Shown piece by piece: positions 1 through 64,000 of a stretch of 64,000 nt of DNA. Where the stretch lies: the NCBI GenBank assembly GCA_040752355.1, contig JBFMHE010000008.1, positions 62,001-126,000 of the forward strand, read 5' to 3'. The translations under genes and the position numbers were made by a program. The notes beneath the pieces are model-generated. The model was not told the origin of the DNA, searched no databases, and was given only the letters and a program-made list of their open reading frames with translations. Every line of letters begins with the position of its first letter. Position 1 is the stretch's first letter. Source of the stretch: Nitrospirota bacterium (GTDB lineage Bacteria > Nitrospirota > Thermodesulfovibrionia > Thermodesulfovibrionales > Dissulfurispiraceae).

Positions 1-830
1 CCGGAGCCGCCCGAGCCTTTGCCCGAGCCGGTCACCAGTTCCACGCTTGAATCGTCCGGCACTACTGCTATCGCATCGTTCACCATATTGGCGAGCATGT
101 CAGCCAGATCATCGTACTCTTTCGGGTCGAGACCACGGGGCAACTTGCCCAGAAGGAACGGCATACCGAACTTCTCGACGAAGACCACCCAGAACTTATA
201 GCCGCCTTTTTTAAAGGTTACCGGCCAGAAGCACCGGGAGAGCAGCGGGAAACCATACGGGTTCTCATACGTCGCCTCATGCCGGGCCAGCAGGAATTTC
301 CGGGGCGGCAGCTCCTCGCCATTGAGGTAGTTCTCCCTGGTCCGGAGACGCAGCTCGTTCTCGTCGCTGAAGACAAACCAGCCCTGCGGCTTGCCTCTGA
401 TATCCTTCGGCAGCCAGTAATTCCCGACCCGCTCCCACAGCACTTCCAGCGCCTGATACCCGTAGAGCGGCGCATCCAGTATCTCGCCGATAATGCGGTC
501 CAGGTCGAGGTTCTTAAATACATCGGTGATGAGCTTCGCCTGGCGGCTCTTCGCCTTGCCCCGGTCGATCTCCCATTCCAGGGACTTTACCCCGGCTTTT
601 CTCGAGACCACGCAGCCGCCCAGGTGCGCGTCGACGAGCAGCTCCCGGTAGACGGTGATATCCTTGCCCATCTTTTTCAGCACCGGGTCCGGGTTGGGCA
701 GGTACATCCCGAGGCTGTAGAAATCAATCGACTGCTTTCTGGTCGCTATCTCATCGGCCAGCGAGGTCGATCTGTCCGCTGAAAAATTGATAAAAGTGCG
801 CTCATCTATCCAGAGTCCTTTTTTGGCCAT
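1..830 (-). CDS. Phage portal protein, DUF935 / Mu gp29-like (partial)
   Basis: Portal proteins form the dodecameric ring at the capsid vertex through which DNA enters and leaves. The reading frame starts at the ATG at 830 (MAKKGLWIDER) behind a GGAGGG ribosome site and runs off the left edge, leaving 276 codons. Recognisable DUF935 features are the segment LYGYQALEVLWERVG and the following WFVFSDENELRLRTRENY and PYGFPLLSRCFWP blocks. It lies downstream of the terminase on the same strand, the usual order in Mu-like head modules (gp27, gp28, gp29). The C-terminal part is outside the window. Family assignment is from remembered motifs and is fairly firm. Confidence 0.85.
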   Translation of the reverse strand, partial: MAKKGLWIDERTFINFSADRSTSLADEIATRKQSIDFYSLGMYLPNPDPVLKKMGKDITVYRELLVDAHLGGCVVSRKAGVKSLEWEIDRGKAKSRQAKLITDVFKNLDLDRIIGEILDAPLYGYQALEVLWERVGNYWLPKDIRGKPQGWFVFSDENELRLRTRENYLNGEELPPRKFLLARHEATYENPYGFPLLSRCFWPVTFKKGGYKFWVVFVEKFGMPFLLGKLPRGLDPKEYDDLADMLANMVNDAIAVVPDDSSVELVTGSGKGSGGS

Positions 831-1004
831 TCGAGCCCTCCTGCAGTCCGTTTCTATCGCCGACCGGCCTCTTTTTTGCCGACCGTTTAAAATCCCGCTC
901 CTGACCCCTCCAAAACCTTTTAATTTTGATTGAAGTCAACGGTCTTACCCTTTGTGCCTTCTGGGCCGAAAGGGCCTTAAATCGCCTTAAATTTAGCCGT
1001 TGCC

Positions 1005-1039
1005 TTTGCCGTTACCGATCACGCGTTACGCATCACGGT
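1005..1039. repeat. 35-bp direct repeat, copy 1
   Basis: Exact 35-bp copy of the sequence at 1258-1292, beginning TTTGCCGTTACCGATCACGC. It overlaps the 3' end of the small leftward gene at 1026-1232, so that gene's last residues and stop are encoded by the repeat. A looser relative (ACGCATTACGCATGACG) occurs near 9120. Confidence 0.95.
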
Positions 1040-1232
1040 TCACGGTCGTTTCGATGTTCCGGACGATCTCCTTCCAGTACCGCTTCCGGGCTCCCCGGTT
1101 GTAGCCCATCCTCCGGAGGCAGTCGTTCATCCCGAAAAGAAGCCGCTGCGCCCTGTCGACCCTCCGCTTGAAAAACCTGTATTTCAACTTCTGAATCGGA
1201 CTCAGATGTTTAAGTGCAGTTAAAAGCTTCAT
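1026..1232 (-). CDS. Small basic phage protein, unknown function
   Basis: A 68-residue, strongly basic protein (MKLLTALKHLSPIQKLKYRF, then several RR/KR pairs) encoded between terminase and portal. A good ribosome site (AAAGGAGA) precedes the ATG at 1232, and the gene is co-oriented with its neighbours. No family is recognised. Its position in the head module and basic charge would suit a small DNA- or capsid-binding accessory protein, but that is only inference. The last codons and the stop lie inside a 35-bp repeat that is also found just after the terminase stop codon, so the natural C-terminus may have been replaced by repeat sequence. Confidence 0.6.
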   Translation of the reverse strand: MKLLTALKHLSPIQKLKYRFFKRRVDRAQRLLFGMNDCLRRMGYNRGARKRYWKEIVRNIETTVNRDA

Positions 1233-1257
1233 GTAATTTTCTCCTTTTCTGGGTCGT

Positions 1258-1292
1258 TTTGCCGTTACCGATCACGCGTTACGCATCACGGT
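1258..1292. repeat. 35-bp direct repeat, copy 2
   Basis: Identical to 1005-1039. It sits 2 bp beyond the terminase stop codon (1295-1297) and just before the start of the next gene, so both copies lie at gene 3' ends. Confidence 0.95.
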
Positions 1293-1294
1293 CG

Positions 1295-2941
1295 TTACTC
1301 GTAGCCTTTAAGCATCTCATTGGACTCTCTCCTTTTACTGGATGATATATGGATAGGCCCGGAGGTCTTGCTCCTGGCCTGGACTGCAAGCGACTTTGCC
1401 CAGAAGTGGTCCGCATGGCCGATCGAGTCGGTGCGGTCTGCGTCGAACCTGAAGTGGCCGGTATCGGTCGAGGTCCTCTTCACACTGTGGAGGCTCTGGC
1501 GGATCGTGTGATCGGCGGGGATGAGATCCTTCCGGTCCTCGAAGCTCTTCTTGATGCCGTAGGCGAGCGTCTCCTTATTAGCCGTGGTGAAGTCAATCCC
1601 TTCGACCCTGCTCGCGCCGAATATCTCCAGCGCCCGTTCGGCCATATCCGCGCCGATGCCGGTCTTGTCGATGCAGGCGCGTCTGAATCTTGGAAGCCGC
1701 ATGAGCGCAAAGAGCACGTTCCGCTGCACGCCGAAGGGCTGCTTATGGAGCGCGATCGCAGCGCGTGTGAGATAAAAGCCGTCGCGTTCTTCATCGACCC
1801 ATATCACCGAGAGGTGCCGCATCCGGGCAACGTCGAATCCTATATAGAGATCATTGACAAAAGGCACCTCGTCGCGCAGCCACCAGGGTTCGAAGGCAGG
1901 AGGGCGTTCGAGATGCTTATACTGATTGTGGTGTTCGATCGCTTCATTCACCAGGCGCTCGACCCATGACGGCTCGGCAAGGAGTCGCGCATCCTCCACG
2001 GTCTCGATGAGGTCATACGGCAGCCAGGCCGTGGCTTCGTCCATGAACTCGACCAGGTATTCCTGGTGCCAGGCTTCATCATCATTGAGCGCCAGGCGGA
2101 GGTCTTCCGGTTCGATTGGATTGCTGTCTTCATCGAACAGCTCAAGGCCCATGGTGACGGCCTGGTCGATGGTGCAGTTGTGCTTCGAGTAGCCGCCCCG
2201 CTCGCCTTTGTGCTCATAGTCCGGACCATCGAAGACCTGCAGCGTCTTTGCGGTCCACAACTCATAGAACTTGTTTTTCTTCCCCTGGGGCGTCGAGATG
2301 ATCCGTATCTTGTAGCCCCTCGTGATCGTCGGGAAGAGCGCCTTCCATATCTCGCGGCTGTCCTTATGGAACGCGAACTCATCGAGGAGGATGTTGGCGC
2401 TGTGGCCTCTGGCCGTGCTCGGGTTTGCGGGCAGTCCGATGATGCGGGACCCATTGGGGAAGAGGATCTCCAGCTGCTTATACTCCGTCTTGTCGTCGGC
2501 CTTGAAGCTGTCGACCAGTTCGCTGATCGCCGAGTTGATAGCGCGCGCATGGATGGCAGCGGTGCGCATCAGCTCTTTGGATTGTCGTTCTCCAGCGGAG
2601 AGGAACACCCAGGTAGTGCCGGGGTTCTCCACGCAATCGAGCACTGCCTCCAGGGAGGTGGCAAACGACTTGCCTGCCTGTCGCGACCATTTGCCGATCT
2701 TGAAGCGTGATTTATCGTTCACCCATCGCTTCTGGTACTCGGTAAGCTTGATGATGGGATCGATGGTTGATTGCGAGGTTATCGTGGTAGCGGGCTGCTT
2801 ATTCCCGGTCTTGATGATGCCCTTCGCCTGTGCAGGCTTGGGAGTGGCGATCGCAGGCAGCCGGTCGATGATCAATAACAGGCCGAATGCCAGGAGAAGA
2901 GCAAACAGGAATGTCCGGAGGCGCTTATGATTTGAGGCCAT
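1295..2941 (-). CDS. Phage terminase large subunit, Mu gp28-like
   Basis: ATP-driven DNA packaging motor with a C-terminal nuclease. 548 residues. The ATPase begins near residue 66 (LTEYQKRWVNDKSRFKIG); RQAGKS at about 87-92 is the Walker A variant and ILLDEFAFH at about 184-192 is Walker B. YIGFDVARMRHLSVIW near 370 marks the RNase H-like nuclease. The start ATG overlaps the upstream gene's stop by 17 bp and has an AGAGGGAT ribosome site, so this start is credible. Oddly, residues about 9-39 look like a Sec signal or membrane anchor (FLFALLLAFGLLLII followed by an AQA cleavage-like site), which is not expected in a cytoplasmic packaging motor. The downstream order leads to the portal gene. 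Confidence 0.9.
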   Translation of the reverse strand: MASNHKRLRTFLFALLLAFGLLLIIDRLPAIATPKPAQAKGIIKTGNKQPATTITSQSTIDPIIKLTEYQKRWVNDKSRFKIGKWSRQAGKSFATSLEAVLDCVENPGTTWVFLSAGERQSKELMRTAAIHARAINSAISELVDSFKADDKTEYKQLEILFPNGSRIIGLPANPSTARGHSANILLDEFAFHKDSREIWKALFPTITRGYKIRIISTPQGKKNKFYELWTAKTLQVFDGPDYEHKGERGGYSKHNCTIDQAVTMGLELFDEDSNPIEPEDLRLALNDDEAWHQEYLVEFMDEATAWLPYDLIETVEDARLLAEPSWVERLVNEAIEHHNQYKHLERPPAFEPWWLRDEVPFVNDLYIGFDVARMRHLSVIWVDEERDGFYLTRAAIALHKQPFGVQRNVLFALMRLPRFRRACIDKTGIGADMAERALEIFGASRVEGIDFTTANKETLAYGIKKSFEDRKDLIPADHTIRQSLHSVKRTSTDTGHFRFDADRTDSIGHADHFWAKSLAVQARSKTSGPIHISSSKRRESNEMLKGYE

Positions 2942-3335
2942 ACATCCCTCTGATCATCTCTATAAGCTCGGGCGAATAGTGATTCTGGGCCGGCTTTTTT
3001 GCTTCTCCGCTGCTCTCTTCGATCAGCGGCTGTATGCCGCCGTAGCTCTCGTATGCCTGGATCGCCCTGAGGAGGGCAAGGATATTCTTCGGCGTGGGCT
3101 CTGCTTCGGCGTTCCGGAGCGTGACATCCACGAGTGCCTTGAGCTGGTCCTTTGTCCCTTTGTTCTGCTCAAGGTGCTTTCTCCTCTTCTCTTCCCACTC
3201 GCCGTCCTTCTTCCAATTGAAGAGGGTCTTCCTGGAGACGTTTTTGCCGAGCATGCCGACGATCGCATCGAGCGAAAACCCCTCGCGCACAAAGAGCCGC
3301 TGCGCCTCTTCATAATAAAGAGCGGTCTTACCCAT
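2925..3335 (-). CDS. Terminase small-subunit-like HTH protein (Mu gp27 / DUF1804 type)
   Basis: A 136-residue protein with an N-terminal helix-turn-helix (AQRLFVREGFSLDAIVGMLG, then SRKTLFNWKKDGEW at about 34-47), the arrangement seen in small terminase proteins that recognise phage DNA before packaging. It lies directly upstream of the large terminase and overlaps it by 17 bp, which implies translational coupling. The C-terminus (SPELIEMIRGMYGLKS) is helical. Assignment rests on the HTH plus gene order; the exact Pfam family (DUF1804 or DUF3486) cannot be decided by eye. Confidence 0.7.
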   Translation of the reverse strand: MGKTALYYEEAQRLFVREGFSLDAIVGMLGKNVSRKTLFNWKKDGEWEEKRRKHLEQNKGTKDQLKALVDVTLRNAEAEPTPKNILALLRAIQAYESYGGIQPLIEESSGEAKKPAQNHYSPELIEMIRGMYGLKS

Positions 3336-3588
3336 CGATCTCGAGCTCCCGCCTCTTCTTCCTGATCTCGGCTTTCAGCTCGATGATCTCATTATTGAGC
3401 GCGATGAAGTCTTTCAGGGTCAGCTCGGCTCTGCAGAGATCGAGGTCCTCGGATTCTTCGACGCCCGGATCGATGATGTCGCGGAGGATAATGATGTAGT
3501 TTTCCGCCCTGCGTCTGAGATCTTTGAGACGCTTCTCTTTTTCAGCGAGCCGCGCTTTCTCCAGGATCATCTCTTTGCCGAGGCTCAT
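3328..3588 (-). CDS. Phage coiled-coil protein (Mu gp26-like position)
   Basis: 86 residues starting at ATG 3588 (MSLGKEMILEKARLAEKEKR), chosen because GGAGGTGA lies at proper spacing just upstream. The protein is almost wholly charged helix: an N-terminal heptad-like segment, a middle acidic section (DIIDPGVEESEDLDLCRAEL) and a C-terminal lysine/arginine-rich helix. It overlaps both neighbours by a few bases. Comparable small coiled-coil genes precede the terminase genes in Mu-like phages, but no function is known and none is claimed. Confidence 0.7.
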   Translation of the reverse strand: MSLGKEMILEKARLAEKEKRLKDLRRRAENYIIILRDIIDPGVEESEDLDLCRAELTLKDFIALNNEIIELKAEIRKKRRELEIDG

Positions 3589-3929
3589 TCGGTCACCTCC
3601 AGTTTGATCTTCTTGCCTGCCATCAGGATGGGGCACTGCGCGGGAGTTTCTAATTTCAGAGAGAGACGGTCAAGGATTCCTGCGAGCTGCAGCTTGTACT
3701 CCTGCTCGTCTTTGAGGAGCTGGATGAGCTGACCATTCGCGTTGTGGAGCCTGTCGAATGCCTCAGCGAGGGTCTTGTTCGTCTGATCCTGCGCCTCCTT
3801 ATCCAGCTTCGCCTTTTCTTCCTGCCTCTTGTTGGCGTTGGTGAATGTGAAATACCAGATGATGAAAACGACTATCGCGACTCCGCCCTGGACGACAAAC
3901 TGCATGGCCTCCTTCAGGCTCAAATCCAT
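3585..3929 (-). CDS. Membrane-anchored coiled-coil phage protein
   Basis: 114 residues with one N-terminal transmembrane helix (VVQGGVAIVVFIIWYFTF at about 12-29) followed by a long charged helix (residues 33-90). It is the first gene of the leftward head operon and overlaps the next gene by four bases (ATGA). The single-anchor plus coiled-coil layout resembles i-spanins and small holin-associated proteins, but the o-spanin partner expected beside an i-spanin is not evident. It may be a spanin-like or superinfection-related protein; function is unknown. Confidence 0.65.
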   Translation of the reverse strand: MDLSLKEAMQFVVQGGVAIVVFIIWYFTFTNANKRQEEKAKLDKEAQDQTNKTLAEAFDRLHNANGQLIQLLKDEQEYKLQLAGILDRLSLKLETPAQCPILMAGKKIKLEVTE

Positions 3930-4246
3930 TCAAAACCTCCTCGTGCGTTGCGCCGCCGGCGCGATTGAGCCCATCTTATATTTTGATTCTCATCTATTAA
4001 TACTGAGCTGTTCAGTAACACTGCCCCGCGGCCCTCCGGTAAGCTGAAGCCAGATTGAAATTGGAAACACCCCAGCAAAGAGGCCTCGCTGAGTTGTTGC
4101 CTCGCTACGAGCAGGCTGGTGCGCTGACAGGGAAAGGCGGGATGGTAAGACTAAGGCGGCCAGCCAATAGCCGCAGCGGCGGTTTCAACGGTTTAAACGG
4201 CTTGAGCGGTTTGAACTGTTTTCTTGAATGAAAGGAGGAAAGCAGC
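3930..4246. other. Divergent intergenic region between phage operons
   Basis: 317 bp separating the leftward portal/terminase operon from the rightward capsid/tail operon, so promoters for both should lie here. I see AT-rich stretches near 3980-4010 but no convincing -35/-10 pair. The region ends with four 9-bp tandem repeats (4181-4216) followed by a good ribosome site (AAAGGAGGAAA) for the gene at 4247. Confidence 0.7.
4181..4216. repeat. Four tandem 9-bp repeats
   Basis: GGTTTCAAC, GGTTTAAAC, GGCTTGAGC and GGTTTGAAC follow one another without gaps. The units are partly self-complementary, so the array can fold. It lies 30 bp upstream of the protease/scaffold start codon, inside the likely 5' leader. 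Confidence 0.9.
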
Positions 4247-5371
4247 ATGCCTGAAAAAGTGCCGGTGAAGAAGGTCCCGATATTCCGGGCCGGTGTGCAT
4301 GTGGATTCCAATGGGAATCGGAGGGAGTGGACTGTTGATGATCTCGACAGCATGGTCAAGAATTTCGACCTGTCGGAATTCATCCCGGCCATAGTGGTCG
4401 GTCATCCGAAGGTCGAGGACCCCCGCTACGGCGATTTCGACGCAGTCTACCGTGAGGGGAAAACGCTCTTTGCCGACGTGGATGTCATTCCGGAAATGCA
4501 CGATGCATGGAAGAAAGGGCTGTATCCCGAGCGGTCGGTCCGCATTGTCAAGCTGGATGACGGCACGTACAAGATCAGACACCTCGGCCTGCTCGGAGCT
4601 CACCCCCCGGCAGTTACGGGACTCCCCCGCGTGGAGTTCTCAGCTGAGGATGGAGAGGAGGTCATCATCGATTTCTCCGAGTACCGCTTCCCGGTAGTCG
4701 GCAGGGTCCTGCGGCGCTTGCGCGAATTCTACATCGAGAAGTTCGGAGTCGAAGAAGCCGACCGCATTGTCAACGAGTACGAGCTTGAGGATTTGCAGCG
4801 CGTGGAGCCCGAAGCGGTTTCGTCCGCTGCATTCAGTGAACCAACACAAGGAGGAGGCGATATGCCAACACAGAGAGAACAGGAATTGGAACAGCAGCTT
4901 GCTGAGGAGCGGCGGAAGAGCGCCGACTTTTCCGAGAAGCTCAAACAGAAGGATGCCGAGGTCGCCACGGCCAACCAGAAGACCACGGTCCTGTTGGCTG
5001 AAAACAGAAAGAAGGAGTTCTCTTCTTTCTGCGAAGGGCTCCGCAATGAGGGCAAGCTGCCGCCTGCGGTCATGCCCAAGGTCCTCGACTTCATGGAGAT
5101 ACTCTCCGGCGTCGAGACCTTCGACTTCGCCGAGGGCGACGGTAAGAAAGCCGCCAAGCCGGTCGAGATGTTCAAGGAGTTTCTCTCCGGCCTCGGCAAG
5201 GTCATCGAGTTCGGCGAGCACGCGACGAAGACGAAGGTCGGAGACGCGGGCAATAAGGACCGTGAGGCGCTCATCAGCGATTTCATGGAGAAAAACAAGG
5301 ACGCATCCTACAAAGAGGCCGTGCTCGCGGTCTCGAAGGATCATCCTGAATTATTCAAAGAGGAGGTATAA
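4247..5371 (+). CDS. Phage head maturation protease with fused scaffold (Mu gpI-like)
   Basis: 374 residues. The N-terminal half (about 1-160) is a Mu gpI-like capsid protease: AGVHVDSNGNRREWTVDDLD, then AIVVGHPKVEDPRYGDF, with conserved serine (ERSVRI) and the LLGAHPPAVTGLP segment. From about residue 206 the protein becomes a charged coiled coil typical of an assembly scaffold (EQELEQQLAEERRKSADFSE), ending in a small helical domain. The start ATG has AAAGGAGGAAA upstream. A second strong ribosome site and in-frame ATG at 4862 very likely release the scaffold alone, as in Mu I/Z and lambda C/Nu3. Confidence 0.85.
   Translation: MPEKVPVKKVPIFRAGVHVDSNGNRREWTVDDLDSMVKNFDLSEFIPAIVVGHPKVEDPRYGDFDAVYREGKTLFADVDVIPEMHDAWKKGLYPERSVRIVKLDDGTYKIRHLGLLGAHPPAVTGLPRVEFSAEDGEEVIIDFSEYRFPVVGRVLRRLREFYIEKFGVEEADRIVNEYELEDLQRVEPEAVSSAAFSEPTQGGGDMPTQREQELEQQLAEERRKSADFSEKLKQKDAEVATANQKTTVLLAENRKKEFSSFCEGLRNEGKLPPAVMPKVLDFMEILSGVETFDFAEGDGKKAAKPVEMFKEFLSGLGKVIEFGEHATKTKVGDAGNKDREALISDFMEKNKDASYKEAVLAVSKDHPELFKEEV
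4862..5371 (+). CDS. Nested in-frame capsid scaffold protein (Mu Z-like)
   Basis: An in-frame internal ATG at 4862, exactly 205 codons into the protease gene, is preceded by AAGGAGGAGG, one of the best ribosome sites in the phage. It would give a 169-residue scaffold (MPTQREQELEQQLAEERRKS...) identical to the C-terminal part of the protease. Made separately and in excess, such a protein templates procapsid assembly and is later degraded by the protease. Independent translation is inferred from the ribosome site and from the known gene-in-gene arrangement in related phages. Confidence 0.75.
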   Translation: MPTQREQELEQQLAEERRKSADFSEKLKQKDAEVATANQKTTVLLAENRKKEFSSFCEGLRNEGKLPPAVMPKVLDFMEILSGVETFDFAEGDGKKAAKPVEMFKEFLSGLGKVIEFGEHATKTKVGDAGNKDREALISDFMEKNKDASYKEAVLAVSKDHPELFKEEV

Positions 5372-5374
5372 CGC

Positions 5375-5896
5375 ATGAGGAATTTCAGTTTTATCAGTAA
5401 GGGCGGACTCGCTGTTTGTGTTCTGCTCCTGTTTGTGGGGCTGTTGGCGATCGCTTCAGTCAGTCCTGCGGCATCAACCATGGGATCGCTCGCCTGCGCG
5501 CCGATCGTATTCGGCATGATGGGCCAGACCTCGGGTGTCGAGAAATCAGTGAAGTGTACTGCGGCGGTGTCGGCGTTCACCATTGCCAAGTTCGGCGCCG
5601 ATGACGACACCTTGTCGGCAGCCACAGCCTCGACGGAGGACCTTATAGGTATTTTCCAGCACGACACAGCAGCTGCCGGCGACGAGGTGAGGGTAATGCT
5701 GACCGGCATCAGCAAGGTCGTGCTCGGCGGAACGGTCACAAGAGGCAACTGGCTCACCTCTGATGCAAACGCCAAAGCAGTAGCCATCGGAGCGGTTGCA
5801 GGGACCAACTACAACTCAATCGGCCGTGCGCTTGCCTCGGGTGTGGCGGGAGACATCATCCCCGTGCTGCTCGAACCCGGCAGGCCGCAGGGATAA
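5375..5896 (+). CDS. Capsid decoration-like protein (DUF2190 type) with signal-like N-terminus
   Basis: 173 residues lying between scaffold and major capsid genes, the usual site of head decoration (gpD/DUF2190) proteins. Residues about 45-170 form a small beta-rich domain with DUF2190 character (VKCTAAVSAFTIAKFG, EDLIGIFQHDTAAAGDEVRV, TRGNWLTSDANAKAVAIG). The first 35 residues are unexpected: a charged start, a hydrophobic stretch (GLAVCVLLLFVGLLAIASV) and an AAS processing-like site, as in a Sec signal. The start ATG is preceded by AAGAGGAGGTA, so the extension is probably real. The terminase has a similar odd N-terminus. Confidence 0.75.
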   Translation: MRNFSFISKGGLAVCVLLLFVGLLAIASVSPAASTMGSLACAPIVFGMMGQTSGVEKSVKCTAAVSAFTIAKFGADDDTLSAATASTEDLIGIFQHDTAAAGDEVRVMLTGISKVVLGGTVTRGNWLTSDANAKAVAIGAVAGTNYNSIGRALASGVAGDIIPVLLEPGRPQG

Positions 5897-5918
5897 TCCA
5901 AAAGGAGGGCTAACGTAA

Positions 5919-6857
5919 ATGCCGGAACCAAGAACGCTGCATGTAGACAGCACACTCTCTACCCTCTCGTTGAAATACCGCAACGAGCAAATGATCTGGC
6001 CGCTCGTCTTACCTATAGTCAAGGTGAACAAACGGTCGGACAAATTCATGATCTATAACAAGGCAGACAGCTTCAAGCTCGTCGATGACAAGATCGGTCC
6101 GAAGTCTCTGCCGAATGAAGTCGACTGGGGAGTAACGCCCAGCAATTACTCGGTGAAGGACCACGCCCTTGGCGACTGGCTGCCTCAGGAAGATATCGAC
6201 AATGCGGACAATCCGCTCCAGCCTGAAGTCGATACCAACGATTTTATCAATCTCCTGCTCGACATAGCGCAGGAGGCTAGAGTAGCGTCCCTGGTGTTCA
6301 GCGCCGCCAATTATCCCACCGGCAACAAAGTGACACTTTCCGGTACGGGGCAGTGGGGGCAGTCGGCGGACGATCCTATCGGCAATCTCATCGCTGCTAT
6401 CGAATCGTGCTTCGTCCGTGCAAACACTCTTGTCATAGGGGCCGATGCCTGGATGGTGCTCCGCAAACTCCCCGAGATGCTCGATGCCGTGAAGGGATCG
6501 ACCCGCTACCAGGGCTCTCCCGGAGGCCTCGTAACACCTTCCGAGCTTGCCGGACTGCTCGAAATCGACAACGTCCTCATAGGCAGGGGTCGGTATATTT
6601 CCTCGAAGGAAGGCCAGACGCCGACCTATACCCGCCTCTGGGGCAAGCATGCGGCTGCGCTCTATGTGGAGAAAAAACCCGGAGTCAAGTCGATCACCTT
6701 CGGCGTGACCTTTGCCGAGATGCTCAGGCAGTCATCGCGCGAATTCGACGGAAAGCGCGGCGTAAAGGGTGCGCATTACATCAAATGCGCATGGAATTCC
6801 GACGAGAAGATCGTGGCCTCAGACCTGGGCTACATGATTGAAAACGCGGTGCCGTAA
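5919..6857 (+). CDS. Phage major capsid protein
   Basis: 312 residues, downstream of scaffold and decoration genes, with an AAAGGAGGG ribosome site. The sequence has the layout of an HK97-fold shell protein of the gpE-like/Mu-like class: an N-terminal arm (TLSLKYRNEQMIWPLVLPIV), a domain with LGDWLPQEDIDNADNPLQPE, a helix-rich centre ending in TLVIGADAWMVLRKLPEM, the LAGLLEIDNVLIGRGRYIS segment and a C-terminal beta region (GVTFAEMLRQSSREFDGKRG). The protein forms the icosahedral shell. A terminator-like palindrome follows. Assignment is by gene order plus these motifs. Confidence 0.85.
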   Translation: MPEPRTLHVDSTLSTLSLKYRNEQMIWPLVLPIVKVNKRSDKFMIYNKADSFKLVDDKIGPKSLPNEVDWGVTPSNYSVKDHALGDWLPQEDIDNADNPLQPEVDTNDFINLLLDIAQEARVASLVFSAANYPTGNKVTLSGTGQWGQSADDPIGNLIAAIESCFVRANTLVIGADAWMVLRKLPEMLDAVKGSTRYQGSPGGLVTPSELAGLLEIDNVLIGRGRYISSKEGQTPTYTRLWGKHAAALYVEKKPGVKSITFGVTFAEMLRQSSREFDGKRGVKGAHYIKCAWNSDEKIVASDLGYMIENAVP

Positions 6858-6880
6858 GAAATAGTGAACACTTGATCGAA

Positions 6881-6906
6881 GGGGCGGCTGATCAGCCGCC
6901 CCTTAT
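6881..6906 (+). terminator. Palindromic terminator after capsid gene
   Basis: A perfect 22-bp palindrome (half-site GGGGCGGCTGA, 6881-6902) is followed by TTATT. The U tract is weak, so it may attenuate rather than stop transcription between the capsid and tail genes. Confidence 0.65.
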
Positions 6907-6928
6907 TCCAAATGTCGACGGAGGAACA

Positions 6929-7090
6929 ATGCCGAAGTACATAGTGAAAGATACGCACATCATGCATGGCGCCAAGGGTGCAAAAGAAGCAAAGACCTAT
7001 GCCCCCGGAGAAGAGATCGAGCTGACGGAAGAGGAGGCAGCCGCGCTCGGGTCGCATGTTGAGTCTGCTCCTACCAAGGAGAAAAAGTAG
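6929..7090 (+). CDS. Small phage head-tail region protein
   Basis: 53 residues from ATG 6929 (MPKYIVKDTHIMHGAKGAKE), preceded by GGAGGAACA. The layout is a short beta strand, a turn rich in glycine/lysine, then YAPGEEIELTEEEAAALGSHVE, typical of the tiny FluMu-type proteins found just after the capsid gene and before DUF1320 in Mu-like heads. No activity is known. It sits only two bases upstream of the DUF1320 gene, so the two are probably co-translated. Confidence 0.7.
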   Translation: MPKYIVKDTHIMHGAKGAKEAKTYAPGEEIELTEEEAAALGSHVESAPTKEKK

Positions 7091-7092
7091 CG

Positions 7093-7524
7093 ATGCCCTA
7101 CAGCACGCTCGACGACCTCAAGAAACCGCTCCCTGAGAAGAACATCATCGAGCTCACCGATGATGACGGCCTCGGGGTGGTCGACCAGACAAAGGTCGAT
7201 GAGGCCATCGCCTATGCCGACCAGCTGATAGACGGCTACCTGAGAGGAAGGTACTCCCTTCCTCTCTCCACCGTCCCCGGCCTCATCAAGCAGCTCTCGG
7301 TGGACCTCGCCATCTTTCACCTCTACGGCAGGCGCTTCGAGATGGAGCTGCCCGAGGGCATCATGGCGCGGTACAAGAACGCAATCAAGCTCCTGGAGCA
7401 GATACAGAAGGGTCTCATCAGCCTCGGCATCGAGAGCGCAAGCACCGGGAGCCAGGGCATCTACAAGAGCAACAAGACGTCCGACGACCGGACGTTCTCG
7501 AAAGATATTTTAGACACGTTTTAA
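7093..7524 (+). CDS. DUF1320 head-completion protein (Mu gp36-like)
   Basis: 143 residues. The start (PYSTLDDLKKPLPEKNIIEL), the AIAYADQLIDGYLRGRYSLPL segment at about 38-58 and the conserved block of helices following it are characteristic of DUF1320/gp36, a head-to-tail connector protein. It sits between the capsid gene and tail genes, as expected. A short C-terminal tail (SNKTSDDRTFSKDILDTF) closes the protein. The family is recognised with good confidence; the precise connector role is inferred from Mu. Confidence 0.85.
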   Translation: MPYSTLDDLKKPLPEKNIIELTDDDGLGVVDQTKVDEAIAYADQLIDGYLRGRYSLPLSTVPGLIKQLSVDLAIFHLYGRRFEMELPEGIMARYKNAIKLLEQIQKGLISLGIESASTGSQGIYKSNKTSDDRTFSKDILDTF

Positions 7525-7539
7525 GGAGGGTTTGAAACC

Positions 7540-7986
7540 ATGTTAAGCATACTGGGATCACTGCTGGGGTTCGGCTCATCACTGGTCCCGCAGCTCTTCA
7601 AGTTCTTCCAGGACAAACGGGACAAAGAGCACGAGCTGAAGGTGATGGAGGTGCAGATGCAAATGCAGGCTGCAGGCCACGCACAGCGGCTTGAAGAAAT
7701 CAACGTGCAGGGAGACATAGAGGAGTCGAAGGCGCTCTATCAGTCTGCACAGCCGATCCTTTCGGGGGTCGAGTGGGTAGATGCCGTTATCAGCTTCCTG
7801 ACGAGCTCGGTACGCCCTGTCATCACGTATTCATTCTTCGCCCTCTATGCCTGGGTGAAAGCGGCTCAATACGCCAAAGCCCAGGATGTTGCGGCAATCT
7901 GGTCGCCGGAAGATATGGCGATATTCTGCACTATCGTCTCGTTCTGGTTCGGCTCCCGGACGATGCAGAAATTCTTTAGAAAGTGA
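7540..7986 (+). CDS. Holin-like membrane protein
   Basis: 148 residues with an amphipathic N-terminus (MLSILGSLLGFGSSLVPQLF), a long charged helix (DKRDKEHELKVMEVQMQMQ) and two or three membrane segments at the C-terminus (RPVITYSFFALYAWVKAA; MAIFCTIVSFWFGSRTM). This is the 3TM phage holin layout, and the lysozyme gene follows at once, forming a lysis cassette embedded between head and tail genes. Holins open the inner membrane so that the endolysin can reach the wall. A ribosome site, AAGGAGGG, precedes the start. Confidence 0.75.
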   Translation: MLSILGSLLGFGSSLVPQLFKFFQDKRDKEHELKVMEVQMQMQAAGHAQRLEEINVQGDIEESKALYQSAQPILSGVEWVDAVISFLTSSVRPVITYSFFALYAWVKAAQYAKAQDVAAIWSPEDMAIFCTIVSFWFGSRTMQKFFRK

Positions 7987-7993
7987 TGAGTAA

Positions 7994-8434
7994 ATGAAAC
8001 ACCGTTATACCACCGATAAGGGCGTCGATTTCATCAAGGGCTTCGAGCGCTTTGTTCCCCGTGTCTATGACGACGGCTACGGCTATCCCACCATCGGTTA
8101 CGGGCACATGCTGCTCCCCGGAGAAATGTTCGATCTCATCGGTGAGGAAGAGGCCGAAGCCCTGCTGAGAAGAGACCTCTTCAAGGCCGAGCGCTCCGTG
8201 CTCAGGCTGATCGACCTGCCGCTCGGGGACAACGAATACGATGCCCTTGTCTCATTCGCCTTCAACGCCGGAGGCGGCGCACTGCAGCGGAGCACGCTCC
8301 GGATGAAGCTGAACCGGGGGGAGGACAAAGAAGAGGTAGCCGCCGAATTCCTGAAGTGGATATATGCAGGCGGCAAAAAAACGAGAGGCCTGCTCAGGCG
8401 CAGACTGGCCGAAAGGGAGATGTTCCTCTCATGA
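7994..8434 (+). CDS. Phage lysozyme (endolysin), GH24 family
   Basis: 146-residue T4-type muramidase that cleaves peptidoglycan at the end of infection. The catalytic triad is visible: E18 (KGFERF), D26/D27 (VYDDGYG) and T33 (YPTIGYGH). The conserved C-terminal elements ALVSFAFNAGGGALQRSTL and GLLRRRLAEREMFL are also present. No signal peptide is seen, so export should depend on the holin encoded just upstream. Its stop overlaps the next start (ATGA), coupling it to the DUF1834 gene. Confidence 0.95.
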   Translation: MKHRYTTDKGVDFIKGFERFVPRVYDDGYGYPTIGYGHMLLPGEMFDLIGEEEAEALLRRDLFKAERSVLRLIDLPLGDNEYDALVSFAFNAGGGALQRSTLRMKLNRGEDKEEVAAEFLKWIYAGGKKTRGLLRRRLAEREMFLS

Positions 8435-8868
8435 GAATCGAAGACCTCGAAGACAAGCTCATCGAGACCGTCAAGACGGCAATGCCCTACCTGCGCTATG
8501 TGGACACGTACCAGGGCGAGCTTGACGAGACGAACATCGTCCAGTTCGTCAAAAACTTCCCTGCCGTGCTCATCTATATGGAGGAATCGCGCTATCTGAA
8601 CCGCGCCTGGCCGCTCAAATGGCAGAGCGTCGAGATCACCATCCTCGTCTGCGACCGCAACTTGCGCGGCAACAAGAGCGCCCGCCGCGGCGACCGATCG
8701 AATCCGGGCACGTACGGGATGCTGCAGGACTTGTTCGATACGCTCTTTGGCAAAGACCTCGGCCTTGCCATGGACGCCCTGGATATCCTGTCGGAGACGG
8801 CATTGATCAATACATCGAAGCTGGCCGTCTATGCGGCCCGCTATAAAACCAAATTCGCAAAGAATTAA
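8431..8868 (+). CDS. DUF1834 protein (Mu gp37-like)
   Basis: 145 residues from ATG 8431, which overlaps the lysozyme stop codon. The beginning (RIEDLEDKLIETVKTAMPYLRYV), the alternating strand segment FPAVLIYMEE and WQSVEITILVCDRNLRGNKSARRG are typical of DUF1834/gp37, a tail-terminator-like protein found next to DUF1320 in Mu-like phages. It would cap the connector or tail tube end. Placement just before the tail tube gene supports that role. Confidence 0.8.
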   Translation: MRIEDLEDKLIETVKTAMPYLRYVDTYQGELDETNIVQFVKNFPAVLIYMEESRYLNRAWPLKWQSVEITILVCDRNLRGNKSARRGDRSNPGTYGMLQDLFDTLFGKDLGLAMDALDILSETALINTSKLAVYAARYKTKFAKN

Positions 8869-8903
8869 CCCGTTTTGCGTAACGGGAACAAAAGGAGCGC
8901 TCT

Positions 8904-9212
8904 ATGGAAGAAAGAAAATCAGGATCGTTCATCGTGGATGATGACGGCGCACATGCGCCGAACCTTTCCGACGAGGCGATGGCGCAGGCAAAGAAGCTGA
9001 AGGATGACCTGCTCAGGCGTTATGCTGCGGGCAAAAAGCAGCTCGGAGAAGAGCCCGACAGCACTATTGAGAACCGGGCCTTGATAGAGCTGCAGATCGA
9101 GGTGGAGATGCTTGAAACACGCATTACGCATGACGAGAAAGAGGAAGCCCGTCGCCCCTCACGCGCTGTGCGTAACGAGAGCAAGAAGGAGGTAAAGAGT
9201 GAACAGCAATAA
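8904..9212 (+). CDS. Phage charged helical protein, unknown
   Basis: 102 residues, mostly charged helix (LSDEAMAQAKKLKDDLLRRY; ENRALIELQIEVEMLETRI) with a lysine/arginine-rich C-terminus. A ribosome site (AAAAGGAGCG) precedes the ATG. It overlaps the start of the tail tube gene by 14 bp. No family recognised; the position between terminator-like and tube genes suggests a tail accessory protein. The C-terminal part contains sequence resembling the phage's ACGCATTACGCATGACG repeat, so part of the tail may be repeat-derived. Confidence 0.65.
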   Translation: MEERKSGSFIVDDDGAHAPNLSDEAMAQAKKLKDDLLRRYAAGKKQLGEEPDSTIENRALIELQIEVEMLETRITHDEKEEARRPSRAVRNESKKEVKSEQQ

Positions 9213-10128
9213 AGCGGTGATCCTGGCAAAGGTAGAGGGCAGCTACGGCGTGGATGCCAACCCGACCGCTGCGGCGAATGCCATCCTCTGCGAAAAGCCG
9301 ACTATCGAAGTGATGAGCAAAAAGCTGGAGCGAAACAACGTCAAGCCCTATTTCGGCAACCTGGCGCCGGTAAACATCGGCGAGGGACTGAAGCTTTCGT
9401 TCTCAACCGAAATCAAGGGCTCGGGCACTGTCGGGACAGCGCCTGAGATAGGCGTCCTCTTCAGAGGGTGCAACTTCACCGAGACCATCACTCCCGGCGT
9501 CAAAGTCGACTACGACCCCAACAGCAACACCTCCACCGGCGAGTCGCTCTCGATGTACTACTACCTGGACGGCATTCTGCACAAGATACTCGGCTCCAGG
9601 GGAACCTTCAGCTACGAGAGCAAGGCCGGAGAGTACGGCAAGATCAAATGGGACTTCACCGGCATCTTTGCCGGGCCGGTCGACCAGGCAATCGTAACGG
9701 GCGTCTATAACCAGACCGTCGCCCCGCCGAGATTCGTCAGCGCCGCCTTCAGCATCGACTCCTATGCGGCGATCATCGAGACCCTCAAGATCGACATCGC
9801 CAACGAGATCGGCAAGCGTCCCTCGGCGAATGCCGCAACAGGCATCCTGGAGTACTTCATCAAAAACAGAAAGCCCACCGGCGAGATCGACCCCGAGGCA
9901 GTGCCCCTGGCGACCAAAGACTTCTGGACGCTCTGGAGCAACAGCTCCAGGGTGGCGATGACGTCAACCCTGGGCGCTGTTGCCGGAAACAAGCTGATCA
10001 CCACCGCCCCGAAGGTAGGTCTGGGCGATCTGAAATACGGCGATCGGGAAGACGTGGTCACCTACGGCATGCCCCTGGTGTTCACGCCCAACGCCGGAAA
10101 CGACGAGCTTAAATTCTCGTTCCAATAA
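9199..10128 (+). CDS. Phage major tail tube protein
   Basis: 309 residues. GTG start at 9199 with an excellent AAGGAGGTAAA ribosome site. The protein opens NSNKAVILAKVEGSYGVDAN, followed by EVMSKKLERNNVKPYFGNLAP and a glycine/threonine-rich beta architecture, the pattern of siphovirus tube proteins (TIGR02126/gpV-like class). It forms the stacked hexamer rings of the tail. No sheath gene is seen in the neighbourhood, so the tail should be non-contractile. The next genes are the assembly chaperone and tape measure, in the normal order. Confidence 0.75.
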   Translation: MNSNKAVILAKVEGSYGVDANPTAAANAILCEKPTIEVMSKKLERNNVKPYFGNLAPVNIGEGLKLSFSTEIKGSGTVGTAPEIGVLFRGCNFTETITPGVKVDYDPNSNTSTGESLSMYYYLDGILHKILGSRGTFSYESKAGEYGKIKWDFTGIFAGPVDQAIVTGVYNQTVAPPRFVSAAFSIDSYAAIIETLKIDIANEIGKRPSANAATGILEYFIKNRKPTGEIDPEAVPLATKDFWTLWSNSSRVAMTSTLGAVAGNKLITTAPKVGLGDLKYGDREDVVTYGMPLVFTPNAGNDELKFSFQ

Positions 10129-10151
10129 CATTTTAAAGGAGGTTTTACACC

Positions 10152-10574
10152 ATGAGAGACCTTGGAAAAGCGGACAACAAAGCAACCCTCAGAGACGGCA
10201 TATCGGGCTCGAAGATCGAGCTCTTCTACCGCACGCCTACGACCGAGGAACTGCAAAGGTACTACTCGAATTCGATCATCAGAAAAGGCGGCAAGACCAT
10301 CCCCAACGCAGTCAGTGCGCGGGTCGACTTCGCCATGGACATCCTCACCGGCATCGGCGACGGCAGCTTCGGCCTGGGCGGCAAGCCCATCTCGTCCAAC
10401 CCTGCGTCCCCTGATTACTGTCCCGACTGGAAGGTCATGGTAAAGGAGAGCGCTCCCGACATCCTCGACACCTTTGTCATCATGACCTTCGAGCGGAGCA
10501 GCCTACAGGCGGCCCTTGCCGAGGGCGACGGAGGAGAGGAAGCCCTCCCTTTGCCGAAGAGCTCAGAAGGCTGA
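10152..10574 (+). CDS. Tail assembly chaperone, short form (gpG-like)
   Basis: 140 residues between tail tube and tape measure, the invariant site of tail assembly chaperones. It opens RDLGKADNKATLRDGISGSK and ends with an acidic tail (LAEGDGGEEALPLPKSSEG). Near its end the frame contains C CCT TTG (10547-10553), a perfect XXXYYYZ slippery heptamer, seven codons before the stop. Slippage by -1 there enters an open frame running to 10819 that has no start codon of its own near its beginning. The short form and the fused form would both be needed for tail assembly, as for lambda gpG and gpGT. Confidence 0.8.
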   Translation: MRDLGKADNKATLRDGISGSKIELFYRTPTTEELQRYYSNSIIRKGGKTIPNAVSARVDFAMDILTGIGDGSFGLGGKPISSNPASPDYCPDWKVMVKESAPDILDTFVIMTFERSSLQAALAEGDGGEEALPLPKSSEG

Positions 10575-10819
10575 GAGAGAAATGCACGCCGGAGCGCAAG
10601 AAGAAATGCATAAAGAATTCGGGCGAGCACCTGCCGATTCTCTGCAGTCAATGCCCCGCGAACGAGCCTTATGAGCCCTCGGAATGGTTTACGCATATCT
10701 GGAGGTTGTATGAGCTTCAGCGGGGAGGATATCCGTTCCAGAAGAATGATCTCTCCCTCGAAGAATGGATTGCAATAGGAACGCTAAAGGAAGAGATGGA
10801 CACCTTGAAATGGGGCTGA
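10553..10819 (+). CDS. -1 frameshift extension of tail assembly chaperone (gpT-like part)
   Basis: Open -1 frame entered from the heptamer at 10547-10553, giving 88 more residues and a fused product of about 222 residues. The extension reads AEELRRLREKCTPERKKKC..., contains four cysteines in a CX7C/CX2C arrangement, then EPSEWFTHIWRLYELQRGGY and LSLEEWIAIGTLKEEMD. This last part is typical of the protein encoded between chaperone and tape measure in many siphophages. There is no ATG, GTG or TTG early in the frame and no ribosome site, which supports frameshifting rather than a separate gene. Confidence 0.75.
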   Translation, partial: AEELRRLREKCTPERKKKCIKNSGEHLPILCSQCPANEPYEPSEWFTHIWRLYELQRGGYPFQKNDLSLEEWIAIGTLKEEMDTLKWG

Positions 10820-10826
10820 TGATTAA

Positions 10827-13052
10827 ATGAACGAGATCGAGCTGATAATTACTACGGACAATTCCGGGCTGGTCACCGGCGTGCGGACCGCAAGCGGCGA
10901 AGTGATGAACTTCGGGAAAACCTCTTCGGAAGCCGCCGACAAGGCCAGCTCCGGGTTCAAAAAGCTCATCAACGATGCCGACAATTTCAAGCTCAAGATG
11001 TCCGATATCGACCGGATGATGGCTGCGGGGTTCGGCTATGCCACGCTCTATATGATGGAGCGCCAGTTCATGAAATCGATTGAAGCCTCGGAGATGATGC
11101 AGAACAGCCTGCGGGGACTCGCCGGTATGGCACGTTATGCAGGCGAGAACATCGAGACCGCCATAGGACAGGCATACAAGTTCACCGAAGACGGCCTGCT
11201 CAATGTGAGAGAGGCATCGCTGTCGCTCCAAAACCTCCTGCAGAGGGGATACGGACTTGAGCGCTCTATCGAGTTGATGGAGCGGCTGAAGGATGCCGCT
11301 GCCTTCAACCGGCAGTCGCACCTGAGCATGGGCGAGGCGATCACCTCTGCAACCGAAGGTCTCAAGAACGAAAACTCCATCCTTGTCGACAACGCCGGTG
11401 TCACGAAAAACGTCTCGATCATGTGGAAGGAGTACGCCGCGCAGATCGGCAAGGGAGTCGACTCGCTCACCATAGCGCAAAAGCGCGAGGCCGAATACCA
11501 GGGCATCATGCGCGAGACCGAGGGGATGCTCGGCAATGCAAAGCTCGCCACCGAAGGGCTCACCGGCGCAAAGGCCCAGTTGAGGAATGAGGTCTTCAAG
11601 CTAAGGGCTGGTCTCGGTGATTCGCTCACCCCTGCATTTCTTGAACTGGGTAAAGCGGCCAACTGGGTGCTGGAGAACGCATTGAAGCCTTTCGTCGGGG
11701 GCCTTGAAATCACCGGCGCACGGATCGGCCTCTGGTGGGAGAAGCTAAGCGTCATTTTTTCAGAAAGCTGGAAGGGCGTGATAAGCGGCGGAGGGATCGT
11801 CAGTAGAAAAGAAGAAATCAAAAAGCAGCTTGCCGAGCTCGACAAAGTCTTCGACGAGCATGCCACGGAGATCGCTAAAAAGTGGGGTGGCGGGATGACC
11901 ATTCCCCAGATCGGGCGCGATACCGGAAAGAGACGCCAGGATGTAATCGCCCCTGAAAAGGAGCTGGAGAAAGTAAAGAGCCTCAACAAGAGGATCCAGC
12001 ATGAGCTGGAGCAAATGACCCTCTCCCAGATCGACCAGATAAAAGCCCAGGCTGCAGAGTGGATCAAAGAGGGCGGTAACAGAGTGTTGGTCGAAAAGTG
12101 GGCCACTGCCGAGACGAACAAGATCAGGCGCGACGGTCTTTTGAATGTCCTCAAACTGAATCAGGAGCAGGCAGAGCTCGAAAAGAAAACCGAGCAGGAG
12201 GTCGCCGACTTCAAGATCAGGCTTTACGAAGCTGAGCGGCAGCGGAACGAGGACCTCTTCAATCAAGCGGTGCAGCTCAATGAACAGCGCAAACAGATGC
12301 AGCGCGAGCAGTACGAGACCATGTGGCAGGGAGTGCTGGGCCAGACCAACATGGTGGGCGGCGAGATGGGCGTGGGCCTCGGCATGATGGCGGGCGGCAT
12401 GAAGGGGCTCATGGACGTCGAACAAGGGTACGATCCCTACTCCCAGGAGCTGGAGCGGCTGCAGCAGTACTATGCCGACAGGATAGCCCTGCTGCAGGAG
12501 ATGAAGGCGACCGAGGCGGAGATCAACCAGCAGTACGAGGACTACATGGTGCAGCAGGAAGCTATTGCCGGCCAGCAGCGGCTGCTGGTCGCCCAGAACC
12601 TGGCCGGGATGCTGGCCGGGACCATGTATTCGCTCTACGTCGCCGCCGGACAGCACAACGACGCCATGTTCAAAATGTGGAAGGCGTTCGCGATCGCCGA
12701 GGCGCTGATCTCCACCTATGCGGGCGCGGCACGCGCTCTGGCCGAGTGGCCGTGGCCGTTTTCGATCGCTGTGGCGGCAATCGTGACAGCCACCGGTCTG
12801 GCCAGGGTCGCAGCAATCGCGTCGCAGAAGCCGGGCACGGCAGCGACCTCTGCGGGCGTCAGCGGAGGCGGCGGCTATACGTACACCCAGCCGACTGTCC
12901 CGTCGTTCCAGCCGGCAGAGCAGGAAAAAGAGAAGACCCGCCCCTTGACCGTCACGATCTACAACTACGGCATTCTCGGTACCGACCAGGACCAGATCGC
13001 CCGCGACTTGGTCCCCGCGCTGCAGAAAGCAATGGATGACGGAGCGCATTGA
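10827..13052 (+). CDS. Phage tail tape measure protein
   Basis: 741 residues, the longest phage gene, setting tail length and assisting DNA entry. It opens NEIELIITTDNSGLVTGVRT, contains the conserved NAGVTKNVSIMWKEYAAQIG block near residue 190, long coiled-coil helices (about 370-500) and a hydrophobic glycine/alanine-rich stretch near the end (ISTYAGAARALAEWPWPFSI; AAIVTATGLARVAAI). A short proline/glutamate-rich region separates this from the C-terminus. Its stop overlaps the next start (TGATG). By the usual ratio of about 1.5 Angstrom per residue, the tail would be roughly 110 nm. Confidence 0.9.
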   Translation: MNEIELIITTDNSGLVTGVRTASGEVMNFGKTSSEAADKASSGFKKLINDADNFKLKMSDIDRMMAAGFGYATLYMMERQFMKSIEASEMMQNSLRGLAGMARYAGENIETAIGQAYKFTEDGLLNVREASLSLQNLLQRGYGLERSIELMERLKDAAAFNRQSHLSMGEAITSATEGLKNENSILVDNAGVTKNVSIMWKEYAAQIGKGVDSLTIAQKREAEYQGIMRETEGMLGNAKLATEGLTGAKAQLRNEVFKLRAGLGDSLTPAFLELGKAANWVLENALKPFVGGLEITGARIGLWWEKLSVIFSESWKGVISGGGIVSRKEEIKKQLAELDKVFDEHATEIAKKWGGGMTIPQIGRDTGKRRQDVIAPEKELEKVKSLNKRIQHELEQMTLSQIDQIKAQAAEWIKEGGNRVLVEKWATAETNKIRRDGLLNVLKLNQEQAELEKKTEQEVADFKIRLYEAERQRNEDLFNQAVQLNEQRKQMQREQYETMWQGVLGQTNMVGGEMGVGLGMMAGGMKGLMDVEQGYDPYSQELERLQQYYADRIALLQEMKATEAEINQQYEDYMVQQEAIAGQQRLLVAQNLAGMLAGTMYSLYVAAGQHNDAMFKMWKAFAIAEALISTYAGAARALAEWPWPFSIAVAAIVTATGLARVAAIASQKPGTAATSAGVSGGGGYTYTQPTVPSFQPAEQEKEKTRPLTVTIYNYGILGTDQDQIARDLVPALQKAMDDGAH

Positions 13053-13825
13053 TGAACCCGATCCTCCTCTACGACAACAGGTTCAATGACGCCATCCCCA
13101 CGGCAACCGATACCGCCGCAGGATATGACGTGCTCAATATCAGGGATCTGAGGACCTATACCTTTCACAAGTTCGCCGGCAGCGGCACGAAGTACTACTA
13201 CATCAACTGCGGGTCAGCAAAAGCTGCCGACTGCCTGGCGATCATATCTCATAACTTGGGAACAGCGGTCGCGACGGTATCGGTCGAGAGTTCTGCGACC
13301 GGCGCATGGGCAGGAGAGCAGGTAGAGCGCCTGGCCGGGTTCGTGCCCGCAAGCGACAAGGCGCTGCTCAAGATATTCAATTCCGCTTCCGCCCAATATT
13401 GGCGGGTAAAGATCGTTACGGCAGCAGTGGCCGCCCAGGTCGGCGTGCTCATGCTCGGCGCAAAGCTGCTCTTCCCCTATCCTCCGGACGCGCCGTACCG
13501 GCCGTACTCCGAGCGCATCGAGGCTGAAACGTCGATTGGAAAGACCGGCGCCATACTGGGCTCGACGATCAGGCATTACCCGATCGACGTGATCGCCCCG
13601 TTTTCGCACCTCACCCGCGCCTGGGTGCTCGACAATTTCAAACCCTTCTGGATCAATCACGGACGGAAGCTCAATCCGTTCTTCTACGCCTGGGACCTCG
13701 ATGTCTATCCGGATGATGTCCTTTTCCTGGCCTGCTCGCCTGATATGGTCTACGAGCTGTCGGTAAGCGTCCTCACATACATCGACAGCATCGTCCTCCG
13801 GATGAAGGGAGTCAGCGAGGTATGA
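13052..13825 (+). CDS. Distal tail / tail tip protein
   Basis: 257 residues from ATG 13052 (MNPILLYDNRFNDAIPTAT), which overlaps the tape measure stop. The protein looks all-beta, with DVLNIRDLRTYTFHKFAGSG, DCLAIISHNLGTAVATVSVE and LTRAWVLDNFKPFWINHGRK. It follows the tape measure gene directly, the position of distal tail (Dit-like) or minor tail proteins that nucleate tail assembly and hold the fibre base. It overlaps the next gene by four bases. Specific family not identified. Confidence 0.7.
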   Translation: MNPILLYDNRFNDAIPTATDTAAGYDVLNIRDLRTYTFHKFAGSGTKYYYINCGSAKAADCLAIISHNLGTAVATVSVESSATGAWAGEQVERLAGFVPASDKALLKIFNSASAQYWRVKIVTAAVAAQVGVLMLGAKLLFPYPPDAPYRPYSERIEAETSIGKTGAILGSTIRHYPIDVIAPFSHLTRAWVLDNFKPFWINHGRKLNPFFYAWDLDVYPDDVLFLACSPDMVYELSVSVLTYIDSIVLRMKGVSEV

Positions 13826-15540
13826 CGTACGCTGATGAATTAGGCAAGATTTCACGCACGCCGGTCACCCTTGTGGTGATCACGCTCGATTACTGCGGCA
13901 GGACCTTCAGCGTCGATCCCTGCCTGGCCACCGGCACCAAATGCTGGAATACCTGGAAGACCTGCAAGTATAAGAGCGCCTACCTGAAGCAGAGCAAGGA
14001 TTACAAATTTACTTCTGCCGATACTCCGCTGCCGTTTAAAACCGGCGAGCGGCCGTATCTGCAGCGCGTGAAATATCTCCCGACCGAGATCAAGGACAGT
14101 TTGACAGTGAATGCGAGAGAGATCTATGAATTTTACGATGTGCCTGATACCGATGTGGGCATCGATCCCTATGTCACCACGCGCAGCGCCTTTCCCACTA
14201 TTCCGGGGACATTCTGGAAGAAGCTGATAGCCCGTAACCCTAACTATAAGGGGCGCACAATAAAACGGTATGAGGGCGCTCTGGGCCTCGCAGAGAACGA
14301 ATTCGAGCAAAAATTCGTTGGGGTCCTGGATAACATCACCTTGGGAAAAGGGGAGACTAAGGTCGAGACAGTTGATCTCCTGAAGTCGCTTGCCAATGTA
14401 GAGATCCCGCCCAAGGTCGATATCAAGCTGGTATCCGACACAGCTTTAGACTCAGCGACGATCACGTTGACAACGCTCGCGGGACTCTATGCGGCCCCGG
14501 CCTACATCCGCATCAAGGATGACATCATTTACTACACCGGCACCGCCGGGGGCAACCAGATCACCGGCTGCGCCTGGGGCCAGTTCGGCAGCACGAAGGA
14601 GGCCCATAGGGCGAAAGACAAAGTGCAGCCGGTACGCTATATCCCGCCGACGAACGGCTTCGACATCATGAAAACGCTGCTCGAGGCCGACGCCGGGATC
14701 GACCCTGCGGATGTCGATACCGCTGCCTTCGATTACTGGAAGGCCTGGCCCGATATGGATGTGAACTTCTCGGCCATCATCTCCGAGCCGACCAAGGCGG
14801 ATAAGCTCTACTTCGAGCTGGTGGACCTCCTCGACTGCAAATCATGGGTCGCCGAGGACCTCAAGATCACTATCAAACGCAACGTGCCCAACGAGCCCGG
14901 CAGGGGATACAAGACGATCACCGACGCAGCGAACATCATTCACGGTTCAGCAAGCGTCGACCTCAATGAGAAGTCGCGTATCACCCGGATGCTGCTCTAT
15001 TGGGACAGAACCGCGATCGGCAAGGTCGCCGACGTGAACTCCTATAACCGCCTCGATATCGGCCTCGACAGCGACGCAGAGGGCGATAATGACTATAACG
15101 ATATCGTCGAGAAGAAGGTCTTCTGCCGGTGGCTACGGAGCGGGTACGAGACCGAGGAGATAGTCAACAATTTCATCAAGGACCTCCTTGCCCGGCAGGT
15201 ATGGCGGCAGCGCGACGCGATGCCCATACTACAGTGCTCGCTGGAGCTGAAGGACAGCGACATCAAGACCGGCCAGTTTACCAAGGTCAGCACCGACGAA
15301 CTATTGCAGCCTGACGGCAACCCGATCGACAAGGTCATCACGCAGGTGATCAGGAGGGAAATGCAGGACCGTCTGGTGAAGGTAAAACTCCTGCAGCTGA
15401 CCCCGAGGCGGCTTGCCTATATAGCAGCAGACGATACGCCTGATTACGACAGCGCCTCCGATGCGCAGAAAGAGTATGCATTCATTACCGACGACGACGG
15501 CGTTATGGCCGACCGCACGGACGGATATTACACATATTAA
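13822..15540 (+). CDS. Tail hub / minor tail protein, cysteine-containing N-terminus
   Basis: 572 residues. The N-terminal segment has four spaced cysteines (CGRTF; DPCLATGTKCWNTWKTCKY), reminiscent of lambda gpL and BR0599/DUF2163-type tail proteins that hold a metal or Fe-S centre in the tail tip. The central part (about 190-480) is beta-rich, with IRIKDDIIYYTGTAGGNQIT and LEADAGIDPADVDTAAFDYW, like baseplate hub domains. Cotranslated with the upstream gene (ATGA). It should sit at the tip and contact the membrane on DNA injection; this role is inferred from order and cysteine pattern. Confidence 0.65.
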   Translation: MTYADELGKISRTPVTLVVITLDYCGRTFSVDPCLATGTKCWNTWKTCKYKSAYLKQSKDYKFTSADTPLPFKTGERPYLQRVKYLPTEIKDSLTVNAREIYEFYDVPDTDVGIDPYVTTRSAFPTIPGTFWKKLIARNPNYKGRTIKRYEGALGLAENEFEQKFVGVLDNITLGKGETKVETVDLLKSLANVEIPPKVDIKLVSDTALDSATITLTTLAGLYAAPAYIRIKDDIIYYTGTAGGNQITGCAWGQFGSTKEAHRAKDKVQPVRYIPPTNGFDIMKTLLEADAGIDPADVDTAAFDYWKAWPDMDVNFSAIISEPTKADKLYFELVDLLDCKSWVAEDLKITIKRNVPNEPGRGYKTITDAANIIHGSASVDLNEKSRITRMLLYWDRTAIGKVADVNSYNRLDIGLDSDAEGDNDYNDIVEKKVFCRWLRSGYETEEIVNNFIKDLLARQVWRQRDAMPILQCSLELKDSDIKTGQFTKVSTDELLQPDGNPIDKVITQVIRREMQDRLVKVKLLQLTPRRLAYIAADDTPDYDSASDAQKEYAFITDDDGVMADRTDGYYTY

Positions 15541-15552
15541 CGAGGTGAGGGT

Positions 15553-16482
15553 ATGGCCTGGAATCCATTAACCGATGCTGAGATACAAGTAGGGAAACCT
15601 GTAAAAAAGACCCTGTGGCAAAAGCTCAAAGACAGCCTCGAATACCTCTACGGGCAGTTGGCTCCCAGCAGTATCAACAGCGCCATACCGAACGGCTCTT
15701 TCGAAGTGGACTCCGACAGCGACGGCATCCCCGACCGCTGGACCAGGAATCTCTTTCCCGGCGGCTCCGGATCATTCGAGACCGGCTCCCCGGCAGAAGG
15801 CGCAAAGGCTTGGAAGTTCGTACATCCCGGTGGCGTCGGCAACGGCGGCGGCTACCTGGACTCTGACTATGTAGAGATATCCCAGCTCAAGACCTACGTG
15901 CTCGGATACACCACCTGGGCCTCTGCAGCGGGAATGCGCAACCTGGTGCAGGTCCTCTATTACAATGCCTCGAAGGTCTATCTCAGCGCCGCCACGCTCT
16001 ATGATTCCCAGGCGAACCCAGGCGCTGCAACTGCCTATCTCTCACAGCACACGCCGCCGGCGACTGCCCGCTTCATCAAAGTCCGACTGATCGGCGGCGA
16101 GAACTCGGTGAACGTGGCCGGCACAGCGTACTTCGACAATATCACGCATGAGGCGGCGCTGCGGACGAACGCAATTTTGGACAACGCGGTGACAACGCCC
16201 AAAATAGCGGACTCTAACGTGACTGTGAGCAAGCTCAGGAGGGCACAGGGGAGCTTTAGTTATACGGGCACTTGGGGTGTGTGGGAGTTTTCAGCCGATG
16301 TGCACCAGTATGCATTCGCATCGCCATCCCTCACTGTTCAGACCACCGTAACAGTTTCTTATGTTAAAAGTTTAGGCTATATGTTCGGCGCAAATTCTGG
16401 GACCTATAGGAAATGGCTTTTTTACATGGACCATCCTAACAATGCATCTCAGTCCACGTTTGTATGGGACTATCTCTACTAA
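15553..16482 (+). CDS. Tail fibre-like protein with carbohydrate-binding module
   Basis: 309 residues, starting behind CGAGGTGAGGGT. After an N-terminal helix that may attach to the tail tip, residues about 46-200 form a CBM-like jelly roll: the signature IPNGSFEVDSDSDGIPDRW, then AKAWKFVHPGG, YLDSDYVEISQLKTYVLGY and VAGTAYFDNITHEAA. A linker (AVTTPKIADSNVTVSKLRRA) of the kind found in phage fibres leads to a C-terminal domain (218-309) of unknown fold. It is the best candidate for the receptor-binding protein; the ligand is probably a surface glycan. Confidence 0.7.
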   Translation: MAWNPLTDAEIQVGKPVKKTLWQKLKDSLEYLYGQLAPSSINSAIPNGSFEVDSDSDGIPDRWTRNLFPGGSGSFETGSPAEGAKAWKFVHPGGVGNGGGYLDSDYVEISQLKTYVLGYTTWASAAGMRNLVQVLYYNASKVYLSAATLYDSQANPGAATAYLSQHTPPATARFIKVRLIGGENSVNVAGTAYFDNITHEAALRTNAILDNAVTTPKIADSNVTVSKLRRAQGSFSYTGTWGVWEFSADVHQYAFASPSLTVQTTVTVSYVKSLGYMFGANSGTYRKWLFYMDHPNNASQSTFVWDYLY

Positions 16483-16497
16483 CAACGAGGAGGGCAT

Positions 16498-16803
16498 ATG
16501 TACATTTTCGCAGTCGTGGAATCGGCCAGCGGCGCCATCAAGGCGTGCTATGAAGCGCTGACCTTGCCTGACGGCAGCAGTAATCCTCTCGCTGGCAATG
16601 TAATGCCAGAGGGACATGAAGTGGTGAGGGTGAATATCGATATCCTCACTGCTGACTACATCAGACTCCAGGCCGCAGCGGCAGGGATGGCGCCGTCGCA
16701 GTTTATTTGCCAGAATTACAACGCAGATATGCAGGCTACCGTGGCGGTGCCGCAGGGTCTGACAGTCCCCGTGCCAGTGAAGCCGCTGGCGCCGAAGGCC
16801 TGA
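16498..16803 (+). CDS. Small phage tail-region protein, unknown
   Basis: 101 residues behind a CGAGGAGGGC ribosome site. It opens MYIFAVVESASGAIKACYEA, contains MPEGHEVVRVNIDILTADYI and a proline/valine-rich end (VAVPQGLTVPVPVKPLAPKA). Its position after the fibre gene suggests a fibre chaperone or cap, but no family is recognised. The stop codon is followed by the structured ncRNA candidate. Confidence 0.6.
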   Translation: MYIFAVVESASGAIKACYEALTLPDGSSNPLAGNVMPEGHEVVRVNIDILTADYIRLQAAAAGMAPSQFICQNYNADMQATVAVPQGLTVPVPVKPLAPKA

Positions 16804-16838
16804 CATCTTATGAAAGGAGCAGCAGCCATGAAGTGATG

Positions 16839-16985
16839 TATAATAGTGCCATTCGGACCTGAGCAACTCCGCTCTGCCGCGGAGCGCTGGCTTAACCCGA
16901 AACCGTGTGCTTTCAGGATAGTGTCCAACTCCCTTGGAGATCTGGACAACCCGCCCGGCCATAGGTTTCGGGTTATTTTTTTCGG
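16839..16985 (+). ncRNA. Structured non-coding RNA candidate in prophage
   Basis: A TATAAT box at 16839-16844 is followed by a non-coding stretch with nested helices. Hairpin 1 is CTCCGC/GCGGAG with a 6-nt loop. A long-range 11-bp stem AACCCGAAACC/GGTTTCGGGTT encloses an inner compound hairpin TGTCCA-CTCC-CTT-GGAG-TGGACA. The long-range stem runs directly into ATTTTTTT, an intrinsic terminator signature. No good -35 element is seen. Size would be about 130 nt. It could be a phage regulatory RNA, a folded operon end or a leader of the small gene at 16997. I do not recognise a known family. Confidence 0.55.
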
Positions 16986-16996
16986 GAGGCGGCTCA

Positions 16997-17155
16997 ATGG
17001 CTGATACGGAGAAAACAAAGGCGTGGAAGAAAAAGCTCGCCGAGGTCATGAGGGAGCATCCGGAAGTGGGACCCAAGTTCACCGGCAGGATAGAGGTCAA
17101 CTTCAACGAAGGAGGAGTCACAAAGGTTTATATAAAGGACAAAGAATTGAAGTAG
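16997..17155 (+). CDS. Small phage protein, unknown
   Basis: 52 residues (MADTEKTKAWKKKLAEVMRE...), from ATG 16997 with a GGGAGGCGG ribosome site. One charged helix is followed by a short beta hairpin (KFTGRIEVNFNEGGVTKVYI). It lies between the structured RNA and a strong terminator and is the last clear phage gene. The fold looks like a small DNA- or protein-binding element; function is unknown. Confidence 0.65.
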   Translation: MADTEKTKAWKKKLAEVMREHPEVGPKFTGRIEVNFNEGGVTKVYIKDKELK

Positions 17156-17194
17156 GAGCGGACAGGTAATAACTCCGATTTTCGGAGAGCTATG

Positions 17195-17228
17195 AGGCCC
17201 GGAGTCATCATGCTTCGGGCCTTTTTTA
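17195..17228 (+). terminator. Intrinsic terminator at the end of the phage late operon
   Basis: AGGCCCG (17195-17201) pairs with CGGGCCT (17216-17222), followed by TTTTT. A second small hairpin, CTCCGATTTTCGGAG, lies just before it (17172-17186). Confidence 0.85.
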
Positions 17229-17408
17229 TCGGAAAGCTGATAGCGAACTTCGCATTCAGGTAGGGCAATACGCCATACCTCCGGCACTATTCCCCAACGC
17301 GCCGGAGTGGGCCGGAGTGGGATAGTAGCAGAAACAGCGGCTTGCGCAATGGCACACCGCTTGCTCCCTCAGAGGCGGGCGGGTAGAGAAAGGGAAAAGA
17401 GGTGTGTC

Positions 17409-17864
17409 ATGGAAACGAGAACCGAAACAGTGATGATCGTGGATGCGAGCCGAAGCTCGCGAGAGACGCTGGCAGCGATGATGTCCGATGCCGGGTATCA
17501 CGTTGTGGCCGTCGCCGACGGGCGAGAGGCCCTGCAGCGCGGCTTGCTGGCCGGGGAGATTGATCTGCTGGTGTGCGATCAGGACGCGGGGACAATGGAG
17601 GGCACGCAGCTCCTGAGGAGCGTCCGCGCTGCCCTGCTGCGGACTGCAGCTATAATGGTGACATATAGCCAGTCACAGCAGCTGGTCATCGAGTGGTTGA
17701 GGCTGGGAGGTGACGACTTCTTCCTGAAGCCGGTGGATCCGCGCTGCTTTCTCCCCGCTGCAGAGGCGGCGATTTACTCATCGCGCCATAAGGTCAGACT
17801 GCTCTGGATCGCACGGCCCAAACCAGGCCCGGATCTGGGGGGCGTTCATCCGCATAATGAATGA
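17409..17864 (+). CDS. Single-domain response regulator receiver protein
   Basis: 151 residues from ATG 17409; an upstream GTG at 17307 is possible but would add an atypical arginine-rich stretch. One CheY-like receiver domain: TVMIVDASRSSRETLAAMM, phospho-acceptor candidate in IDLLVCDQDAG, and the K switch in DDFFLKPVD. There is no output domain; the last 25 residues are basic and low in structure. The 3' end overlaps the convergent RadC-like gene by 87 bp. It may be a phage accessory gene or the first chromosomal gene; partner kinase not evident nearby. Confidence 0.75.
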   Translation: METRTETVMIVDASRSSRETLAAMMSDAGYHVVAVADGREALQRGLLAGEIDLLVCDQDAGTMEGTQLLRSVRAALLRTAAIMVTYSQSQQLVIEWLRLGGDDFFLKPVDPRCFLPAAEAAIYSSRHKVRLLWIARPKPGPDLGGVHPHNE

Positions 17865-18356
17865 CTCCCACTCCCGGACTGACCGGGGAGCCCGCGACCG
17901 GCTAAACGGAGGCGAGGTGGTCCTGCACGTGAGGACTACCTCGCGCTCTCTCCACGACGGTATCGTCAGCGTCGTGGGGTCGAGCGTCGTGTAAGCGTCG
18001 CCCGTCATGATCACATGGAGGAGTACGGGTATTTCGACCGCGTCGGCCGTAATGCAGAGCTGCCGGGTCGCGTCGACGTCCGCCGCGCTCGGCGCAGGGT
18101 CCCCCGAGGGATGGGTATGCGCCAGTATCAACGCATACGTCCCTCTTTTGATCGCGGACCGGAAAACCTCCCTGGGGTGAATCAGCGTCTCCGTGAGCGT
18201 CCCTATGGCCACGAGCTCTCTCTTCAGTAGCCTCAAGCGCGGATCCAGGTGGAGCGCATAAAAATGCTCCCGGTCCGCCCGCCGGGCAACACCCCGCAAG
18301 AGCCTGAAAACGTCATAAGAACCCCGTATAGCCTCCCCAGCCATACCCCAACCCAT
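17778..18356 (-). CDS. RadC-like JAB/MPN domain protein
   Basis: About 192 residues if started at ATG 18356 (MGWGMAGEAIRG); another ATG at 18344 is nearly as good and neither has a strong ribosome site. The JAMM metal motif is intact: HTHPSGDPAPSAAD, with an upstream glutamate in the TLTETLIHPREVFRSAI segment. The usual N-terminal HhH part of RadC is missing, as in the short mobile-element forms. These proteins were once called DNA repair proteins, but their role is unsettled. The C-terminal 60 residues beyond the JAB domain are unusual and overlap the response regulator gene on the other strand. Confidence 0.8.
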   Translation of the reverse strand: MGWGMAGEAIRGSYDVFRLLRGVARRADREHFYALHLDPRLRLLKRELVAIGTLTETLIHPREVFRSAIKRGTYALILAHTHPSGDPAPSAADVDATRQLCITADAVEIPVLLHVIMTGDAYTTLDPTTLTIPSWREREVVLTCRTTSPPFSRSRAPRSVREWESFIMRMNAPQIRAWFGPCDPEQSDLMAR

Positions 18357-18887
18357 AGCAAGTCGGATGCCAGCCGGAACCCCTTGTTTTACATTGACCC
18401 GATCAGGAGAGGGCGGGAAAAAAATCAATGAAAAGTGTATGCCCGCTCCCCAAAGTTTGTATAGTGAGACTGCCGAAGGGGCCTCAGAAGAACAGCTTCA
18501 AGCCCCTCCCGACGTCCCGGTTAGCCCGCCCCTAAAAGGGCCGTTTTGCCGATTTCTCATTTTGGGTGTTAAGATTTCTCATTTTGGGTGTTAAGTTATA
18601 GCAAAGGCAAGACCGGCTGGGTCTCGATACACAATGTCCATAGACGGCGGCTTTAATGCCACAGGGATGCGTAAATGCCCTATCTGTAACATGGTCACAC
18701 CGCCTGCCGCATCCTTTGTTCCCTTGACTCCATAACCCTCTGAAAAACCGGACGACGAGCGCGGTTGCTTGAAAAAAAGCCTGCGAATAGGCTATTTTCA
18801 AGTGTTTGCGCGCCTTCCCGGGCATCGTTTTGTGCCGTGCTCCAGGATTTTTTCGATGGTGCGCGCTACGAAAGGAGGGAGGCGCGT
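18357..18887. other. Non-coding interval with tandem 22-bp repeat
   Basis: About 530 bp without a convincing gene. It holds a perfect two-copy 22-bp tandem repeat (18551-18594) and is otherwise unremarkable. It is a plausible place for the right prophage boundary, but no attachment-site duplication can be checked because the left end is outside the window. Confidence 0.6.
18551..18594. repeat. Perfect tandem 22-bp direct repeat, two copies
   Basis: Two abutting identical copies (18551-18572, 18573-18594) starting GATTTCTCATTTTGGG and ending GTGTTAA. Tandem sites of about 22 bp are typical at the ends of Mu-like phages and IS21-family elements, where they bind the transposase. No transposase gene is in the window. 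Confidence 0.9.
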
Positions 18888-19028
18888 ATGTCGCTCGATG
18901 TCGCCGTGCAGCTGTTCAACCAGCTGATCGATACGGCAAACGATACCATGAACCGGTTCCTCTACCTCTTCATGCTCCTGCTCATGACGCTCTCGCTGTT
19001 TCTCGACAACTTCTTCATTGACGAATAG
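18888..19028 (+). CDS. Small single-pass membrane protein
   Basis: 46 residues (MSLDVAVQLFNQLIDTANDT...) with a very strong ribosome site, AAAGGAGGGAGG, which selects this start over longer ones. A hydrophobic helix (FLYLFMLLLMTLSLFLDNFF) occupies residues 22-41 and the N-terminus is an amphipathic helix. No family recognised. It is followed closely by the regulatory region of the PEP-CTERM gene but has its own transcription start unknown. Confidence 0.6.
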   Translation: MSLDVAVQLFNQLIDTANDTMNRFLYLFMLLLMTLSLFLDNFFIDE

Positions 19029-19189
19029 CCGTCGCACCGGACGCTCCCCCTGCGCCGCACGGGATGTCCTGCTATAATTGTTTTAGAGCCCCCGCTGCAC
19101 AAGGATACGGTATCTATCTCGTAGGGATCGTGTCGGTATTGCTCGCGGGGTGATTCCAGAGATAAGGGAAAAGCCGGTTAGGCAAAAAC

Positions 19190-19230
19190 TGTCGGAAAAC
19201 TTAACATCAGTGTCGGAAAACTTAACATCA
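19190..19230 (+). promoter_or_regulatory. Tandem operator boxes upstream of PEP-CTERM gene
   Basis: Two almost identical 21-bp units, each with TGTCG-GAAAA-CTTAACA, centred about 80 bp upstream of the sigma-54 promoter. Placement fits an enhancer-binding activator. Related paired boxes occur before the other PEP-CTERM gene and the glycosyltransferase operon. Confidence 0.75.
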
Positions 19231-19280
19231 CTGGGAGAGGATGTGTAAATAAAAGTTAGCTGTTTCAAAGATGTTGAGAT

Positions 19281-19297
19281 CGGCATCTAACTTGCAA
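19281..19297 (+). promoter_or_regulatory. Sigma-54 promoter of PEP-CTERM gene
   Basis: CGGCATCTAACTTGCA has GG (19282-19283) and GC (19294-19295) separated by exactly 10 bp, with the TTGCA -12 element. It lies about 75 bp upstream of the start codon. Confidence 0.8.
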
Positions 19298-19370
19298 ATA
19301 TTTGGTTGCAGTCAATGCATCCCGGGAGGAAGTCTCCGGAGAGGAAGACATTTTGCGCAAGGGGGAGCTT

Positions 19371-20261
19371 ATGAGAGTCAAGAGCATAGCAGCCGGTATA
19401 GCGGTCTTCCTGGTAATCGCCTTCGGGACCTCATCGGCCTACGGCATAGCCCTCTACGCCTCGGACCTGGACGGCCGTCTCTTCAGAGTGAATACCGACG
19501 TCTTCTCGGTGACCAGCCTGGGACAGCTGACCTACCAGTCAGGGAGCAGCACGCTTAACCTTAACCGAGTCAAGGGGTTGGACTACGACGCCCAGGGCGT
19601 GCTGCACGCGCTGAGAACGCAACAGGTGACGTCGACTACAGGGACCGGCCAGCTGTACACGCTCAACCCCTCCGCTTCAGCAGCAGGAAACGCGGTATTT
19701 GACGGGCCGCCCACGATAGCCGGCATGGCCCTTTTCGACGGGGGGCTCGCGTTTACGGATGGCGACCATTTCTACGCATCGGGCTTTACCAACGGCAGAG
19801 TGGTGTTCGGGTCGATCGGGCTCTCCACTCTTACTACGTATACGAGAAGCGACTCTTTCGCCTTTGTCGGGCTCGAGTGGTACAACGACGGGACGCCCGA
19901 CGGCAGGCTGCTGACGCTCATGCAGCCCAATAGCGGGAGATTGCAGCTGGAAGAGATCATCTTCGGGACGACCACACTCACGCATACTCCCTTTGCCGGC
20001 GCTCCCTCGCTTGAGCAGTGGACCAGGGGGGACCTGGCGCTTATGGGCGATATCCTGTACCTCGCTTTAGGACGGAGCACCGACAGTGAACTGTGGGCGT
20101 ATGATCTTACCCAGGGGCCGTCCGGCCAGTATACCTTTATCGGCGACCTTCCCGCGAACATCAGCGGATTGGCGGCTGTGCCTGTCCCCGAGCCTGCCAC
20201 GGTGTTGTTACTGGGTATCGGGCTTGCGGCAATGGCTGCATTCAGGAGATCGAGGAGATAA
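19371..20261 (+). CDS. PEP-CTERM sorted surface protein
   Basis: 296 residues from ATG 19371 (MRVKSIAAGIAVFLVIAFGT), chosen because the signal peptide starts here and GGGGGAG lies upstream. After the signal peptide comes a beta-rich domain with repeated short strands (GRLFRVNTDVFSVTSLGQL; KGLDYDAQGVLHALRT), looking like a degenerate propeller (residues 30-260). The C-terminus is a textbook exosortase signal: VPEPATVLLLGIGLAAMAA followed by an RRSRR cluster. The protein is exported, processed and probably glycosylated or matrix-associated. Transcription from the sigma-54 promoter at 19281 is inferred. Confidence 0.9.
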   Translation: MRVKSIAAGIAVFLVIAFGTSSAYGIALYASDLDGRLFRVNTDVFSVTSLGQLTYQSGSSTLNLNRVKGLDYDAQGVLHALRTQQVTSTTGTGQLYTLNPSASAAGNAVFDGPPTIAGMALFDGGLAFTDGDHFYASGFTNGRVVFGSIGLSTLTTYTRSDSFAFVGLEWYNDGTPDGRLLTLMQPNSGRLQLEEIIFGTTTLTHTPFAGAPSLEQWTRGDLALMGDILYLALGRSTDSELWAYDLTQGPSGQYTFIGDLPANISGLAAVPVPEPATVLLLGIGLAAMAAFRRSRR

Positions 20262-20337
20262 GAGAGAGACCGGCCTTCGTTGGTAGTCGAGACCGATTTG
20301 CGCCTTTTAGCTGATGACATCACCAATCGGGGGGATT

Positions 20338-20484
20338 GTGGAGCTCAACATCGTTTTCAAATACGTTTTCGTCCTTTTCAGTGCCCTGTTCGCAGTCGGA
20401 AGCACCTGCCTCGTCAGAGAAAAAGACCGTTCGAAATGGCAGCGCCGGAACAAGCTCATGAAGAAAGGTCCTGAGGATGGGTAG
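20338..20484 (+). CDS. Possible small membrane protein
   Basis: 48 codons from GTG 20338, preceded by CGGGGGGA. Translation starts MELNIVFKYVFVLFSALFAV, a single hydrophobic helix, and continues with a basic cytoplasmic tail (REKDRSKWQRRNKLMKKG). Inner-membrane topology with positive inside would be consistent. There is no homologue I can name; the evidence is ribosome site, membrane helix and sensible charge pattern. Confidence 0.4.
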   Translation: MELNIVFKYVFVLFSALFAVGSTCLVREKDRSKWQRRNKLMKKGPEDG

Positions 20485-20543
20485 CCACCGAAGGCAATAA
20501 AAAAGGGCCTGCGAATTCCTCGCAAACCCTTGGTACTACTGAA

Positions 20544-20617
20544 CGCGCCCAGAGGGATTCGAACCCCCGGCCTGCAGATTCGTAGTCTGACGCTCTATCC
20601 AGCTGAGCTATGGGCGC
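20544..20617 (-). tRNA. tRNA-Arg (anticodon ACG)
   Basis: Reads on the minus strand as a cloverleaf: acceptor GCGCCCA/TGGGCGC, D-stem GCTC/GAGC, anticodon loop CTACGAA with ACG, T-arm GGGGG-TTCGAAT-CCCTC with one weak closing pair. The first anticodon-stem pair is a T-C mismatch. CCA is not encoded. No phage attachment repeat is visible at its 3' end. Confidence 0.95.
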
Positions 20618-20642
20618 ACCCGAACTATAATTTTATCAGCAG

Positions 20643-21182
20643 TTACCGGGTTTTAGCAACCTCACCGCCCGCTTCCGCTTCATAGAACCGCCATTTGCAG
20701 AAGCAGTCCGCAGGATGGGGGTCGGGCGGCGCGTAAAGGCATTCGACCTTGACCGCCGGGTCGATGACCGAGGCGAAGCCCTGGAACTCGGCGCCGTGCA
20801 TGTGCTTGCAGACGTATTCGCCCTTGCCGTGTTTCAGGCGGCCCTCCTGCGGCGGGCAGTGGGGCATCGAGATAATAAGCTCCCTCTCCCTTTCTTCGAC
20901 GACATAATCGACCATCACGGTCCAGGGGAAGAGCGAATAGGCCTGCCATACTCCTTTCACTCCCGGCGGGAAGGGACCGAACCGCTTCAGGATATCCCGG
21001 GCCCCGAGCTGCCCCACCCTGGCCCAGACCTCTTCGTTCACCTGTTCCGCTGCGTCCAGCCCGAACCGCTCTTCGACCTTGATGAACCAGAAGGCGTCGA
21101 CGAGCCTGAAGTTCCAGAGGAGAGAGCGGATATACTCCTTCAGTCCGTCGTTGTCCATCTTTTCGATTATGTCGAAACCCAT
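20643..21182 (-). CDS. DUF6125 family protein
   Basis: 179 residues from ATG 21182 (MGFDIIEKMDNDGLKEYIRS), with GAGGAG upstream. The N-terminal helices LLWNFRLVDAFWFIKVEERF are characteristic of DUF6125. The second half has a conserved cysteine-rich face (MPHCPPQEGRL; GEYVCKHMH; CLYAPPDP; DCFCKWRF) that may bind a metal. The family is common in anaerobic sulphate reducers and Nitrospirota; no function is established. It stands alone between the tRNA gene and an inverted-repeat element. Confidence 0.8.
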   Translation of the reverse strand: MGFDIIEKMDNDGLKEYIRSLLWNFRLVDAFWFIKVEERFGLDAAEQVNEEVWARVGQLGARDILKRFGPFPPGVKGVWQAYSLFPWTVMVDYVVEERERELIISMPHCPPQEGRLKHGKGEYVCKHMHGAEFQGFASVIDPAVKVECLYAPPDPHPADCFCKWRFYEAEAGGEVAKTR

Positions 21183-21282
21183 CGCGCTCTCCTCAGCTCG
21201 GTTATGCCGCGTATTCCCGTATGGCCGGGATATTTTAGTACGTGAGCTGAAAGAGGTCAATGATGCAATTATGCCGGAGCAG

Positions 21283-21450
21283 ACAGGGAGGGGGGACACG
21301 GATTCAGTAATCGCGCCTGGGTTCTCTAGGGGCAGGATGTGATCTGCCCCCCCACCCTTCTCCGGGAAGGGAACTCTCTATTCTTCTCGTACGATGGCAC
21401 GGGAAGGGACGACGAATCGCGATTACTGAATCCGTGTCTCCCCTCCCTGT
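21283..21450. repeat. 168-bp inverted-repeat element (MITE/REPIN-like)
   Basis: 33-bp terminal arms at 21283-21315 and 21418-21450 are reverse complements with a single mismatch; each begins ACAGGGAGGGG and contains GACACGGATTCAGTAATC. The 102-bp interior holds a smaller hairpin (GGGGCAG/CTGCCCC) and no gene. No target duplication is visible. The layout suggests a non-autonomous transposable element or a RAYT-type REPIN. Confidence 0.85.
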
Positions 21451-21481
21451 CACTATAAGGGGCACACAACGGGCACGCTGC

Positions 21482-22492
21482 CTATCGGGAGATCTCGGAT
21501 AGCTTCCTGATGCGCTCCTGCATATCCTCGGGCAGAGGACTGGTAAATTCCAGATACTCCTTCGTGACCGGGTGGGTAAACCCGAGGGTCGCGGCGTGGA
21601 GCATCTGGCGGGGGAACACGATCCGCTGCCTCTTTATCTCGATGGCCGTCTTTTTCCCGTAGGTCGTATCGCCGAGGACCGGATGGCCTACGGCCGAGAA
21701 GTGGACGCGGATCTGATGGGTCCTTCCGGTGCCGAGCTTCGCCTCGATGAGGGTTGCGGGACCGAAGCGCCGCAGCACCTTCCACCGGGTGACCGCCTCT
21801 TTGCCGCTCCGGGTCTTCGTCGACATCTTTTTCCGGTCCGAAGCGGACCGTCCTATCTCCAGGGCGATTTCTCCCGAGCCCTCTCTCATAGAGCCGTAGA
21901 CGAGCGCGAGATACCGCCTGGCGATGCGGCGCTCCTTGAACTGCCCGATGAGGTCGTAATAGGCGCTGTCGTCGAGGGCGACGACCATAACGCCCGACGT
22001 ATCCTTGTCGAGACGATGCACGACACCGGGCCGGAGCGGGCCGCCTATGGTCGCCAATTTCTTGCAGTGGTGGGCCAGTGCATTGAGCAGCGTGCCCTGC
22101 GCATGGCCCGCCGAGGGGTAGACCACCATGCCCGCGGGTTTGTCGACGACAACGAGCGACTCGTCTTCGAAGAGGATCGTCAGCGGAAGCGGCTCGGGAA
22201 CGAGCACGGCAGGCTCGGGCTCGGGCACGCTGATAGCGACCTCATCGCCCGGCTGCACACGATACCCGGCGCTTGCCGTCCTTTCATTGACAAGGACATT
22301 GCCCTCCTGTATGAGTATCTGGATCTGCGAGCGGGTGATCCCGGTCTTCTCGGCGGCGAAGATATCGAGCCGCTTCGAGGCATCTTCCGGGGAGGCGGCG
22401 ATAGTGGTTACGGACGAACGGCTGCCGCGCCCCTCTTCGTCCTCATTCACCGGTATCCCGGTCTCTGTGCTCTGATTTCTGTTTCTTTTCAT
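21482..22492 (-). CDS. rluD: RluA-family 23S rRNA pseudouridine synthase (RluD type)
   Basis: 336 residues from ATG 22492 (MKRNRNQ). An S4 RNA-binding domain (KRLDIFAAEKTGITRSQIQI; GNVLVNERTASAGYRVQPGD) precedes the catalytic domain. The active-site motif HRLDKDTSG, with catalytic Asp, is intact, as are LVVVDKPAGMVV and GRTHQIRVHF. The enzyme converts uridines in helix 69 of 23S rRNA to pseudouridine, assuming the RluD subtype. Length and domain order match. The first 40 residues are an unconserved polar extension. Confidence 0.9.
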   Translation of the reverse strand: MKRNRNQSTETGIPVNEDEEGRGSRSSVTTIAASPEDASKRLDIFAAEKTGITRSQIQILIQEGNVLVNERTASAGYRVQPGDEVAISVPEPEPAVLVPEPLPLTILFEDESLVVVDKPAGMVVYPSAGHAQGTLLNALAHHCKKLATIGGPLRPGVVHRLDKDTSGVMVVALDDSAYYDLIGQFKERRIARRYLALVYGSMREGSGEIALEIGRSASDRKKMSTKTRSGKEAVTRWKVLRRFGPATLIEAKLGTGRTHQIRVHFSAVGHPVLGDTTYGKKTAIEIKRQRIVFPRQMLHAATLGFTHPVTKEYLEFTSPLPEDMQERIRKLSEISR

Positions 22493-22496
22493 ATCC

Positions 22497-22526
22497 TTGC
22501 CAAATATTATACCAGAGTGATACAAT
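22497..22526 (+). promoter_or_regulatory. Possible sigma-70 promoter of gatA
   Basis: TTGCCA (22497-22502) and TACAAT (22521-22526) are separated by 18 bp. It diverges from the rluD start region and lies about 80 bp upstream of gatA. Confidence 0.55.
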
Positions 22527-22542
22527 GAGCCTTTAGTCCGCA

Positions 22543-22573
22543 GCATAGCTCGTAGCTGAGTCATGAGCTATGC
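22543..22573 (+). other. Stem-loop in gatA leader
   Basis: GCATAGCTC (22543-22551) pairs perfectly with GAGCTATGC (22565-22573) around a 13-nt loop. It lies 35 bp upstream of the gatA start codon and has no U tract, so it is not a simple terminator. Confidence 0.6.
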
Positions 22574-22607
22574 GCTGCTCGTTATCTGTTAATTTCGGAG
22601 GCGTTAC

Positions 22608-24062
22608 TTGAAGCTCAATGAACTGACCATTGCCGATCTGCGGCGTCTCCTCGACAACCGGGAGATCACTCCGCGGGAGATCCTCGATGATACGTACACG
22701 AGGATCGATGCGGTCGAAGATAAGGTTAAAGCGTATATCACCCTGACGAAGGAGGCGGCCTGGGCCATGGCGGAGGCTGCGCAGCAGGCGATCGTCGAGA
22801 ACAGGGCCTCGCTGCTCACCGGCATCCCTGTTGCGGTGAAGGACAACCTGTGCACGAAAGGGATCCTCACCACCTGCGCCTCGAAGATCCTCCCGAATTT
22901 CATACCGCCCTACGAAAGCACGGTCACGCAGCGCATGCTCGATCAGGGCTATCTCCTCGCGGGAAAAACGAACATGGATGAGTTCGCCATGGGCTCGTCG
23001 ACCGAGAACTCGGGGTCGCACACGACGCGGAATCCCTGGGACCTGGGGCGCGTTCCCGGCGGCAGCAGCGGCGGCTCGGCGGCAGCCGTGGCAGCCGATG
23101 AGTGCATCGCCGCGCTCGGTTCCGACACGGGCGGTTCCATCCGCCAGCCTGCTGCGCTCTGCGGTGTCGTAGGATTGAAGCCGACCTACGGCCGTGTCTC
23201 GCGGTACGGGCTCGTCGCCTATGCGTCGTCCCTCGACCAGATCGGGCCTATCACGAAAAATGTCACCGATGCCGCGCTGCTGATGAACGTGATCGCCGGG
23301 CACGACCCGAAGGACTCGACCTCCGCTCCTCTCGAAGTGCCCGACTTTGCCGCAGCGCTGGGGAGAGATATCCGCGGAATGCGCATCGGCATCCCGAAGG
23401 AGTATTTCATCGAGGGGATGGACAGGGACGTGGAAGATGCGGTCCGCGCCGCCATAAAGAAGCTCGAATCCCTGGGCGCGGAGGCCGTCGAGGTCTCGCT
23501 CCCCCATACCGAGTACGCCGTCGCCACCTATTACATCCTCGCCACGTCGGAGGCGTCGTCGAACCTCGCCCGTTACGACGGCGTCAAATACGGGTTCAGG
23601 GCAGCGGGGAAGGATCTCCTCGAGATGTACATGAACACCAGGGCGCAGGGCTTCGGCGCCGAGGTGAAGAGGAGGATCATGCTCGGCACCTACGCCCTCT
23701 CTGCAGGGTACTACGACGCCTACTATAAAAAAGGACAGCAGGCGCGCACGCTGATCAAGCAGGACTTCGACAAGGCCTTTACGACAGCGGACGTCATCGT
23801 CACGCCCACGACGCCCAGCGCCGCCTTCAGGATCGGCGAAAAGACGGCCGACCCGCTCCAGATGTACCTTTCGGATATCTTCACCATCTCCGTCAACCTC
23901 GCGGGGATTCCGGCACTCTCGCTCCCTTGCGGGTTTACGGGAAGCGGCCTGCCGGTCGGGCTCCAGGTGATCGGAAAACATTTCGACGAGGCGGCGCTCT
24001 TCACCGTAGCCTATGCCTACGAGCAGAGCACCGAGTGGCATCTAAGGAGACCGGCACTATGA
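22608..24062 (+). CDS. gatA: Asp/Glu-tRNA(Asn/Gln) amidotransferase subunit A
   Basis: 484 residues. The start is a TTG at 22608, selected by the CGGAGGCG ribosome site and by homology of the N-terminus ([20 protein letters not shown]). GatA hydrolyses glutamine and passes ammonia to GatB to amidate mischarged Glu-tRNA(Gln) or Asp-tRNA(Asn). The amidase signature is intact: lysine in [14 protein letters not shown], serines in [13 protein letters not shown] and [12 protein letters not shown]. The gene overlaps gatB by ATGA. gatC is not in this window. Confidence 0.97.
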
Positions 24063-25555
24063 GCAATGATATAAACAACACGCAGAGCTCCCCCGCTGCG
24101 GCGCCGCCGGTGTGGGGCAACGGGAAGTACGAGGCGGTCATCGGTCTCGAGGTGCATGCCCAGATGCTGACCGAGACGAAGATCTTCTGCGGCTGCCCGA
24201 CGAAGTTCGGCGCCGAGCCCAATACCCAGACCTGCCCGGTCGACATCGGGCTGCCCGGCGTCCTCCCGGTGCTCAACAGGAAGGCGGTCGAGTATGCCGT
24301 CAAGACCGGCCTCGCCATGAACTGCACCGTCGCCCGCTGCAGCAGGTTCGCCAGGAAGAATTATTTCTATCCCGACCTGCCGAAGGGATACCAGGTCAGC
24401 CAGTACGAGCTGCCCATCTGCGAGCACGGTTCGGTAGAGATCGTGGTGGACGGCGCGGTGAAGCGCGTCGGCATCACCCGTATCCACATGGAAGAGGACG
24501 CGGGAAAGAATATCCATGAGGGCGGCGGCCCCTACAGCTTCGTCGACCTGAACCGCGCGGGCGTGCCCCTCATGGAGATCGTCTCCGAGCCGGATATCAG
24601 GAGCCCGAGGGAGGCGGCGGAGTACATGAAGAAGCTGCGCGCCATCCTCCGCTACCTGGGCGTCTGCGACGGCAATATGGAGCAGGGCTCGCTCCGCTGC
24701 GACGCCAATGTCTCGATCCGCCCCGTGGGGCAGAAGGAGTTCGGCACCAGGACCGAGCTCAAGAATATCAACTCCTTCAGGTTCGTCGAAAAGGCGATAG
24801 AGTACGAGATACGGCGGCAGGTGAAGCTGGTCGAGGAGGGAGGCAGGGTCGTGCAGGAGACGCGGCTCTGGGACCCTGCGGCGGGCATCACTCAATCGAT
24901 GCGCTCCAAGGAGGAGGCGCATGACTACCGCTATTTCCCCGAGCCCGATCTCGTGCCGATCGTGGTGGACCAGGAGTGGATCGACCGGATCGAGGCAACG
25001 CTTCCCGAGCTGCCCGATGCGAAACGGGAGCGGTTTGTCTCCGCGTACGGGCTGCCCGAGTACGATGCGGACCTCCTCACGGCGGAACGCCCGGTTGCCG
25101 AATGGTACGAGGCCGCGGTCGCTGCGGGCGGCCAGCCCAAGGCGGTCTCGAACTGGATGATGGGGGAGCTGATGCGGCTGCTCAATGAAGAGAACCATCC
25201 GATCGAGGAGAGCCCGCTCACCCCCGACAGGCTCGCCGGCATGCTCCGGCTCATCGATAACGGCACCATCAGCGGCAAGATCGCCAAGACCGTCTTCGAA
25301 GCGATGTACCGGAGCGGCAAGGATGCCGAGGCGGTGGTGAAGGAGCAGGGGCTCGTCCAGATCAGCGACGAGAGCGCCATCGAGAGGGCGATCGACGATA
25401 TCCTCGCAAAGCATACGGCCGAGGTCGGGCGGTACAAGGCGGGTGAAGAGAAGCTCATCGGCTTTTTCGTTGGCCAGGTGATGAAGGCGATGAAAGGGAA
25501 GGCGAACCCCCAGATGCTGAACGACCTGCTCAGGAAAAAGCTGGCGGCATGGTGA
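24059..25555 (+). CDS. gatB: Asp/Glu-tRNA(Asn/Gln) amidotransferase subunit B
   Basis: 498 residues from ATG 24059. GatB phosphorylates the mischarged aminoacyl-tRNA and amidates it with ammonia from GatA. Conserved features are [20 protein letters not shown], the cysteine-containing zinc segment, [32 protein letters not shown] and [20 protein letters not shown]. The YqeY-like C-terminal tail domain is present ([20 protein letters not shown]). The first 25 residues form an unusual polar, asparagine-rich extension. No terminator hairpin is seen immediately downstream. Confidence 0.97.
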
Positions 25556-25737
25556 GACTGCGGCACGATTTCTGTTGAATATCGGGCGGGGTTTGGTTTA
25601 TAGTAGGAGACTTTCGGGCAGCCGTCCTCTTTGCTGCGGCGCCTCTGTTCCTTATAACGAGAAATGCTTCCTCAAAAGGTAAGACATGAGACCGGTTGAG
25701 GAGAACGGATCGAGCGATATATCAGTTATTTCGTTGC

Positions 25738-25753
25738 TGGTACATTCTTTGCT
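25738..25753 (+). promoter_or_regulatory. Sigma-54 promoter of the first cytochrome c7 gene
   Basis: TGGTACATTCTTTGCT: GG (25739-25740) and GC (25751-25752) are exactly 10 bp apart with a TTGCT -12 element, 35 bp before the start codon. No GTCG/CTT operator boxes are visible upstream, so a different activator is expected. Confidence 0.65.
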
Positions 25754-25786
25754 TTTTATATCTCACGCAGGAAAGGGGGTGAACAC

Positions 25787-26107
25787 ATGAGGATAGTTGC
25801 AGCACTTTTAACCGTACTCGTTGCCGTGGTATTCGTCGGCAGCGCAATGGCAGTTGCTCCGGGCAAGACCGTTGAGTATGCAGGCGGCGCGATGGGTAAA
25901 GTCGTCTTTGACGGAAAAGTCCACGGCGCTGAAAAGGGCATGAAATGTAATGACTGCCACACCAAGGTCTTCCCGATGAAAAAGGGCTCCTTCAAGATGA
26001 CGAAGGACGATCACGGCAAAGACATGGCATGCGGCACGTGCCACAACGGCACCAAGACGTTCGGCATGACCGACGCGGCCAGCTGTGCGAAGTGTCATAA
26101 AAAATAA
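25787..26107 (+). CDS. Triheme cytochrome c7-type protein, copy 1
   Basis: 106 residues with a cleavable signal peptide (MRIVAALLTVLVAVVFVGSA, then MAVAP). The mature part has three heme-binding motifs, CNDCH, CGTCH and CAKCH, with extra histidines placed for bis-His ligation (VHGAEKG, KDDHGKD). This is the cytochrome c7 layout: a small periplasmic electron carrier used with quinol oxidoreductases or terminal reductases in anaerobes. A near-duplicate follows at 26339. The strong AAAGGGGGTG ribosome site and sigma-54 promoter suggest high, conditional expression. Confidence 0.9.
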   Translation: MRIVAALLTVLVAVVFVGSAMAVAPGKTVEYAGGAMGKVVFDGKVHGAEKGMKCNDCHTKVFPMKKGSFKMTKDDHGKDMACGTCHNGTKTFGMTDAASCAKCHKK

Positions 26108-26131
26108 GAGAGAGCAAGGATACCCTTATCA

Positions 26132-26156
26132 GGCGGCCGATCCGGCCGCCTTTTTT
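26132..26156 (+). terminator. Intrinsic terminator between cytochrome genes
   Basis: GGCGGCCG and CGGCCGCC pair around a 3-nt loop (26132-26150), followed by six T. It separates the two cytochrome genes into independent transcripts. Confidence 0.9.
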
Positions 26157-26266
26157 GTCTTTCCATACGTGCAGCGATCCGCGCCGGCCTTTTCAGCAGC
26201 GGTTTCTCCTCTCACTGTTCTCTCTCCCCGGCGCCGCCCCTTATTTCTCCCCGAAATGAAAAGCAG

Positions 26267-26295
26267 TTGACACGCACCTTTGCGTCCACTATAGT
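26267..26295 (+). promoter_or_regulatory. Sigma-70 promoter of the second cytochrome c7 gene
   Basis: TTGACA (26267-26272) and TATAGT (26290-26295) with a 17-bp spacer, 43 bp before the start codon. Near-consensus. Confidence 0.8.
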
Positions 26296-26338
26296 TGTTC
26301 TTATATAGGTACAAAGATCCTAAAAAGGAGGTGAGTAC

Positions 26339-26656
26339 ATGAAACGCTTTACGCTGCTCGTCGCCGTCGTTATCGCCGTCGCTTGTGCAGGGACCGTCAT
26401 GGCGGTCGCTCCGGGGAAGACGGTCGAGTATCCGGGCGGGCCCCAGGGCAAGGTCGTCTTCAGCGGCAAGACCCATGCCGATGCAGGCCTGAAGTGCAAC
26501 GATTGCCACACCAAGGTCTTCCCGATGAAGAAGGGCTCCTTCAAGATGACCAGGGAAGACCACGGCAAGGATATCGCCTGCGGCGTATGCCACAACGGCA
26601 CCAAGGCGTTCGGCATGACCGACGCGAAGGATTGCAGCAAGTGCCACAAGAAATAA
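26339..26656 (+). CDS. Triheme cytochrome c7-type protein, copy 2
   Basis: 105 residues, closely similar along its whole length to the upstream copy: same signal peptide layout, the same CHTKVFPMKKGSFKM segment, and heme motifs CNDCH, CGVCH and CSKCH. It should be a periplasmic triheme electron carrier. Differences cluster in the loop between the signal peptide and the first heme (YPGGPQGKVVFSGKTHADAG). An AAAGGAGGTG ribosome site precedes the start. It has a sigma-70 promoter where copy 1 has a sigma-54 promoter, so the pair is probably a duplication that diverged in regulation. Confidence 0.9.
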   Translation: MKRFTLLVAVVIAVACAGTVMAVAPGKTVEYPGGPQGKVVFSGKTHADAGLKCNDCHTKVFPMKKGSFKMTREDHGKDIACGVCHNGTKAFGMTDAKDCSKCHKK

Positions 26657-26665
26657 GCGGGTGAT

Positions 26666-26711
26666 GACGATAAAAAAGAGCGGCGCTGCAGCGCCGCTCT
26701 TTTTTATCGTC
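26666..26711. terminator. Bidirectional terminator between cytochrome and ilvE
   Basis: A perfect 46-bp palindrome: GACGAT, six A, then GAGCGGCGC, a TGCA centre and the mirrored half ending in six T and ATCGTC. It serves the convergent cytochrome and ilvE genes on both strands. Confidence 0.95.
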
Positions 26712-26724
26712 TTAAGAAAGTCGG

Positions 26725-27642
26725 CTATTTGATATACGTCAGCCAGCGCTCGTACTTTTTGTTCTTTCCCTTTACCGCATCGAAGAAGAGGCCCTGCAGC
26801 TTCTTGGTGACTGCGCCCGCCCTCCCGGCCCCGATGATCCTGCCGTCGAGCTCCCTGATCGGGGTGACCTCGGCAGCCGTCCCGGTGAAGAAGGCTTCAT
26901 CCGCAATATAGACCTCGTCCCTGGTAAAGCGCTCCTCCCGGGTCTCTATCCCGGCATCCCCGGCAATGGTGATGACGCTGTCACGCGTGATCCCCTCGAG
27001 GATCGAGGTGAGGGGCGTGGTCTTGAGGACGCCGTTGCGGACGATAAAGACATTCTCGCCGCTTCCCTCCGAGACGTACCCTTCGGTATCGAGGAGCAGC
27101 GCCTCGTCGCAGCCGCACGAGATCGCCTCTTTCTTAGCGATCTGGGAGTTGACGTAGTAGCCGCAGATCTTGCCGCGCGACATGTTGGAATTGACATGAT
27201 TGCGTATGAATGACGCGACCTTGACGCGGATGCCGTTCTCGAGGCCGTCCTCGCCGAGATAGGCGCCCCAGGGCCACGCCGAGATCGCCACCCTGATCGG
27301 GTTCCCTTTCGGATAGAGTCCCATGGCGCCGTAGCCGATGTAGACGAGCGGCCGTATGTAGCACTCCTTCAATTTATTGACCGTGACCGTATCGATGATC
27401 GCCTGCCTGATCTCCTCCTCGGTGAAGGGGAGCGTGAGGAGAAAGATCTGCGCGGACTGGAAGAGGCGTTTCACGTGCTCGTCGAGCCTGAAGACCGCCG
27501 GTCCCTTCGGCGTGCTGTAGCAGCGTATCCCTTCGAAGGCCCCGAGCCCGTAGTGGAGGGTATGGGTCATGACATGGACAGTCGCCTTGTCCCAATCGAC
27601 CAGTTCACCGTCCATCCAGATTTTTTCGGTTTTCGGAATCAT
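26725..27642 (-). CDS. ilvE: Branched-chain amino acid aminotransferase
   Basis: 305 residues. A PLP class IV aminotransferase catalysing the last step of leucine, isoleucine and valine synthesis. Family features: [20 protein letters not shown] at the N-terminus, [31 protein letters not shown], the PLP-lysine region [32 protein letters not shown] and [12 protein letters not shown]. Length is normal. It is monocistronic, bounded by a bidirectional terminator and the promoter at 27652-27681. Confidence 0.96.
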
Positions 27643-27651
27643 AGTCTTTTA

Positions 27652-27681
27652 TTTATAGCAGCAGTGTCCCGGCCGTGTCAA
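27652..27681 (-). promoter_or_regulatory. Sigma-70 promoter of ilvE
   Basis: On the minus strand TTGACA (27676-27681) and TATAAA (27652-27657) are separated by 18 bp, about 10 bp upstream of the start codon, so the leader would be very short or absent. Confidence 0.7.
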
Positions 27682-27825
27682 TCAAAAACTGGCAAAACTG
27701 GTAAGACCGGGGTGCGGCGCCACCGCAGCGCTGCTATGGTACAAAAATGTAATAATGGCTACGCAAATGTGATTATCCGGGGAGCAGTGCGCGAGGGATG
27801 CCTTGATAAGGCTCCCTTTTCACGC

Positions 27826-27841
27826 TGGCATCCCTTTTGCT
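27826..27841 (+). promoter_or_regulatory. Sigma-54 promoter of nifEN
   Basis: TGGCATCCCTTTTGCT: GG (27827-27828) and GC (27839-27840) exactly 10 bp apart, TTGCT at -12. A small hairpin with a T tail (about 27794-27820) lies just upstream. A perfect NifA site (TGT-N10-ACA) is not seen; TGT-N10-ACG at 27748-27763 is the closest. Confidence 0.85.
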
Positions 27842-27951
27842 CCTCTCGATTGGCAGGAACCATGACGAAGCGTGCAGACGGCAAGGGCGGCACGAGAGAC
27901 TCCGGCGGCGGTATGCCGGCGGGAAAGCGGCAGCAAAGGGGTGGCGTAACG

Positions 27952-30672
27952 ATGGCGACGATAATCGACGAGCTCATGGCGCAGGGATGCGAGCGGGAGA
28001 AACGGGAGAAGGTCTGCAGGACGAGGGGGGGAGAATCCTGCGCCTTCGACGGCGCCATGATCGTCCTCCAGCCCATCGCCGACGCGGTGCACCTCGTGCA
28101 TGGCCCGAGCGCCTGCTGCGGCAATTCCTGGGAGGGAAGGGGATCGCTCTCCGCGCAGGGGGATCTCCACCACCGGGGGTTTACCACGGACCTGCAGGAG
28201 CTCGATATCGTCTACGGCGCGGAAGAAAAACTTTCCCGTGCCATTGCCGCCGCCCATGAGCAGGTAAAGCCCCGGGCCATCTTCGTGCACGCCACCTGCG
28301 TGAGCGGCCTGATCGGAGAGGATATCGAGGCGGTCTGCAAAAAAGCCGAGGCGGCGCTCGGCATCAGGGTCATCCCGGTCAATGCCCCGGGTTTCGTGGG
28401 GCCGAAGAACCTCGGCAACCGTATAGCCGGCGAGGTGCTGCTCGACCGGGTGATCGGGACCGGCAAACCGCCCGGCGATGCCGCCGGCTATGGTGATAGA
28501 AGCATCAATCTCGTCGGCGAATACAATATCGCCGGCGACCTCTGGCTCGTGGAGCCGGCGCTGAAGAGGGCCGGCATCCCGGTGCTTTCGCGCATGACCG
28601 GCAACGCCTCGTTCGAGGAGCTGACCTATGCCCACCATGCAGCGCTCAATGTCGTGGTCTGCAGCAGGGCGCTCATCAATATTGCAAAGGAGATGGAGCG
28701 GCGCTACGGTATTCCCTACCTCGAGGTCTCCTTCTTCGGAAAGACCGAGATGAGCAAGGCGCTCCGCGCGATAGCCGCGCGCCTGGAGCGGCTGGACGCC
28801 GAAAGGCAGCCATCGGCCGCCAGCCGCCAGGACGGCGGCCCGGGCGTCTCCGAACGGGTCGAGGCGGTCATCAGGGAGGAGGAGGAACGTCTGGCACAGC
28901 GGCTCGAGGCCTGCCGCCATCTGCGCGGCAAGCGGGCGGTGCTCTACACCGGCGGGGTCAAGAGCTGGTCTTTCATTTCGGCGCTCCTCGATCTCGGCAT
29001 AGAGATCGTTGCGGTCGGCACGAAAAAGAGCACCGTCGAGGACGAGGAGAAGATGAAGGAGCTGCTGGGAGAGGATGCCCCTCTCGTCGAGGAGGTGACG
29101 CCCAAGAATCTCCTGAAGCTGCTCAAGGAGCAGCGGGCCGACATGCTCATCGCCGGAGGACGGAACCAGTATCTCGCGGTCAAAGAGGGCTATCCTTTCG
29201 TCGATGTGAACCAGGAGCGGCATACCGCCTACGCCGGCTACGAAGGGCTCCTCCGCTTCGCCGAACAGATCAGCAACAGCATGAGTTTTTACCGTACTCT
29301 GGGATGTGCAGGGGAGCGCGCCAACCGGACGGAGCATGCATCCTGCGAAGCGCCGGGTGCGGACCGTGCCGCGGCTCCCGGAATCGTTCACCACAAGGCC
29401 GATCTCATCATCGATCCCCTGAAGCACTCGCCTGCGCTCGGTGCGGCGATCGCCTTTCAGGGAATCGACCGGGCGCTGCCCCTCATCCATGGCGCACAGG
29501 GCTGCACCTTCCTGGGCAAAGTGCTCCTCACCAAACATTTCAGGGAGCCTGTTGCCCTGGCGACCACCAAGCTCTTTACCGAGCAGGTGGTGATGGGCAG
29601 CGAAGAGAGCCTGGCGACCGTAACCGAGGGGTTTCTCGAAAAGGACAAGCCCGAGCTGATAGGCATACTGACCTCCGGTCTTTCGGAGGTGAAGGGTGAT
29701 GATGCGGCAGGCACGGTAAAGCAGCTCTGTCATCGGCGCCCTGAAGCGGCCATCGTGCATGTACCGACGCCCGACTACGAGGGAGGGCTCGAGGCAGGCT
29801 ACGCCCGGGCCGTCGAGGCGATGATCGCAGGCGTGGTGAAGACAGCGGCCCCTCCCTCTCCCCTGAGCGGTGCTCCCGGACCCGGGGGCCCGTATATCAA
29901 CGTCATTGCGGGCTCCCACCTCACCCCGGCGGACTTCACCGAGATCAAGGAGATCGTCCGGTCCTTCGGCCTGGAGCCGCTCATGCTTCCCGACCTCTCC
30001 GCGCTCGACGGGAGCAGGCAGGGGATGTCGGCGCTCGCCCTGGGGGGAACGGCGGTCGGCACGATCCGTGACCGGATGAGCTCGGCGCTGTTTACTATCG
30101 CCCTGGGACGAAGCCTCGAGAGGGCGGCAGCGCTGCTGAAGGAGCGCTGCGGCATGGACTACCGGGTGTTCGGCAGCATTGCCGGACTGGCCGATACGGA
30201 TAAGCTTATGGAGACGCTCTCTGCCATAAGCGGGAGGACTCCGGCAGAGCGGTACGAGCGTGAGCGGCGCATCCTGGTCGATGGCATGCGCGACGCCCAC
30301 TCCTGTTTCGGAAGCAAGCGGATAGCGCTTGCCCTGGAGCCCGACCTCGCTCTCCAGACCTCCTGCTGGCTCACCGGGATGGGGGCGTCCCCTGCACAGG
30401 TGGTCGTGCCCTCCGGGTCGCCTTCGCTCTCGACGATACCGGCAGGACAGGTCGTTATCGGAGATTTCTCCACAGTGGAGGGCGGCATCGATCTTCTCAT
30501 CGCGAGCTCCCACGGTGAGCGTACTGCACAGCGGCTGCGGGCACCTCTCTACCAGCTCGGCTTTCCGGTTTATAAGGTCCTCGGTGCTACGGCCCGCACG
30601 ACCGTCGGCTACCGGGGAACGCTGCTGATGATATACGAAGTGGCAAATGCGATGACGGCGACAGACAAGTAA
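27952..30672 (+). CDS. nifEN: Fused NifE-NifN: nitrogenase FeMo-cofactor assembly scaffold
   Basis: 906 residues from ATG 27952, with AAAGGGGTGG upstream; ATG 27862 in the same frame is an alternative. The protein joins NifE and NifN, normally two polypeptides forming the heterotetramer on which the NifB-derived precursor matures with Mo and homocitrate. NifE half (1 to about 445): ESCAFDGAMIVLQPIADAVH, HGPSACCGNSWEGRG, HATCVSGLIGEDIEAV. A linker rich in acid and alanine residues (about 445-475) leads to NifN (HHKADLIIDPLKHSPALGAA, LIHGAQGCTFLGKVLLTKHF, ILTSGLSEVKGDD). Fusion should fix one-to-one stoichiometry. The upstream sigma-54 promoter fits NifA-type control; nifHDK and nifB are not in the window. 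Confidence 0.95.
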   Translation: MATIIDELMAQGCEREKREKVCRTRGGESCAFDGAMIVLQPIADAVHLVHGPSACCGNSWEGRGSLSAQGDLHHRGFTTDLQELDIVYGAEEKLSRAIAAAHEQVKPRAIFVHATCVSGLIGEDIEAVCKKAEAALGIRVIPVNAPGFVGPKNLGNRIAGEVLLDRVIGTGKPPGDAAGYGDRSINLVGEYNIAGDLWLVEPALKRAGIPVLSRMTGNASFEELTYAHHAALNVVVCSRALINIAKEMERRYGIPYLEVSFFGKTEMSKALRAIAARLERLDAERQPSAASRQDGGPGVSERVEAVIREEEERLAQRLEACRHLRGKRAVLYTGGVKSWSFISALLDLGIEIVAVGTKKSTVEDEEKMKELLGEDAPLVEEVTPKNLLKLLKEQRADMLIAGGRNQYLAVKEGYPFVDVNQERHTAYAGYEGLLRFAEQISNSMSFYRTLGCAGERANRTEHASCEAPGADRAAAPGIVHHKADLIIDPLKHSPALGAAIAFQGIDRALPLIHGAQGCTFLGKVLLTKHFREPVALATTKLFTEQVVMGSEESLATVTEGFLEKDKPELIGILTSGLSEVKGDDAAGTVKQLCHRRPEAAIVHVPTPDYEGGLEAGYARAVEAMIAGVVKTAAPPSPLSGAPGPGGPYINVIAGSHLTPADFTEIKEIVRSFGLEPLMLPDLSALDGSRQGMSALALGGTAVGTIRDRMSSALFTIALGRSLERAAALLKERCGMDYRVFGSIAGLADTDKLMETLSAISGRTPAERYERERRILVDGMRDAHSCFGSKRIALALEPDLALQTSCWLTGMGASPAQVVVPSGSPSLSTIPAGQVVIGDFSTVEGGIDLLIASSHGERTAQRLRAPLYQLGFPVYKVLGATARTTVGYRGTLLMIYEVANAMTATDK

Positions 30673-30708
30673 GAAGTAAGAAGTAAGAAGTAAGAAGTAA
30701 GAAGTAAG
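30667..30708. repeat. Six tandem AAGTAAG repeats
   Basis: Six exact 7-bp copies begin inside the last sense codon of nifEN, whose TAA stop is part of the first repeat. The DNA at 30752-30822 is a degenerate complementary version (CTTCCTACTTCTC and similar), so the transcript can fold between nifEN and nifX. Confidence 0.95.
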
Positions 30709-30842
30709 AAGAAGGGAGAGCTTAGGGGAGTTTTTTTATTCCGGCTCCTGTCTTCACTTCCTACTTCTCGGTTCCCACTTCTCACTTGTCAGTTCTTGCT
30801 TCTCAGTTCTCACTTCTGACTTGAATACGAAGGAGGTGCGCG

Positions 30843-31241
30843 ATGAAGGTTGCTTTCGCGACAACGGACGGTGTTACGGTTGATGAGCATTTCGGGCGGG
30901 CGGGCATGTTCGCCGTTTACGAGATGGATCTCCAGGGGTATCGCTTTCTCGAGATGCGGAAGTTCGCCGAGGGCAGGGATGCGGCGATAGAAGAGGCAAA
31001 GGGAATGGGCAGGCTGCACGACGACCGGGTGCAGGGCAAGGTCGACCGGCTTGCGGACTGCAGGATCATCTACCTGACCGAGATAGGCGGCCCCTCTGCA
31101 GCGCGCTTGGTGAAGAAGGGCGTTATGCCCGTAAAGGTGAAGGAAGCGGTCTCGATCGAGGAGTCGCTCCGGAAGCTGCTCCATACGGTGACGACCGCTC
31201 CGCCGCCGTGGTTGAAGAAAGCCATTACTCAACAACAATAG
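30843..31241 (+). CDS. nifX: NifX family FeMo-cofactor carrier
   Basis: 132 residues from ATG 30843, with AAGGAGGTGCG upstream. Opens KVAFATTDGVTVDEHFGRAG, the classical NifX/NafY dinitrogenase iron-molybdenum cofactor-binding fold, and continues with CRIIYLTEIGGPSAARLVKK and a conserved MPVKVKEAVSIEESL end. NifX binds cofactor precursors and moves them to or from NifEN, so placement next to nifEN fits. Separated from nifEN by a repeat-rich 170-bp gap. Confidence 0.93.
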   Translation: MKVAFATTDGVTVDEHFGRAGMFAVYEMDLQGYRFLEMRKFAEGRDAAIEEAKGMGRLHDDRVQGKVDRLADCRIIYLTEIGGPSAARLVKKGVMPVKVKEAVSIEESLRKLLHTVTTAPPPWLKKAITQQQ

Positions 31242-31330
31242 TCGTGAGCCAGCGGGAAGCGGACGTCGGGGAGTGGCGGTTCCACTCATGATCGATGCCC
31301 CCTGGCATTACACCAAAAGGAGGAAGGACC

Positions 31331-31648
31331 ATGAAGATGATCAGGGCGTTCATACGGCCGGAAAAGGAACAGGAAGTGGTGCTGGCGCTCGAGGGCGCGG
31401 GATTCCCCTCGCTGACGAAGATGCCTGTCTTCGGGCGCGGCAAACAGAAGGGATTGCAGGTAGGACCGGTGCATTACGACGAGCTCCCCAAGATGCTCAT
31501 CATGATGGTAGTTGACGATGACGACACGGACAAGGTGGTGAAGATGATCCAGGACAAGGCGAGGACCGGCTTCATCGGCGACGGCAAGATCTTCATCAGT
31601 CCCGTCGAATCGGCCTACACCGTCAGGACCGGGGAGGCGGGGCTATGA
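31331..31648 (+). CDS. nifI1: Nif-associated PII protein NifI1
   Basis: 105 residues from ATG 31331 with AAAAGGAGGAAGG upstream. PII fold: KMIRAFIRPEKEQEVVLALE, a T-loop starting FGRGKQKGL, and the C-terminal GDGKIFISPVESAYTVRTGE signature. NifI1 and NifI2 form a hetero-oligomer that switches nitrogenase off after ammonium by binding dinitrogenase under control of 2-oxoglutarate and ATP/ADP. The gene overlaps nifI2 by ATGA. In most bacteria and archaea the pair lies between nifH and nifD; here it follows nifX. Confidence 0.93.
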   Translation: MKMIRAFIRPEKEQEVVLALEGAGFPSLTKMPVFGRGKQKGLQVGPVHYDELPKMLIMMVVDDDDTDKVVKMIQDKARTGFIGDGKIFISPVESAYTVRTGEAGL

Positions 31649-32061
31649 AAGAGATTACCGCTATCATACGCAGGGATAAGCTCCCCGAGACAAAGCAGGC
31701 TCTCGATGAGCTCGGCTATCCCTCGCTCACGATCCAGAGCGTCGACGGGAGGGGAAAGCAGAAGGGCGCCCTGTGCGCCGAGATGGATTCGGAAATGCCC
31801 GACAGTTACTGCACAGGGGCAAAGCTGAAGCCGACGCCCTCGGCCTACGCCGTCGAACACACCCTGCCGAAGGTGGCGCTCTTCGTGCCGAAGCGGATGA
31901 TCACGCTCGTCGTCCCCGATGAGGTGGTCAGCAAAGTGGTGAAGGGGATCGTCGCGGTGAACCGGACCGGCAAGCACGGCGACGGCAAGATATTCGTCTC
32001 TCCGGTTGCGGGCGCTGTCAGGGTGAGGACCGGGGAGGCGGATGGCGAGGCGATCATCTGA
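31645..32061 (+). CDS. nifI2: Nif-associated PII protein NifI2
   Basis: 138 residues, longer in the T-loop than NifI1 as expected for NifI2 (GRGKQKGALCAEMDSEMPDS, then YCTGAKLKPTPSAYAVEHTL). The fold ends with GDGKIFVSPVAGAVRVRTGE. It partners NifI1 in post-translational control of nitrogenase activity. Start ATG overlaps the nifI1 stop by four bases, implying coupled synthesis in equal amounts. Confidence 0.92.
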   Translation: MKEITAIIRRDKLPETKQALDELGYPSLTIQSVDGRGKQKGALCAEMDSEMPDSYCTGAKLKPTPSAYAVEHTLPKVALFVPKRMITLVVPDEVVSKVVKGIVAVNRTGKHGDGKIFVSPVAGAVRVRTGEADGEAII

Positions 32062-32070
32062 GGTTATGAA

Positions 32071-32222
32071 AACAGCTCTCAGCCGTCAGCTTTCAGTCAT
32101 CAGCAATGGATTATTACCTGCCGGTTGTCAGCGCTCAAAGGGAGCCGTTCGTTACGCTTCCCTTCACTGTCCGTATACTGAGAGCTGATTGCTGAAAGCT
32201 GAGAGCTGATTGCTGATGGCTT
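32071..32222. repeat. Imperfect inverted repeat between nifI2 and fdxB
   Basis: Left arm (about 32071-32107: CAGCTCTCAGCCGTCAGC...) and right arm (about 32178-32222: AGAGCTGATTGCTGAAAGC...) are imperfect complements. The right arm is itself an internal duplication of an AGAGCTGATTGCTGA unit. A 70-bp interior contains a smaller hairpin (GGGAGC/GCTTCCC). Confidence 0.85.
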
Positions 32223-32241
32223 GTCCATGAAAGGAGATGCG

Positions 32242-32517
32242 ATGGCGGTCGTGGGATATACCAGAGGCGGCAGGGAGTGGATACCGAAATTCATCGAGTC
32301 GATCGATGCGGAGAAGTGTATCGGCTGCGGCAGGTGTTACAAGGTCTGCAGCAGGGAGGTGCTGGAGCTGATCGAGAAGCCCTTCGAGGGTGAGGACGAG
32401 TTCGGGGATGACATGGGCAATAAGGTGATGAGCGTCGCCAACGCCGGGAACTGCATCGGCTGCGAGGCCTGCTCCAGAGCCTGCACCAAAAGGTGCCACC
32501 TGCATATAACGCTTTAG
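32242..32517 (+). CDS. fdxB: Nif-specific ferredoxin III, 2[4Fe-4S]
   Basis: 91 residues from ATG 32242 with GAAAGGAGATGC upstream. The protein has the nif-specific FdxB layout: GYTRGGREWIPKFIESIDAE, then two cluster motifs CIGCGRCYKVC and CIGCEACSRAC. Spacing between the two (about 45 residues, with acidic EDEFGDDMGNK) is that of ferredoxin III, unlike clostridial ferredoxins. It is thought to supply electrons to nitrogenase or to cofactor assembly. Last gene of the nif cluster in this window. Confidence 0.93.
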   Translation: MAVVGYTRGGREWIPKFIESIDAEKCIGCGRCYKVCSREVLELIEKPFEGEDEFGDDMGNKVMSVANAGNCIGCEACSRACTKRCHLHITL

Positions 32518-32547
32518 TATGGATGATTCATGTGTGGAACGGGAGGT

Positions 32548-32703
32548 GGGAGTGGGGAGGACAGAGTGCTTCCACTTCATTCTCGGTCGATACGACCTCC
32601 GAGGCTTGATCAGCTCGGAATCGAGTCGTACCGACCCGCTTCACCATCCCTGGTTTCGCTTGGGCTGATCAAGCCGTTCCAGCACTCTGTCCTCCCCACT
32701 CCC
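32548..32703. repeat. Structured dispersed element, copy 1
   Basis: Outer arms 32548-32570 and 32681-32703 (starting GGGAGTGGGGAGGACAGAG) are perfect 23-bp complements. Inside lie CTTCATTCTC (32575-32584), hairpin GGTCG-ATA-CGACC (32585-32597), TCCGAGGC, a 12-bp stem GGCTTGATCAGC/GCTGATCAAGCC (32603-32614 and 32664-32675), and a 42-nt core (32612-32653) identical to 53936-53977. Located between convergent fdxB and the leftward YHYH-like gene. Confidence 0.9.
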
Positions 32704-32752
32704 CAGTTGGTATGTATGATACACGTTTGAGTTGTGCAGGTGAGGGTGCCGT

Positions 32753-33253
32753 TCACCGTCTCCTCCTCTTTCCGCGGGATCGCAGCAGGAGCAGCCATGA
32801 AAACAAAAGGGCGAGAAGCGCCAGGAGTAGGGGGAGCGGCTGGGAGGCGAGATCGCAGGAGCTGTGGGGAGCAGGCGCTGCAACGGGCTCGGGAGCGGCA
32901 GGTGGAGTGGGTGGTGCCGGCTCCTCTCTGCGGGGCTCCTCGGGCGGCGCGGGTGCTTCGGGAGTCTGCGGAGCAGACCCGGCCTGTGGAAGGCGGATAT
33001 CCGGTCTTTTGCGGGTGCCGAGTCGGACCGGGTTGCCCCGGTCGTCATGCAGATGATACTCTTCGGGCTCGAGGCCCCAATCACCACAGGAGCGCCAGCA
33101 CCGGTGTCCGCCGTGGCGGTCTGCTCTTCCCGGATGGGCGAAGAGCGCTTCGGTGGCGCCTGCCAGCACTACAGAAAAGAGCACGGAAGTTACGAGGCTG
33201 CGGAAGAGCCGGCTGCACGCCGCAGCCGGGTCCGACGGGAACGACAGGCGCAT
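32753..33253 (-). CDS. Exported YHYH-like protein with C-terminal membrane anchor
   Basis: 166 residues from ATG 33253, with a G-rich ribosome site. A signal-like N-terminus (about residues 17-38, LFRSLVTSVLFSVVLAGATE) is followed by a short domain AHPGRADRHGGHRCWRSCGD and EPEEYHLHDDRG, resembling the histidine-rich YHYH metal-binding motif. A long proline/alanine/glutamate-rich stretch (about 85-130) leads to a hydrophobic helix (LLLALLALLFSWLLLL) and an RSRGKRRRR end. The helix-plus-basic-cluster ending looks like a sorting signal, but without PEP. Confidence 0.65.
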   Translation of the reverse strand: MRLSFPSDPAAACSRLFRSLVTSVLFSVVLAGATEALFAHPGRADRHGGHRCWRSCGDWGLEPEEYHLHDDRGNPVRLGTRKRPDIRLPQAGSAPQTPEAPAPPEEPRREEPAPPTPPAAPEPVAAPAPHSSCDLASQPLPLLLALLALLFSWLLLLRSRGKRRRR

Positions 33254-33332
33254 AAGTCCCCCCCTGTTGCGCGATATGCGTGACGGTTTAATTATCGTAG
33301 GGGGAACTGCAACTCTTTACCCTGCTGCACCG

Positions 33333-33364
33333 AAAAGGGGAGGCGCTGTGGTGGGCGCCTCCCC
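33333..33364 (-). terminator. Terminator of the second PEP-CTERM gene
   Basis: On the minus strand GGGGAGGCGC (33355-33364) pairs with GCGCCTCCCC (33337-33346) and is followed by TTTT. Confidence 0.85.
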
Positions 33365-33408
33365 GGCTTTACGTTGCTGCGCACATCGTTGTTGGTTCGA
33401 TTCCGGAT

Positions 33409-34242
33409 CTAGGGCGTACCGCCTTTCTTCCTGAAGCGTGCCGCTCCGGCAAGAGCGAGCAGCCCCGCGCCGAACAGGAGCAGGGTCGATGGCTCGGGTA
33501 CTACATAGGATTGTGACGCATCGACCTTGAGCATCGTGCCTCCGGCGGTCGGCGTGCCGTCCCACATGGCGCCGGGCGTAAAGAAGCTCGGCGCATTCAT
33601 TGTCCCCGTGGTCCGGAGCCCGACGATATCGCCGGTAGCGGTATCGATGAAGTTCGGGTTGGCGCTGTCCACCAGGAACAATATGTCAAAGGAGCCGGTG
33701 CCGGTTCCTGCGTTCTGCCCGGTGAGAATGGAATCGAAGCTCGCTTCGAGGTCCTGCAGATGCGCGGTGAGGATCGTCTGGCCGTCATTGTATCCGGAGA
33801 CGGTGTTCGGGTTCGCGTCGGGAGTCGGGTCGAAGAACATGGTCATGACGAGCGACTGGTTGGGCGCCCCTGCGAGGCTGGTCGTCTGGTGCGTTCTGCC
33901 GAGGCTGTCGACAAAAGACGACCGGGACGTGGAGAGGTCGTTGAGGCGTGTGGTGACGGTGATCTCGAAGTCGTCGTTCAGCGCGTCGGGGGCTACCGGA
34001 GCGCCGTTCCGCAGCATATCTCCTATGCGCGCCTGGTAGACGAAGTCCGTCTCTCCTGCCCCGCTGTCGCGCAGGAGAGCGGTGTCGGTGAGATGCGTCA
34101 TCAGGTCGGTGGATACCGAGAAATCGCCATTGCCGCCGGGCGAGAAGCGGAGCAGCGGTGCGGCGCCTGCGCCGGTTACGGTCGTCAGCGACAGAAGCCC
34201 GGCGAGGACCGCCGCACATGCCAGTATTCCTGCTTTCTTCAT
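33409..34242 (-). CDS. PEP-CTERM sorted surface protein (flocculation PepA-like)
   Basis: 277 residues from ATG 34242 behind an excellent GAAAGGAGGTGA ribosome site. Signal peptide: KKAGILACAAVLAGLLSLTT up to AGAAP. The mature part begins LLRFSPGGNGDFSVSTDLMT and is beta-rich, with GSFDILFLVDSANPNFIDTA and GLRTTGTMNAPSFFTPGAM, recalling flocculation-associated PEP-CTERM proteins. The C-terminus VPEPSTLLLFGAGLLALAGA plus RFRKKG is a standard exosortase signal. Sigma-54 promoter and operator boxes lie upstream. A terminator follows. Confidence 0.9.
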   Translation of the reverse strand: MKKAGILACAAVLAGLLSLTTVTGAGAAPLLRFSPGGNGDFSVSTDLMTHLTDTALLRDSGAGETDFVYQARIGDMLRNGAPVAPDALNDDFEITVTTRLNDLSTSRSSFVDSLGRTHQTTSLAGAPNQSLVMTMFFDPTPDANPNTVSGYNDGQTILTAHLQDLEASFDSILTGQNAGTGTGSFDILFLVDSANPNFIDTATGDIVGLRTTGTMNAPSFFTPGAMWDGTPTAGGTMLKVDASQSYVVPEPSTLLLFGAGLLALAGAARFRKKGGTP

Positions 34243-34385
34243 AGGCTTCACCTCCTTTCTTTGATGGAGTGGTACTTCCATGCCCTCTTCAGCCGATGAG
34301 AGGCGGACCGCAGGAGCAGGGCGTTGCAACGAGAGGGGGAGGGGCAAGGGCATGTAAGTACTTGGAATGTATATGCAAACAGGGT

Positions 34386-34401
34386 TGCAAGGCCTGTGCC
34401 A
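34386..34401 (-). promoter_or_regulatory. Sigma-54 promoter of the second PEP-CTERM gene
   Basis: Minus strand TGGCACAGGCCTTGCA: GG and GC exactly 10 bp apart, matching the consensus at nearly every position. About 145 bp upstream of the start codon. Confidence 0.88.
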
Positions 34402-34503
34402 ATGACAGCTCCCTGATTTGACGGGCTATCCTGAATAGATGCCCGATAAAAAAGGCGGCGCTGTCAAGTCTTCCGGCAGCAGAGGAACGAAGGCCTTTAC
34501 AGG

Positions 34504-34536
34504 TGTCGCTTTACTTGACGTCGTCTTTTCTTACAC
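34504..34536. promoter_or_regulatory. Paired operator boxes upstream of the second PEP-CTERM gene
   Basis: GTCG-CTTTA-CTTGACG (34505-34520) and GTCG-TCTTTT-CTTACAC (34520-34536) match the boxes before the first PEP-CTERM gene in layout. They lie about 125 bp upstream of the sigma-54 promoter and read in the opposite direction to the gene. Confidence 0.55.
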
Positions 34537-34552
34537 ATCCTCTCCTGCTGCC

Positions 34553-35569
34553 TTACACTGCCGCGGGCTCATGCGACTCTTTTGCGAGGCGCGCAGCCTC
34601 CCTCACCATCTGGCTCGAGTAGCCCCACTCGTTGTCGTACCAGCTCATGACCTTCACGAGGTCGCCGTCGACGACCTGTATCATCTCGAGGTCCACCACC
34701 GAGGCCCGGGAATCCATGATAATGTCCGAAGAGACGGTCTGGTCCTCTGCAGCCCCGAGAATGCCCTGGTACCGCTCGCTCGCCGACTCCTCCCTGAATA
34801 TCCCCTGCAGCTCCTCCACCGTCGTGGGCCGGTCCGTGATCAGGACGATATCGGCGATCGACCCCACGGGCACCGGCGCGCGCACCGCTTCACCGTTGAA
34901 TTTTCCCTGATACTGGGTGAGCACGCGCGTCGTCGCCGTGGCCGCGCCGGTCGAGGTGGGGACCAGGTTTGCCGCGCCCGCTCTGCCGCGCCGGAACTTC
35001 TTGCTCGGACCGTCCACGATCGCCTGCGATGATGTATAGGCATGGATTGTCGTCATAATGGCCTTTTTTATGCCGATCCTCCTTCCTATCACCTCGACGA
35101 CCGGGGTGATGCAGTTGGTCGTACAGCTCGCCAGGGAGACGAGCCGCTCATCCGGTCCGGCTGCATTGACGCCGTGGACGACGGTAACGACATCCCCGCT
35201 CTTCGATGTCGTGGAAAGGAAGACGCGCCCGGCGCCGGCCTTGAGATGCTTCTCCATGCCCGCCCGGTCGGTGAAGCGGCCGGTGCACTCGAAGACGATA
35301 TCGATGCCCAGCTCTCCCCAGGGGAGCTTTTCGGGATCCTTTTCGCTGAATATCCTGTACTCTTTCCCGTCAACCCGGATGCCGTTCCCGGTCGCCTCTA
35401 CGGACTTTCCATAACGTCCGTAGACCGTGTCGTACTTCAGCAGGTAGACGAGGTTCGGGATCGGGATGAGATCGTTCACCGCCACGAGCTCGAGGTCCGG
35501 CGTATCCAGAATGATCTTGAACGTCGCCCTCCCGATCCTCCCTAAGCCATTGATCGCGACCTTTGCCAT
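34553..35569 (-). CDS. gap: Glyceraldehyde-3-phosphate dehydrogenase, type I
   Basis: 338 residues. NAD-binding domain with INGLGRIGRATFK, and the catalytic cysteine in LASCTTNCITPV; TTIHAYTSSQAIVDGPSKKF and SWYDNEWGYSSQMV complete the signature. The enzyme interconverts glyceraldehyde-3-phosphate and 1,3-bisphosphoglycerate in glycolysis and gluconeogenesis. A GGAGGTA ribosome site precedes the ATG. No other glycolytic gene is adjacent. Confidence 0.97.
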   Translation of the reverse strand: MAKVAINGLGRIGRATFKIILDTPDLELVAVNDLIPIPNLVYLLKYDTVYGRYGKSVEATGNGIRVDGKEYRIFSEKDPEKLPWGELGIDIVFECTGRFTDRAGMEKHLKAGAGRVFLSTTSKSGDVVTVVHGVNAAGPDERLVSLASCTTNCITPVVEVIGRRIGIKKAIMTTIHAYTSSQAIVDGPSKKFRRGRAGAANLVPTSTGAATATTRVLTQYQGKFNGEAVRAPVPVGSIADIVLITDRPTTVEELQGIFREESASERYQGILGAAEDQTVSSDIIMDSRASVVDLEMIQVVDGDLVKVMSWYDNEWGYSSQMVREAARLAKESHEPAAV

Positions 35570-35633
35570 CGAGTACCTCCTTGATCAGCCGTGAAGCACC
35601 GCTCCGCCTGCACGGGGGCAGGGACCGCGGTGA

Positions 35634-36392
35634 TCACAGATAAAGCCAGTACTTCGGCCTGTTGTAGTAGTCGTAAAGCTGCTCCTCGTACCCGCGGCTC
35701 ACCTGAATCGCGGGATCATACTGGGGACTGTTCTTGATGCTCTCTCTCGTGAGATCGACCCTGAGCGCCTGCTGCGTAAGCGCGAAGCCGGTCACCCATT
35801 GCGCTGCGATAAGGACGCGCCTCCCTTGCAGCCACTCCCCGGTGTCGATGACGAGATAGCGGATGGTCCATTCATCGTCACTCACGAGAAAATCCTCCAC
35901 CTGCCCCGCCTCTCCGTCGGTCGCCAGCAGGGTATAGCCGGAGACCTCTTTGGTGCTCCGCAGGTGCAGATCGTCTTTTCTCTCTCCCTCCGGCCTCGCA
36001 GTGCCGGCCTTCCCATACACGAGCGTGCTCCAGGCGGGCTCCCTGCCCGAATAGTCCGGGAAGGCCCGGACGCCCTGGCGGGAGACCGGCCGGTCTGCAT
36101 CAATGCCCGGGCCCTGCTCTGCCTGCTGCCTGGTGAGAGATACCGGAAATACCTCATGCTCCCAATCCGGCGTGCCGAAGGCTCCCGGTGCAATGAGGAT
36201 CTTTTTCCCGGAAATCCGGCGACCCAGGTCGACCACGAGGTAGCGGACCTTCCACGAGAGGTCGTCGAAGAGGAGGTCTTCCACATTGCCGACATCGCCG
36301 TCCTCTGCACGTACGGCATATCCGTACAGATCCCTGACGCTCCGCACTGCTCCCTGCTTCTGTTCCGGTCCTGCTGTTTTCGGTAGGGTCAT
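35634..36392 (-). CDS. Tandem PRC-barrel protein, copy 1
   Basis: 252 residues from ATG 36392, with GAGGAGG upstream. Two PRC-barrel domains: the first about 15-90 (VRSVRDLYGYAVRAEDGDVG, LSWKVRYLVVDLGRRISGKK), the second about 140-215 (RSTKEVSGYTLLATDGEAGQ, EWTIRYLVIDTGEWLQGRRV). Similar proteins bind partners at the membrane or act in stress and RNA metabolism, with no defined enzymatic activity. The homologous gene at 36477-37217 follows the same plan, so they arose by duplication. Confidence 0.85.
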   Translation of the reverse strand: MTLPKTAGPEQKQGAVRSVRDLYGYAVRAEDGDVGNVEDLLFDDLSWKVRYLVVDLGRRISGKKILIAPGAFGTPDWEHEVFPVSLTRQQAEQGPGIDADRPVSRQGVRAFPDYSGREPAWSTLVYGKAGTARPEGERKDDLHLRSTKEVSGYTLLATDGEAGQVEDFLVSDDEWTIRYLVIDTGEWLQGRRVLIAAQWVTGFALTQQALRVDLTRESIKNSPQYDPAIQVSRGYEEQLYDYYNRPKYWLYL

Positions 36393-36476
36393 AAGGGGGC
36401 CTCCTCGATGCTGCTCTCCCCGCGGGGAGAGGGTTCTGACATGCGCCTGAGCCGCGAAAGCGCATGAGTGGAGCGC

Positions 36477-37217
36477 TCAGCTCTTCCCGTAATGGGTATA
36501 GAGCCGCGCCTCGTCATCACGGCTCACCTCTCTTGTCGGATCATAGGCAGGACTGTCCCTCAGCACCTTCGTGTGGAGGTCGACCTGTATCGTCGCCCTC
36601 ACAGCGTCGATGGCTGTTATCCATTCAGGGGCGACCAGCACCTCCTTTTTGCCTGAAAGACGGTCCTCCAGTGCAGCGACGATATACCGGATAACCCAGC
36701 TCTGGTCATCGAAGAGCATATCCGCGATATGCCCGACATTCTCTCCCGCGGCATGAAGAGTGTACCCGATGATCTCCCGCGAGCTCCTCAGGTGAGGGCT
36801 CTTATCAGACCCTTCCTGCCACTGCAGCTCACCGGGAGACGGCGCATCGGCGGCGTGATGGAGCCACCGGCTGTAGTAGCGGTCCACTGCAATTTCGTGG
36901 CGGGGAGAAACGGGCTCGTCGGCGGCGATGCCGGGGCTCTTCTCGACCTGCTCCCGGGTGAGCGCAACAGGGACTACCTGCCACTCGTTGTCCAGCTCCC
37001 CGAAGGCGTCGGGGACGATGAGCACCTTTCTGTCCGGGAGCCATCCGCCGGTATCGACGACGAGATACCGTATATGCCACGACCGGTCATCGAAAAAAAA
37101 CTCCGTCGCTCTCCCGATATAACTGTCTCTGGTGACGATTTTAAAACCGTACAGTCCCGTAAGGCTCTTCAAGGCCCCTCTTCTCTTTTCGTCGATGGTC
37201 GCTATGGGTGCTGTCAT
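36477..37217 (-). CDS. Tandem PRC-barrel protein, copy 2
   Basis: 246 residues from ATG 37217, with AAGGAGGCA upstream. Two PRC-barrels, at about 10-90 (LKSLTGLYGFKIVTRDSYIG, SWHIRYLVVDTGGWLPDRKV) and 140-215 (RSSREIIGYTLHAAGENVGH, SWVIRYIVAALEDRLSGKKE). It shares the domain order, linker style (RYYSRW; HLRSSRE) and tail (PAYDPTREVSRDDEARLYTH) with the gene just downstream at 35634. The genes are 85 bp apart and probably co-transcribed. Function unknown; environmental or photosynthesis-type PRC roles do not apply clearly. Confidence 0.85.
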   Translation of the reverse strand: MTAPIATIDEKRRGALKSLTGLYGFKIVTRDSYIGRATEFFFDDRSWHIRYLVVDTGGWLPDRKVLIVPDAFGELDNEWQVVPVALTREQVEKSPGIAADEPVSPRHEIAVDRYYSRWLHHAADAPSPGELQWQEGSDKSPHLRSSREIIGYTLHAAGENVGHIADMLFDDQSWVIRYIVAALEDRLSGKKEVLVAPEWITAIDAVRATIQVDLHTKVLRDSPAYDPTREVSRDDEARLYTHYGKS

Positions 37218-37693
37218 GGCATGCCTCCTTGCGGTCGAATAGTGGTGCTCCCTCGTGAGACGGAGCGGCAGGCGCCGGGGAACGGTATCCGGGATGGTAT
37301 CTATCAGCGGCAGCGGCGAAGCGGTGTATCGCTCGGGGATCTCTCGACAGGCCTTCCGGCATGATGCAGCGAGCAAGATGAGAAGACGGCAGCGGTAACG
37401 CCCCTCTTGTCTACAATAGTAACTCAAACAGGGAGAAATGCAACATGGAACGGAGAGGGTAATGAAGTAGGAGGAGTGCAACTGAACAATGGGTAAAGTT
37501 CCGGTGACAGGCAAGGGGCAGGTGTGGTATAAAGGAGTACGGTCTTAAAGGCACTATTTACAATTACCTTGGTGGTGAAGAGGGGGGCTTTGGGAAAAGG
37601 TGATTGTGCAATTCCCGGACACGGCAACGTTCCTTTTATTCATCCCTCCTCTTTTCGTATGTTCATATTTTCGTATGTTCATAAGAAAAGTAC
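37218..37693. other. Divergent intergenic region, PRC genes / response regulator
   Basis: 476 bp between leftward PRC-barrel genes and the rightward response regulator. It has no convincing gene. Close to the regulator start is a perfect 16-bp tandem repeat (37652-37683). No clear promoter can be assigned by eye. Confidence 0.6.
37652..37683. repeat. Tandem 16-bp repeat upstream of response regulator
   Basis: Two abutting perfect copies of TTTTCGTATGTTCATA, ending 10 bp before the start codon. They cover the place where a ribosome site should be, so they could act as an operator or influence translation. Confidence 0.9.
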
Positions 37694-38209
37694 ATGGAAA
37701 GCATCAATAAAAAAGCAAAGCGCATTCTGATCATCGATGCCTGTAAAAGCGCACGGGATATGCTCATCGAGGAACTCGGCAGCGTTTACTCTATCCTCGC
37801 TGCAACAAGCGCCCGGAAGGGCATCGGCCTGCTCGCAGAAGAGATCGCTATCGTTATACTCGACCTTGCACTCCCTGACGGGGACAGCATGGAAGTGCTC
37901 AGGCATATAAAAGAGAAGTACCCCTCGATTCCTATTGTAATTACCGCCGCACAGGGAGCAGAGGAAAAGTTCAGGGTAGGTACACGCGATTACCTCAAGA
38001 AACACTACGCACTCCATGATGTAGCCGAACGAATAAAGGGGCTGGCAGATGTGAGCTCTCACGCGCAGATGCACCGGCATCTCTCGCTGCCTTTCAAGAA
38101 TCAAGATGCAGAGGATTGCTTGGATATGTCTCCCCATATCACAAGAGGAATCCTGATGGCGAAAAAATGCGATAGTCAGAAATTGCGTTTACAGCGGCTT
38201 TCCGGTTAA
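37694..38209 (+). CDS. Response regulator receiver protein with unassigned C-terminus
   Basis: 171 residues. CheY-like receiver (residues 9-125): ILIIDACKSARDMLIEELGS, phospho-acceptor Asp in IVILDLALPDGDSMEVL, ITAAQGAEEKF, and the lysine in YLKKHYALHD. The last 45 residues (SHAQMHRHLSLPFKNQDAED...) do not form a recognised output domain; they may be the remains of a longer protein. No ribosome site is evident because a tandem repeat occupies the leader. The adjacent kinase is not obvious. Confidence 0.75.
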   Translation: MESINKKAKRILIIDACKSARDMLIEELGSVYSILAATSARKGIGLLAEEIAIVILDLALPDGDSMEVLRHIKEKYPSIPIVITAAQGAEEKFRVGTRDYLKKHYALHDVAERIKGLADVSSHAQMHRHLSLPFKNQDAEDCLDMSPHITRGILMAKKCDSQKLRLQRLSG

Positions 38210-38516
38210 GCCTCTACATTTTACTACGCAGCCTCTTTTTCTTCCACTTCCTCGAACACGTATTCCTGGTAAAGATACAGCCTCTTCTAAAATAGAGTCC
38301 ATGCTTGTTGAAGGCGGTGATGTCGGTCGGGAGGAGGAGATAGACAGCCGACCAGAATAGTAAAATAGAGAGGAGCCGGCTGCCGTAACTTTTGAGCAGT
38401 GCTCCCGGGCATCCCCCCGATCTGATTCTCTTGTCCCAGACACGACACGCAACAGTTCGATACTGGCTATTGAGCGCTTATTCATCGTTATGGTTATGGA
38501 TTTTTCTGAACCGCTC
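38210..38516. other. Convergent intergenic region, no gene seen
   Basis: 307 bp between the response regulator and the leftward membrane protein. I see no gene, promoter or strong terminator hairpin here. Confidence 0.5.
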
Positions 38517-40004
38517 TCAATAACTCGCCGGCAATGGCTGCTGTTCTTCCGTTCGATAGGGCAGTATGGTCAGACCATAGTAGTCGCCGGCGCACTTGTT
38601 GACCCAGTCGTTTCGGGGATCGGAGACGCCGAGGGGGCCGAGCCCGGCCCAGTTCCGCAAGGGTGCAATGGTTATAGAGCCGAGTCCCTCTGTTTTTGCA
38701 GACCGGATCAATGCATCCGTCCTGTCCCAGTCGGCGGCGAATCTGCTCGCTGCGGGCTGTAAGCGTACTATCCTGCAGGCAGCCCAGGAGGTGTTGAGGA
38801 GCGTGATGAAGACAATCGCCGCTATCGCCGGTCTCCATGGAAGACGTTTCTTTTCCGGAAGCCTATATCCTGTTCGATAGAGCGCCTGTCCGGCCAGGTA
38901 CCCCCAAGCGGTTAAAGCGCATGTCAGCACAAAACACGGGATGATGAGCGTCCGCTTTGGCGGCGCACCCGACATGCCGTAGGCTGCGGGGACAAAGCAG
39001 GAGAGCAGCAGCACGAGTGCGATGGGCGGCAGTGCCAAGAGGCCCGGATCCTTTCTCCCGGATGGGGCGGCCGGATTGCCTGCCCGGAAAGCGCCATGAC
39101 CCATCATCGCCGAGAGCGCTACGAGACCGAGGAGACTCGATAAATGCCTTTTGGAAGCGACGATAGTCTTAATAAAATCGAGCATACTTCTCATCGCGAC
39201 CCTCAGCAGCTCCTCTATGCCCGGGGGAGGAGGATAGAGGGCCTGCCGGAATTTGTTGCCCGGAGCAGCAACGATGGTGACCATGGCAAGGGCCGAGCCC
39301 AGAAGGCCGGCTGCAACGAAAACAAGCAGGTTCCTCCTGGAATGTCCTGCATCGGCCATAACAACCATCAATAGGACCAGCAAGGCGCTTGTCTGCAGGA
39401 CTGCATAGGTCTCTCCGAATCCGCCGGCAACGAAGGTCACCGCTCCGCTCACCATCAGCAGGACAGACGAACTGCCGGATGACTGCAGACGCTGTTGATA
39501 GTAGAGGACCAGCCCGGCATAGGCGGATGCGAGAATGAGCGGCGGGACCACCGAGCGCATCCCCTGGCCCCAGTAGAGCGACTGGGCTGCATTCGGGGTG
39601 ATTTCGAGCGTGGTGAACAGTATGGCGGCAGCCATGAGGAGGGAGAGGTATCTCTCCTGCCCCTTTTCGGACACGGGAGAGCATTGGTAAAGGGGGAAGC
39701 TCAAGACGGCCAGCCAGGCCATGAGCGCGGCTGCAGGAGCATACGGCGTTATGCCCGGGCCGATATATCCCGCCAGCGCATCGAGGAGGTTTGCGGAAAA
39801 CCTGCCTGTCCAATGCATATACCAATAGGCCGCTCCTCCGAGCACCCCTTCCAGCCTGGCCATGCCCGCAGAGCAGTAGTCGTCCGCCAGGAAGCGGCTG
39901 AACGACCCTATATAGGCGTGAGCAGCCAGCGGCAGCAGAAGAGAGGCGAGCAGGAGGTATCCTGTCCCCTGCTGCCGGCCTCGGATCAACCCTGCTCTCC
40001 TCAC
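38517..40004 (-). CDS. Multi-pass membrane protein, DUF6056-like (GT-C type)
   Basis: 495 residues. Start is GTG 40004, overlapping the upstream glycosyltransferase stop (GTGA), with GGAAGG before it; this is translational coupling. About ten to twelve transmembrane segments. The first periplasmic loop holds the conserved FLADDYCSAGMARLEG and YWYMHWTGRFSANLLD, a pattern of DUF6056 and other GT-C lipid-linked sugar transferases, with acidic DD as candidate catalytic residues. Paired with a GtrA-GT2 gene, it likely transfers a sugar from a polyprenyl-phosphate donor onto an envelope glycan or protein. Confidence 0.75.
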   Translation of the reverse strand: MRRAGLIRGRQQGTGYLLLASLLLPLAAHAYIGSFSRFLADDYCSAGMARLEGVLGGAAYWYMHWTGRFSANLLDALAGYIGPGITPYAPAAALMAWLAVLSFPLYQCSPVSEKGQERYLSLLMAAAILFTTLEITPNAAQSLYWGQGMRSVVPPLILASAYAGLVLYYQQRLQSSGSSSVLLMVSGAVTFVAGGFGETYAVLQTSALLVLLMVVMADAGHSRRNLLVFVAAGLLGSALAMVTIVAAPGNKFRQALYPPPPGIEELLRVAMRSMLDFIKTIVASKRHLSSLLGLVALSAMMGHGAFRAGNPAAPSGRKDPGLLALPPIALVLLLSCFVPAAYGMSGAPPKRTLIIPCFVLTCALTAWGYLAGQALYRTGYRLPEKKRLPWRPAIAAIVFITLLNTSWAACRIVRLQPAASRFAADWDRTDALIRSAKTEGLGSITIAPLRNWAGLGPLGVSDPRNDWVNKCAGDYYGLTILPYRTEEQQPLPASY

Positions 40005-41188
40005 GTATACCTTCCGCCCCAGAGGTTCATTTTTATGTAGAGCAGCTCTCTGAAGGTCCTGAGCGCGTCCTTGACAGGCCTGACCCTGCTTTCCGGGGAG
40101 TTGTACCAGCTCACCGGTATCTCCTTGACCGAAAAGTCGAGGAGGCGGGCTATGGCGAGGAGCTCGATATCGAACCCGAACCGGTCTATCTTCATGCGGC
40201 TGAATATCGCTCGCGCAGCCTCGTACTGGAATGCCTTGAAGCCGCACTGCGTATCCTTGACGCCGTCCAGGAGGAAGAAGCGGATCAGCGCATTCCCCAG
40301 GCGGCCGACGAGGACTCTCAGCCGGGGCTGTTTGACGACGATGTCGCTTCCCGTAATATAGCGTGAGCCTATTACTACCTTGTTTTCTTTCAGCAGCGGA
40401 TAGAACTTCCCGAACTCCTCTATAGGAGTCGAGTTGTCGGCGTCGGTGAAGAGGATGTATTCGCCCCGGCAGGCCTCAATGCCTCTTTTAACGGCGTATC
40501 CCTTCCCCCGGTTCGGCCGGTAGGTAACGACACTCAGGTTATCTATTTTCCTTTTGAGTCCTTCGACTACACTCACCGTAGCATCGCTGCTGCCGTCGTC
40601 CACCACGATTATCTCCCTGGTCACCGGTATCCCCGAGAAGTAGCCGTTAACGGCTTCGAGGGTCTTTTCGATTCTTTTCTGCTCGTTATAGGCCGGGACG
40701 ATTATGCTCACGTCATAATCGCAGGCGCTGCAACCCGGGGAGTAGAATATCCGGTCCTTGAAGGTCCAGTACCTGTTGGCCAGGAAGTTCCACGTCAGGA
40801 CCGCTCCCGATGTCACGAGCTTTGCCGCCATGTACCATATATGCAGGGCGTAGACCAGGAGCGCCATGAGCATTTCGGTCAGCAGGAGTCCGAACGTCGA
40901 AACGATCAGGAATTTTATGAACTGCTTCCTGATATTGCTGCTTTTGTTCTGGAACGTCCAATATTTGTTCAGGGTGAAGTTGTTGATTACCGCGAGGATG
41001 AATGACAGAGCGGCAGCCGCAAGGATAGGGATATGCAGGAACGCGACGAATACGTAAAGTGAGCCCAGATCGATCGCTGTCCCGATGCTGCCCACGACTG
41101 CATACTTGAAGAAGACCAGGGAGCGGTTATCGATTTTCTTCCTTTCCGCCTTTGCCTTTTTGTGAAAGAGAAGCTCCTGTGAAAGCAT
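40001..41188 (-). CDS. GtrA-GT2 fusion: polyprenyl-phosphate glycosyltransferase
   Basis: 395 residues from ATG 41188 with a GGGGGGA ribosome site. Residues about 25-150 form a four-helix GtrA membrane domain (FFKYAVVGSIGTAIDLGSLY, LNKYWTFQ, WNFLANRYWTFKD). Residues about 165-395 form a family 2 glycosyltransferase: VSIIVPAYNEQKRIEKTL, VVDDGSSDAT, ILFTDADNSTPIEEF with the DxD-type site, and CGFKAFQYEAARAIF. GtrA usually follows or stands apart from the transferase; here it is N-terminal. The protein should charge a lipid carrier with sugar for the coupled GT-C enzyme. A sigma-54 promoter and operator pair are upstream. Confidence 0.88.
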   Translation of the reverse strand: MLSQELLFHKKAKAERKKIDNRSLVFFKYAVVGSIGTAIDLGSLYVFVAFLHIPILAAAALSFILAVINNFTLNKYWTFQNKSSNIRKQFIKFLIVSTFGLLLTEMLMALLVYALHIWYMAAKLVTSGAVLTWNFLANRYWTFKDRIFYSPGCSACDYDVSIIVPAYNEQKRIEKTLEAVNGYFSGIPVTREIIVVDDGSSDATVSVVEGLKRKIDNLSVVTYRPNRGKGYAVKRGIEACRGEYILFTDADNSTPIEEFGKFYPLLKENKVVIGSRYITGSDIVVKQPRLRVLVGRLGNALIRFFLLDGVKDTQCGFKAFQYEAARAIFSRMKIDRFGFDIELLAIARLLDFSVKEIPVSWYNSPESRVRPVKDALRTFRELLYIKMNLWGGRYT

Positions 41189-41271
41189 ACGGTCCCCCCG
41201 TTCGACCCAAGAGACGTGAGATAAATGAGATATTCCGCAGGCCTGCTTCCCCTTACCGCTGAATTCCATGC

Positions 41272-41287
41272 AGCAACTTGCATGCCA
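41272..41287 (-). promoter_or_regulatory. Sigma-54 promoter of the glycosyltransferase operon
   Basis: Minus strand TGGCATGCAAGTTGCT: GG and GC exactly 10 bp apart with TTGCT at -12. About 85 bp upstream of the start codon. Confidence 0.8.
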
Positions 41288-41351
41288 GGAGGAGGCAATA
41301 TCAAGGAGGTTGTATTTATTCGGGTACCGAGGAGGGCGATCCGGAGCGGGA

Positions 41352-41388
41352 GTGTAAGCTTTCTCGACTTGACATAAGAAATTCCGAC
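41352..41388 (-). promoter_or_regulatory. Paired operator boxes of the glycosyltransferase operon
   Basis: Minus strand GTCG-GAATTT-CTTATGTC (41371-41388) and GTCG-AGAAAG-CTTACAC (41352-41368), 20 bp apart start to start, about 90 bp upstream of the sigma-54 promoter. Same design as the boxes before both PEP-CTERM genes. Confidence 0.6.
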
Positions 41389-41467
41389 TGCTGCTGCCCG
41401 CAAAGGGGCCGAGCGCATAACGAGGGCCTGTCAGCCGGTTACGATGGGTGTGCTGCTGCGCCGGAGC

Positions 41468-43669
41468 TTAGCTGAAGAGCTCCATGATCTCCTTGCAGCC
41501 GCTGGTCGGAAGCGCCTCGCTGAAGAGGTATCCCTGCACCGCGTCACACCCTGCCGATTCGAGGAATTCGAGCTGGTCTTCGGTCTCGACGCCTTCGGCG
41601 ACTACCTGGAGCTTCAGGCTGTGGGCGAGGGCGATAACGGCGCTCACGATGGCCTTGTAGTCGGGATCGTCGAGGAGCCCCTTGATGAAGGACTTGTCGA
41701 TCTTTATCTTCCGCACGGGGAGCTTCTTGAGGTAGCTCAGCGAGGTATAGCCGGTGCCGAAATCGTCTATGGAGAAGGCGACGCCCATCTGCTGGAGGGT
41801 GATGAGATTGGGGAGGGCGGACTCGATCTGCTGCATGACGGTGCTCTCGGTGATCTCGATCTCGAGATGACGCGGGTGGAGGCCGGAGCCGCGCAGCACT
41901 TCCGATACCATCTCCGCCAGGTCGGGCTGCTGGAACTGCCGGGCCGACAGGTTCACCGTCACGCAGCCGGGCGTCATGCCCGCGTCCTGCCAGGCGCGCG
42001 CCTGGGCGCAGGCGGTCCTGAGCACCCACTCGTCGATCGAGACGATGAACCCCGTCTCTTCAGCGAGGGGGATGAACTGCAGAGGGTCGAGGAGGCCCTT
42101 TTCCGGGTGCTGCCAGCGCACGAGCGCCTCGACGCAGGTCATCTGCCGTGTCCCGACGGCGATCTGGGGCTGGTAGTGGACCACGAGCTCGCCGCGTTCG
42201 AGCGTCTGTCTCAGCCGGTTCTCGAGGATCATCCGCTCGATGGTCCTGATGTTCATCTGCGGGTTGTAGAACTGGTGGTTGTCCCTCCCCTGCTCTTTGG
42301 CATGGTACATGGCGATATCGGCGTTCTTGAGCAGGGTATCGGCGTATTCCCCGTCATCGGGATACATGCTGATGCCGATGCTCGGTGTCACATAGAGCGC
42401 ATGATGGTCGATCATATACGGCTCTTTGAGAGAGGCGATGATCTTCCGGGCGGTCACCGAAGCGTCGTCGGACTGGCCGATGGACGGCAGCAGGATGGTG
42501 AACTCGTCGCCGCCGATGCGGGCCACCGTATCGGACTCGCGCACGCAGGTGCGGAGGCGCGACGCCACTTTCTTGAGCAGCCGGTCTCCGGCGTTGTGGC
42601 CCATCGAATCGTTGATGTTTTTGAAGCGGTCGAGATCGAGAAACATCACCGCGAGCCGCTGCCGGTTGCGCTGGGCCTGGTGCAGGGCGAGGTTGAGGTG
42701 GTCCATGAAGAGCGTCCTGTTGGGCAGGCCGGTCAGGAGGTCGTGATAGGCCTGGTGCCGGATCATCTCCTCCATCCTCTTCCGGTCGGTGATGTCTTCC
42801 ATCATCGGCAGGAAATATGAGGGGACGCCGTCCGTATCCCTGATGATGCGCACCGAGAGGCGTACCCAGATAGTGCTGCCTCTCTTCCTTATGAGACGGC
42901 GGTCGAGCTGGAAATGGTCCAGTTCATCGGCAGCGAGGCGCTGGAAGTGCTCGATCGTCGCGGGCAGGTCGTCGGGATGGATGATCCTGTCGAGCGTAAG
43001 CGAGGTCATCTCTTCGCAGGAATAGCCGCTGATCCGGCATAACTCCCGGTTGGTGCGCAGGATGCGGTAGTCCATGGCGACCACGGATACGCCTATCGGG
43101 GACTGGTCGAACATGCGCCTGAAGTCCTCCTCGCTGCGCCTCAGGTCCTTCTCGATCAGGCGGCGCTCGTAAACCTCCTGCTGGAGCCGGGCATTGGTGA
43201 TCCTCAGCTCGGCGGTGCGCTCGGCCACCATGCGCTCGAGACGGGAGCGGTAGCGGTCGAGCTCGTCTTCCGCCCGTTTCCGCGCGCGCCGCACCTCTGC
43301 CTCCCGCAGCTCGCGCTCGATGGCGGGCACGAGGCGTGCCATCTTTCCTTTGGTGATATAATCGTGGGCCCCGGCCTTCATGGCATCGACGGCGAGGTCT
43401 TCGCCGATCTGTCCCGAGATGAGGATGAAGGGGGTATCGACGCCGCTCTCCTGCACGAGCTGCAGCGCCGCAAGGCCGTCGAACCGCGGCATCTTGTAGT
43501 CGGAGATGACGAGCTCCCAGGGCTGCTCGGCGAGAGCCGCCTTCATCGCTTCAGGGGTCTCCACCTGCCGGTGCAGGGGCTCGTAGCCGCCCTTCCGCAG
43601 CTCCCGCAGGAGCAGCAGGGCATCATCCTCCGAATCTTCCACGATCAATACGCGAAGCAGCCTGGTCAT
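41468..43669 (-). CDS. Response regulator with PAS, GGDEF and EAL domains
   Basis: 733 residues, behind AAAAGGAGTG. Domains: receiver about 1-125 (phospho-Asp in ELVISDYKMPRFDGL), coiled coil 125-185, PAS about 185-305, GGDEF about 310-470 with an intact IGGDEFTILLP, and EAL about 480-733 with TCVEALVRWQHPEKG, DDFGTGYTSLSYLKKLPV and VAEGVETEDQ. Both c-di-GMP synthesis and breakdown motifs appear complete, so net activity cannot be predicted. Phosphorylation by an unknown kinase and the PAS ligand would tune it. The histidine kinase gene at 43863 lies next to it on the same strand. Confidence 0.95.
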   Translation of the reverse strand: MTRLLRVLIVEDSEDDALLLLRELRKGGYEPLHRQVETPEAMKAALAEQPWELVISDYKMPRFDGLAALQLVQESGVDTPFILISGQIGEDLAVDAMKAGAHDYITKGKMARLVPAIERELREAEVRRARKRAEDELDRYRSRLERMVAERTAELRITNARLQQEVYERRLIEKDLRRSEEDFRRMFDQSPIGVSVVAMDYRILRTNRELCRISGYSCEEMTSLTLDRIIHPDDLPATIEHFQRLAADELDHFQLDRRLIRKRGSTIWVRLSVRIIRDTDGVPSYFLPMMEDITDRKRMEEMIRHQAYHDLLTGLPNRTLFMDHLNLALHQAQRNRQRLAVMFLDLDRFKNINDSMGHNAGDRLLKKVASRLRTCVRESDTVARIGGDEFTILLPSIGQSDDASVTARKIIASLKEPYMIDHHALYVTPSIGISMYPDDGEYADTLLKNADIAMYHAKEQGRDNHQFYNPQMNIRTIERMILENRLRQTLERGELVVHYQPQIAVGTRQMTCVEALVRWQHPEKGLLDPLQFIPLAEETGFIVSIDEWVLRTACAQARAWQDAGMTPGCVTVNLSARQFQQPDLAEMVSEVLRGSGLHPRHLEIEITESTVMQQIESALPNLITLQQMGVAFSIDDFGTGYTSLSYLKKLPVRKIKIDKSFIKGLLDDPDYKAIVSAVIALAHSLKLQVVAEGVETEDQLEFLESAGCDAVQGYLFSEALPTSGCKEIMELFS

Positions 43670-43862
43670 ACACTCCTTTTCTGTGCGGCATGCCCCGGCT
43701 CTCTGCTGTCGGAAGAGCGGCGCTCCTTTGCTGCACTGCGGCGCGTGAGATGAAGTACAAACATACGGACTGCTGCTGAAGCTGCACGAGCGGAAACTGC
43801 TTCTATAAATCTAGCACCGGTTCCCTGAAAAGTAAAGCGAAATGTTCAGCACGGAAGCGTTC

Positions 43863-45371
43863 TTAAAGGGTGAAGGAGAAGGTCGCTCCCTTGCCGGGCT
43901 CTCCCTCGGCCCAGACGCGCCCGCCGTGGCGGTTGATGATGCGCTGCACCGTGGCGAGACCGATGCCGGTGCCCGGGAATTCTGAAGGAGAATGGAGACG
44001 CTGGAAGGGAATGAAGAGCTTGGAGGCATAGTTCTTATCGAACCCTGCGCCGTTGTCGCGGAGGTAGAAGACCCGGTTTCCTCCCGGTCCGTCCGTCATG
44101 CCGAACTCGATCCGCGCCGCGGTCTGTTTCCCGGTAAATTTCCAGGCGTTCCTCACGAGGTTGTCGAGGAGGATCCGCAGGAGGTGCATATCACCGTGTG
44201 CGATGATGCCGTTCTGTATACTGAGCTCGACCCGCCGGCCCGGCTCGGCTTCCGCCAGCTCCGCGGCAAGCTCATGGACCAGCTCGCTCAGGTCTACCGG
44301 CTCCGTCTTCATTTCATAGCGCGTTATGTGCGAGAGCTTGAGCACGTTTTCGATGAGGTCGGCCATATGCCGGCTCGCCGTGCGGATGCGCCGGAGATAG
44401 TGCATCCCCTGCTCGTCGAGGCGGTCGCTGCAGTCTTCGAGCAGCGCCCGGCTGAAGCCCTCTATGCTCCGCAGGGGCGCACGCAGGTCGTGCGATGCGG
44501 AGTAGCTGAAGGCCTCGAGCTCCTTGTTGGCGGCGTCGAGCTCGGCCAGCTTCTGCTCCAGCTGCGCATTGAGCGATCGGATGCTCTCTTCCGCCCTTTC
44601 GCGTTCGGTGATCTCATGGACCAGCGCATCTTTCGAGACGGTAACGGTCTGCAACTGCTCCGTCATCCGGTCGAAGGCACGGGAGAGCTGCCCGATCTCG
44701 TCGGACCCGGTGAGCCCGGTCCGGTGGTCCAGGTCTCCTGTCCCTATGATCTCGGCGCCTTTCCGGAGTCTCTCGATCGACTGGATCACCGACCTGGTCA
44801 TCCCTGCCAGGATGAGCGAGACGACAGCGGCCGTTGCTACGCTCAGGAGCGAGATGAGGGTGTTGAATGCCCGCTGCGTCGTGTGCATGTCCTGTATGAT
44901 GAGCGTGGAGAGCCTGAAGGCGTCCGACGACATCTCTTTAAGGCGCACCGAAAGGTGCCCTGCAAGGCGCTGCTCCGCCTCCCCGGAGAGCGCGCTGTTC
45001 CTGCCGTGCGGGAGCCGCTCATAGCTCTCGACCAGCTTGAGAAAGGTGGACCGTACCGTTCCGTGGTTTTTGCGGATGCTCCTGAGGAGATACTGCTGCT
45101 CGCCCTTGACCGGCGAGAGAGTATCGAGGAGCGCGCTGATCGAGGTGTGGCGGAGCATGAACTGCTGCTGCGACCGCTCGTTATGGACGAGCAGGTAGGA
45201 ATAGGCGAGCGTGCTCAGCTCATGGACCTCATTGATGATCCGGGCGGCGGTTACATTCCTCTCCCGGGTGTCCTCGAGCGTCCGGGAGAAGAGCGAGATG
45301 ACGAGCAGGACGAGAGCGGCGGCGCCGATCGGCAGCAGTGCGGCGATTTTCAGCCGGGTGCTTATCGTCAT
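43863..45371 (-). CDS. HAMP-containing sensor histidine kinase
   Basis: 502 residues. An N-terminal transmembrane helix (IAALLPIGAAALVLLVISLF), a periplasmic helical sensor (about 35-175), a second helix (LISLLSVATAAVVSLILAGM), HAMP (about 195-250), coiled coil, and the kinase core. H-box: SYSASHDLRAPLRSIEGFS; N-box: DNLVRNAWKF; G-boxes: DNGAGFDKNY and PGTGIGLATVQRIINRHGG. It lacks a receiver or PAS. No ribosome site is seen before the ATG at 45371; the leader consists of CAGGGGT-type repeats. Downstream of a solute-binding lipoprotein gene, it may sense with it, and it precedes the GGDEF-EAL regulator. Confidence 0.93.
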   Translation of the reverse strand: MTISTRLKIAALLPIGAAALVLLVISLFSRTLEDTRERNVTAARIINEVHELSTLAYSYLLVHNERSQQQFMLRHTSISALLDTLSPVKGEQQYLLRSIRKNHGTVRSTFLKLVESYERLPHGRNSALSGEAEQRLAGHLSVRLKEMSSDAFRLSTLIIQDMHTTQRAFNTLISLLSVATAAVVSLILAGMTRSVIQSIERLRKGAEIIGTGDLDHRTGLTGSDEIGQLSRAFDRMTEQLQTVTVSKDALVHEITERERAEESIRSLNAQLEQKLAELDAANKELEAFSYSASHDLRAPLRSIEGFSRALLEDCSDRLDEQGMHYLRRIRTASRHMADLIENVLKLSHITRYEMKTEPVDLSELVHELAAELAEAEPGRRVELSIQNGIIAHGDMHLLRILLDNLVRNAWKFTGKQTAARIEFGMTDGPGGNRVFYLRDNGAGFDKNYASKLFIPFQRLHSPSEFPGTGIGLATVQRIINRHGGRVWAEGEPGKGATFSFTL

Positions 45372-45375
45372 CGGG

Positions 45376-45396
45376 CAGGGGTCAGGGGTCAGGGGT
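45376..45396. repeat. Three tandem CAGGGGT repeats
   Basis: Three exact 7-bp copies in the 24-bp gap between the substrate-binding protein stop and the kinase start, replacing any ribosome site. Confidence 0.9.
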
Positions 45397-46451
45397 CATC
45401 GATGGGTCACGGTGACCATCGAGGGATCGATCTTCTCGAGGGCTGCGGGATAGAGCGTGTCGAGAAAATTGGGAACCCCGCGGCCGGTCCCGCCGGACTT
45501 CTTGCCGAGCAGCCATGCTGCCTGGTCTTCGAGACTGACGAGCAGGCTCTGGTCGAGCTCCACCGCGAAATTGAAATCGTTCCAGGCCTCGTCGATTACC
45601 GACGGAGACAGGCCCGTGCAGCGGGCCGTTATGGTGCGGGCTTCATCGGGAGACTCCCTGATGAAACGGGTCGCCTTCACCAATGCCCGAAGGAGACGGT
45701 TGATCGCCTCCGGGTTTTTCAGGATGAACTCCCGCGGGCCGGCGAGATTCAGGGTCATCGTATAAATGTCGGGGTCATGGAGCGCAAGGGCGTTGCTCCC
45801 GAGCATGTTCCGGAGCTGCGCCGTGTGGGGCAGCCAGACCGATACTGCATCGACCTCTCCTCTTGTCAGCGCCCCGGCGATTTCGGCCGGCCTCAGATCG
45901 ACGATCGTTATCTCGTCCTGCGCTACGTGGTGGAGCGTAAGATAGATATACAGGAAGAACTCGCTATTGGTGCCGAGGCTTACGCCGATCTTTTTCCCCC
46001 TGAGGTCTGCCGGCGAGGAGATGCCGCGGTCCCTCCGGGCGATGATCATGGTCGCCCGGTCGCTGTCACTGAGAGTTGCGATGACGAAGACGCTCTTGCC
46101 TTCGACGGCTGCACGCGCGATAGGCGTCTCGGCAACGGTCGCGAGATCGGCATGCCCGCGGAGAGCGGCATCGAGCGCGCCCTTGCCGGTCTCGAACGTG
46201 CGGAGGACTACTTTCAGCCCTTCATCCTTGAAATACCCCTTCTGGTAGGCTATGTACAGCGGAGCAGCATGCGGGATGGGGACCACTGCTATGGTGGTGG
46301 CGCGCTGCCCGGGCGAGGGCGTGCGCTCCCGCTCGCGGCTGCACCCTGAAAGGCCGGCCATCCCCATGACCACGAGAAGTAGTATTACCGCCTGAGCCGC
46401 TGCTCTCACGTATCCTCCGGAAGTGAACTCGATCGTGCGGTACCGCCTCAT
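45396..46451 (-). CDS. NMT1/TauA-type substrate-binding lipoprotein
   Basis: 351 residues from ATG 46451. Signal peptide with a lipobox: VILLLVVMGMAGLSGCSRER. Mature protein is a periplasmic binding fold of the SsuA/TauA/NMT1 family: TIAVVPIPHAAPLYIAYQKG, FKDEGLKVVLRTFETGKGAL, ADLATVAETPIARAAVEGKS and LRGKKIGVSLGTNSEFFLYI. Relatives bind sulphonates, nitrate, thiamine precursors or other small anions, so the ligand is open. No permease or ATPase gene is adjacent; the next gene is a histidine kinase, so it might serve as a sensory co-receptor rather than a transporter. Confidence 0.85.
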   Translation of the reverse strand: MRRYRTIEFTSGGYVRAAAQAVILLLVVMGMAGLSGCSRERERTPSPGQRATTIAVVPIPHAAPLYIAYQKGYFKDEGLKVVLRTFETGKGALDAALRGHADLATVAETPIARAAVEGKSVFVIATLSDSDRATMIIARRDRGISSPADLRGKKIGVSLGTNSEFFLYIYLTLHHVAQDEITIVDLRPAEIAGALTRGEVDAVSVWLPHTAQLRNMLGSNALALHDPDIYTMTLNLAGPREFILKNPEAINRLLRALVKATRFIRESPDEARTITARCTGLSPSVIDEAWNDFNFAVELDQSLLVSLEDQAAWLLGKKSGGTGRGVPNFLDTLYPAALEKIDPSMVTVTHR

Positions 46452-46520
46452 CTTCTCAATTATAGACGATTTTGGAGGAGAAGCATACCTCGATCTGCTT
46501 GAACACAAAGGCGAAAAGCC

Positions 46521-46549
46521 TTGACAACGATACAGCGGTAAGGTAAAGT
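46521..46549 (+). promoter_or_regulatory. Sigma-70 promoter of first OmpA-like lipoprotein
   Basis: TTGACA (46521-46526) and TAAAGT (46544-46549) with a 17-bp spacer, about 80 bp upstream of the start codon. Confidence 0.65.
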
Positions 46550-46627
46550 GATAAAGCCTCGATAATATCATATAAGGTAAGATGCAAGGGATCGGAAACA
46601 CCATATCATAACATCAGGAGCAGGATC

Positions 46628-47440
46628 ATGATGAAAAAGGGCGTACTCATAGCACTTGCAGTGTTGTTCGCCGCCGGCTGCGCCGGAGAGGCGACGCAGC
46701 TGCGTATGAAAGATGCCGTTGCGAACGAGGAGAAGGTGATCGTTTTTCCCAACGGCACGATCTTCGGCGGGGCATCGAGAGACCAGGCTGCGGAGCTTGC
46801 GCGCATCTTTGTCGAGTCGCACAACCAGTCGCTGCAGGAGATGGACGAGATCGAGGCAGCGATCGACCGGGCGCTCAAGAACCAGGATGCGATGAAGGAG
46901 GATATGCAGCAGGCCTCCCGGCGCTCCGAAGAGGCGCTGCAGCGGATCATCGCGTCGACGGAGCAGATCTCGCAGCGGCATACCGAGACCGCCCAGCAGA
47001 CCATCCAGATGATCGAGCAGCTCGCCAGGAAACAGGGGACGGGCGAGATCACGATCTTCTATCCTATCGGTTCGGCAAAAATAGGAAAGGATTCGCTCGA
47101 GTATGAGCGGCTCGTCGGGTTTGCCGATTACCTCTCGCGCGAGAGCAGGGGGAGAAAGCTGGTGCTCATCTCTATCGGCAGCGCCTCGGCGGTGGGCGAC
47201 CGGAAGGCCAATCTCAAGCTGGCGAAGGGCCGGGCCGAGTTCCCGGTCGATATCCTGGATAAATACCTCGTCAATGTCCCGCACGAATTCTTCAAGGTCT
47301 ACGGCACCGGCGACATGTACAGCCCCAGAGAGGCGAGCGCACAAGAGCATGAGCGCTATCAGCATGCCAGGATCATCGCGGTCTACGAGGCCGACCAGAT
47401 GCCCGGACTGCCCGCCGAGCCCTCGGAAGCGGAAAAATAG
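46628..47440 (+). CDS. OmpA-like lipoprotein, copy 1
   Basis: 270 residues. Lipobox LFAAGCAG near residue 18 makes it a lipoprotein. The middle (about 55-135) is a long coiled-coil helix (ESHNQSLQEMDEIEAAIDRA; HTETAQQTIQMIEQLARKQG). The C-terminal domain (about 140-255) starts GEITIFYPIGSAKIGKDSLE and continues RESRGRKLVLISIGSASAVG and HEFFKVYGTGDMYSP, the OmpA-type peptidoglycan-binding topology. It probably links the outer membrane to the wall. A very similar gene follows at 47687, though the genes are on separate transcripts. Confidence 0.85.
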   Translation: MMKKGVLIALAVLFAAGCAGEATQLRMKDAVANEEKVIVFPNGTIFGGASRDQAAELARIFVESHNQSLQEMDEIEAAIDRALKNQDAMKEDMQQASRRSEEALQRIIASTEQISQRHTETAQQTIQMIEQLARKQGTGEITIFYPIGSAKIGKDSLEYERLVGFADYLSRESRGRKLVLISIGSASAVGDRKANLKLAKGRAEFPVDILDKYLVNVPHEFFKVYGTGDMYSPREASAQEHERYQHARIIAVYEADQMPGLPAEPSEAEK

Positions 47441-47590
47441 ACTTGCTGACCCTTACGGCGGCGCTGCGCCCCTGATACGGCAGCGCCGCCCGCATCCCGC
47501 CGCTCTCTTCCTGCATCGCCCTTTCCCGGCATTCTCACATCGGGACGTCATCCTGTCTGCTGAAGGAAACTCACAAGGGGGATGCGTGCC

Positions 47591-47619
47591 TTGACAAGGG
47601 GTGGGTTGTCCGCTAGATT
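47591..47619 (+). promoter_or_regulatory. Sigma-70 promoter of second OmpA-like lipoprotein
   Basis: TTGACA (47591-47596) and TAGATT (47614-47619) with a 17-bp spacer, about 70 bp upstream of the start codon. Confidence 0.65.
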
Positions 47620-47686
47620 TTGAATTAGGTAAGTAGGAGTGCGTCCTTATCGTATTCACCATGCCGTCTTCCACAAGGAGGGGGAA

Positions 47687-48481
47687 ATGTTGAGACAGGT
47701 GATGCTCGTTACGGCGGTGGCGCTGCTCGCCGCCGGTTGTGCAGGGAGGACGACGACGATGTACATGAAAGACGCACAGGCGAAGGAAACGGCTGTCGAG
47801 TTTCCCAATGGCACGGTCCTGGGCGGCGCCTCGAAAGAGCAGGCGAGCACGCTGGCCCGGCTGTTCGTCGACTCGCACAATATGGCGATGCAGGAGATGG
47901 CCGATGTCCGCCTGGCGCACAGCCAGATGCTCAAGGGCCAGGACGAGATGAAGAAGTTCGCCCAGCATACCGATGCGCGTCTGCAGCAGTTCCTCGATTC
48001 TACGGAGCGGCTCTCCCGGAAGAGCTCGGAGACCGCCGAGGCTGCGCTCAGGATGCTGGAGCAGCTGTCGAAGAAGCAGGGCACCGGAGAGATCACCGTA
48101 TTCTTCCCGACGGGCGTCAGCCGGGTGAGCAGGAACTCCCTCGAGTATAATCGGCTGGTCAGCTTTGCCGACTACATCGCGCGGGAGAGCAGGGGGAGAA
48201 AGGTGCTGCTCATCTCGATCGGCTGCGCTTCCGCCACCGGCAGCAAGAATACGAACATGAGGCTCGCCAGGAACCGCGCCGAGTACCCGGTCGATGTGAT
48301 CCGCAAATACCTGATCAATACGCCCCATGAGTTCTACAAAGTCTACGGCGTCGGCGATATCTACAGCCCGCAGAGCGTCAGCATGAAGGAGCACGAGCGG
48401 TACCAGCACGCCCGCTTGATCGCGGTATTCGAAGATGACGATGCGATCGAGCTCCCGGTCGAGCCTATGGAGCATTTCTAG
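47687..48481 (+). CDS. OmpA-like lipoprotein, copy 2
   Basis: 264 residues from ATG 47687 (AAGGAGGGGGAA upstream). Lipobox LLAAGCAG. It follows the same plan as copy 1: VEFPNGTVLGGASKEQASTL, a coiled coil (HTDARLQQFLDSTERLSRKS), then GEITVFFPTGVSRVSRNSLE and SRGRKVLLISIGCASATGSK with FYKVYGVGDIYSP. Sequence identity between the two is clearly high, showing tandem duplication. Each gene has its own sigma-70 promoter, so both are expected to be expressed. A peptidoglycan-anchoring role is inferred. Confidence 0.85.
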   Translation: MLRQVMLVTAVALLAAGCAGRTTTMYMKDAQAKETAVEFPNGTVLGGASKEQASTLARLFVDSHNMAMQEMADVRLAHSQMLKGQDEMKKFAQHTDARLQQFLDSTERLSRKSSETAEAALRMLEQLSKKQGTGEITVFFPTGVSRVSRNSLEYNRLVSFADYIARESRGRKVLLISIGCASATGSKNTNMRLARNRAEYPVDVIRKYLINTPHEFYKVYGVGDIYSPQSVSMKEHERYQHARLIAVFEDDDAIELPVEPMEHF

Positions 48482-48629
48482 ACGTTCGTTCCCGCCGCAG
48501 TGCAGCCTGATGAGCGATCAGCCGGACACCCTCCTCCGCCCCCCTTCGCACCTCCCGCCGGGGGAGGGGACGGGGGGGTGGGTCTGGAGGCCCGGCGCCT
48601 GTTATTCTGTTATAATGTGAAGGAGCGCC

Positions 48630-48986
48630 ATGCACTTTCTGATACGTCTGCTCATCAATGCCTTCGCCCTCTGGGTCGCCGCAAAGGCGGTTCCGGGGAT
48701 CAGCCATCACGGCTCCTCGGTGATGCTGCTGCTCGTGGCGCTGGTCTTCGGTCTCCTGAACGCCTTTGTGCGGCCGCTCCTGAAGCTGCTCACCCTGCCG
48801 CTCCTGCTGCTCACCCTGGGGCTCTTCATCCTTATGCTCAACAGCATCATGCTGTGGCTGACCGGCTCTGTTTCCGAGGCGCTCGGCCTCGGGTTCCGCG
48901 TGGCGGGGTTCTGGCCCGCGTTCTGGGGCGCGCTGGTGATAAGCGTTATCAATATTATTTTTTCTCTCTTTGTCCCGGAGGAGTAG
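48630..48986 (+). CDS. Phage-holin-family 4TM membrane protein
   Basis: 118 residues, four membrane helices (FLIRLLINAFALWVAAKAV; VMLLLVALVFGLLNAFVRPL; LLKLLTLPLLLLTLGLFIL; FWGALVISVINIIFSLFV). The NAFVRPLLKLLTLPL and GLFILMLNSIMLWL segments are characteristic of the Phage_holin_4_2 / YvlD family, chromosomally encoded small membrane proteins of unknown role that are not lysis holins. A weak purine-rich site (GGAGCG) precedes the ATG. mutS2 starts six bases after its stop, so they are probably co-transcribed. Confidence 0.88.
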   Translation: MHFLIRLLINAFALWVAAKAVPGISHHGSSVMLLLVALVFGLLNAFVRPLLKLLTLPLLLLTLGLFILMLNSIMLWLTGSVSEALGLGFRVAGFWPAFWGALVISVINIIFSLFVPEE

Positions 48987-48991
48987 CCGCA

Positions 48992-51442
48992 GTGGCCGAA
49001 CCGTCCTCGAAGTCTTCCACAGCAGCGCCCGTGGTTGCAGAGCACACCCTGCAGCAGCTCGAGTTCGACAAGATCCTCGGGTTGATCGCGGCTTCGGCGA
49101 GCAGCGAGGCCTCGGAAGAGGCGGTGCGCGAGCTCCGGCCGCTCGCCGACCGGGAAACGATCGGGACGAGACTGGTTCAGATCGGCGAGCTCTTACGGAT
49201 GTCCCAGGAGGGAGCTCCCCTGCGCATAGGGCGGTTTGCCGATATCGCCGCGCTCCTGGCGAAGGTGCGGCCCGAAGGCGCGGTGCTCGAAGGATATGAG
49301 CTGGCGGGGTTCGTGCCGGTGCTCTCGGCGCTCGACGAGGTGCTGGAGCAGAGCAGCGGCCGCGAGGACATTCCACGGTTGAAGGAGCTGATCAGCGGGC
49401 TGACGGGCTTTCCTGATATCCTCCGTACCCTCGAACGGTCCCTCGACAGCGAAGGGGGCGTCCTCGACAGCGCGTCCTACCGGCTCGCCGAGGTGCGGGG
49501 GCAGATACGGAGGCTCGAGGCGCGCATCCGGAAGCGGCTCGAAGAGCTGGTGAGAGACGAAGAGGTCGCCGTCTTCCTGCAGGACGATTTCATCACCCAG
49601 CGCTCCGGCAGGTGGGTCATTCCGGTGCGGATGGATTCGAAGGGGCAGGTGGAGGGAGTAGTCCATGATGTCTCGAAGTCGGGAGAGACCGCGTTCGTGG
49701 AGCCGCTGGCGATCATCAGCAGCTCCAACGAGCTCGAGAACCTCATCGCCGAGCAGAAGGCAGAGGAGATCCGGATACTGAGGTCGCTCAGCGCCGCGAT
49801 TCGCGAAGCGGCGGGTGCGCTCGAAGCCCAGTTCAGGACCCTGGTGTACCTGGATGTGCTGCGGAGTATCGCACGGGTTTCGGAGCGGCTCCGCATGGAG
49901 GTCCCGCTGATCAACGATGAGGCGACGGTCCATCTGGTGAGGGGCCGCCACCCGCTCCTGCAGCTTGCTCTCGAACGGGATGCGGGCGAAGAGCACCCGG
50001 ACCGCCGCCGTCCCGACAACGATTCCGTTGTTCCCCTCGACGTCCGCCTGGGAGGCGAGAGCACGGTCATGGTGATCACCGGATCGAATGCAGGAGGAAA
50101 GACGATCGCGATCAAGACGGTGGGGCTGCTCCTGAGCATGGCGCTCTCGGGCATGCCGGTGCCGGCGGATTCAGCCTCGAGCTTCCCCCTCGTGCGCCGT
50201 CTGCTGATCGATATCGGCGACGAGCAGTCGATCGAGCAGAACCTTTCGACCTTCGCCGCCCATATCGCGAATATCTCCGGCATCCTGAAAAATGCCGATG
50301 CCAGGACGCTGGTGCTCATCGACGAGCTCGGGACCGGCACCGATCCCGAGGAGGGCGCGGCCCTTGCCTGCGCAGTGCTCAAGGAGTTGAGAGGCAGCAG
50401 GGCTCTCGTCTTCGCCACGACGCACCTCACCCAGATCAAGGGCTTCGTGCACCGGAGCGAAGGCATGCTCAACGCCTCGATGGAGTTCGATCAGCAGATG
50501 CTCAGGCCGCTCTACCGCCTGAGAGTCGGCGAGCCGGGGCAGTCCCATGCGCTCGCTATCGCCGGGAAGTACGGTCTGCCCGCCGGCATCATCGAGTCGG
50601 CAAAAGGCCTGCTGGGCGGCGTCAAGGTGGAGTTCGACAACCTCATCGCCGACCTGAACGGGAAGCGCGCAGCTTACGAACAAGCGCTCGCCGAGCTCGA
50701 GCGGCAGAGGACGGAGGCCGAAGAAGAGAACAGGAGGCTGACGGCCCTGGTGGCAGAGACAGAGGAGCGGCAGCGCGAGGCGCTCGGCCGGGCATACCGG
50801 GACGCGGCCGATATCATTGCGGGCATCAAGCGGGAGATGCATGCGCTGCTCGAAGAGGCGAAGAAGAAGGAGCGGGAAAGGAGCCGCGAAGCGATCAAGA
50901 AGGCGGAGCAGCTCCAGGAGCAGGTTGCGGCCGGGCTCAGGGAGTACGACCGCGAGTCGCGCCGGGCTCCCGCGATCGACGAGATCGCCGAGGGAGACGT
51001 GGTCTATGTGCGGTCGCTGGGGTACGACGCGCCCGTTGCCGGGGTCAGCCTGAAGCACAACCGGGTGCGGGTGCGGGCCGGGAACAAGGAGATCGAGGTG
51101 CCGGTGGCGGATATAGAGCTCAAGCGCGGCAGGCCGGCCGAGGCGAAGAGGGAGTCTGTCACCGTCACTGCTGCGGAGCGGGCCGGGGGACCGGACCGGG
51201 CAGGGTCACGGATCATGCTCGTCGGCCTGCGCGCGGACGAAGCGCTCTCGCGGCTCGAACCGTTTCTCAACCATGCGGCGCTCGAGGGATACAATGAAGT
51301 CACCATCGTCCATGGCGTGGGCGCCGGTATCCTCCAGAAAGTCGTCCGCGAGCATCTCGACGGCCATCCGCTGGTCAGGAAGTTCCGGAGCGGAGAGCCC
51401 CAGGAGGGAGGCAGCGGCGTAACCGTTGTAACGCTGGTGTGA
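48992..51442 (+). CDS. mutS2: MutS2 endonuclease / ribosome-rescue ATPase
   Basis: 816 residues from GTG 48992, selected by GGAGGAG six bases upstream. An N-terminal core domain (TLQQLEFDKILGLIAASASS), levers, ATPase with Walker A GSNAGGKT and Walker B VLIDELGTGTDPEEGA, a long coiled coil (about 545-640), KOW-like linker and a C-terminal Smr nuclease domain (IMLVGLRADEALSRLEPFLN; VTIVHGVGAGIL). The LDH-type catalytic triad of classical Smr is replaced by LRADEA/HGVGAG, so the second conserved residue should be checked. MutS2 suppresses homologous recombination and in some bacteria splits collided ribosomes. Confidence 0.95.
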   Translation: MAEPSSKSSTAAPVVAEHTLQQLEFDKILGLIAASASSEASEEAVRELRPLADRETIGTRLVQIGELLRMSQEGAPLRIGRFADIAALLAKVRPEGAVLEGYELAGFVPVLSALDEVLEQSSGREDIPRLKELISGLTGFPDILRTLERSLDSEGGVLDSASYRLAEVRGQIRRLEARIRKRLEELVRDEEVAVFLQDDFITQRSGRWVIPVRMDSKGQVEGVVHDVSKSGETAFVEPLAIISSSNELENLIAEQKAEEIRILRSLSAAIREAAGALEAQFRTLVYLDVLRSIARVSERLRMEVPLINDEATVHLVRGRHPLLQLALERDAGEEHPDRRRPDNDSVVPLDVRLGGESTVMVITGSNAGGKTIAIKTVGLLLSMALSGMPVPADSASSFPLVRRLLIDIGDEQSIEQNLSTFAAHIANISGILKNADARTLVLIDELGTGTDPEEGAALACAVLKELRGSRALVFATTHLTQIKGFVHRSEGMLNASMEFDQQMLRPLYRLRVGEPGQSHALAIAGKYGLPAGIIESAKGLLGGVKVEFDNLIADLNGKRAAYEQALAELERQRTEAEEENRRLTALVAETEERQREALGRAYRDAADIIAGIKREMHALLEEAKKKERERSREAIKKAEQLQEQVAAGLREYDRESRRAPAIDEIAEGDVVYVRSLGYDAPVAGVSLKHNRVRVRAGNKEIEVPVADIELKRGRPAEAKRESVTVTAAERAGGPDRAGSRIMLVGLRADEALSRLEPFLNHAALEGYNEVTIVHGVGAGILQKVVREHLDGHPLVRKFRSGEPQEGGSGVTVVTLV

Positions 51443-51473
51443 GAGGGCGTACGCCCGTCCCGTCAGGATACTG

Positions 51474-52109
51474 CTATCCCTCCAGCAGCATCACCAGCGT
51501 GCTCGTCAGTGCCATCGCCCAGATGATGTCCGACGACGCTATCTGGTGGTTGCAGGTCGAGTCGAGGAGGAGGTCGACCCGCGGGGGATACTCTTCGTCC
51601 TCGAGCCAGAGGATGAGCGTTACCGGGACCCTCGGGACCGGGAAGAGGCGGAGCGACACGTCGCCATAGGCGAGCCGCTCTGCGCCGAATTCCCTGCCGC
51701 GCCGGAGAAAGCCCTCTTTATCCGTGCCGTACTTTTCGGCGATCCTGTCGAGCGGCAGGAGGTGCGTACCCGCGGAGAAGCGCTGCCCGCCTTTGATGTC
51801 CACCGGCTTTATCAGCCGCTCGGTAAGGGGGATGTCCTTTGCGTTCACGAGATACCAGAGCACCGACAGGCGGGCGTAATCCTTGAGCTTGCCGAGCACG
51901 AGGTCCCGGTGAGGGGACGAGGTGGTGATCGTCTTGTCCGCGGGAGATACCTCGACCTCCATGCCGAAGGAGCGGACCGTATAGACGGCGCGCTCGTTAT
52001 CATAGGATACCGCGGCGTTCCTGCACACCTCTTCGGGGTCGAGCGCTGCCAGCAGCTCCCACGCTTTTGCCTCGCCGTGAACGATCTTCATAGGGACTAT
52101 CTGTTCCAT
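51474..52109 (-). CDS. DUF3786 protein
   Basis: 211 residues. DUF3786 features: AWELLAALDPEEVCRNAAVS, LVLGKLKDYARLSVLWYLVN, DIPLTERLIKPVDIKGGQRF, and the C-terminal VPVTLILWLEDEEYPPRVDL with LDSTCNHQIASSDIIWAMAL. The family occurs mainly in anaerobes with corrinoid or acetyl-CoA pathway genes, where it is often next to iron-sulphur or corrinoid proteins, and has no assigned reaction. Here it is isolated and convergent with mutS2. Start ATG 52109 has no clear ribosome site nearby. Confidence 0.85.
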   Translation of the reverse strand: MEQIVPMKIVHGEAKAWELLAALDPEEVCRNAAVSYDNERAVYTVRSFGMEVEVSPADKTITTSSPHRDLVLGKLKDYARLSVLWYLVNAKDIPLTERLIKPVDIKGGQRFSAGTHLLPLDRIAEKYGTDKEGFLRRGREFGAERLAYGDVSLRLFPVPRVPVTLILWLEDEEYPPRVDLLLDSTCNHQIASSDIIWAMALTSTLVMLLEG

Positions 52110-52164
52110 AACAGTAATGATACCGTAAGGAAACGCGCTGCATCAAATCCGCACGCCGGGAGCG

Positions 52165-52192
52165 TTGATTTTTCCGGTGGTGGTGATACAAT
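52165..52192 (+). promoter_or_regulatory. Possible sigma-70 promoter of ferritin-like gene
   Basis: TTGATT (52165-52170) and TACAAT (52187-52192), 16-bp spacer, 33 bp upstream of the start codon. Confidence 0.5.
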
Positions 52193-52225
52193 GGAATAAA
52201 CATACCCGCACGGAGGAGAACCGTT

Positions 52226-52513
52226 ATGCTATCGAAGCTGCCGATCAATCTCGAGGGTGTAAGCAAGAACAATCTCGACAAAGAGATATTGCGGGCCGCC
52301 ATGATCGCGGAGCTGGATGCGGTCAACCTTTATGAACAGATGGCGGCGATGACCGAGAACAATCATATCAAGAAGATCCTCATGGACGTGGCGAAAGAGG
52401 AAAAGACGCATATCGGGGAGTTCCAGACGCTCCTGCTGCGTTTCGATCAGGAGCAGGTACAGGAGCTCGAGCACGGCAAGGAAGAAGTGGAGGAGTTGAC
52501 GGGAAAGGCGTAA
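52226..52513 (+). CDS. Half-size ferritin-like (demi-rubrerythrin) protein
   Basis: 95 residues from ATG 52226, with CGGAGGAGA upstream. Two predicted helices carry the iron ligands: E in AELDAVNLYEQMAAMTENNH and the EEKTHIGEF motif (ExxH). This half-bundle must dimerise to build a four-helix di-iron site, as in encapsulin-cargo ferritins and demi-rubrerythrins. The C-terminus is a charged tail (ELEHGKEEVEELTGKA) without a clear encapsulin-targeting peptide, and no encapsulin gene is in the window. Probable role: iron oxidation or peroxide defence. Confidence 0.8.
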   Translation: MLSKLPINLEGVSKNNLDKEILRAAMIAELDAVNLYEQMAAMTENNHIKKILMDVAKEEKTHIGEFQTLLLRFDQEQVQELEHGKEEVEELTGKA

Positions 52514-52605
52514 GTCCCGCGCGTACGCTCAAGACCATTCAGGGCCGGCGCTGCACCGGGCCTGAATGGCTTCTCCTGCACCGTATGAATGCGTACTCTT
52601 TTTGC

Positions 52606-53046
52606 TCAGGTGATCTTTGCGGTGATCCTGAACTTCAGCTCGTTCATCTGCTCCGCCATCCGTTTGTGCCGCTTCTCGTCTTCGAGGATCAGCTTGAGCA
52701 TCTGTTTGGCGATGGGGTCCCTGGTCATCTCGACCGCTTCGGTCGCCATGTCGATCGCTTTTTCCTCGATATCGACATGCTTGTTCATGAGCGATGCGAC
52801 CCCGGCAAGGTCGTCGGGAGAAAGGACGAACCCCTTCTTGGTCATTCCGTCGATGACGAGCTGAAGTATCCCCCGGTGTTTTTCCGAGTCGCTCCTGATC
52901 GCCCCGGTGAGCGTCCCGATAATGGGATTGGTCGATTTCCTGAGAATGGCGTCGCAATTTCTGATGGTCGTTTCCTCGATTCCCTTCCATTTCCTGAGCA
53001 GCGTCAGCAGCTCCCTGTCCCGTGCGGCAACTTTTTCCAGAGCCAT
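52606..53046 (-). CDS. Helix-bundle ferritin-like protein
   Basis: 146 residues from ATG 53046 with GGGAGG upstream. All-helical: WKGIEETTIRNCDAILRKST, DSEKHRGILQLVIDGMTKKG, NKHVDIEEKAIDMATEAVEM and MLKLILEDEKRHKRMAEQMN. Pairs of E and H (SEKH, DEKRH) recall ferritin-like or bacterioferritin metal ligands, at roughly the spacing needed for a di-iron centre. It converges with the half-size ferritin-like gene and precedes an Hsp20 gene, suggesting a stress cluster. No exact family identified. Confidence 0.65.
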   Translation of the reverse strand: MALEKVAARDRELLTLLRKWKGIEETTIRNCDAILRKSTNPIIGTLTGAIRSDSEKHRGILQLVIDGMTKKGFVLSPDDLAGVASLMNKHVDIEEKAIDMATEAVEMTRDPIAKQMLKLILEDEKRHKRMAEQMNELKFRITAKIT

Positions 53047-53167
53047 GAGCAACCTCCCTCAACCGGTATTTACCGCAGTATACCATGCGCATCGGGCGTG
53101 CGGAAGTGGTGATCGCCGAAGAATACGCCGTGCATACGCGTGAGGAGGGCGGACAGCCGCTTCTCGG

Positions 53168-53656
53168 TTACTCGACGGTGATCTTCTTCTCTTTTTTCTT
53201 CGCCTCCTCGGTCTTCGGCACTCTTATTTCGAGGATGCCGTCGGTGAACTTCGCCGCCGCCTTGTCGGTCTGCACCTCCGATGGCAGCTGGAAGGAGCGG
53301 GCGAAGGAACCGTAGGCGCGCTCGAGCCGGTAATAGTTCTTTTTTTCTATCTTCTCCTCTTTCTTCTTTTCTCCCGAGATGGTGATCACGTCGCCGGTAA
53401 CGCTGACATCGATGTCCTCTCTTCTCATGCCCGGGAGCTCCGCCTTGACGACCACATCGCCGCCCTCTTCGTAGATGTCGATGTTCGGCGAGATCTCTTC
53501 GAGACCCGCCGACCGGATGCGCGGCCACCACGAAGGGCTCGAGAGGGAGAGGGGTCTCCCGAAGAACTCCTCGAAGCGGCGCTCCATCTCTTCAAAGGGG
53601 GAAAGCGCCCGCGAAGGCTCGACTTTTGCCGGTTCTTTTGATTCCTTCTTTGCCAT
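53168..53656 (-). CDS. Hsp20 / alpha-crystallin small heat shock protein
   Basis: 162 residues. ATP-independent chaperone that holds unfolding proteins. Alpha-crystallin domain about 55-150: ISPNIDIYEEGGDVVVKAEL, PGMRREDIDVSV, GDVITISGEKKKEE, RAYGSFARSFQLPSEV and the closing GILEIRVPKTEE with the I-x-V tail motif. The N-terminus starts with a lysine/glutamate-rich stretch and PFEEMERRFEEFFGRPLS. Ribosome site GGAGGCAGCC precedes the ATG. A promoter is not evident; the structured element at 53846-54049 lies upstream. Confidence 0.95.
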   Translation of the reverse strand: MAKKESKEPAKVEPSRALSPFEEMERRFEEFFGRPLSLSSPSWWPRIRSAGLEEISPNIDIYEEGGDVVVKAELPGMRREDIDVSVTGDVITISGEKKKEEKIEKKNYYRLERAYGSFARSFQLPSEVQTDKAAAKFTDGILEIRVPKTEEAKKKEKKITVE

Positions 53657-53845
53657 GGCTGCCTCCTTCCAGGGATTTTTCGTACACGATCGTACATTTA
53701 AAATCTATTATCAGCGCAACGGGTTGTCAAGAGGTGCGTTGTGCTTTTTCCGCTTTGGCGAAGCGGTGCGATCGTATGGACTTGTGCGACGGTACGATGC
53801 CGGCAGCGTGACAAGAGGGCGAAATCGAGCTATAGTTTAAGAGAG

Positions 53846-54049
53846 TCTAACAGAATGAGCACAGAGAGTCAGACAAGGCACAGTACATTCGTCTTCATTC
53901 TCCCAAGGCATCCACGCCTTGCTCCGAGGCGGGGCAGCTCGGAATCGAGTCGTACCGACCCGCTTCACCATCCCTGGATTACGCTCGGGCTGCCCATGCC
54001 GCTCATGTACTATGCCTTGTCTGACTCTAAGTTCTTTCATTTTGTTAGA
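53846..54049. repeat. Structured dispersed element, copy 2
   Basis: Outer paired arms TCTAACAGAATGA (53846-53858) with TCATTTTGTTAGA (54037-54049) and the 21-bp arm 53866-53886 with 54007-54027 (one mismatch). Inside: CTTCATTCTC (53893-53902), hairpin CAAGGC-ATCCAC-GCCTTG (53904-53921), CTCCGAGGC, a stem GGC-GGGGCAGC with GCTGCCC-ATGCC (53928-53938, 53989-54000) and the 42-nt core (53936-53977) identical to 32612-32653. Lies between Hsp20 and a small rightward gene. Confidence 0.9.
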
Positions 54050-54093
54050 AGCTCTAAATAATTGATGAGCACCCGTGTTCGAGAGGAGGCGCC

Positions 54094-54288
54094 ATGGCAC
54101 GACCGAAGACCGTATCGGACAGGGCGAGGGCGAAGATTGCCGCGAGGCCGGTGAAGCGGGAGCACAAGGATATCCACCCCTCGGACGTTACCGGGGAACT
54201 TCCGTCTCCATTGCCCCGCAAGAAGGCGCCGCGAAAGGCTCCGTGCCCGCCCGATACACCCGGGGGCAGGAAGCCGCCGACCATTTGA
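54094..54288 (+). CDS. Small basic proline-rich protein, unknown
   Basis: 64 residues from ATG 54094 (GAGAGGAGGCG upstream). Very basic and proline-rich: RPKTVSDRARAKIAARPVKR, HKDIHPSDVTGELPSPLPRK, KAPRKAPCPPDTPGGRKPP. Likely unfolded; could bind nucleic acid. No family recognised. The good ribosome site is the main support. Confidence 0.5.
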   Translation: MARPKTVSDRARAKIAARPVKREHKDIHPSDVTGELPSPLPRKKAPRKAPCPPDTPGGRKPPTI

Positions 54289-54427
54289 AAGCGCTCCCGG
54301 CCCGGCGCACCTGCCGAAGAGACGGTGCGCTGCCGCGCACTCCCCCTCCTCCCCCTGATGCTCTGCTTGCGCAGTTCCCGACCGGTGTGCCCATGACTTA
54401 GTCCGCCATATCCCTTATAATTTGACT

Positions 54428-54811
54428 ATGCTTTTCAAACTTTTTTTGCTCTTCGCCCTCGTCCCGATGCTCGAGCTCGCCCTCCTGATAAAGGTCGGCT
54501 CCGTCGTGGGGACGCTCAACACGATCATTATCGTAGTGCTGACGGCGGTGATCGGCGCCTATATGGTGAAGCTCGAGGGGCTGAGGGTCCTGTTCAAGAT
54601 ACAGAGGGACGTCCGGCAGGGGGTGTTTCCTGCCGAAGAGCTGATCGACGGCGCCATGATTCTCGTTGCAGGGGCGCTGCTGCTCACGCCGGGGTTCATT
54701 ACCGATGTTTTCGGCCTGCTCCTCATCGTCCCGCCGACACGGGCCGTTATCAGACGATGGGTCAAGGGATATTTCAAGCGGCGTATCTCTCCCTTCCATT
54801 TCCGGCGATGA
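54428..54811 (+). CDS. fxsA: FxsA family membrane protein
   Basis: 127 residues from ATG 54428. N-terminal and central membrane helices (LFKLFLLFALVPMLELALLI; LNTIIIVVLTAVIGAYMV) followed by a conserved LEGLRVLFKIQRDVRQGVFP segment, AEELIDGAMILVAGALLLTP, and GFITDVFGLLLIVPPTRAVI. This is the FxsA pattern: a small inner-membrane protein known in E. coli for suppressing phage T7 exclusion by F PifA. A charged C-terminus (RRWVKGYFKRRISPFHF) follows. Overlaps the HD-GYP gene by ATGA. Confidence 0.9.
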   Translation: MLFKLFLLFALVPMLELALLIKVGSVVGTLNTIIIVVLTAVIGAYMVKLEGLRVLFKIQRDVRQGVFPAEELIDGAMILVAGALLLTPGFITDVFGLLLIVPPTRAVIRRWVKGYFKRRISPFHFRR

Positions 54812-56553
54812 AAAAGGAAATCAGCTATCCCGCGCTGCGCATTGCGCTGCTCTATCTTCTCTTCGGAGGGTTGTGGGTCGCCCTCTCCGACCGCCTTCTC
54901 TTTCTCCTGTTCCCCGACCCTGCCACGCTCACCATGTTCCAGACCTACAAGGGAGAGTTCTTCGTGCTGGCGAGCACGCTGCTGCTCTATACCTCGGTGC
55001 GCCGCGAGCTCAAGGCCCGTCTCCGCCTGGAGCAGTCGCTGGAGCAGGCCCGGAACCAGGCGCAGCGGTATCTCGATATCGCCGCGGTCATCATGGTGGT
55101 CATCGATACCGATCAGAGGGTGCGTCTCATCAACAAGAGGGGCCTGGATATCCTCGGCTACCGGCCGGATGAAGAGGCGGAGCTGCTCGGCAGGGACTGG
55201 TTCGAGGCGGTCATCCCCCCGCGGTACCGGGGGACGATGAGGGCACTGTTCAAGAGGCTGGTGTCGGGGCAGGAGACCGTCGTTGAATACACCGAAAGCG
55301 CGGTGATGACCAGAGGCGGCGGCGAAAGGATGATCGCCTGGCACAATACCGCGATCACCGACGAGGACGGCCGTATCATCGGCATGCTTGCTTCCGGCGA
55401 CGATATCACCGAGCAGAAGCAGGCGGAGGCGAAGATCCAGCGGCATCTAAAACAGCTCGGCGCATTGAGGACGATCGACATGTCCATCACCTCGAGCCTC
55501 GACCTGCGGGTGACGCTCAATGTCTTTCTCGACCAGGTGCTCACCCAGCTCGGGGTCGATGCCGCCGACGTACTGCTCACGAACCACGGCCAGCGCCTCG
55601 AGTACGCCGCGGGCAGGGGATTCCTCTACCGGGATGTGGAGCACTCGGATCTCTATATCGGGGAGGGCGTTGCGGGCCGGGCCGCCCTGGAGCGCCGCAC
55701 GATCAGCATTCTCGGCAGGGAAGAGATGCAGGAGAAGCTGGTGCGCTTCCCCCTGATCGCCAAGGAGGGATTCGTCTCCTACTATGGCGTCCCCCTTATC
55801 GCCAAGGGGCAGGTGAAAGGGGTGCTCGAGCTCTTCCACCGCTCGCCCCTCACCCCGGACAACGAATGGCTCGAATTCCTCGACGCCCTCGCCTCCCAGG
55901 CGTCGATCGCGATCGATAACGCCGAGCTCTACGAAGACCTCCAGAGCGCGAATGTCGAGCTGAACGTCGCGTACGACGCGACGCTGGAAGGCTGGGGACG
56001 CACGCTCGAAATGCGCGACGTGGTGACCGAGGGCCATACCCGGCGGGTCGCGGACATGACCGTCCGCCTCGCCCGGGCGATGGGGCTGAAGGACAGCGAC
56101 CTGGTCAATATACGCAGGGGCGCCCTGCTGCACGATGTCGGGAAGATCGGCATTCCCGACCGCATACTGCTCAAGCCCGGTCCGCTGAATGCCGAGGAGT
56201 GGAAGGTCATGCGCATGCACCCGGTCTATGCCTTCGAGCTGCTCAGGCACATTCCGTATCTCAAGTATGCCATCGACATCCCCTATTGCCATCACGAGCG
56301 GTGGGACGGGTCCGGGTACCCCCGCGGCCTCAAGGGCGAGCAGATCCCCCTGGCCGCACGCATCTTCTCTGTCGTCGATGTATGGGACGCTGTCCGGAGC
56401 GACCGGCCGTACCACCCGGCGTGGCCTGAGGAGGAGGCGCGCCGTTATATCGGCTCGCTCGCGGGTACCCAGCTGTGTCCTCGTACCGTGGAGGTCTTCC
56501 TGAGCATGGAATGGGCGCCCCCGCCGGCGGTGAGCGTCCCTGAACAGGACTGA
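54808..56553 (+). CDS. Membrane PAS-GAF-HD-GYP phosphodiesterase
   Basis: 581 residues from ATG 54808. Two N-terminal membrane helices (about 5-65), PAS about 85-205 (IAAVIMVVIDTDQRVRLINK; GRDWFEAVIPPRYRG), GAF about 215-375 (VDAADVLLTNHGQRLEYAAG; EGFVSYYGVPLIAKGQVKGV), and HD-GYP about 395-575. The metal and GYP motifs are intact: HTRRVADMTVRLA, HDVGKIGIPDRILLKPGPLN and HHERWDGSGYPRGLKGEQIP. It should hydrolyse c-di-GMP. Together with the GGDEF-EAL protein it points to c-di-GMP control in this region. Confidence 0.94.
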   Translation: MKKEISYPALRIALLYLLFGGLWVALSDRLLFLLFPDPATLTMFQTYKGEFFVLASTLLLYTSVRRELKARLRLEQSLEQARNQAQRYLDIAAVIMVVIDTDQRVRLINKRGLDILGYRPDEEAELLGRDWFEAVIPPRYRGTMRALFKRLVSGQETVVEYTESAVMTRGGGERMIAWHNTAITDEDGRIIGMLASGDDITEQKQAEAKIQRHLKQLGALRTIDMSITSSLDLRVTLNVFLDQVLTQLGVDAADVLLTNHGQRLEYAAGRGFLYRDVEHSDLYIGEGVAGRAALERRTISILGREEMQEKLVRFPLIAKEGFVSYYGVPLIAKGQVKGVLELFHRSPLTPDNEWLEFLDALASQASIAIDNAELYEDLQSANVELNVAYDATLEGWGRTLEMRDVVTEGHTRRVADMTVRLARAMGLKDSDLVNIRRGALLHDVGKIGIPDRILLKPGPLNAEEWKVMRMHPVYAFELLRHIPYLKYAIDIPYCHHERWDGSGYPRGLKGEQIPLAARIFSVVDVWDAVRSDRPYHPAWPEEEARRYIGSLAGTQLCPRTVEVFLSMEWAPPPAVSVPEQD

Positions 56554-56731
56554 TCGAGCCCTAAGCTCCGTATGCAACCCCTGAAAGGAACAAGGGGAAG
56601 GAGAAAGAAGCACATGCGTTCGGAGTCGAGATGGTTGTTCCCTCAAGGTCCCTGTAAGGGCGGACGGAGAAGGAAGCTCGTTACGGTGGCTCTTCCTGCG
56701 GGGCGCCCGCATTACCGGCCCGAGCGGCTCT

Positions 56732-58561
<1,830 letters not shown>

Positions 58562-59098
58562 AGTACCTCCTTGTCTGATACTCGTTCTCGTTATTGGAAG
58601 CGGCCTCGCTTCTGAAGCCTTACCATAGAGTGCACGAAGGGCGCTGCCGCGAGCAGGAGAGCGGATTCATCCTGCTCGTTGCTTTGCAAGAAGCATTCCC
58701 GGAGATGAACGCAAACAAGGAGTAAACGCGGCTCTCGGAACGATCAAGGCAAGGGGACGGCGTATCCTGCTGAGAAAGGGGTAATAACCCACACTCGAGT
58801 CCGGATTCGAGCGGTATTCATTGCTTGACATTTTTTTTAATTCAACTAAAGTTGTATATAGATGTAGAAAGCGTGCACCACGGGTCCATACGAGCGACAC
58901 TACAGTAAACCCGTTGTTATGCCGTACCGGGCATGCGGCACAGGCCATCGCAAACAGCACGGTTAATCATACAGTCTGGCTCCGAAAACCTTTTGCCATG
59001 ATGCATCAGCAGTGATAGGCTGACGCATCGCTCGTATGCCGTTTCCTGCTGAACCATGACCGGATGCACGCACCGCGGATCGCAGAAAGGGAGGACGC
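58562..59098. other. Long divergent intergenic region, glmS / histidine kinase
   Basis: 537 bp without a convincing gene. Notable are an AT-rich patch around 58825-58860 with TTGACA followed, at too long a spacing, by TATATA; a CAACT-AA-AGTTG inverted repeat (58843-58854); and a CTCGA/TCGAG inverted repeat near 58793. The region probably holds promoters for both flanking genes, but they cannot be fixed by eye. Confidence 0.55.
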
Positions 59099-60112
59099 GT
59101 GAGGCAGTCATACAGCTTCAGTACCGATCGGCAGCTGCGCATTGCCGAGTGGAACGATGATATCGCTGAGTTTACGGGAAGACCGCCGCTGACGGTCATG
59201 GGAAAGCAGTATCACGAGGTGCTCCCGCGGCTCTTCGTCGGCGACGTCGATGCCGTAGCGCTCTCGATGACGAGGAGCGAGGAGATCGTCCTCGAGGGAT
59301 ACGGCTTCGCCTGCCTGCACGGCAGGATCGATGCGGACGTGCGCATCCTTCCGCTCCCCGGCGACCGCGGCGGCATCGACCGGGTGCGGATCGACTTCTC
59401 GCCTCACTCGACCTGCCTGATGGCGATCAAGTTCCAGAACCTGCAGCGGCTTATCGATATCGGAAAGATCGCGTCGACGCTGGCCCATGGAGTGCGGAAC
59501 CCGCTGAACGCCATAAAGGGAGCGGTGGTCCACCTCCGGCAGAAGTATGCCGACGAGCCGACTCTCATCGAGTTCACCAAGATCATGGAGGACGAGATCC
59601 AGCGGCTCGACCATTTCATCTCCTCGTTCCTGAGCGCCACCCCTGCGCGGCCGGGCCCCTCCGAAGAGGACATCAACGCGCTGCTGAAGAAGATAGAGGT
59701 CTTCACCTCGATGCAGACCCATGCCTACCGCATCGAGACGACCTTCGAGTACGGGAAGGCGCCGCTGCTGCAGGTCGATCCGTTCCAGTTCGAGCAGGCC
59801 ATTCTCAACATCATCAACAACGCCATCGAAGCGATGCCTTCCGGAGGACGGCTCACCATACGGACGGGGAGGGAGCAGCGGTCGGCTGCCGATGTCGCCG
59901 TTGTCGAGATCGCGGATACCGGCCCCGGCATTGCCGAAGAGGGCATCAGCGGGATCACGGCGCCGCTCGGGCAGAGAGGCAGGGGGTTCGGCCTGTTCAT
60001 CGCCCGTGAGATCGTGCAGTATTACAACGGCCAGCTCGCGATCGAGAGCAAGAAGGACCGGGGGACGACAGTGCGCCTCTATTTCCCGGTGCATATACCG
60101 GGAGGCGGGTGA
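59099..60112 (+). CDS. NtrB-type cytoplasmic sensor histidine kinase
   Basis: 337 residues from GTG 59099, behind AAAGGGAGGAC. Soluble, with a PAS-like sensor at about 1-100 (LRIAEWNDDIAEFTGRPPLT; KQYHEVLPRLFVGD). H-box LAHGVRNPLNAIKGAVVHLR near residue 130, N-box ILNIINNAIEAMPSGGRL and G-boxes ADTGPGIAEEG and GRGFGLFIAREIVQYYNGQL. The gene overlaps the next one (TGATG), which encodes a sigma-54 activator, so the two form a cognate NtrB/NtrC-like system. The signal is unknown. Confidence 0.93.
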   Translation: MRQSYSFSTDRQLRIAEWNDDIAEFTGRPPLTVMGKQYHEVLPRLFVGDVDAVALSMTRSEEIVLEGYGFACLHGRIDADVRILPLPGDRGGIDRVRIDFSPHSTCLMAIKFQNLQRLIDIGKIASTLAHGVRNPLNAIKGAVVHLRQKYADEPTLIEFTKIMEDEIQRLDHFISSFLSATPARPGPSEEDINALLKKIEVFTSMQTHAYRIETTFEYGKAPLLQVDPFQFEQAILNIINNAIEAMPSGGRLTIRTGREQRSAADVAVVEIADTGPGIAEEGISGITAPLGQRGRGFGLFIAREIVQYYNGQLAIESKKDRGTTVRLYFPVHIPGGG

Positions 60113-61494
60113 TGCACGCGGCTGTGGCGAATCCCGCCGCTGCAAGGGGAAAGGTGCTCATTGTCGACGATGAGCCCAATGCGGTGCGGGTGCTGGCGGC
60201 GATACTCGGGGAGGAAGGCTATTCGGTGTTCGAGGCGCACAACGGCGGGGCAGCCGTCGCCCTCATGAACAAAGAGGAGGTGGATGCCGTCATCACCGAT
60301 ATGAAGATGCCCGGCATGGACGGCATGCAGTTTTTCGATCACGCGTCGGAGCACCACCCCGATGTCCCCTTCATCTTCCTCACCGCCTACGGCACCATCG
60401 AGTCGGCGGTCAGTACGGTTACCCACGGCGCCTTCTACTACTTCATCAAGCCCCCCGACTATCTGAAGCTGAAGGGTATCCTCGCCAAGGCGGTAGAGCA
60501 GCATCGCCTCAAGAGGGAGCTCGAGGCGCTCAGGAAGCAGCTTTCCGCCGGGGAGAATCCCCACCGCATCATCAGCAACGCCCCGGCGATGCTGATGATA
60601 CTCGAGACTATCAAGGCCATAAAGGACTCGGCGAGCAGCGTCCTCGTCTGCGGGGAGACCGGCACCGGCAAAGAGCTGATCTCCCGCTCGCTGCACTTCA
60701 GCAGTACGCGGCGCGACAGGCCCTTCGTTGCGGTCAACTGCGCCGCGATCCCGAAGGAGCTGCTCGAGTCCGAGCTGTTCGGCTACGAGAAAGGCGCCTT
60801 CTCCGGCGCCTTTGCCAGGAGAATAGGGAAGTTCGAAGAGGCATCCGGAGGCTCGATCTTCCTGGACGAGCTCGGGGAGCTCGATCTCTCGCTCCAGGCG
60901 AAGCTGCTCCGGGTGCTCCAGGAGAAGGAGATCGAGCGGCTCGGCAGCAACCGGAAGCTCAAGGTGGACTTCAGGCTCATCTCCTCGACGAACCGCGACC
61001 TCGAGAAAGAGGTGCGCGCAGGCACGTTCAGAGAGGATCTCTTCTACCGGATCAACGTGATGCAGATCGAGGTCCCGCCGCTGAGGGAGCGAAAGGACGA
61101 TATCCCCCTGCTTGCAACCGAATTCGCCAACGAGTTCTGCATCAGGGAGAATAAGGTGCTGAGCATCGCGGACGAGGTGATGCGCATCTTCGAGAGCTAT
61201 TCGTGGCCCGGGAACATACGGCAGCTCAAGAACGTGGTCGAGCGCGCGGTGGTGCTCGCGAAGGGAGACCGGATCACCCCGAGGGAGCTGCCCCAGGAGC
61301 TGCTCTCCCACCGGAGAGGGGTCGAGTCGCTCACCGCGCTCCAGACGCTGAAACAGCTCGAAGTCCATGCCATAAAGGACGCGCTCCGACGGTGCAACGG
61401 AAACAAGTCGAAGGCCGCGCGGGTGCTCGGCATCTCGCGAAAGGCCTTTTACAAGCGGCTGAAAGAATTCCATCTCGCCGAGAGTAACAACTAA
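60112..61494 (+). CDS. NtrC-family sigma-54-dependent response regulator
   Basis: 460 residues from ATG 60112. Receiver about 15-130 (VLIVDDEPNAVRVLAAILGE, phospho-Asp in AVITDMKMPGMDGMQ), AAA+ domain about 155-390 with Walker A GETGTGKE, the sigma-54 contact loop GAFSGA (serine replacing the common threonine), Walker B GGSIFLDELGELD and R-finger region, and a Fis-type HTH at the end (NKSKAARVLGISRKAFYKRL). It should activate sigma-54 promoters. Five such promoters exist in this window, including those of both PEP-CTERM genes, so it is one candidate for the factor acting on the paired operator boxes. Confidence 0.95.
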   Translation: MHAAVANPAAARGKVLIVDDEPNAVRVLAAILGEEGYSVFEAHNGGAAVALMNKEEVDAVITDMKMPGMDGMQFFDHASEHHPDVPFIFLTAYGTIESAVSTVTHGAFYYFIKPPDYLKLKGILAKAVEQHRLKRELEALRKQLSAGENPHRIISNAPAMLMILETIKAIKDSASSVLVCGETGTGKELISRSLHFSSTRRDRPFVAVNCAAIPKELLESELFGYEKGAFSGAFARRIGKFEEASGGSIFLDELGELDLSLQAKLLRVLQEKEIERLGSNRKLKVDFRLISSTNRDLEKEVRAGTFREDLFYRINVMQIEVPPLRERKDDIPLLATEFANEFCIRENKVLSIADEVMRIFESYSWPGNIRQLKNVVERAVVLAKGDRITPRELPQELLSHRRGVESLTALQTLKQLEVHAIKDALRRCNGNKSKAARVLGISRKAFYKRLKEFHLAESNN

Positions 61495-61722
61495 GCTGTA
61501 TCCCTTGGACACACTCCCTCCCGCTTCTGTCCCCGCAGCGCCGTAAAGTGTAGTATTTGGATACACTCTGCACTGCAAACCTTACCGACGGTCCGCCGTT
61601 GCTGTTTCCCCCGGATACAGGCGCCGCCTCCCCGCCGCCGCTTGTGCACATCGGTATCCCTGATTTCCCGCGCAAAAGACCTCGTGCATCCGGGCATCAA
61701 ACTTGCTTCGTTCGTACTAGTC

Positions 61723-62103
61723 ATGCGGGAGAAAAAAATATTGATCATCGACGAAGTGGGGTTCTCCCGCATCTGTGCGGCGATCCTCGAATTCGAGGGA
61801 TACGGCATAGAGACGGTCGGCAGCGATGCTCGTCCGCCGCTCGTATTCGACGCCGAGAAGTACGGGCTCGTCATTACGAGCTATCCCTACGGCGCGCTCC
61901 TGTTCGATGAAATAAAGAGGAAGAACATCGCCACCATCATACTCTCGGACCACATCAATGGCGAGCTCATCGGCATCCTCGAGGGCTTCACCAATTCGTA
62001 CTGCATGATAAAGCCGCTCGACTACCAGAAGTTCCGCGCCCTCGTGCAGCAGGCGATGAGCGGCGACTTCAGCAATGTCCAGGGAGGATACAACATTGTA
62101 TAA
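61723..62103 (+). CDS. Receiver-like (degenerate response regulator) protein
   Basis: 126 residues from ATG 61723 (no ribosome site visible; a longer in-frame start at 61642 is possible). It has the alternating beta/alpha plan of a receiver: KILIIDEVGFSRICAAILEF, KYGLVITSYPYGALLFDEIK and IKPLDYQKFRALVQQAM with the lysine. The expected phospho-acceptor aspartate is replaced (LVITSYP), so it may be a pseudo-receiver. Its 3' end overlaps the start of the PrsT-like gene. Confidence 0.65.
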   Translation: MREKKILIIDEVGFSRICAAILEFEGYGIETVGSDARPPLVFDAEKYGLVITSYPYGALLFDEIKRKNIATIILSDHINGELIGILEGFTNSYCMIKPLDYQKFRALVQQAMSGDFSNVQGGYNIV

Positions 62104-64000
62104 CGGTTCGAGAGCAGCAGCGGCGTGCGTCGTCGTGCTCCTCCTCGTCATCTCGTGCACCGGGGCCCCCCCGAAGACGAAGCAGGAGCTCCTGAAGGAG
62201 GGCAGCGCGCTGCTGCAGGCGGACAACCCGCGCGGGGCCATCGTCCTCTTCAAGAACGCCCTCGAGGAGGATCAGAATTTCTTCGAGGCCCGCTTTCAGC
62301 TCGCCCGGGCATACTACCGGCTCGGCAGCTTCGACGCCGCAGAAAAGGAGCTGCAGAAGGTGCTGCGGCAGAGCCCTTCGCTCAAGGAGGCGCGCAAGGA
62401 GCTCGCCCGCGTATACCTCCAGAAGTCCCGGCCCGATGAGGCGCTCCGGCAGGTCGCCGACGCCGGCGGCGATGCCGATTCCCTCGAGATCGCCGGCTGG
62501 GCCCATGCGCTGAAGGGGAACCATGGACAGGCGGTAACGCTTTTGACGGAGGCCATGGCGCTCGATGACGGGAGGACGACGGCGCAGCTCACCCTTGCGC
62601 GGGTCTACCTGAAGATGGGGAAGCTCCCCGACGCGCAGGCGGAGGTCTCCTCGCTGCTCGAAAAGGACCCCTCCCACCAGAACGCCCTCTTCCTGCTCGC
62701 CGAGGTCCAGCTGCGCGCCGGCGATGCGGAGGCGGCGCTCAAGACCTATGACGAGCTGATACGGCGGCATCCCGATGCTGTCGAGGCCTCGTTCAAGAAG
62801 GGCGTTCTGCTCATGGAAAAGAGGCGCTACGACGATGCCCTTGCCCTGGCAGAGCGGCTCGTCACCTCGCACCCCAAGAGCTCCCGGGGGTACGAGTTGA
62901 AGGGCATGGCGCTCTACTACCGGAAGAGCTTCAGCGACGCGGTTACCGTCCTCCAGAAGTCGCTCTCCATGATGCCGTCGCCGGGAGGATACTACTTCCT
63001 CGGCCTCAGCCACTACTACCGCAAGGAGCTCGAGCAGGCGATGAGCCAGATGCAGCGCGCCCTCGACCTCAATCCCTCGTTCGTGCAGGCGCGCATCATG
63101 CTCTCGCTCATCTTCCTCCAGCAGCGGCGGACGGACGACGCCATCATCGAGGTGAAGAGGGCGCTCGAGCTCGACCGGGACAATGCCTTTGCCCAGAGCA
63201 TCCTCGGGAGCGCCTGCCTGGCGAACGGCGATTACGACAGGGGCATGGAGGCGCTGAACAGGGCGATCGCGCTCGATCCGACACTCGCCGAGGCCCACCT
63301 GAAGAAGGGCGTATTCCACCTGAGCAAAGGACGGTTCAGGGAAGCGGAGGCTGACCTCAGGTCCGCCGTGCAGGCGAGCCCGGGGATGCTCAATACGCGG
63401 CTCATGCTGGTCTCCTATTATATGCGGGTAAAGGAGTACGGCAAGGCGGTCAGGACCATACGGGAGGGCCTGAGCAACGGAACAGACCGCGCCCCCGATG
63501 CGGTGCTGTACAACTATATGGCCGCAGCGCTCCTGGCGGAGCGGAAGGACGCGGAAGCGCTGAAGTACCTGCACAAAGCGAAGGAGGCGAACCCCGACTA
63601 CCTCGCCCCGTATTTCAATATCGCTGCATTCCATATCGCGAAGGGCGACCACGGCAAGGCGATCGATGAATACCGGGCCCTCATCGGGAGAGCCCCGTCG
63701 AACGCCAGGGCCCTGACCGGCATGGCCCGGGCGCTCGAATCCAGGGGCCGCGATGCGGAGGCGCTCACCTATTACCAGCGGGCGAAGGAGACGAGAGATC
63801 CCGAGGGGTTTATCGAGCTCGCGCACTACCATGCCCGGAAGAGGCAGGTCGGCAGGGCGGTCGCGGTCCTGGACGAGGCGGCGAGGACCGTCCCGCAGAC
63901 GGCGTGGCACGGACATCCCGACCTCGCCCTGCTCAAGGGACGGGTCTATCTCGACGCACAGCAGTACCGCGAGGCGCTGCAGCAGTTCGAAAAGCTCGAA
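62096..64000 (+). CDS. prsT: PrsT-like TPR lipoprotein of PEP-CTERM/exosortase system (partial)
   Basis: 635 codons to the right edge, from TTG 62096 (AGGGAGGATA upstream), overlapping the receiver-like gene by 8 bp. A lipoprotein signal (VVVLLLVISCTGAPPKTKQE) is followed by about fifteen tetratricopeptide repeats (for example NPRGAIVLFKNALEEDQNFF; YRLGSFDAAEKELQKVLRQS; GDYDRGMEALNRAIALDPTL). This is the organisation of PrsT, found beside exosortase and polysaccharide export genes in PEP-CTERM systems. It would help assemble or export the extracellular matrix. The gene continues beyond the window; identity as PrsT is inferred from layout and from two PEP-CTERM genes in the window. Confidence 0.78.
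   Translation, partial: MYNGSRAAAACVVVLLLVISCTGAPPKTKQELLKEGSALLQADNPRGAIVLFKNALEEDQNFFEARFQLARAYYRLGSFDAAEKELQKVLRQSPSLKEARKELARVYLQKSRPDEALRQVADAGGDADSLEIAGWAHALKGNHGQAVTLLTEAMALDDGRTTAQLTLARVYLKMGKLPDAQAEVSSLLEKDPSHQNALFLLAEVQLRAGDAEAALKTYDELIRRHPDAVEASFKKGVLLMEKRRYDDALALAERLVTSHPKSSRGYELKGMALYYRKSFSDAVTVLQKSLSMMPSPGGYYFLGLSHYYRKELEQAMSQMQRALDLNPSFVQARIMLSLIFLQQRRTDDAIIEVKRALELDRDNAFAQSILGSACLANGDYDRGMEALNRAIALDPTLAEAHLKKGVFHLSKGRFREAEADLRSAVQASPGMLNTRLMLVSYYMRVKEYGKAVRTIREGLSNGTDRAPDAVLYNYMAAALLAERKDAEALKYLHKAKEANPDYLAPYFNIAAFHIAKGDHGKAIDEYRALIGRAPSNARALTGMARALESRGRDAEALTYYQRAKETRDPEGFIELAHYHARKRQVGRAVAVLDEAARTVPQTAWHGHPDLALLKGRVYLDAQQYREALQQFEKLE

Follow-up and report, generated by a model that had tools for sequence, protein, structure and literature searches.

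Introduction

Small dispersed repeats of bacteria, among them the MITEs and the Correia/NEMIS, RUP, ERIC, BOX and bcr1 repeats, have been reviewed previously (PMC2229807, PMC10969869). The elements that we investigated are similar to these repeats in that they are 100-200 bp long, contain no ORF, occur as many intergenic copies with inverted arms, yield stable transcript folds, and are present or absent between relatives; they are non-coding, dispersed, intergenic and mobile. However, the terminal repeat of MITEs is conserved, whereas the arms of the element vary freely in compensated pairs: they are complementary within a copy and only about 50% alike between copies, and thus do not form terminal inverted repeats common to the copies. 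No ends shared with an autonomous IS were found among the 180 left halves checked. In addition, and again unlike MITEs, the element is kept foldable on one strand alone and retains a phylum-wide scaffold with invariant loops; its empty sites show no clear target duplication.

The GTAG-tagged REP/BIME repeats associated with RAYT (PMC3733652) are likewise palindromic, modular, intergenic and present in high copy number, but the element forms a larger three-way structure and does not flank any of the six Y1 genes of its genome. A further similarity concerns the RNA-binding regulator CsrA. In SELEX, CsrA yielded the consensus RUACARGGAUGU, whose GGA lies in a hairpin loop that usually has six bases and an AC/GU closing pair set, and the loops of CsrB contain CAGGA(U/A/C)G repeatedly (PMC7652899). 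Like CsrB, CsrC and RsmY/Z (PMC7652899), the elements present GGA in hairpin loops within CAGGAUG-like and ACARGGAUGU-like motifs, and loops with this context were found in all 15 of the CsrA-bearing genomes examined. Whereas a Csr/Rsm sRNA is one gene with about 20 sites, the element offers one or two loops per copy over 50-100 genomic copies, and its scaffold is also present without GGA in genomes that are free of CsrA. In dispersal the family is similar to MITEs, and in its loops to the Csr sRNAs; it lacks the shared terminal repeat of MITEs, and binding to CsrA, predicted for hosts that have it, would make it a Csr antagonist.

Results and Discussion

The two copies in the window

The window, that is, the whole stretch of 64,000 nucleotides that was analyzed (contig JBFMHE010000008.1 of the Nitrospirota assembly GCA_040752355.1), contains two copies of the element (Table 1). 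An earlier note on this DNA had placed both outside genes, and indeed neither overlaps a recognizable gene. The perfect 23-bp outer arm and the 12-bp inner stem that it described for the first copy were recovered, as were the hp1 hairpins, whose paired sides are GGTCG/CGACC in one of the copies but CAAGGC/GCCTTG in the second. The identical core it reported is real but measures 43 nt instead of 42 nt, and its choice of strand has to be reversed, since foldability is kept on the complementary strand.

Table 1. Features of the element copies, in window coordinates. Fold z-scores of the copies refer to dinucleotide shuffles.
Feature	Position	Strand	Evidence or remark
Copy 1 of the element	32548..32703	motif on +; putative foldable strand -	R1 covariance-model match 32552-32699, E 9e-22; fold z -11.0
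Copy 1, outer stem P1, left arm, 23 bp	32548..32570		perfect complement of 32681-32703
Copy 1, conserved TTCATTCTC, comprising the P2 start and the invariant strand of the internal loop (GAGAAU on -)	32576..32584		alignment columns 29-34 invariant in 63/63 copies
Copy 1, hairpin hp1, short form GGTCG-ATA-CGACC	32585..32597		covarying stem
Copy 1, TCC (GGA on -), nearly invariant, other strand of the internal loop	32598..32600		62-63/63 copies per column
Copy 1, 12-bp stem of hp2, left side	32603..32614		pairs with 32664-32675
Copy 1, 43-nt block	32611..32653		identical to 53935-53977
Copy 1, hp2 tip CCAGGGATGG, GGGA loop, CsrA-type CARGGAUG	32644..32653	-	sequence and pattern comparison; competing pairs form in the MFE fold of copy 1
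Copy 1, outer stem P1, right arm	32681..32703		pairs with 32548-32570
Copy 2 of the element, extended outer arms	53846..54049	-	R1 match 53869-54024, E 1.7e-15; fold z -8.8
Copy 2, hp1, long form; loop GUGGAU on - (CsrA-type)	53904..53921	-	sequence
Copy 2, 43-nt shared block	53935..53977		identical to 32611-32653
Copy 2, hp2 tip CCAGGGATGG, CsrA-type GGGA loop	53968..53977	-	loop sequence

A phylum-wide family of structured elements

The copies that blastn found in the window's genome are all variations on a single plan: outer arm, CGCTTCATTCTC, hp1, TCCGAGGC, hp2, CCGCTC, outer arm. The element comprises about 130 bases. Its outer stem (P1) measures about 20 bp and is almost unconstrained in sequence; the other parts are a tandem G.A motif and a junction with two hairpins (hp1 on P2; hp2). 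For alignment A1, 63 copies were aligned by sequence only; the structure was then written down and the pairs were counted. Paired cells amount to 91% in this alignment, compared to 68% after shuffling and 35-49% when the structure is slid. Two-sided changes occur in 27 of the 30 stem pairs and all stems covary, with a score of 0.58 (0.18 in shuffles; 0.09-0.14 slid), whereas the bases of the junction and the internal loop are nearly invariant. The pattern that the earlier note had seen in two copies, conserved unpaired parts between stems that change yet stay paired, thus extends through the alignment. At neither element of the window did Rfam 15 give a match, at gathering or permissive thresholds, and with the strand-specific tolerance of G.U described below, this fits the suggestion of a new family of structured RNA.

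Searching with blastn and copy 1 as query, we found about 36 further copies in the window's genome (3.57 Mb). The covariance model R1, built from the A1 alignment and structure, gave 52 hits there; a search of this kind had been proposed from the two window copies alone, and made from 63 copies it also found more members in relatives, with stems still paired. Given these numbers within one genome, the resemblance of the two window copies is not due to chance. Three congeners contain 95, 38 and 30 copies (the last in G022), and R1 matches occur in 86 of 396 Nitrospirota genomes and 57 of 170 genera. A DNA-pattern search of 84,980 species genomes returned at least 80 loci, and among the matches listed all are from Nitrospirota; the viral contigs searched contained no element. 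The elements form a previously unlisted, phylum-wide family of structured, dispersed elements under strand-specific structural selection, and they add to Rfam's inventory a class that it lacks.

Hairpin repeats of other kinds (ACAACCCCCTTAATCCCCC...GGGGGTTGT) often take the place of the hp2 tip, and the position of the swap is always roughly the same (L085, L093, L119, L056, L080). Minimal copies consist of the P1 stem of about 20 bp alone with the loop TCGCTC and are kept at an orthologous site (L220, G401:C10:2919-2964; L345, G292:C100).

The complementary strand is kept foldable

Mismatches in P1 are distributed very unevenly: on the strand described by the earlier note, A.C exceeds G.T by 315:53 in total, and in the six genome sets by 40:7, 83:11, 34:7, 43:2, 12:3 and 103:23. 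A.C mismatches on this strand are G.U pairs on its complement. For 203 of 214 copies the complement also has the lower RNA folding energy, and on it the TC/TC loop of P1 reads as tandem GA/GA. The mismatch bias, the better folding and the tandem G.A together identify the complementary strand as the one under selection.

Hairpin loops and CsrA

On the foldable strand of copies from the window's genome and its family, the hairpin loops read ACA-N-GGA-UGU, CC-AGGGAU-GG and GGC-NGGAU-GCC. The element loops match the CsrA SELEX consensus RUACARGGAUGU, with GGA in the context ACANGGAUGU and a loop of six bases closed by AC/GU. For copy 1 in the window, the GGA loop does not appear in the predicted MFE fold.

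The likeness was first spotted in family f1. We scored the presence of CsrA by PF02599 in 14 genomes first and then in 29 more, whose loops had mostly not yet been viewed. GGA was counted inside predicted hairpin loops; a looser GGA test was dropped because of false positives from GGTCGTTCCGACC, and the CsrA-bearing genome G031, represented by an element fragment alone, was left out of the loop counts. All 15 genomes with CsrA have GGA hairpin loops (35 of 37 copies) as opposed to 1 of the 26 genomes without it (5 of 50 copies), an association with p 2.5e-10 before correction for kinship. Since CsrA status and loop type are clumped on the tree, the data amount to about eight independent comparisons, not 41; at this level GGA loops are found in four of four families with CsrA (f1, f7, f12 and f15, the last from outside the window's order) and in none of four without it (f2, f11, f13, f19). 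For long hp1 hairpins alone, the numbers are 87/97 with CsrA and 3/15 without. Exceptions are G009 from family f1, which has GGA loops, and one of the three copies in G395, which has a GGA loop; in both genomes CsrA was not found. The loop type could also have been inherited together with csrA without any contact between the two.

We favor the explanation, with a probability of roughly 55%, that the elements are mobile, non-coding intergenic residents of Nitrospirota genomes whose complementary strand is transcribed into an RNA that would bind CsrA wherever CsrA exists. Judged by their loop sequences, the elements of CsrA-bearing hosts are probably CsrA-binding. There, both hairpin loops (ACANGGAUGU, GGCNGGAUGCC) would bind CsrA, whose dimer would be able to bridge them, and the copies would act as dispersed decoy sites, or else CsrA would protect the element RNA. 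In CsrA-free hosts the same scaffold without GGA loops may serve another partner, or merely its own spread. The more specific version, in which dozens of copies titrate CsrA or are protected by it, and GGA is gained and lost with the host's csrA while the scaffold otherwise stays constant, is tentative, and we put it slightly below even odds. We know of no CsrA antagonist RNA in Nitrospirota. If the link to CsrA is true, the repeats would form a diffuse sponge for a regulator that acts globally at the post-transcriptional level, and what looks like scattered "junk" may be its decoy.

Dispersal and turnover

Orthologous gaps are filled, empty, or hold a copy that differs in subtype or orientation, which reveals that the elements turn over. 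The copies spread through intergenic gaps and are gained and lost among related species, in agreement with the mobility that the earlier note had considered. Empty sites (85-93% flank identity) have extra flanking bases and no clear target duplication. In one genus, 6 of 20 orthologous pairs have opposite orientations. In-situ inversion as the general cause is rejected, as several pairs differ in subtype or position, and for these re-insertion fits better; L206 and L221, from relatives about 95% identical, look like a true local inversion in which the element was inverted in place together with some 25 nt of either flank. In one orthologous gap with 98-99% identical flanks the whole content is swapped: G401 (L196) has the element and G292 (L340, G292:C30:13700-14500) an unrelated TGTCATTCCC-type repeat. 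In the window's genome, L032, L033 and L035, at the ends of contigs C23, C20 and C13, share an identical interior of about 130 nt, of another subtype, with L036; identical interiors at contig breaks suggest recent amplification. The sequence TTCATAAA, considered as a common outer repeat of the elements, is rare and a separate repeat. A few copies (L118, L268, L068, L254) are enclosed by an outer inverted repeat (TTTAACCC..ATTATTCATAAA / TTTATGAATAAT..GGGTTAAA), which also looks like a separate repeat family.

An alternative explanation is that the elements are purely selfish, MITE- or REP-like DNA mobilized in trans, and that the loops have no role for the host. One strand would then fold as ssDNA during transposition and be recognized by its structure, as are attC sites or the ends of IS200/IS605. 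Dispersal, presence and absence, and an intergenic placement in which the shares of copies in tandem, convergent and divergent gaps equal those of all gaps would fit, as would strand-specific folding together with the link between orientation and GC skew (55:33) and the occurrence of Y1 transposases in 12 of 13 element-bearing genomes. However, none of the six Y1 genes in the window's genome is flanked by or near elements, G022 has its 30 copies without any Y1, and the 180 left halves include no autonomous, gene-carrying relative (170 have the right arm within 260 nt, and the other ten have no gene-carrying version). Selfish DNA also leaves the link to CsrA unexplained, and we consider this alternative unlikely. 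Mobilization by Y1/RAYT was rejected on the position of the Y1 genes in the window's genome, and derivation from a retroelement or group II intron because the RVT_1 reverse transcriptase is absent from the element-rich genomes G000 (the window's) and G012. No mobilizer emerged from these checks. Nothing that the earlier note had listed as counting against its reading came up.

Maintenance of the outer arms

In the genus studied, the pairing of P1 stops sharply at about 22 bp. Sequence is hardly constrained in its outer ten base pairs: where the interiors of two copies are 97-100% identical, their arms are about 50% alike, no more than in any pair of copies, and a subset of copies in the window's genome has long arms in common. 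The arms of orthologous copies in the same orientation are 75% alike on average and up to 100%. In about half of the orthologous copies the interior is nearer to a paralog from the same genome, though the arms are shared with the ortholog. Copying of the arms from the target was rejected, as no arm sequence could be seen in those empty sites that were inspected. Thirteen orthologous pairs show 9 two-sided Watson-Crick changes and 27 one-sided ones, when by our estimate about one double change is expected by chance. The structure is therefore upheld in resident copies and not at transposition alone, which makes the family a clear example of a mobile repeat whose resident copies are under strand-specific selection for structure.

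Template switching at palindromes, which copies one arm into the other, could create complementarity without selection for structure, and both the one-step transversion pairs between orthologous copies (GC to TA, GC to CG) and the combination of near-identical interiors with dissimilar arms are what it would produce. Strand-symmetric copying can neither yield the ratio of A.C to G.T mismatches nor confine the tandem G.A to one strand; this asymmetry largely refutes template switching, which we regard as very improbable.

Gene context

We found no promoter, and -10-like boxes are not in excess ahead of the foldable strand; for this reason we propose that the complementary strand would be transcribed mostly by read-through. 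Between tandem genes, antisense placement of the foldable strand outnumbers sense placement by 83 to 45, an excess that is odd for an RNA made by read-through and counts against it. The least probable of the explanations considered is a cis-acting mRNA element (a terminator, 3' end stabilizer or processing site, as for some REP or BOX repeats), which would fit the operon copies lying about 10 nt past stop codons and about 24 nt ahead of the next start but is contradicted by the antisense excess and the lack of a surplus between convergent genes. As for the window itself, about 30 nt separate copy 1 from an upstream cluster that resembles nitrogen-fixation genes (30843-32517; NifX-like protein, two PII-type regulators, ferredoxin), and a PEP-CTERM protein is encoded at 33409-34353.
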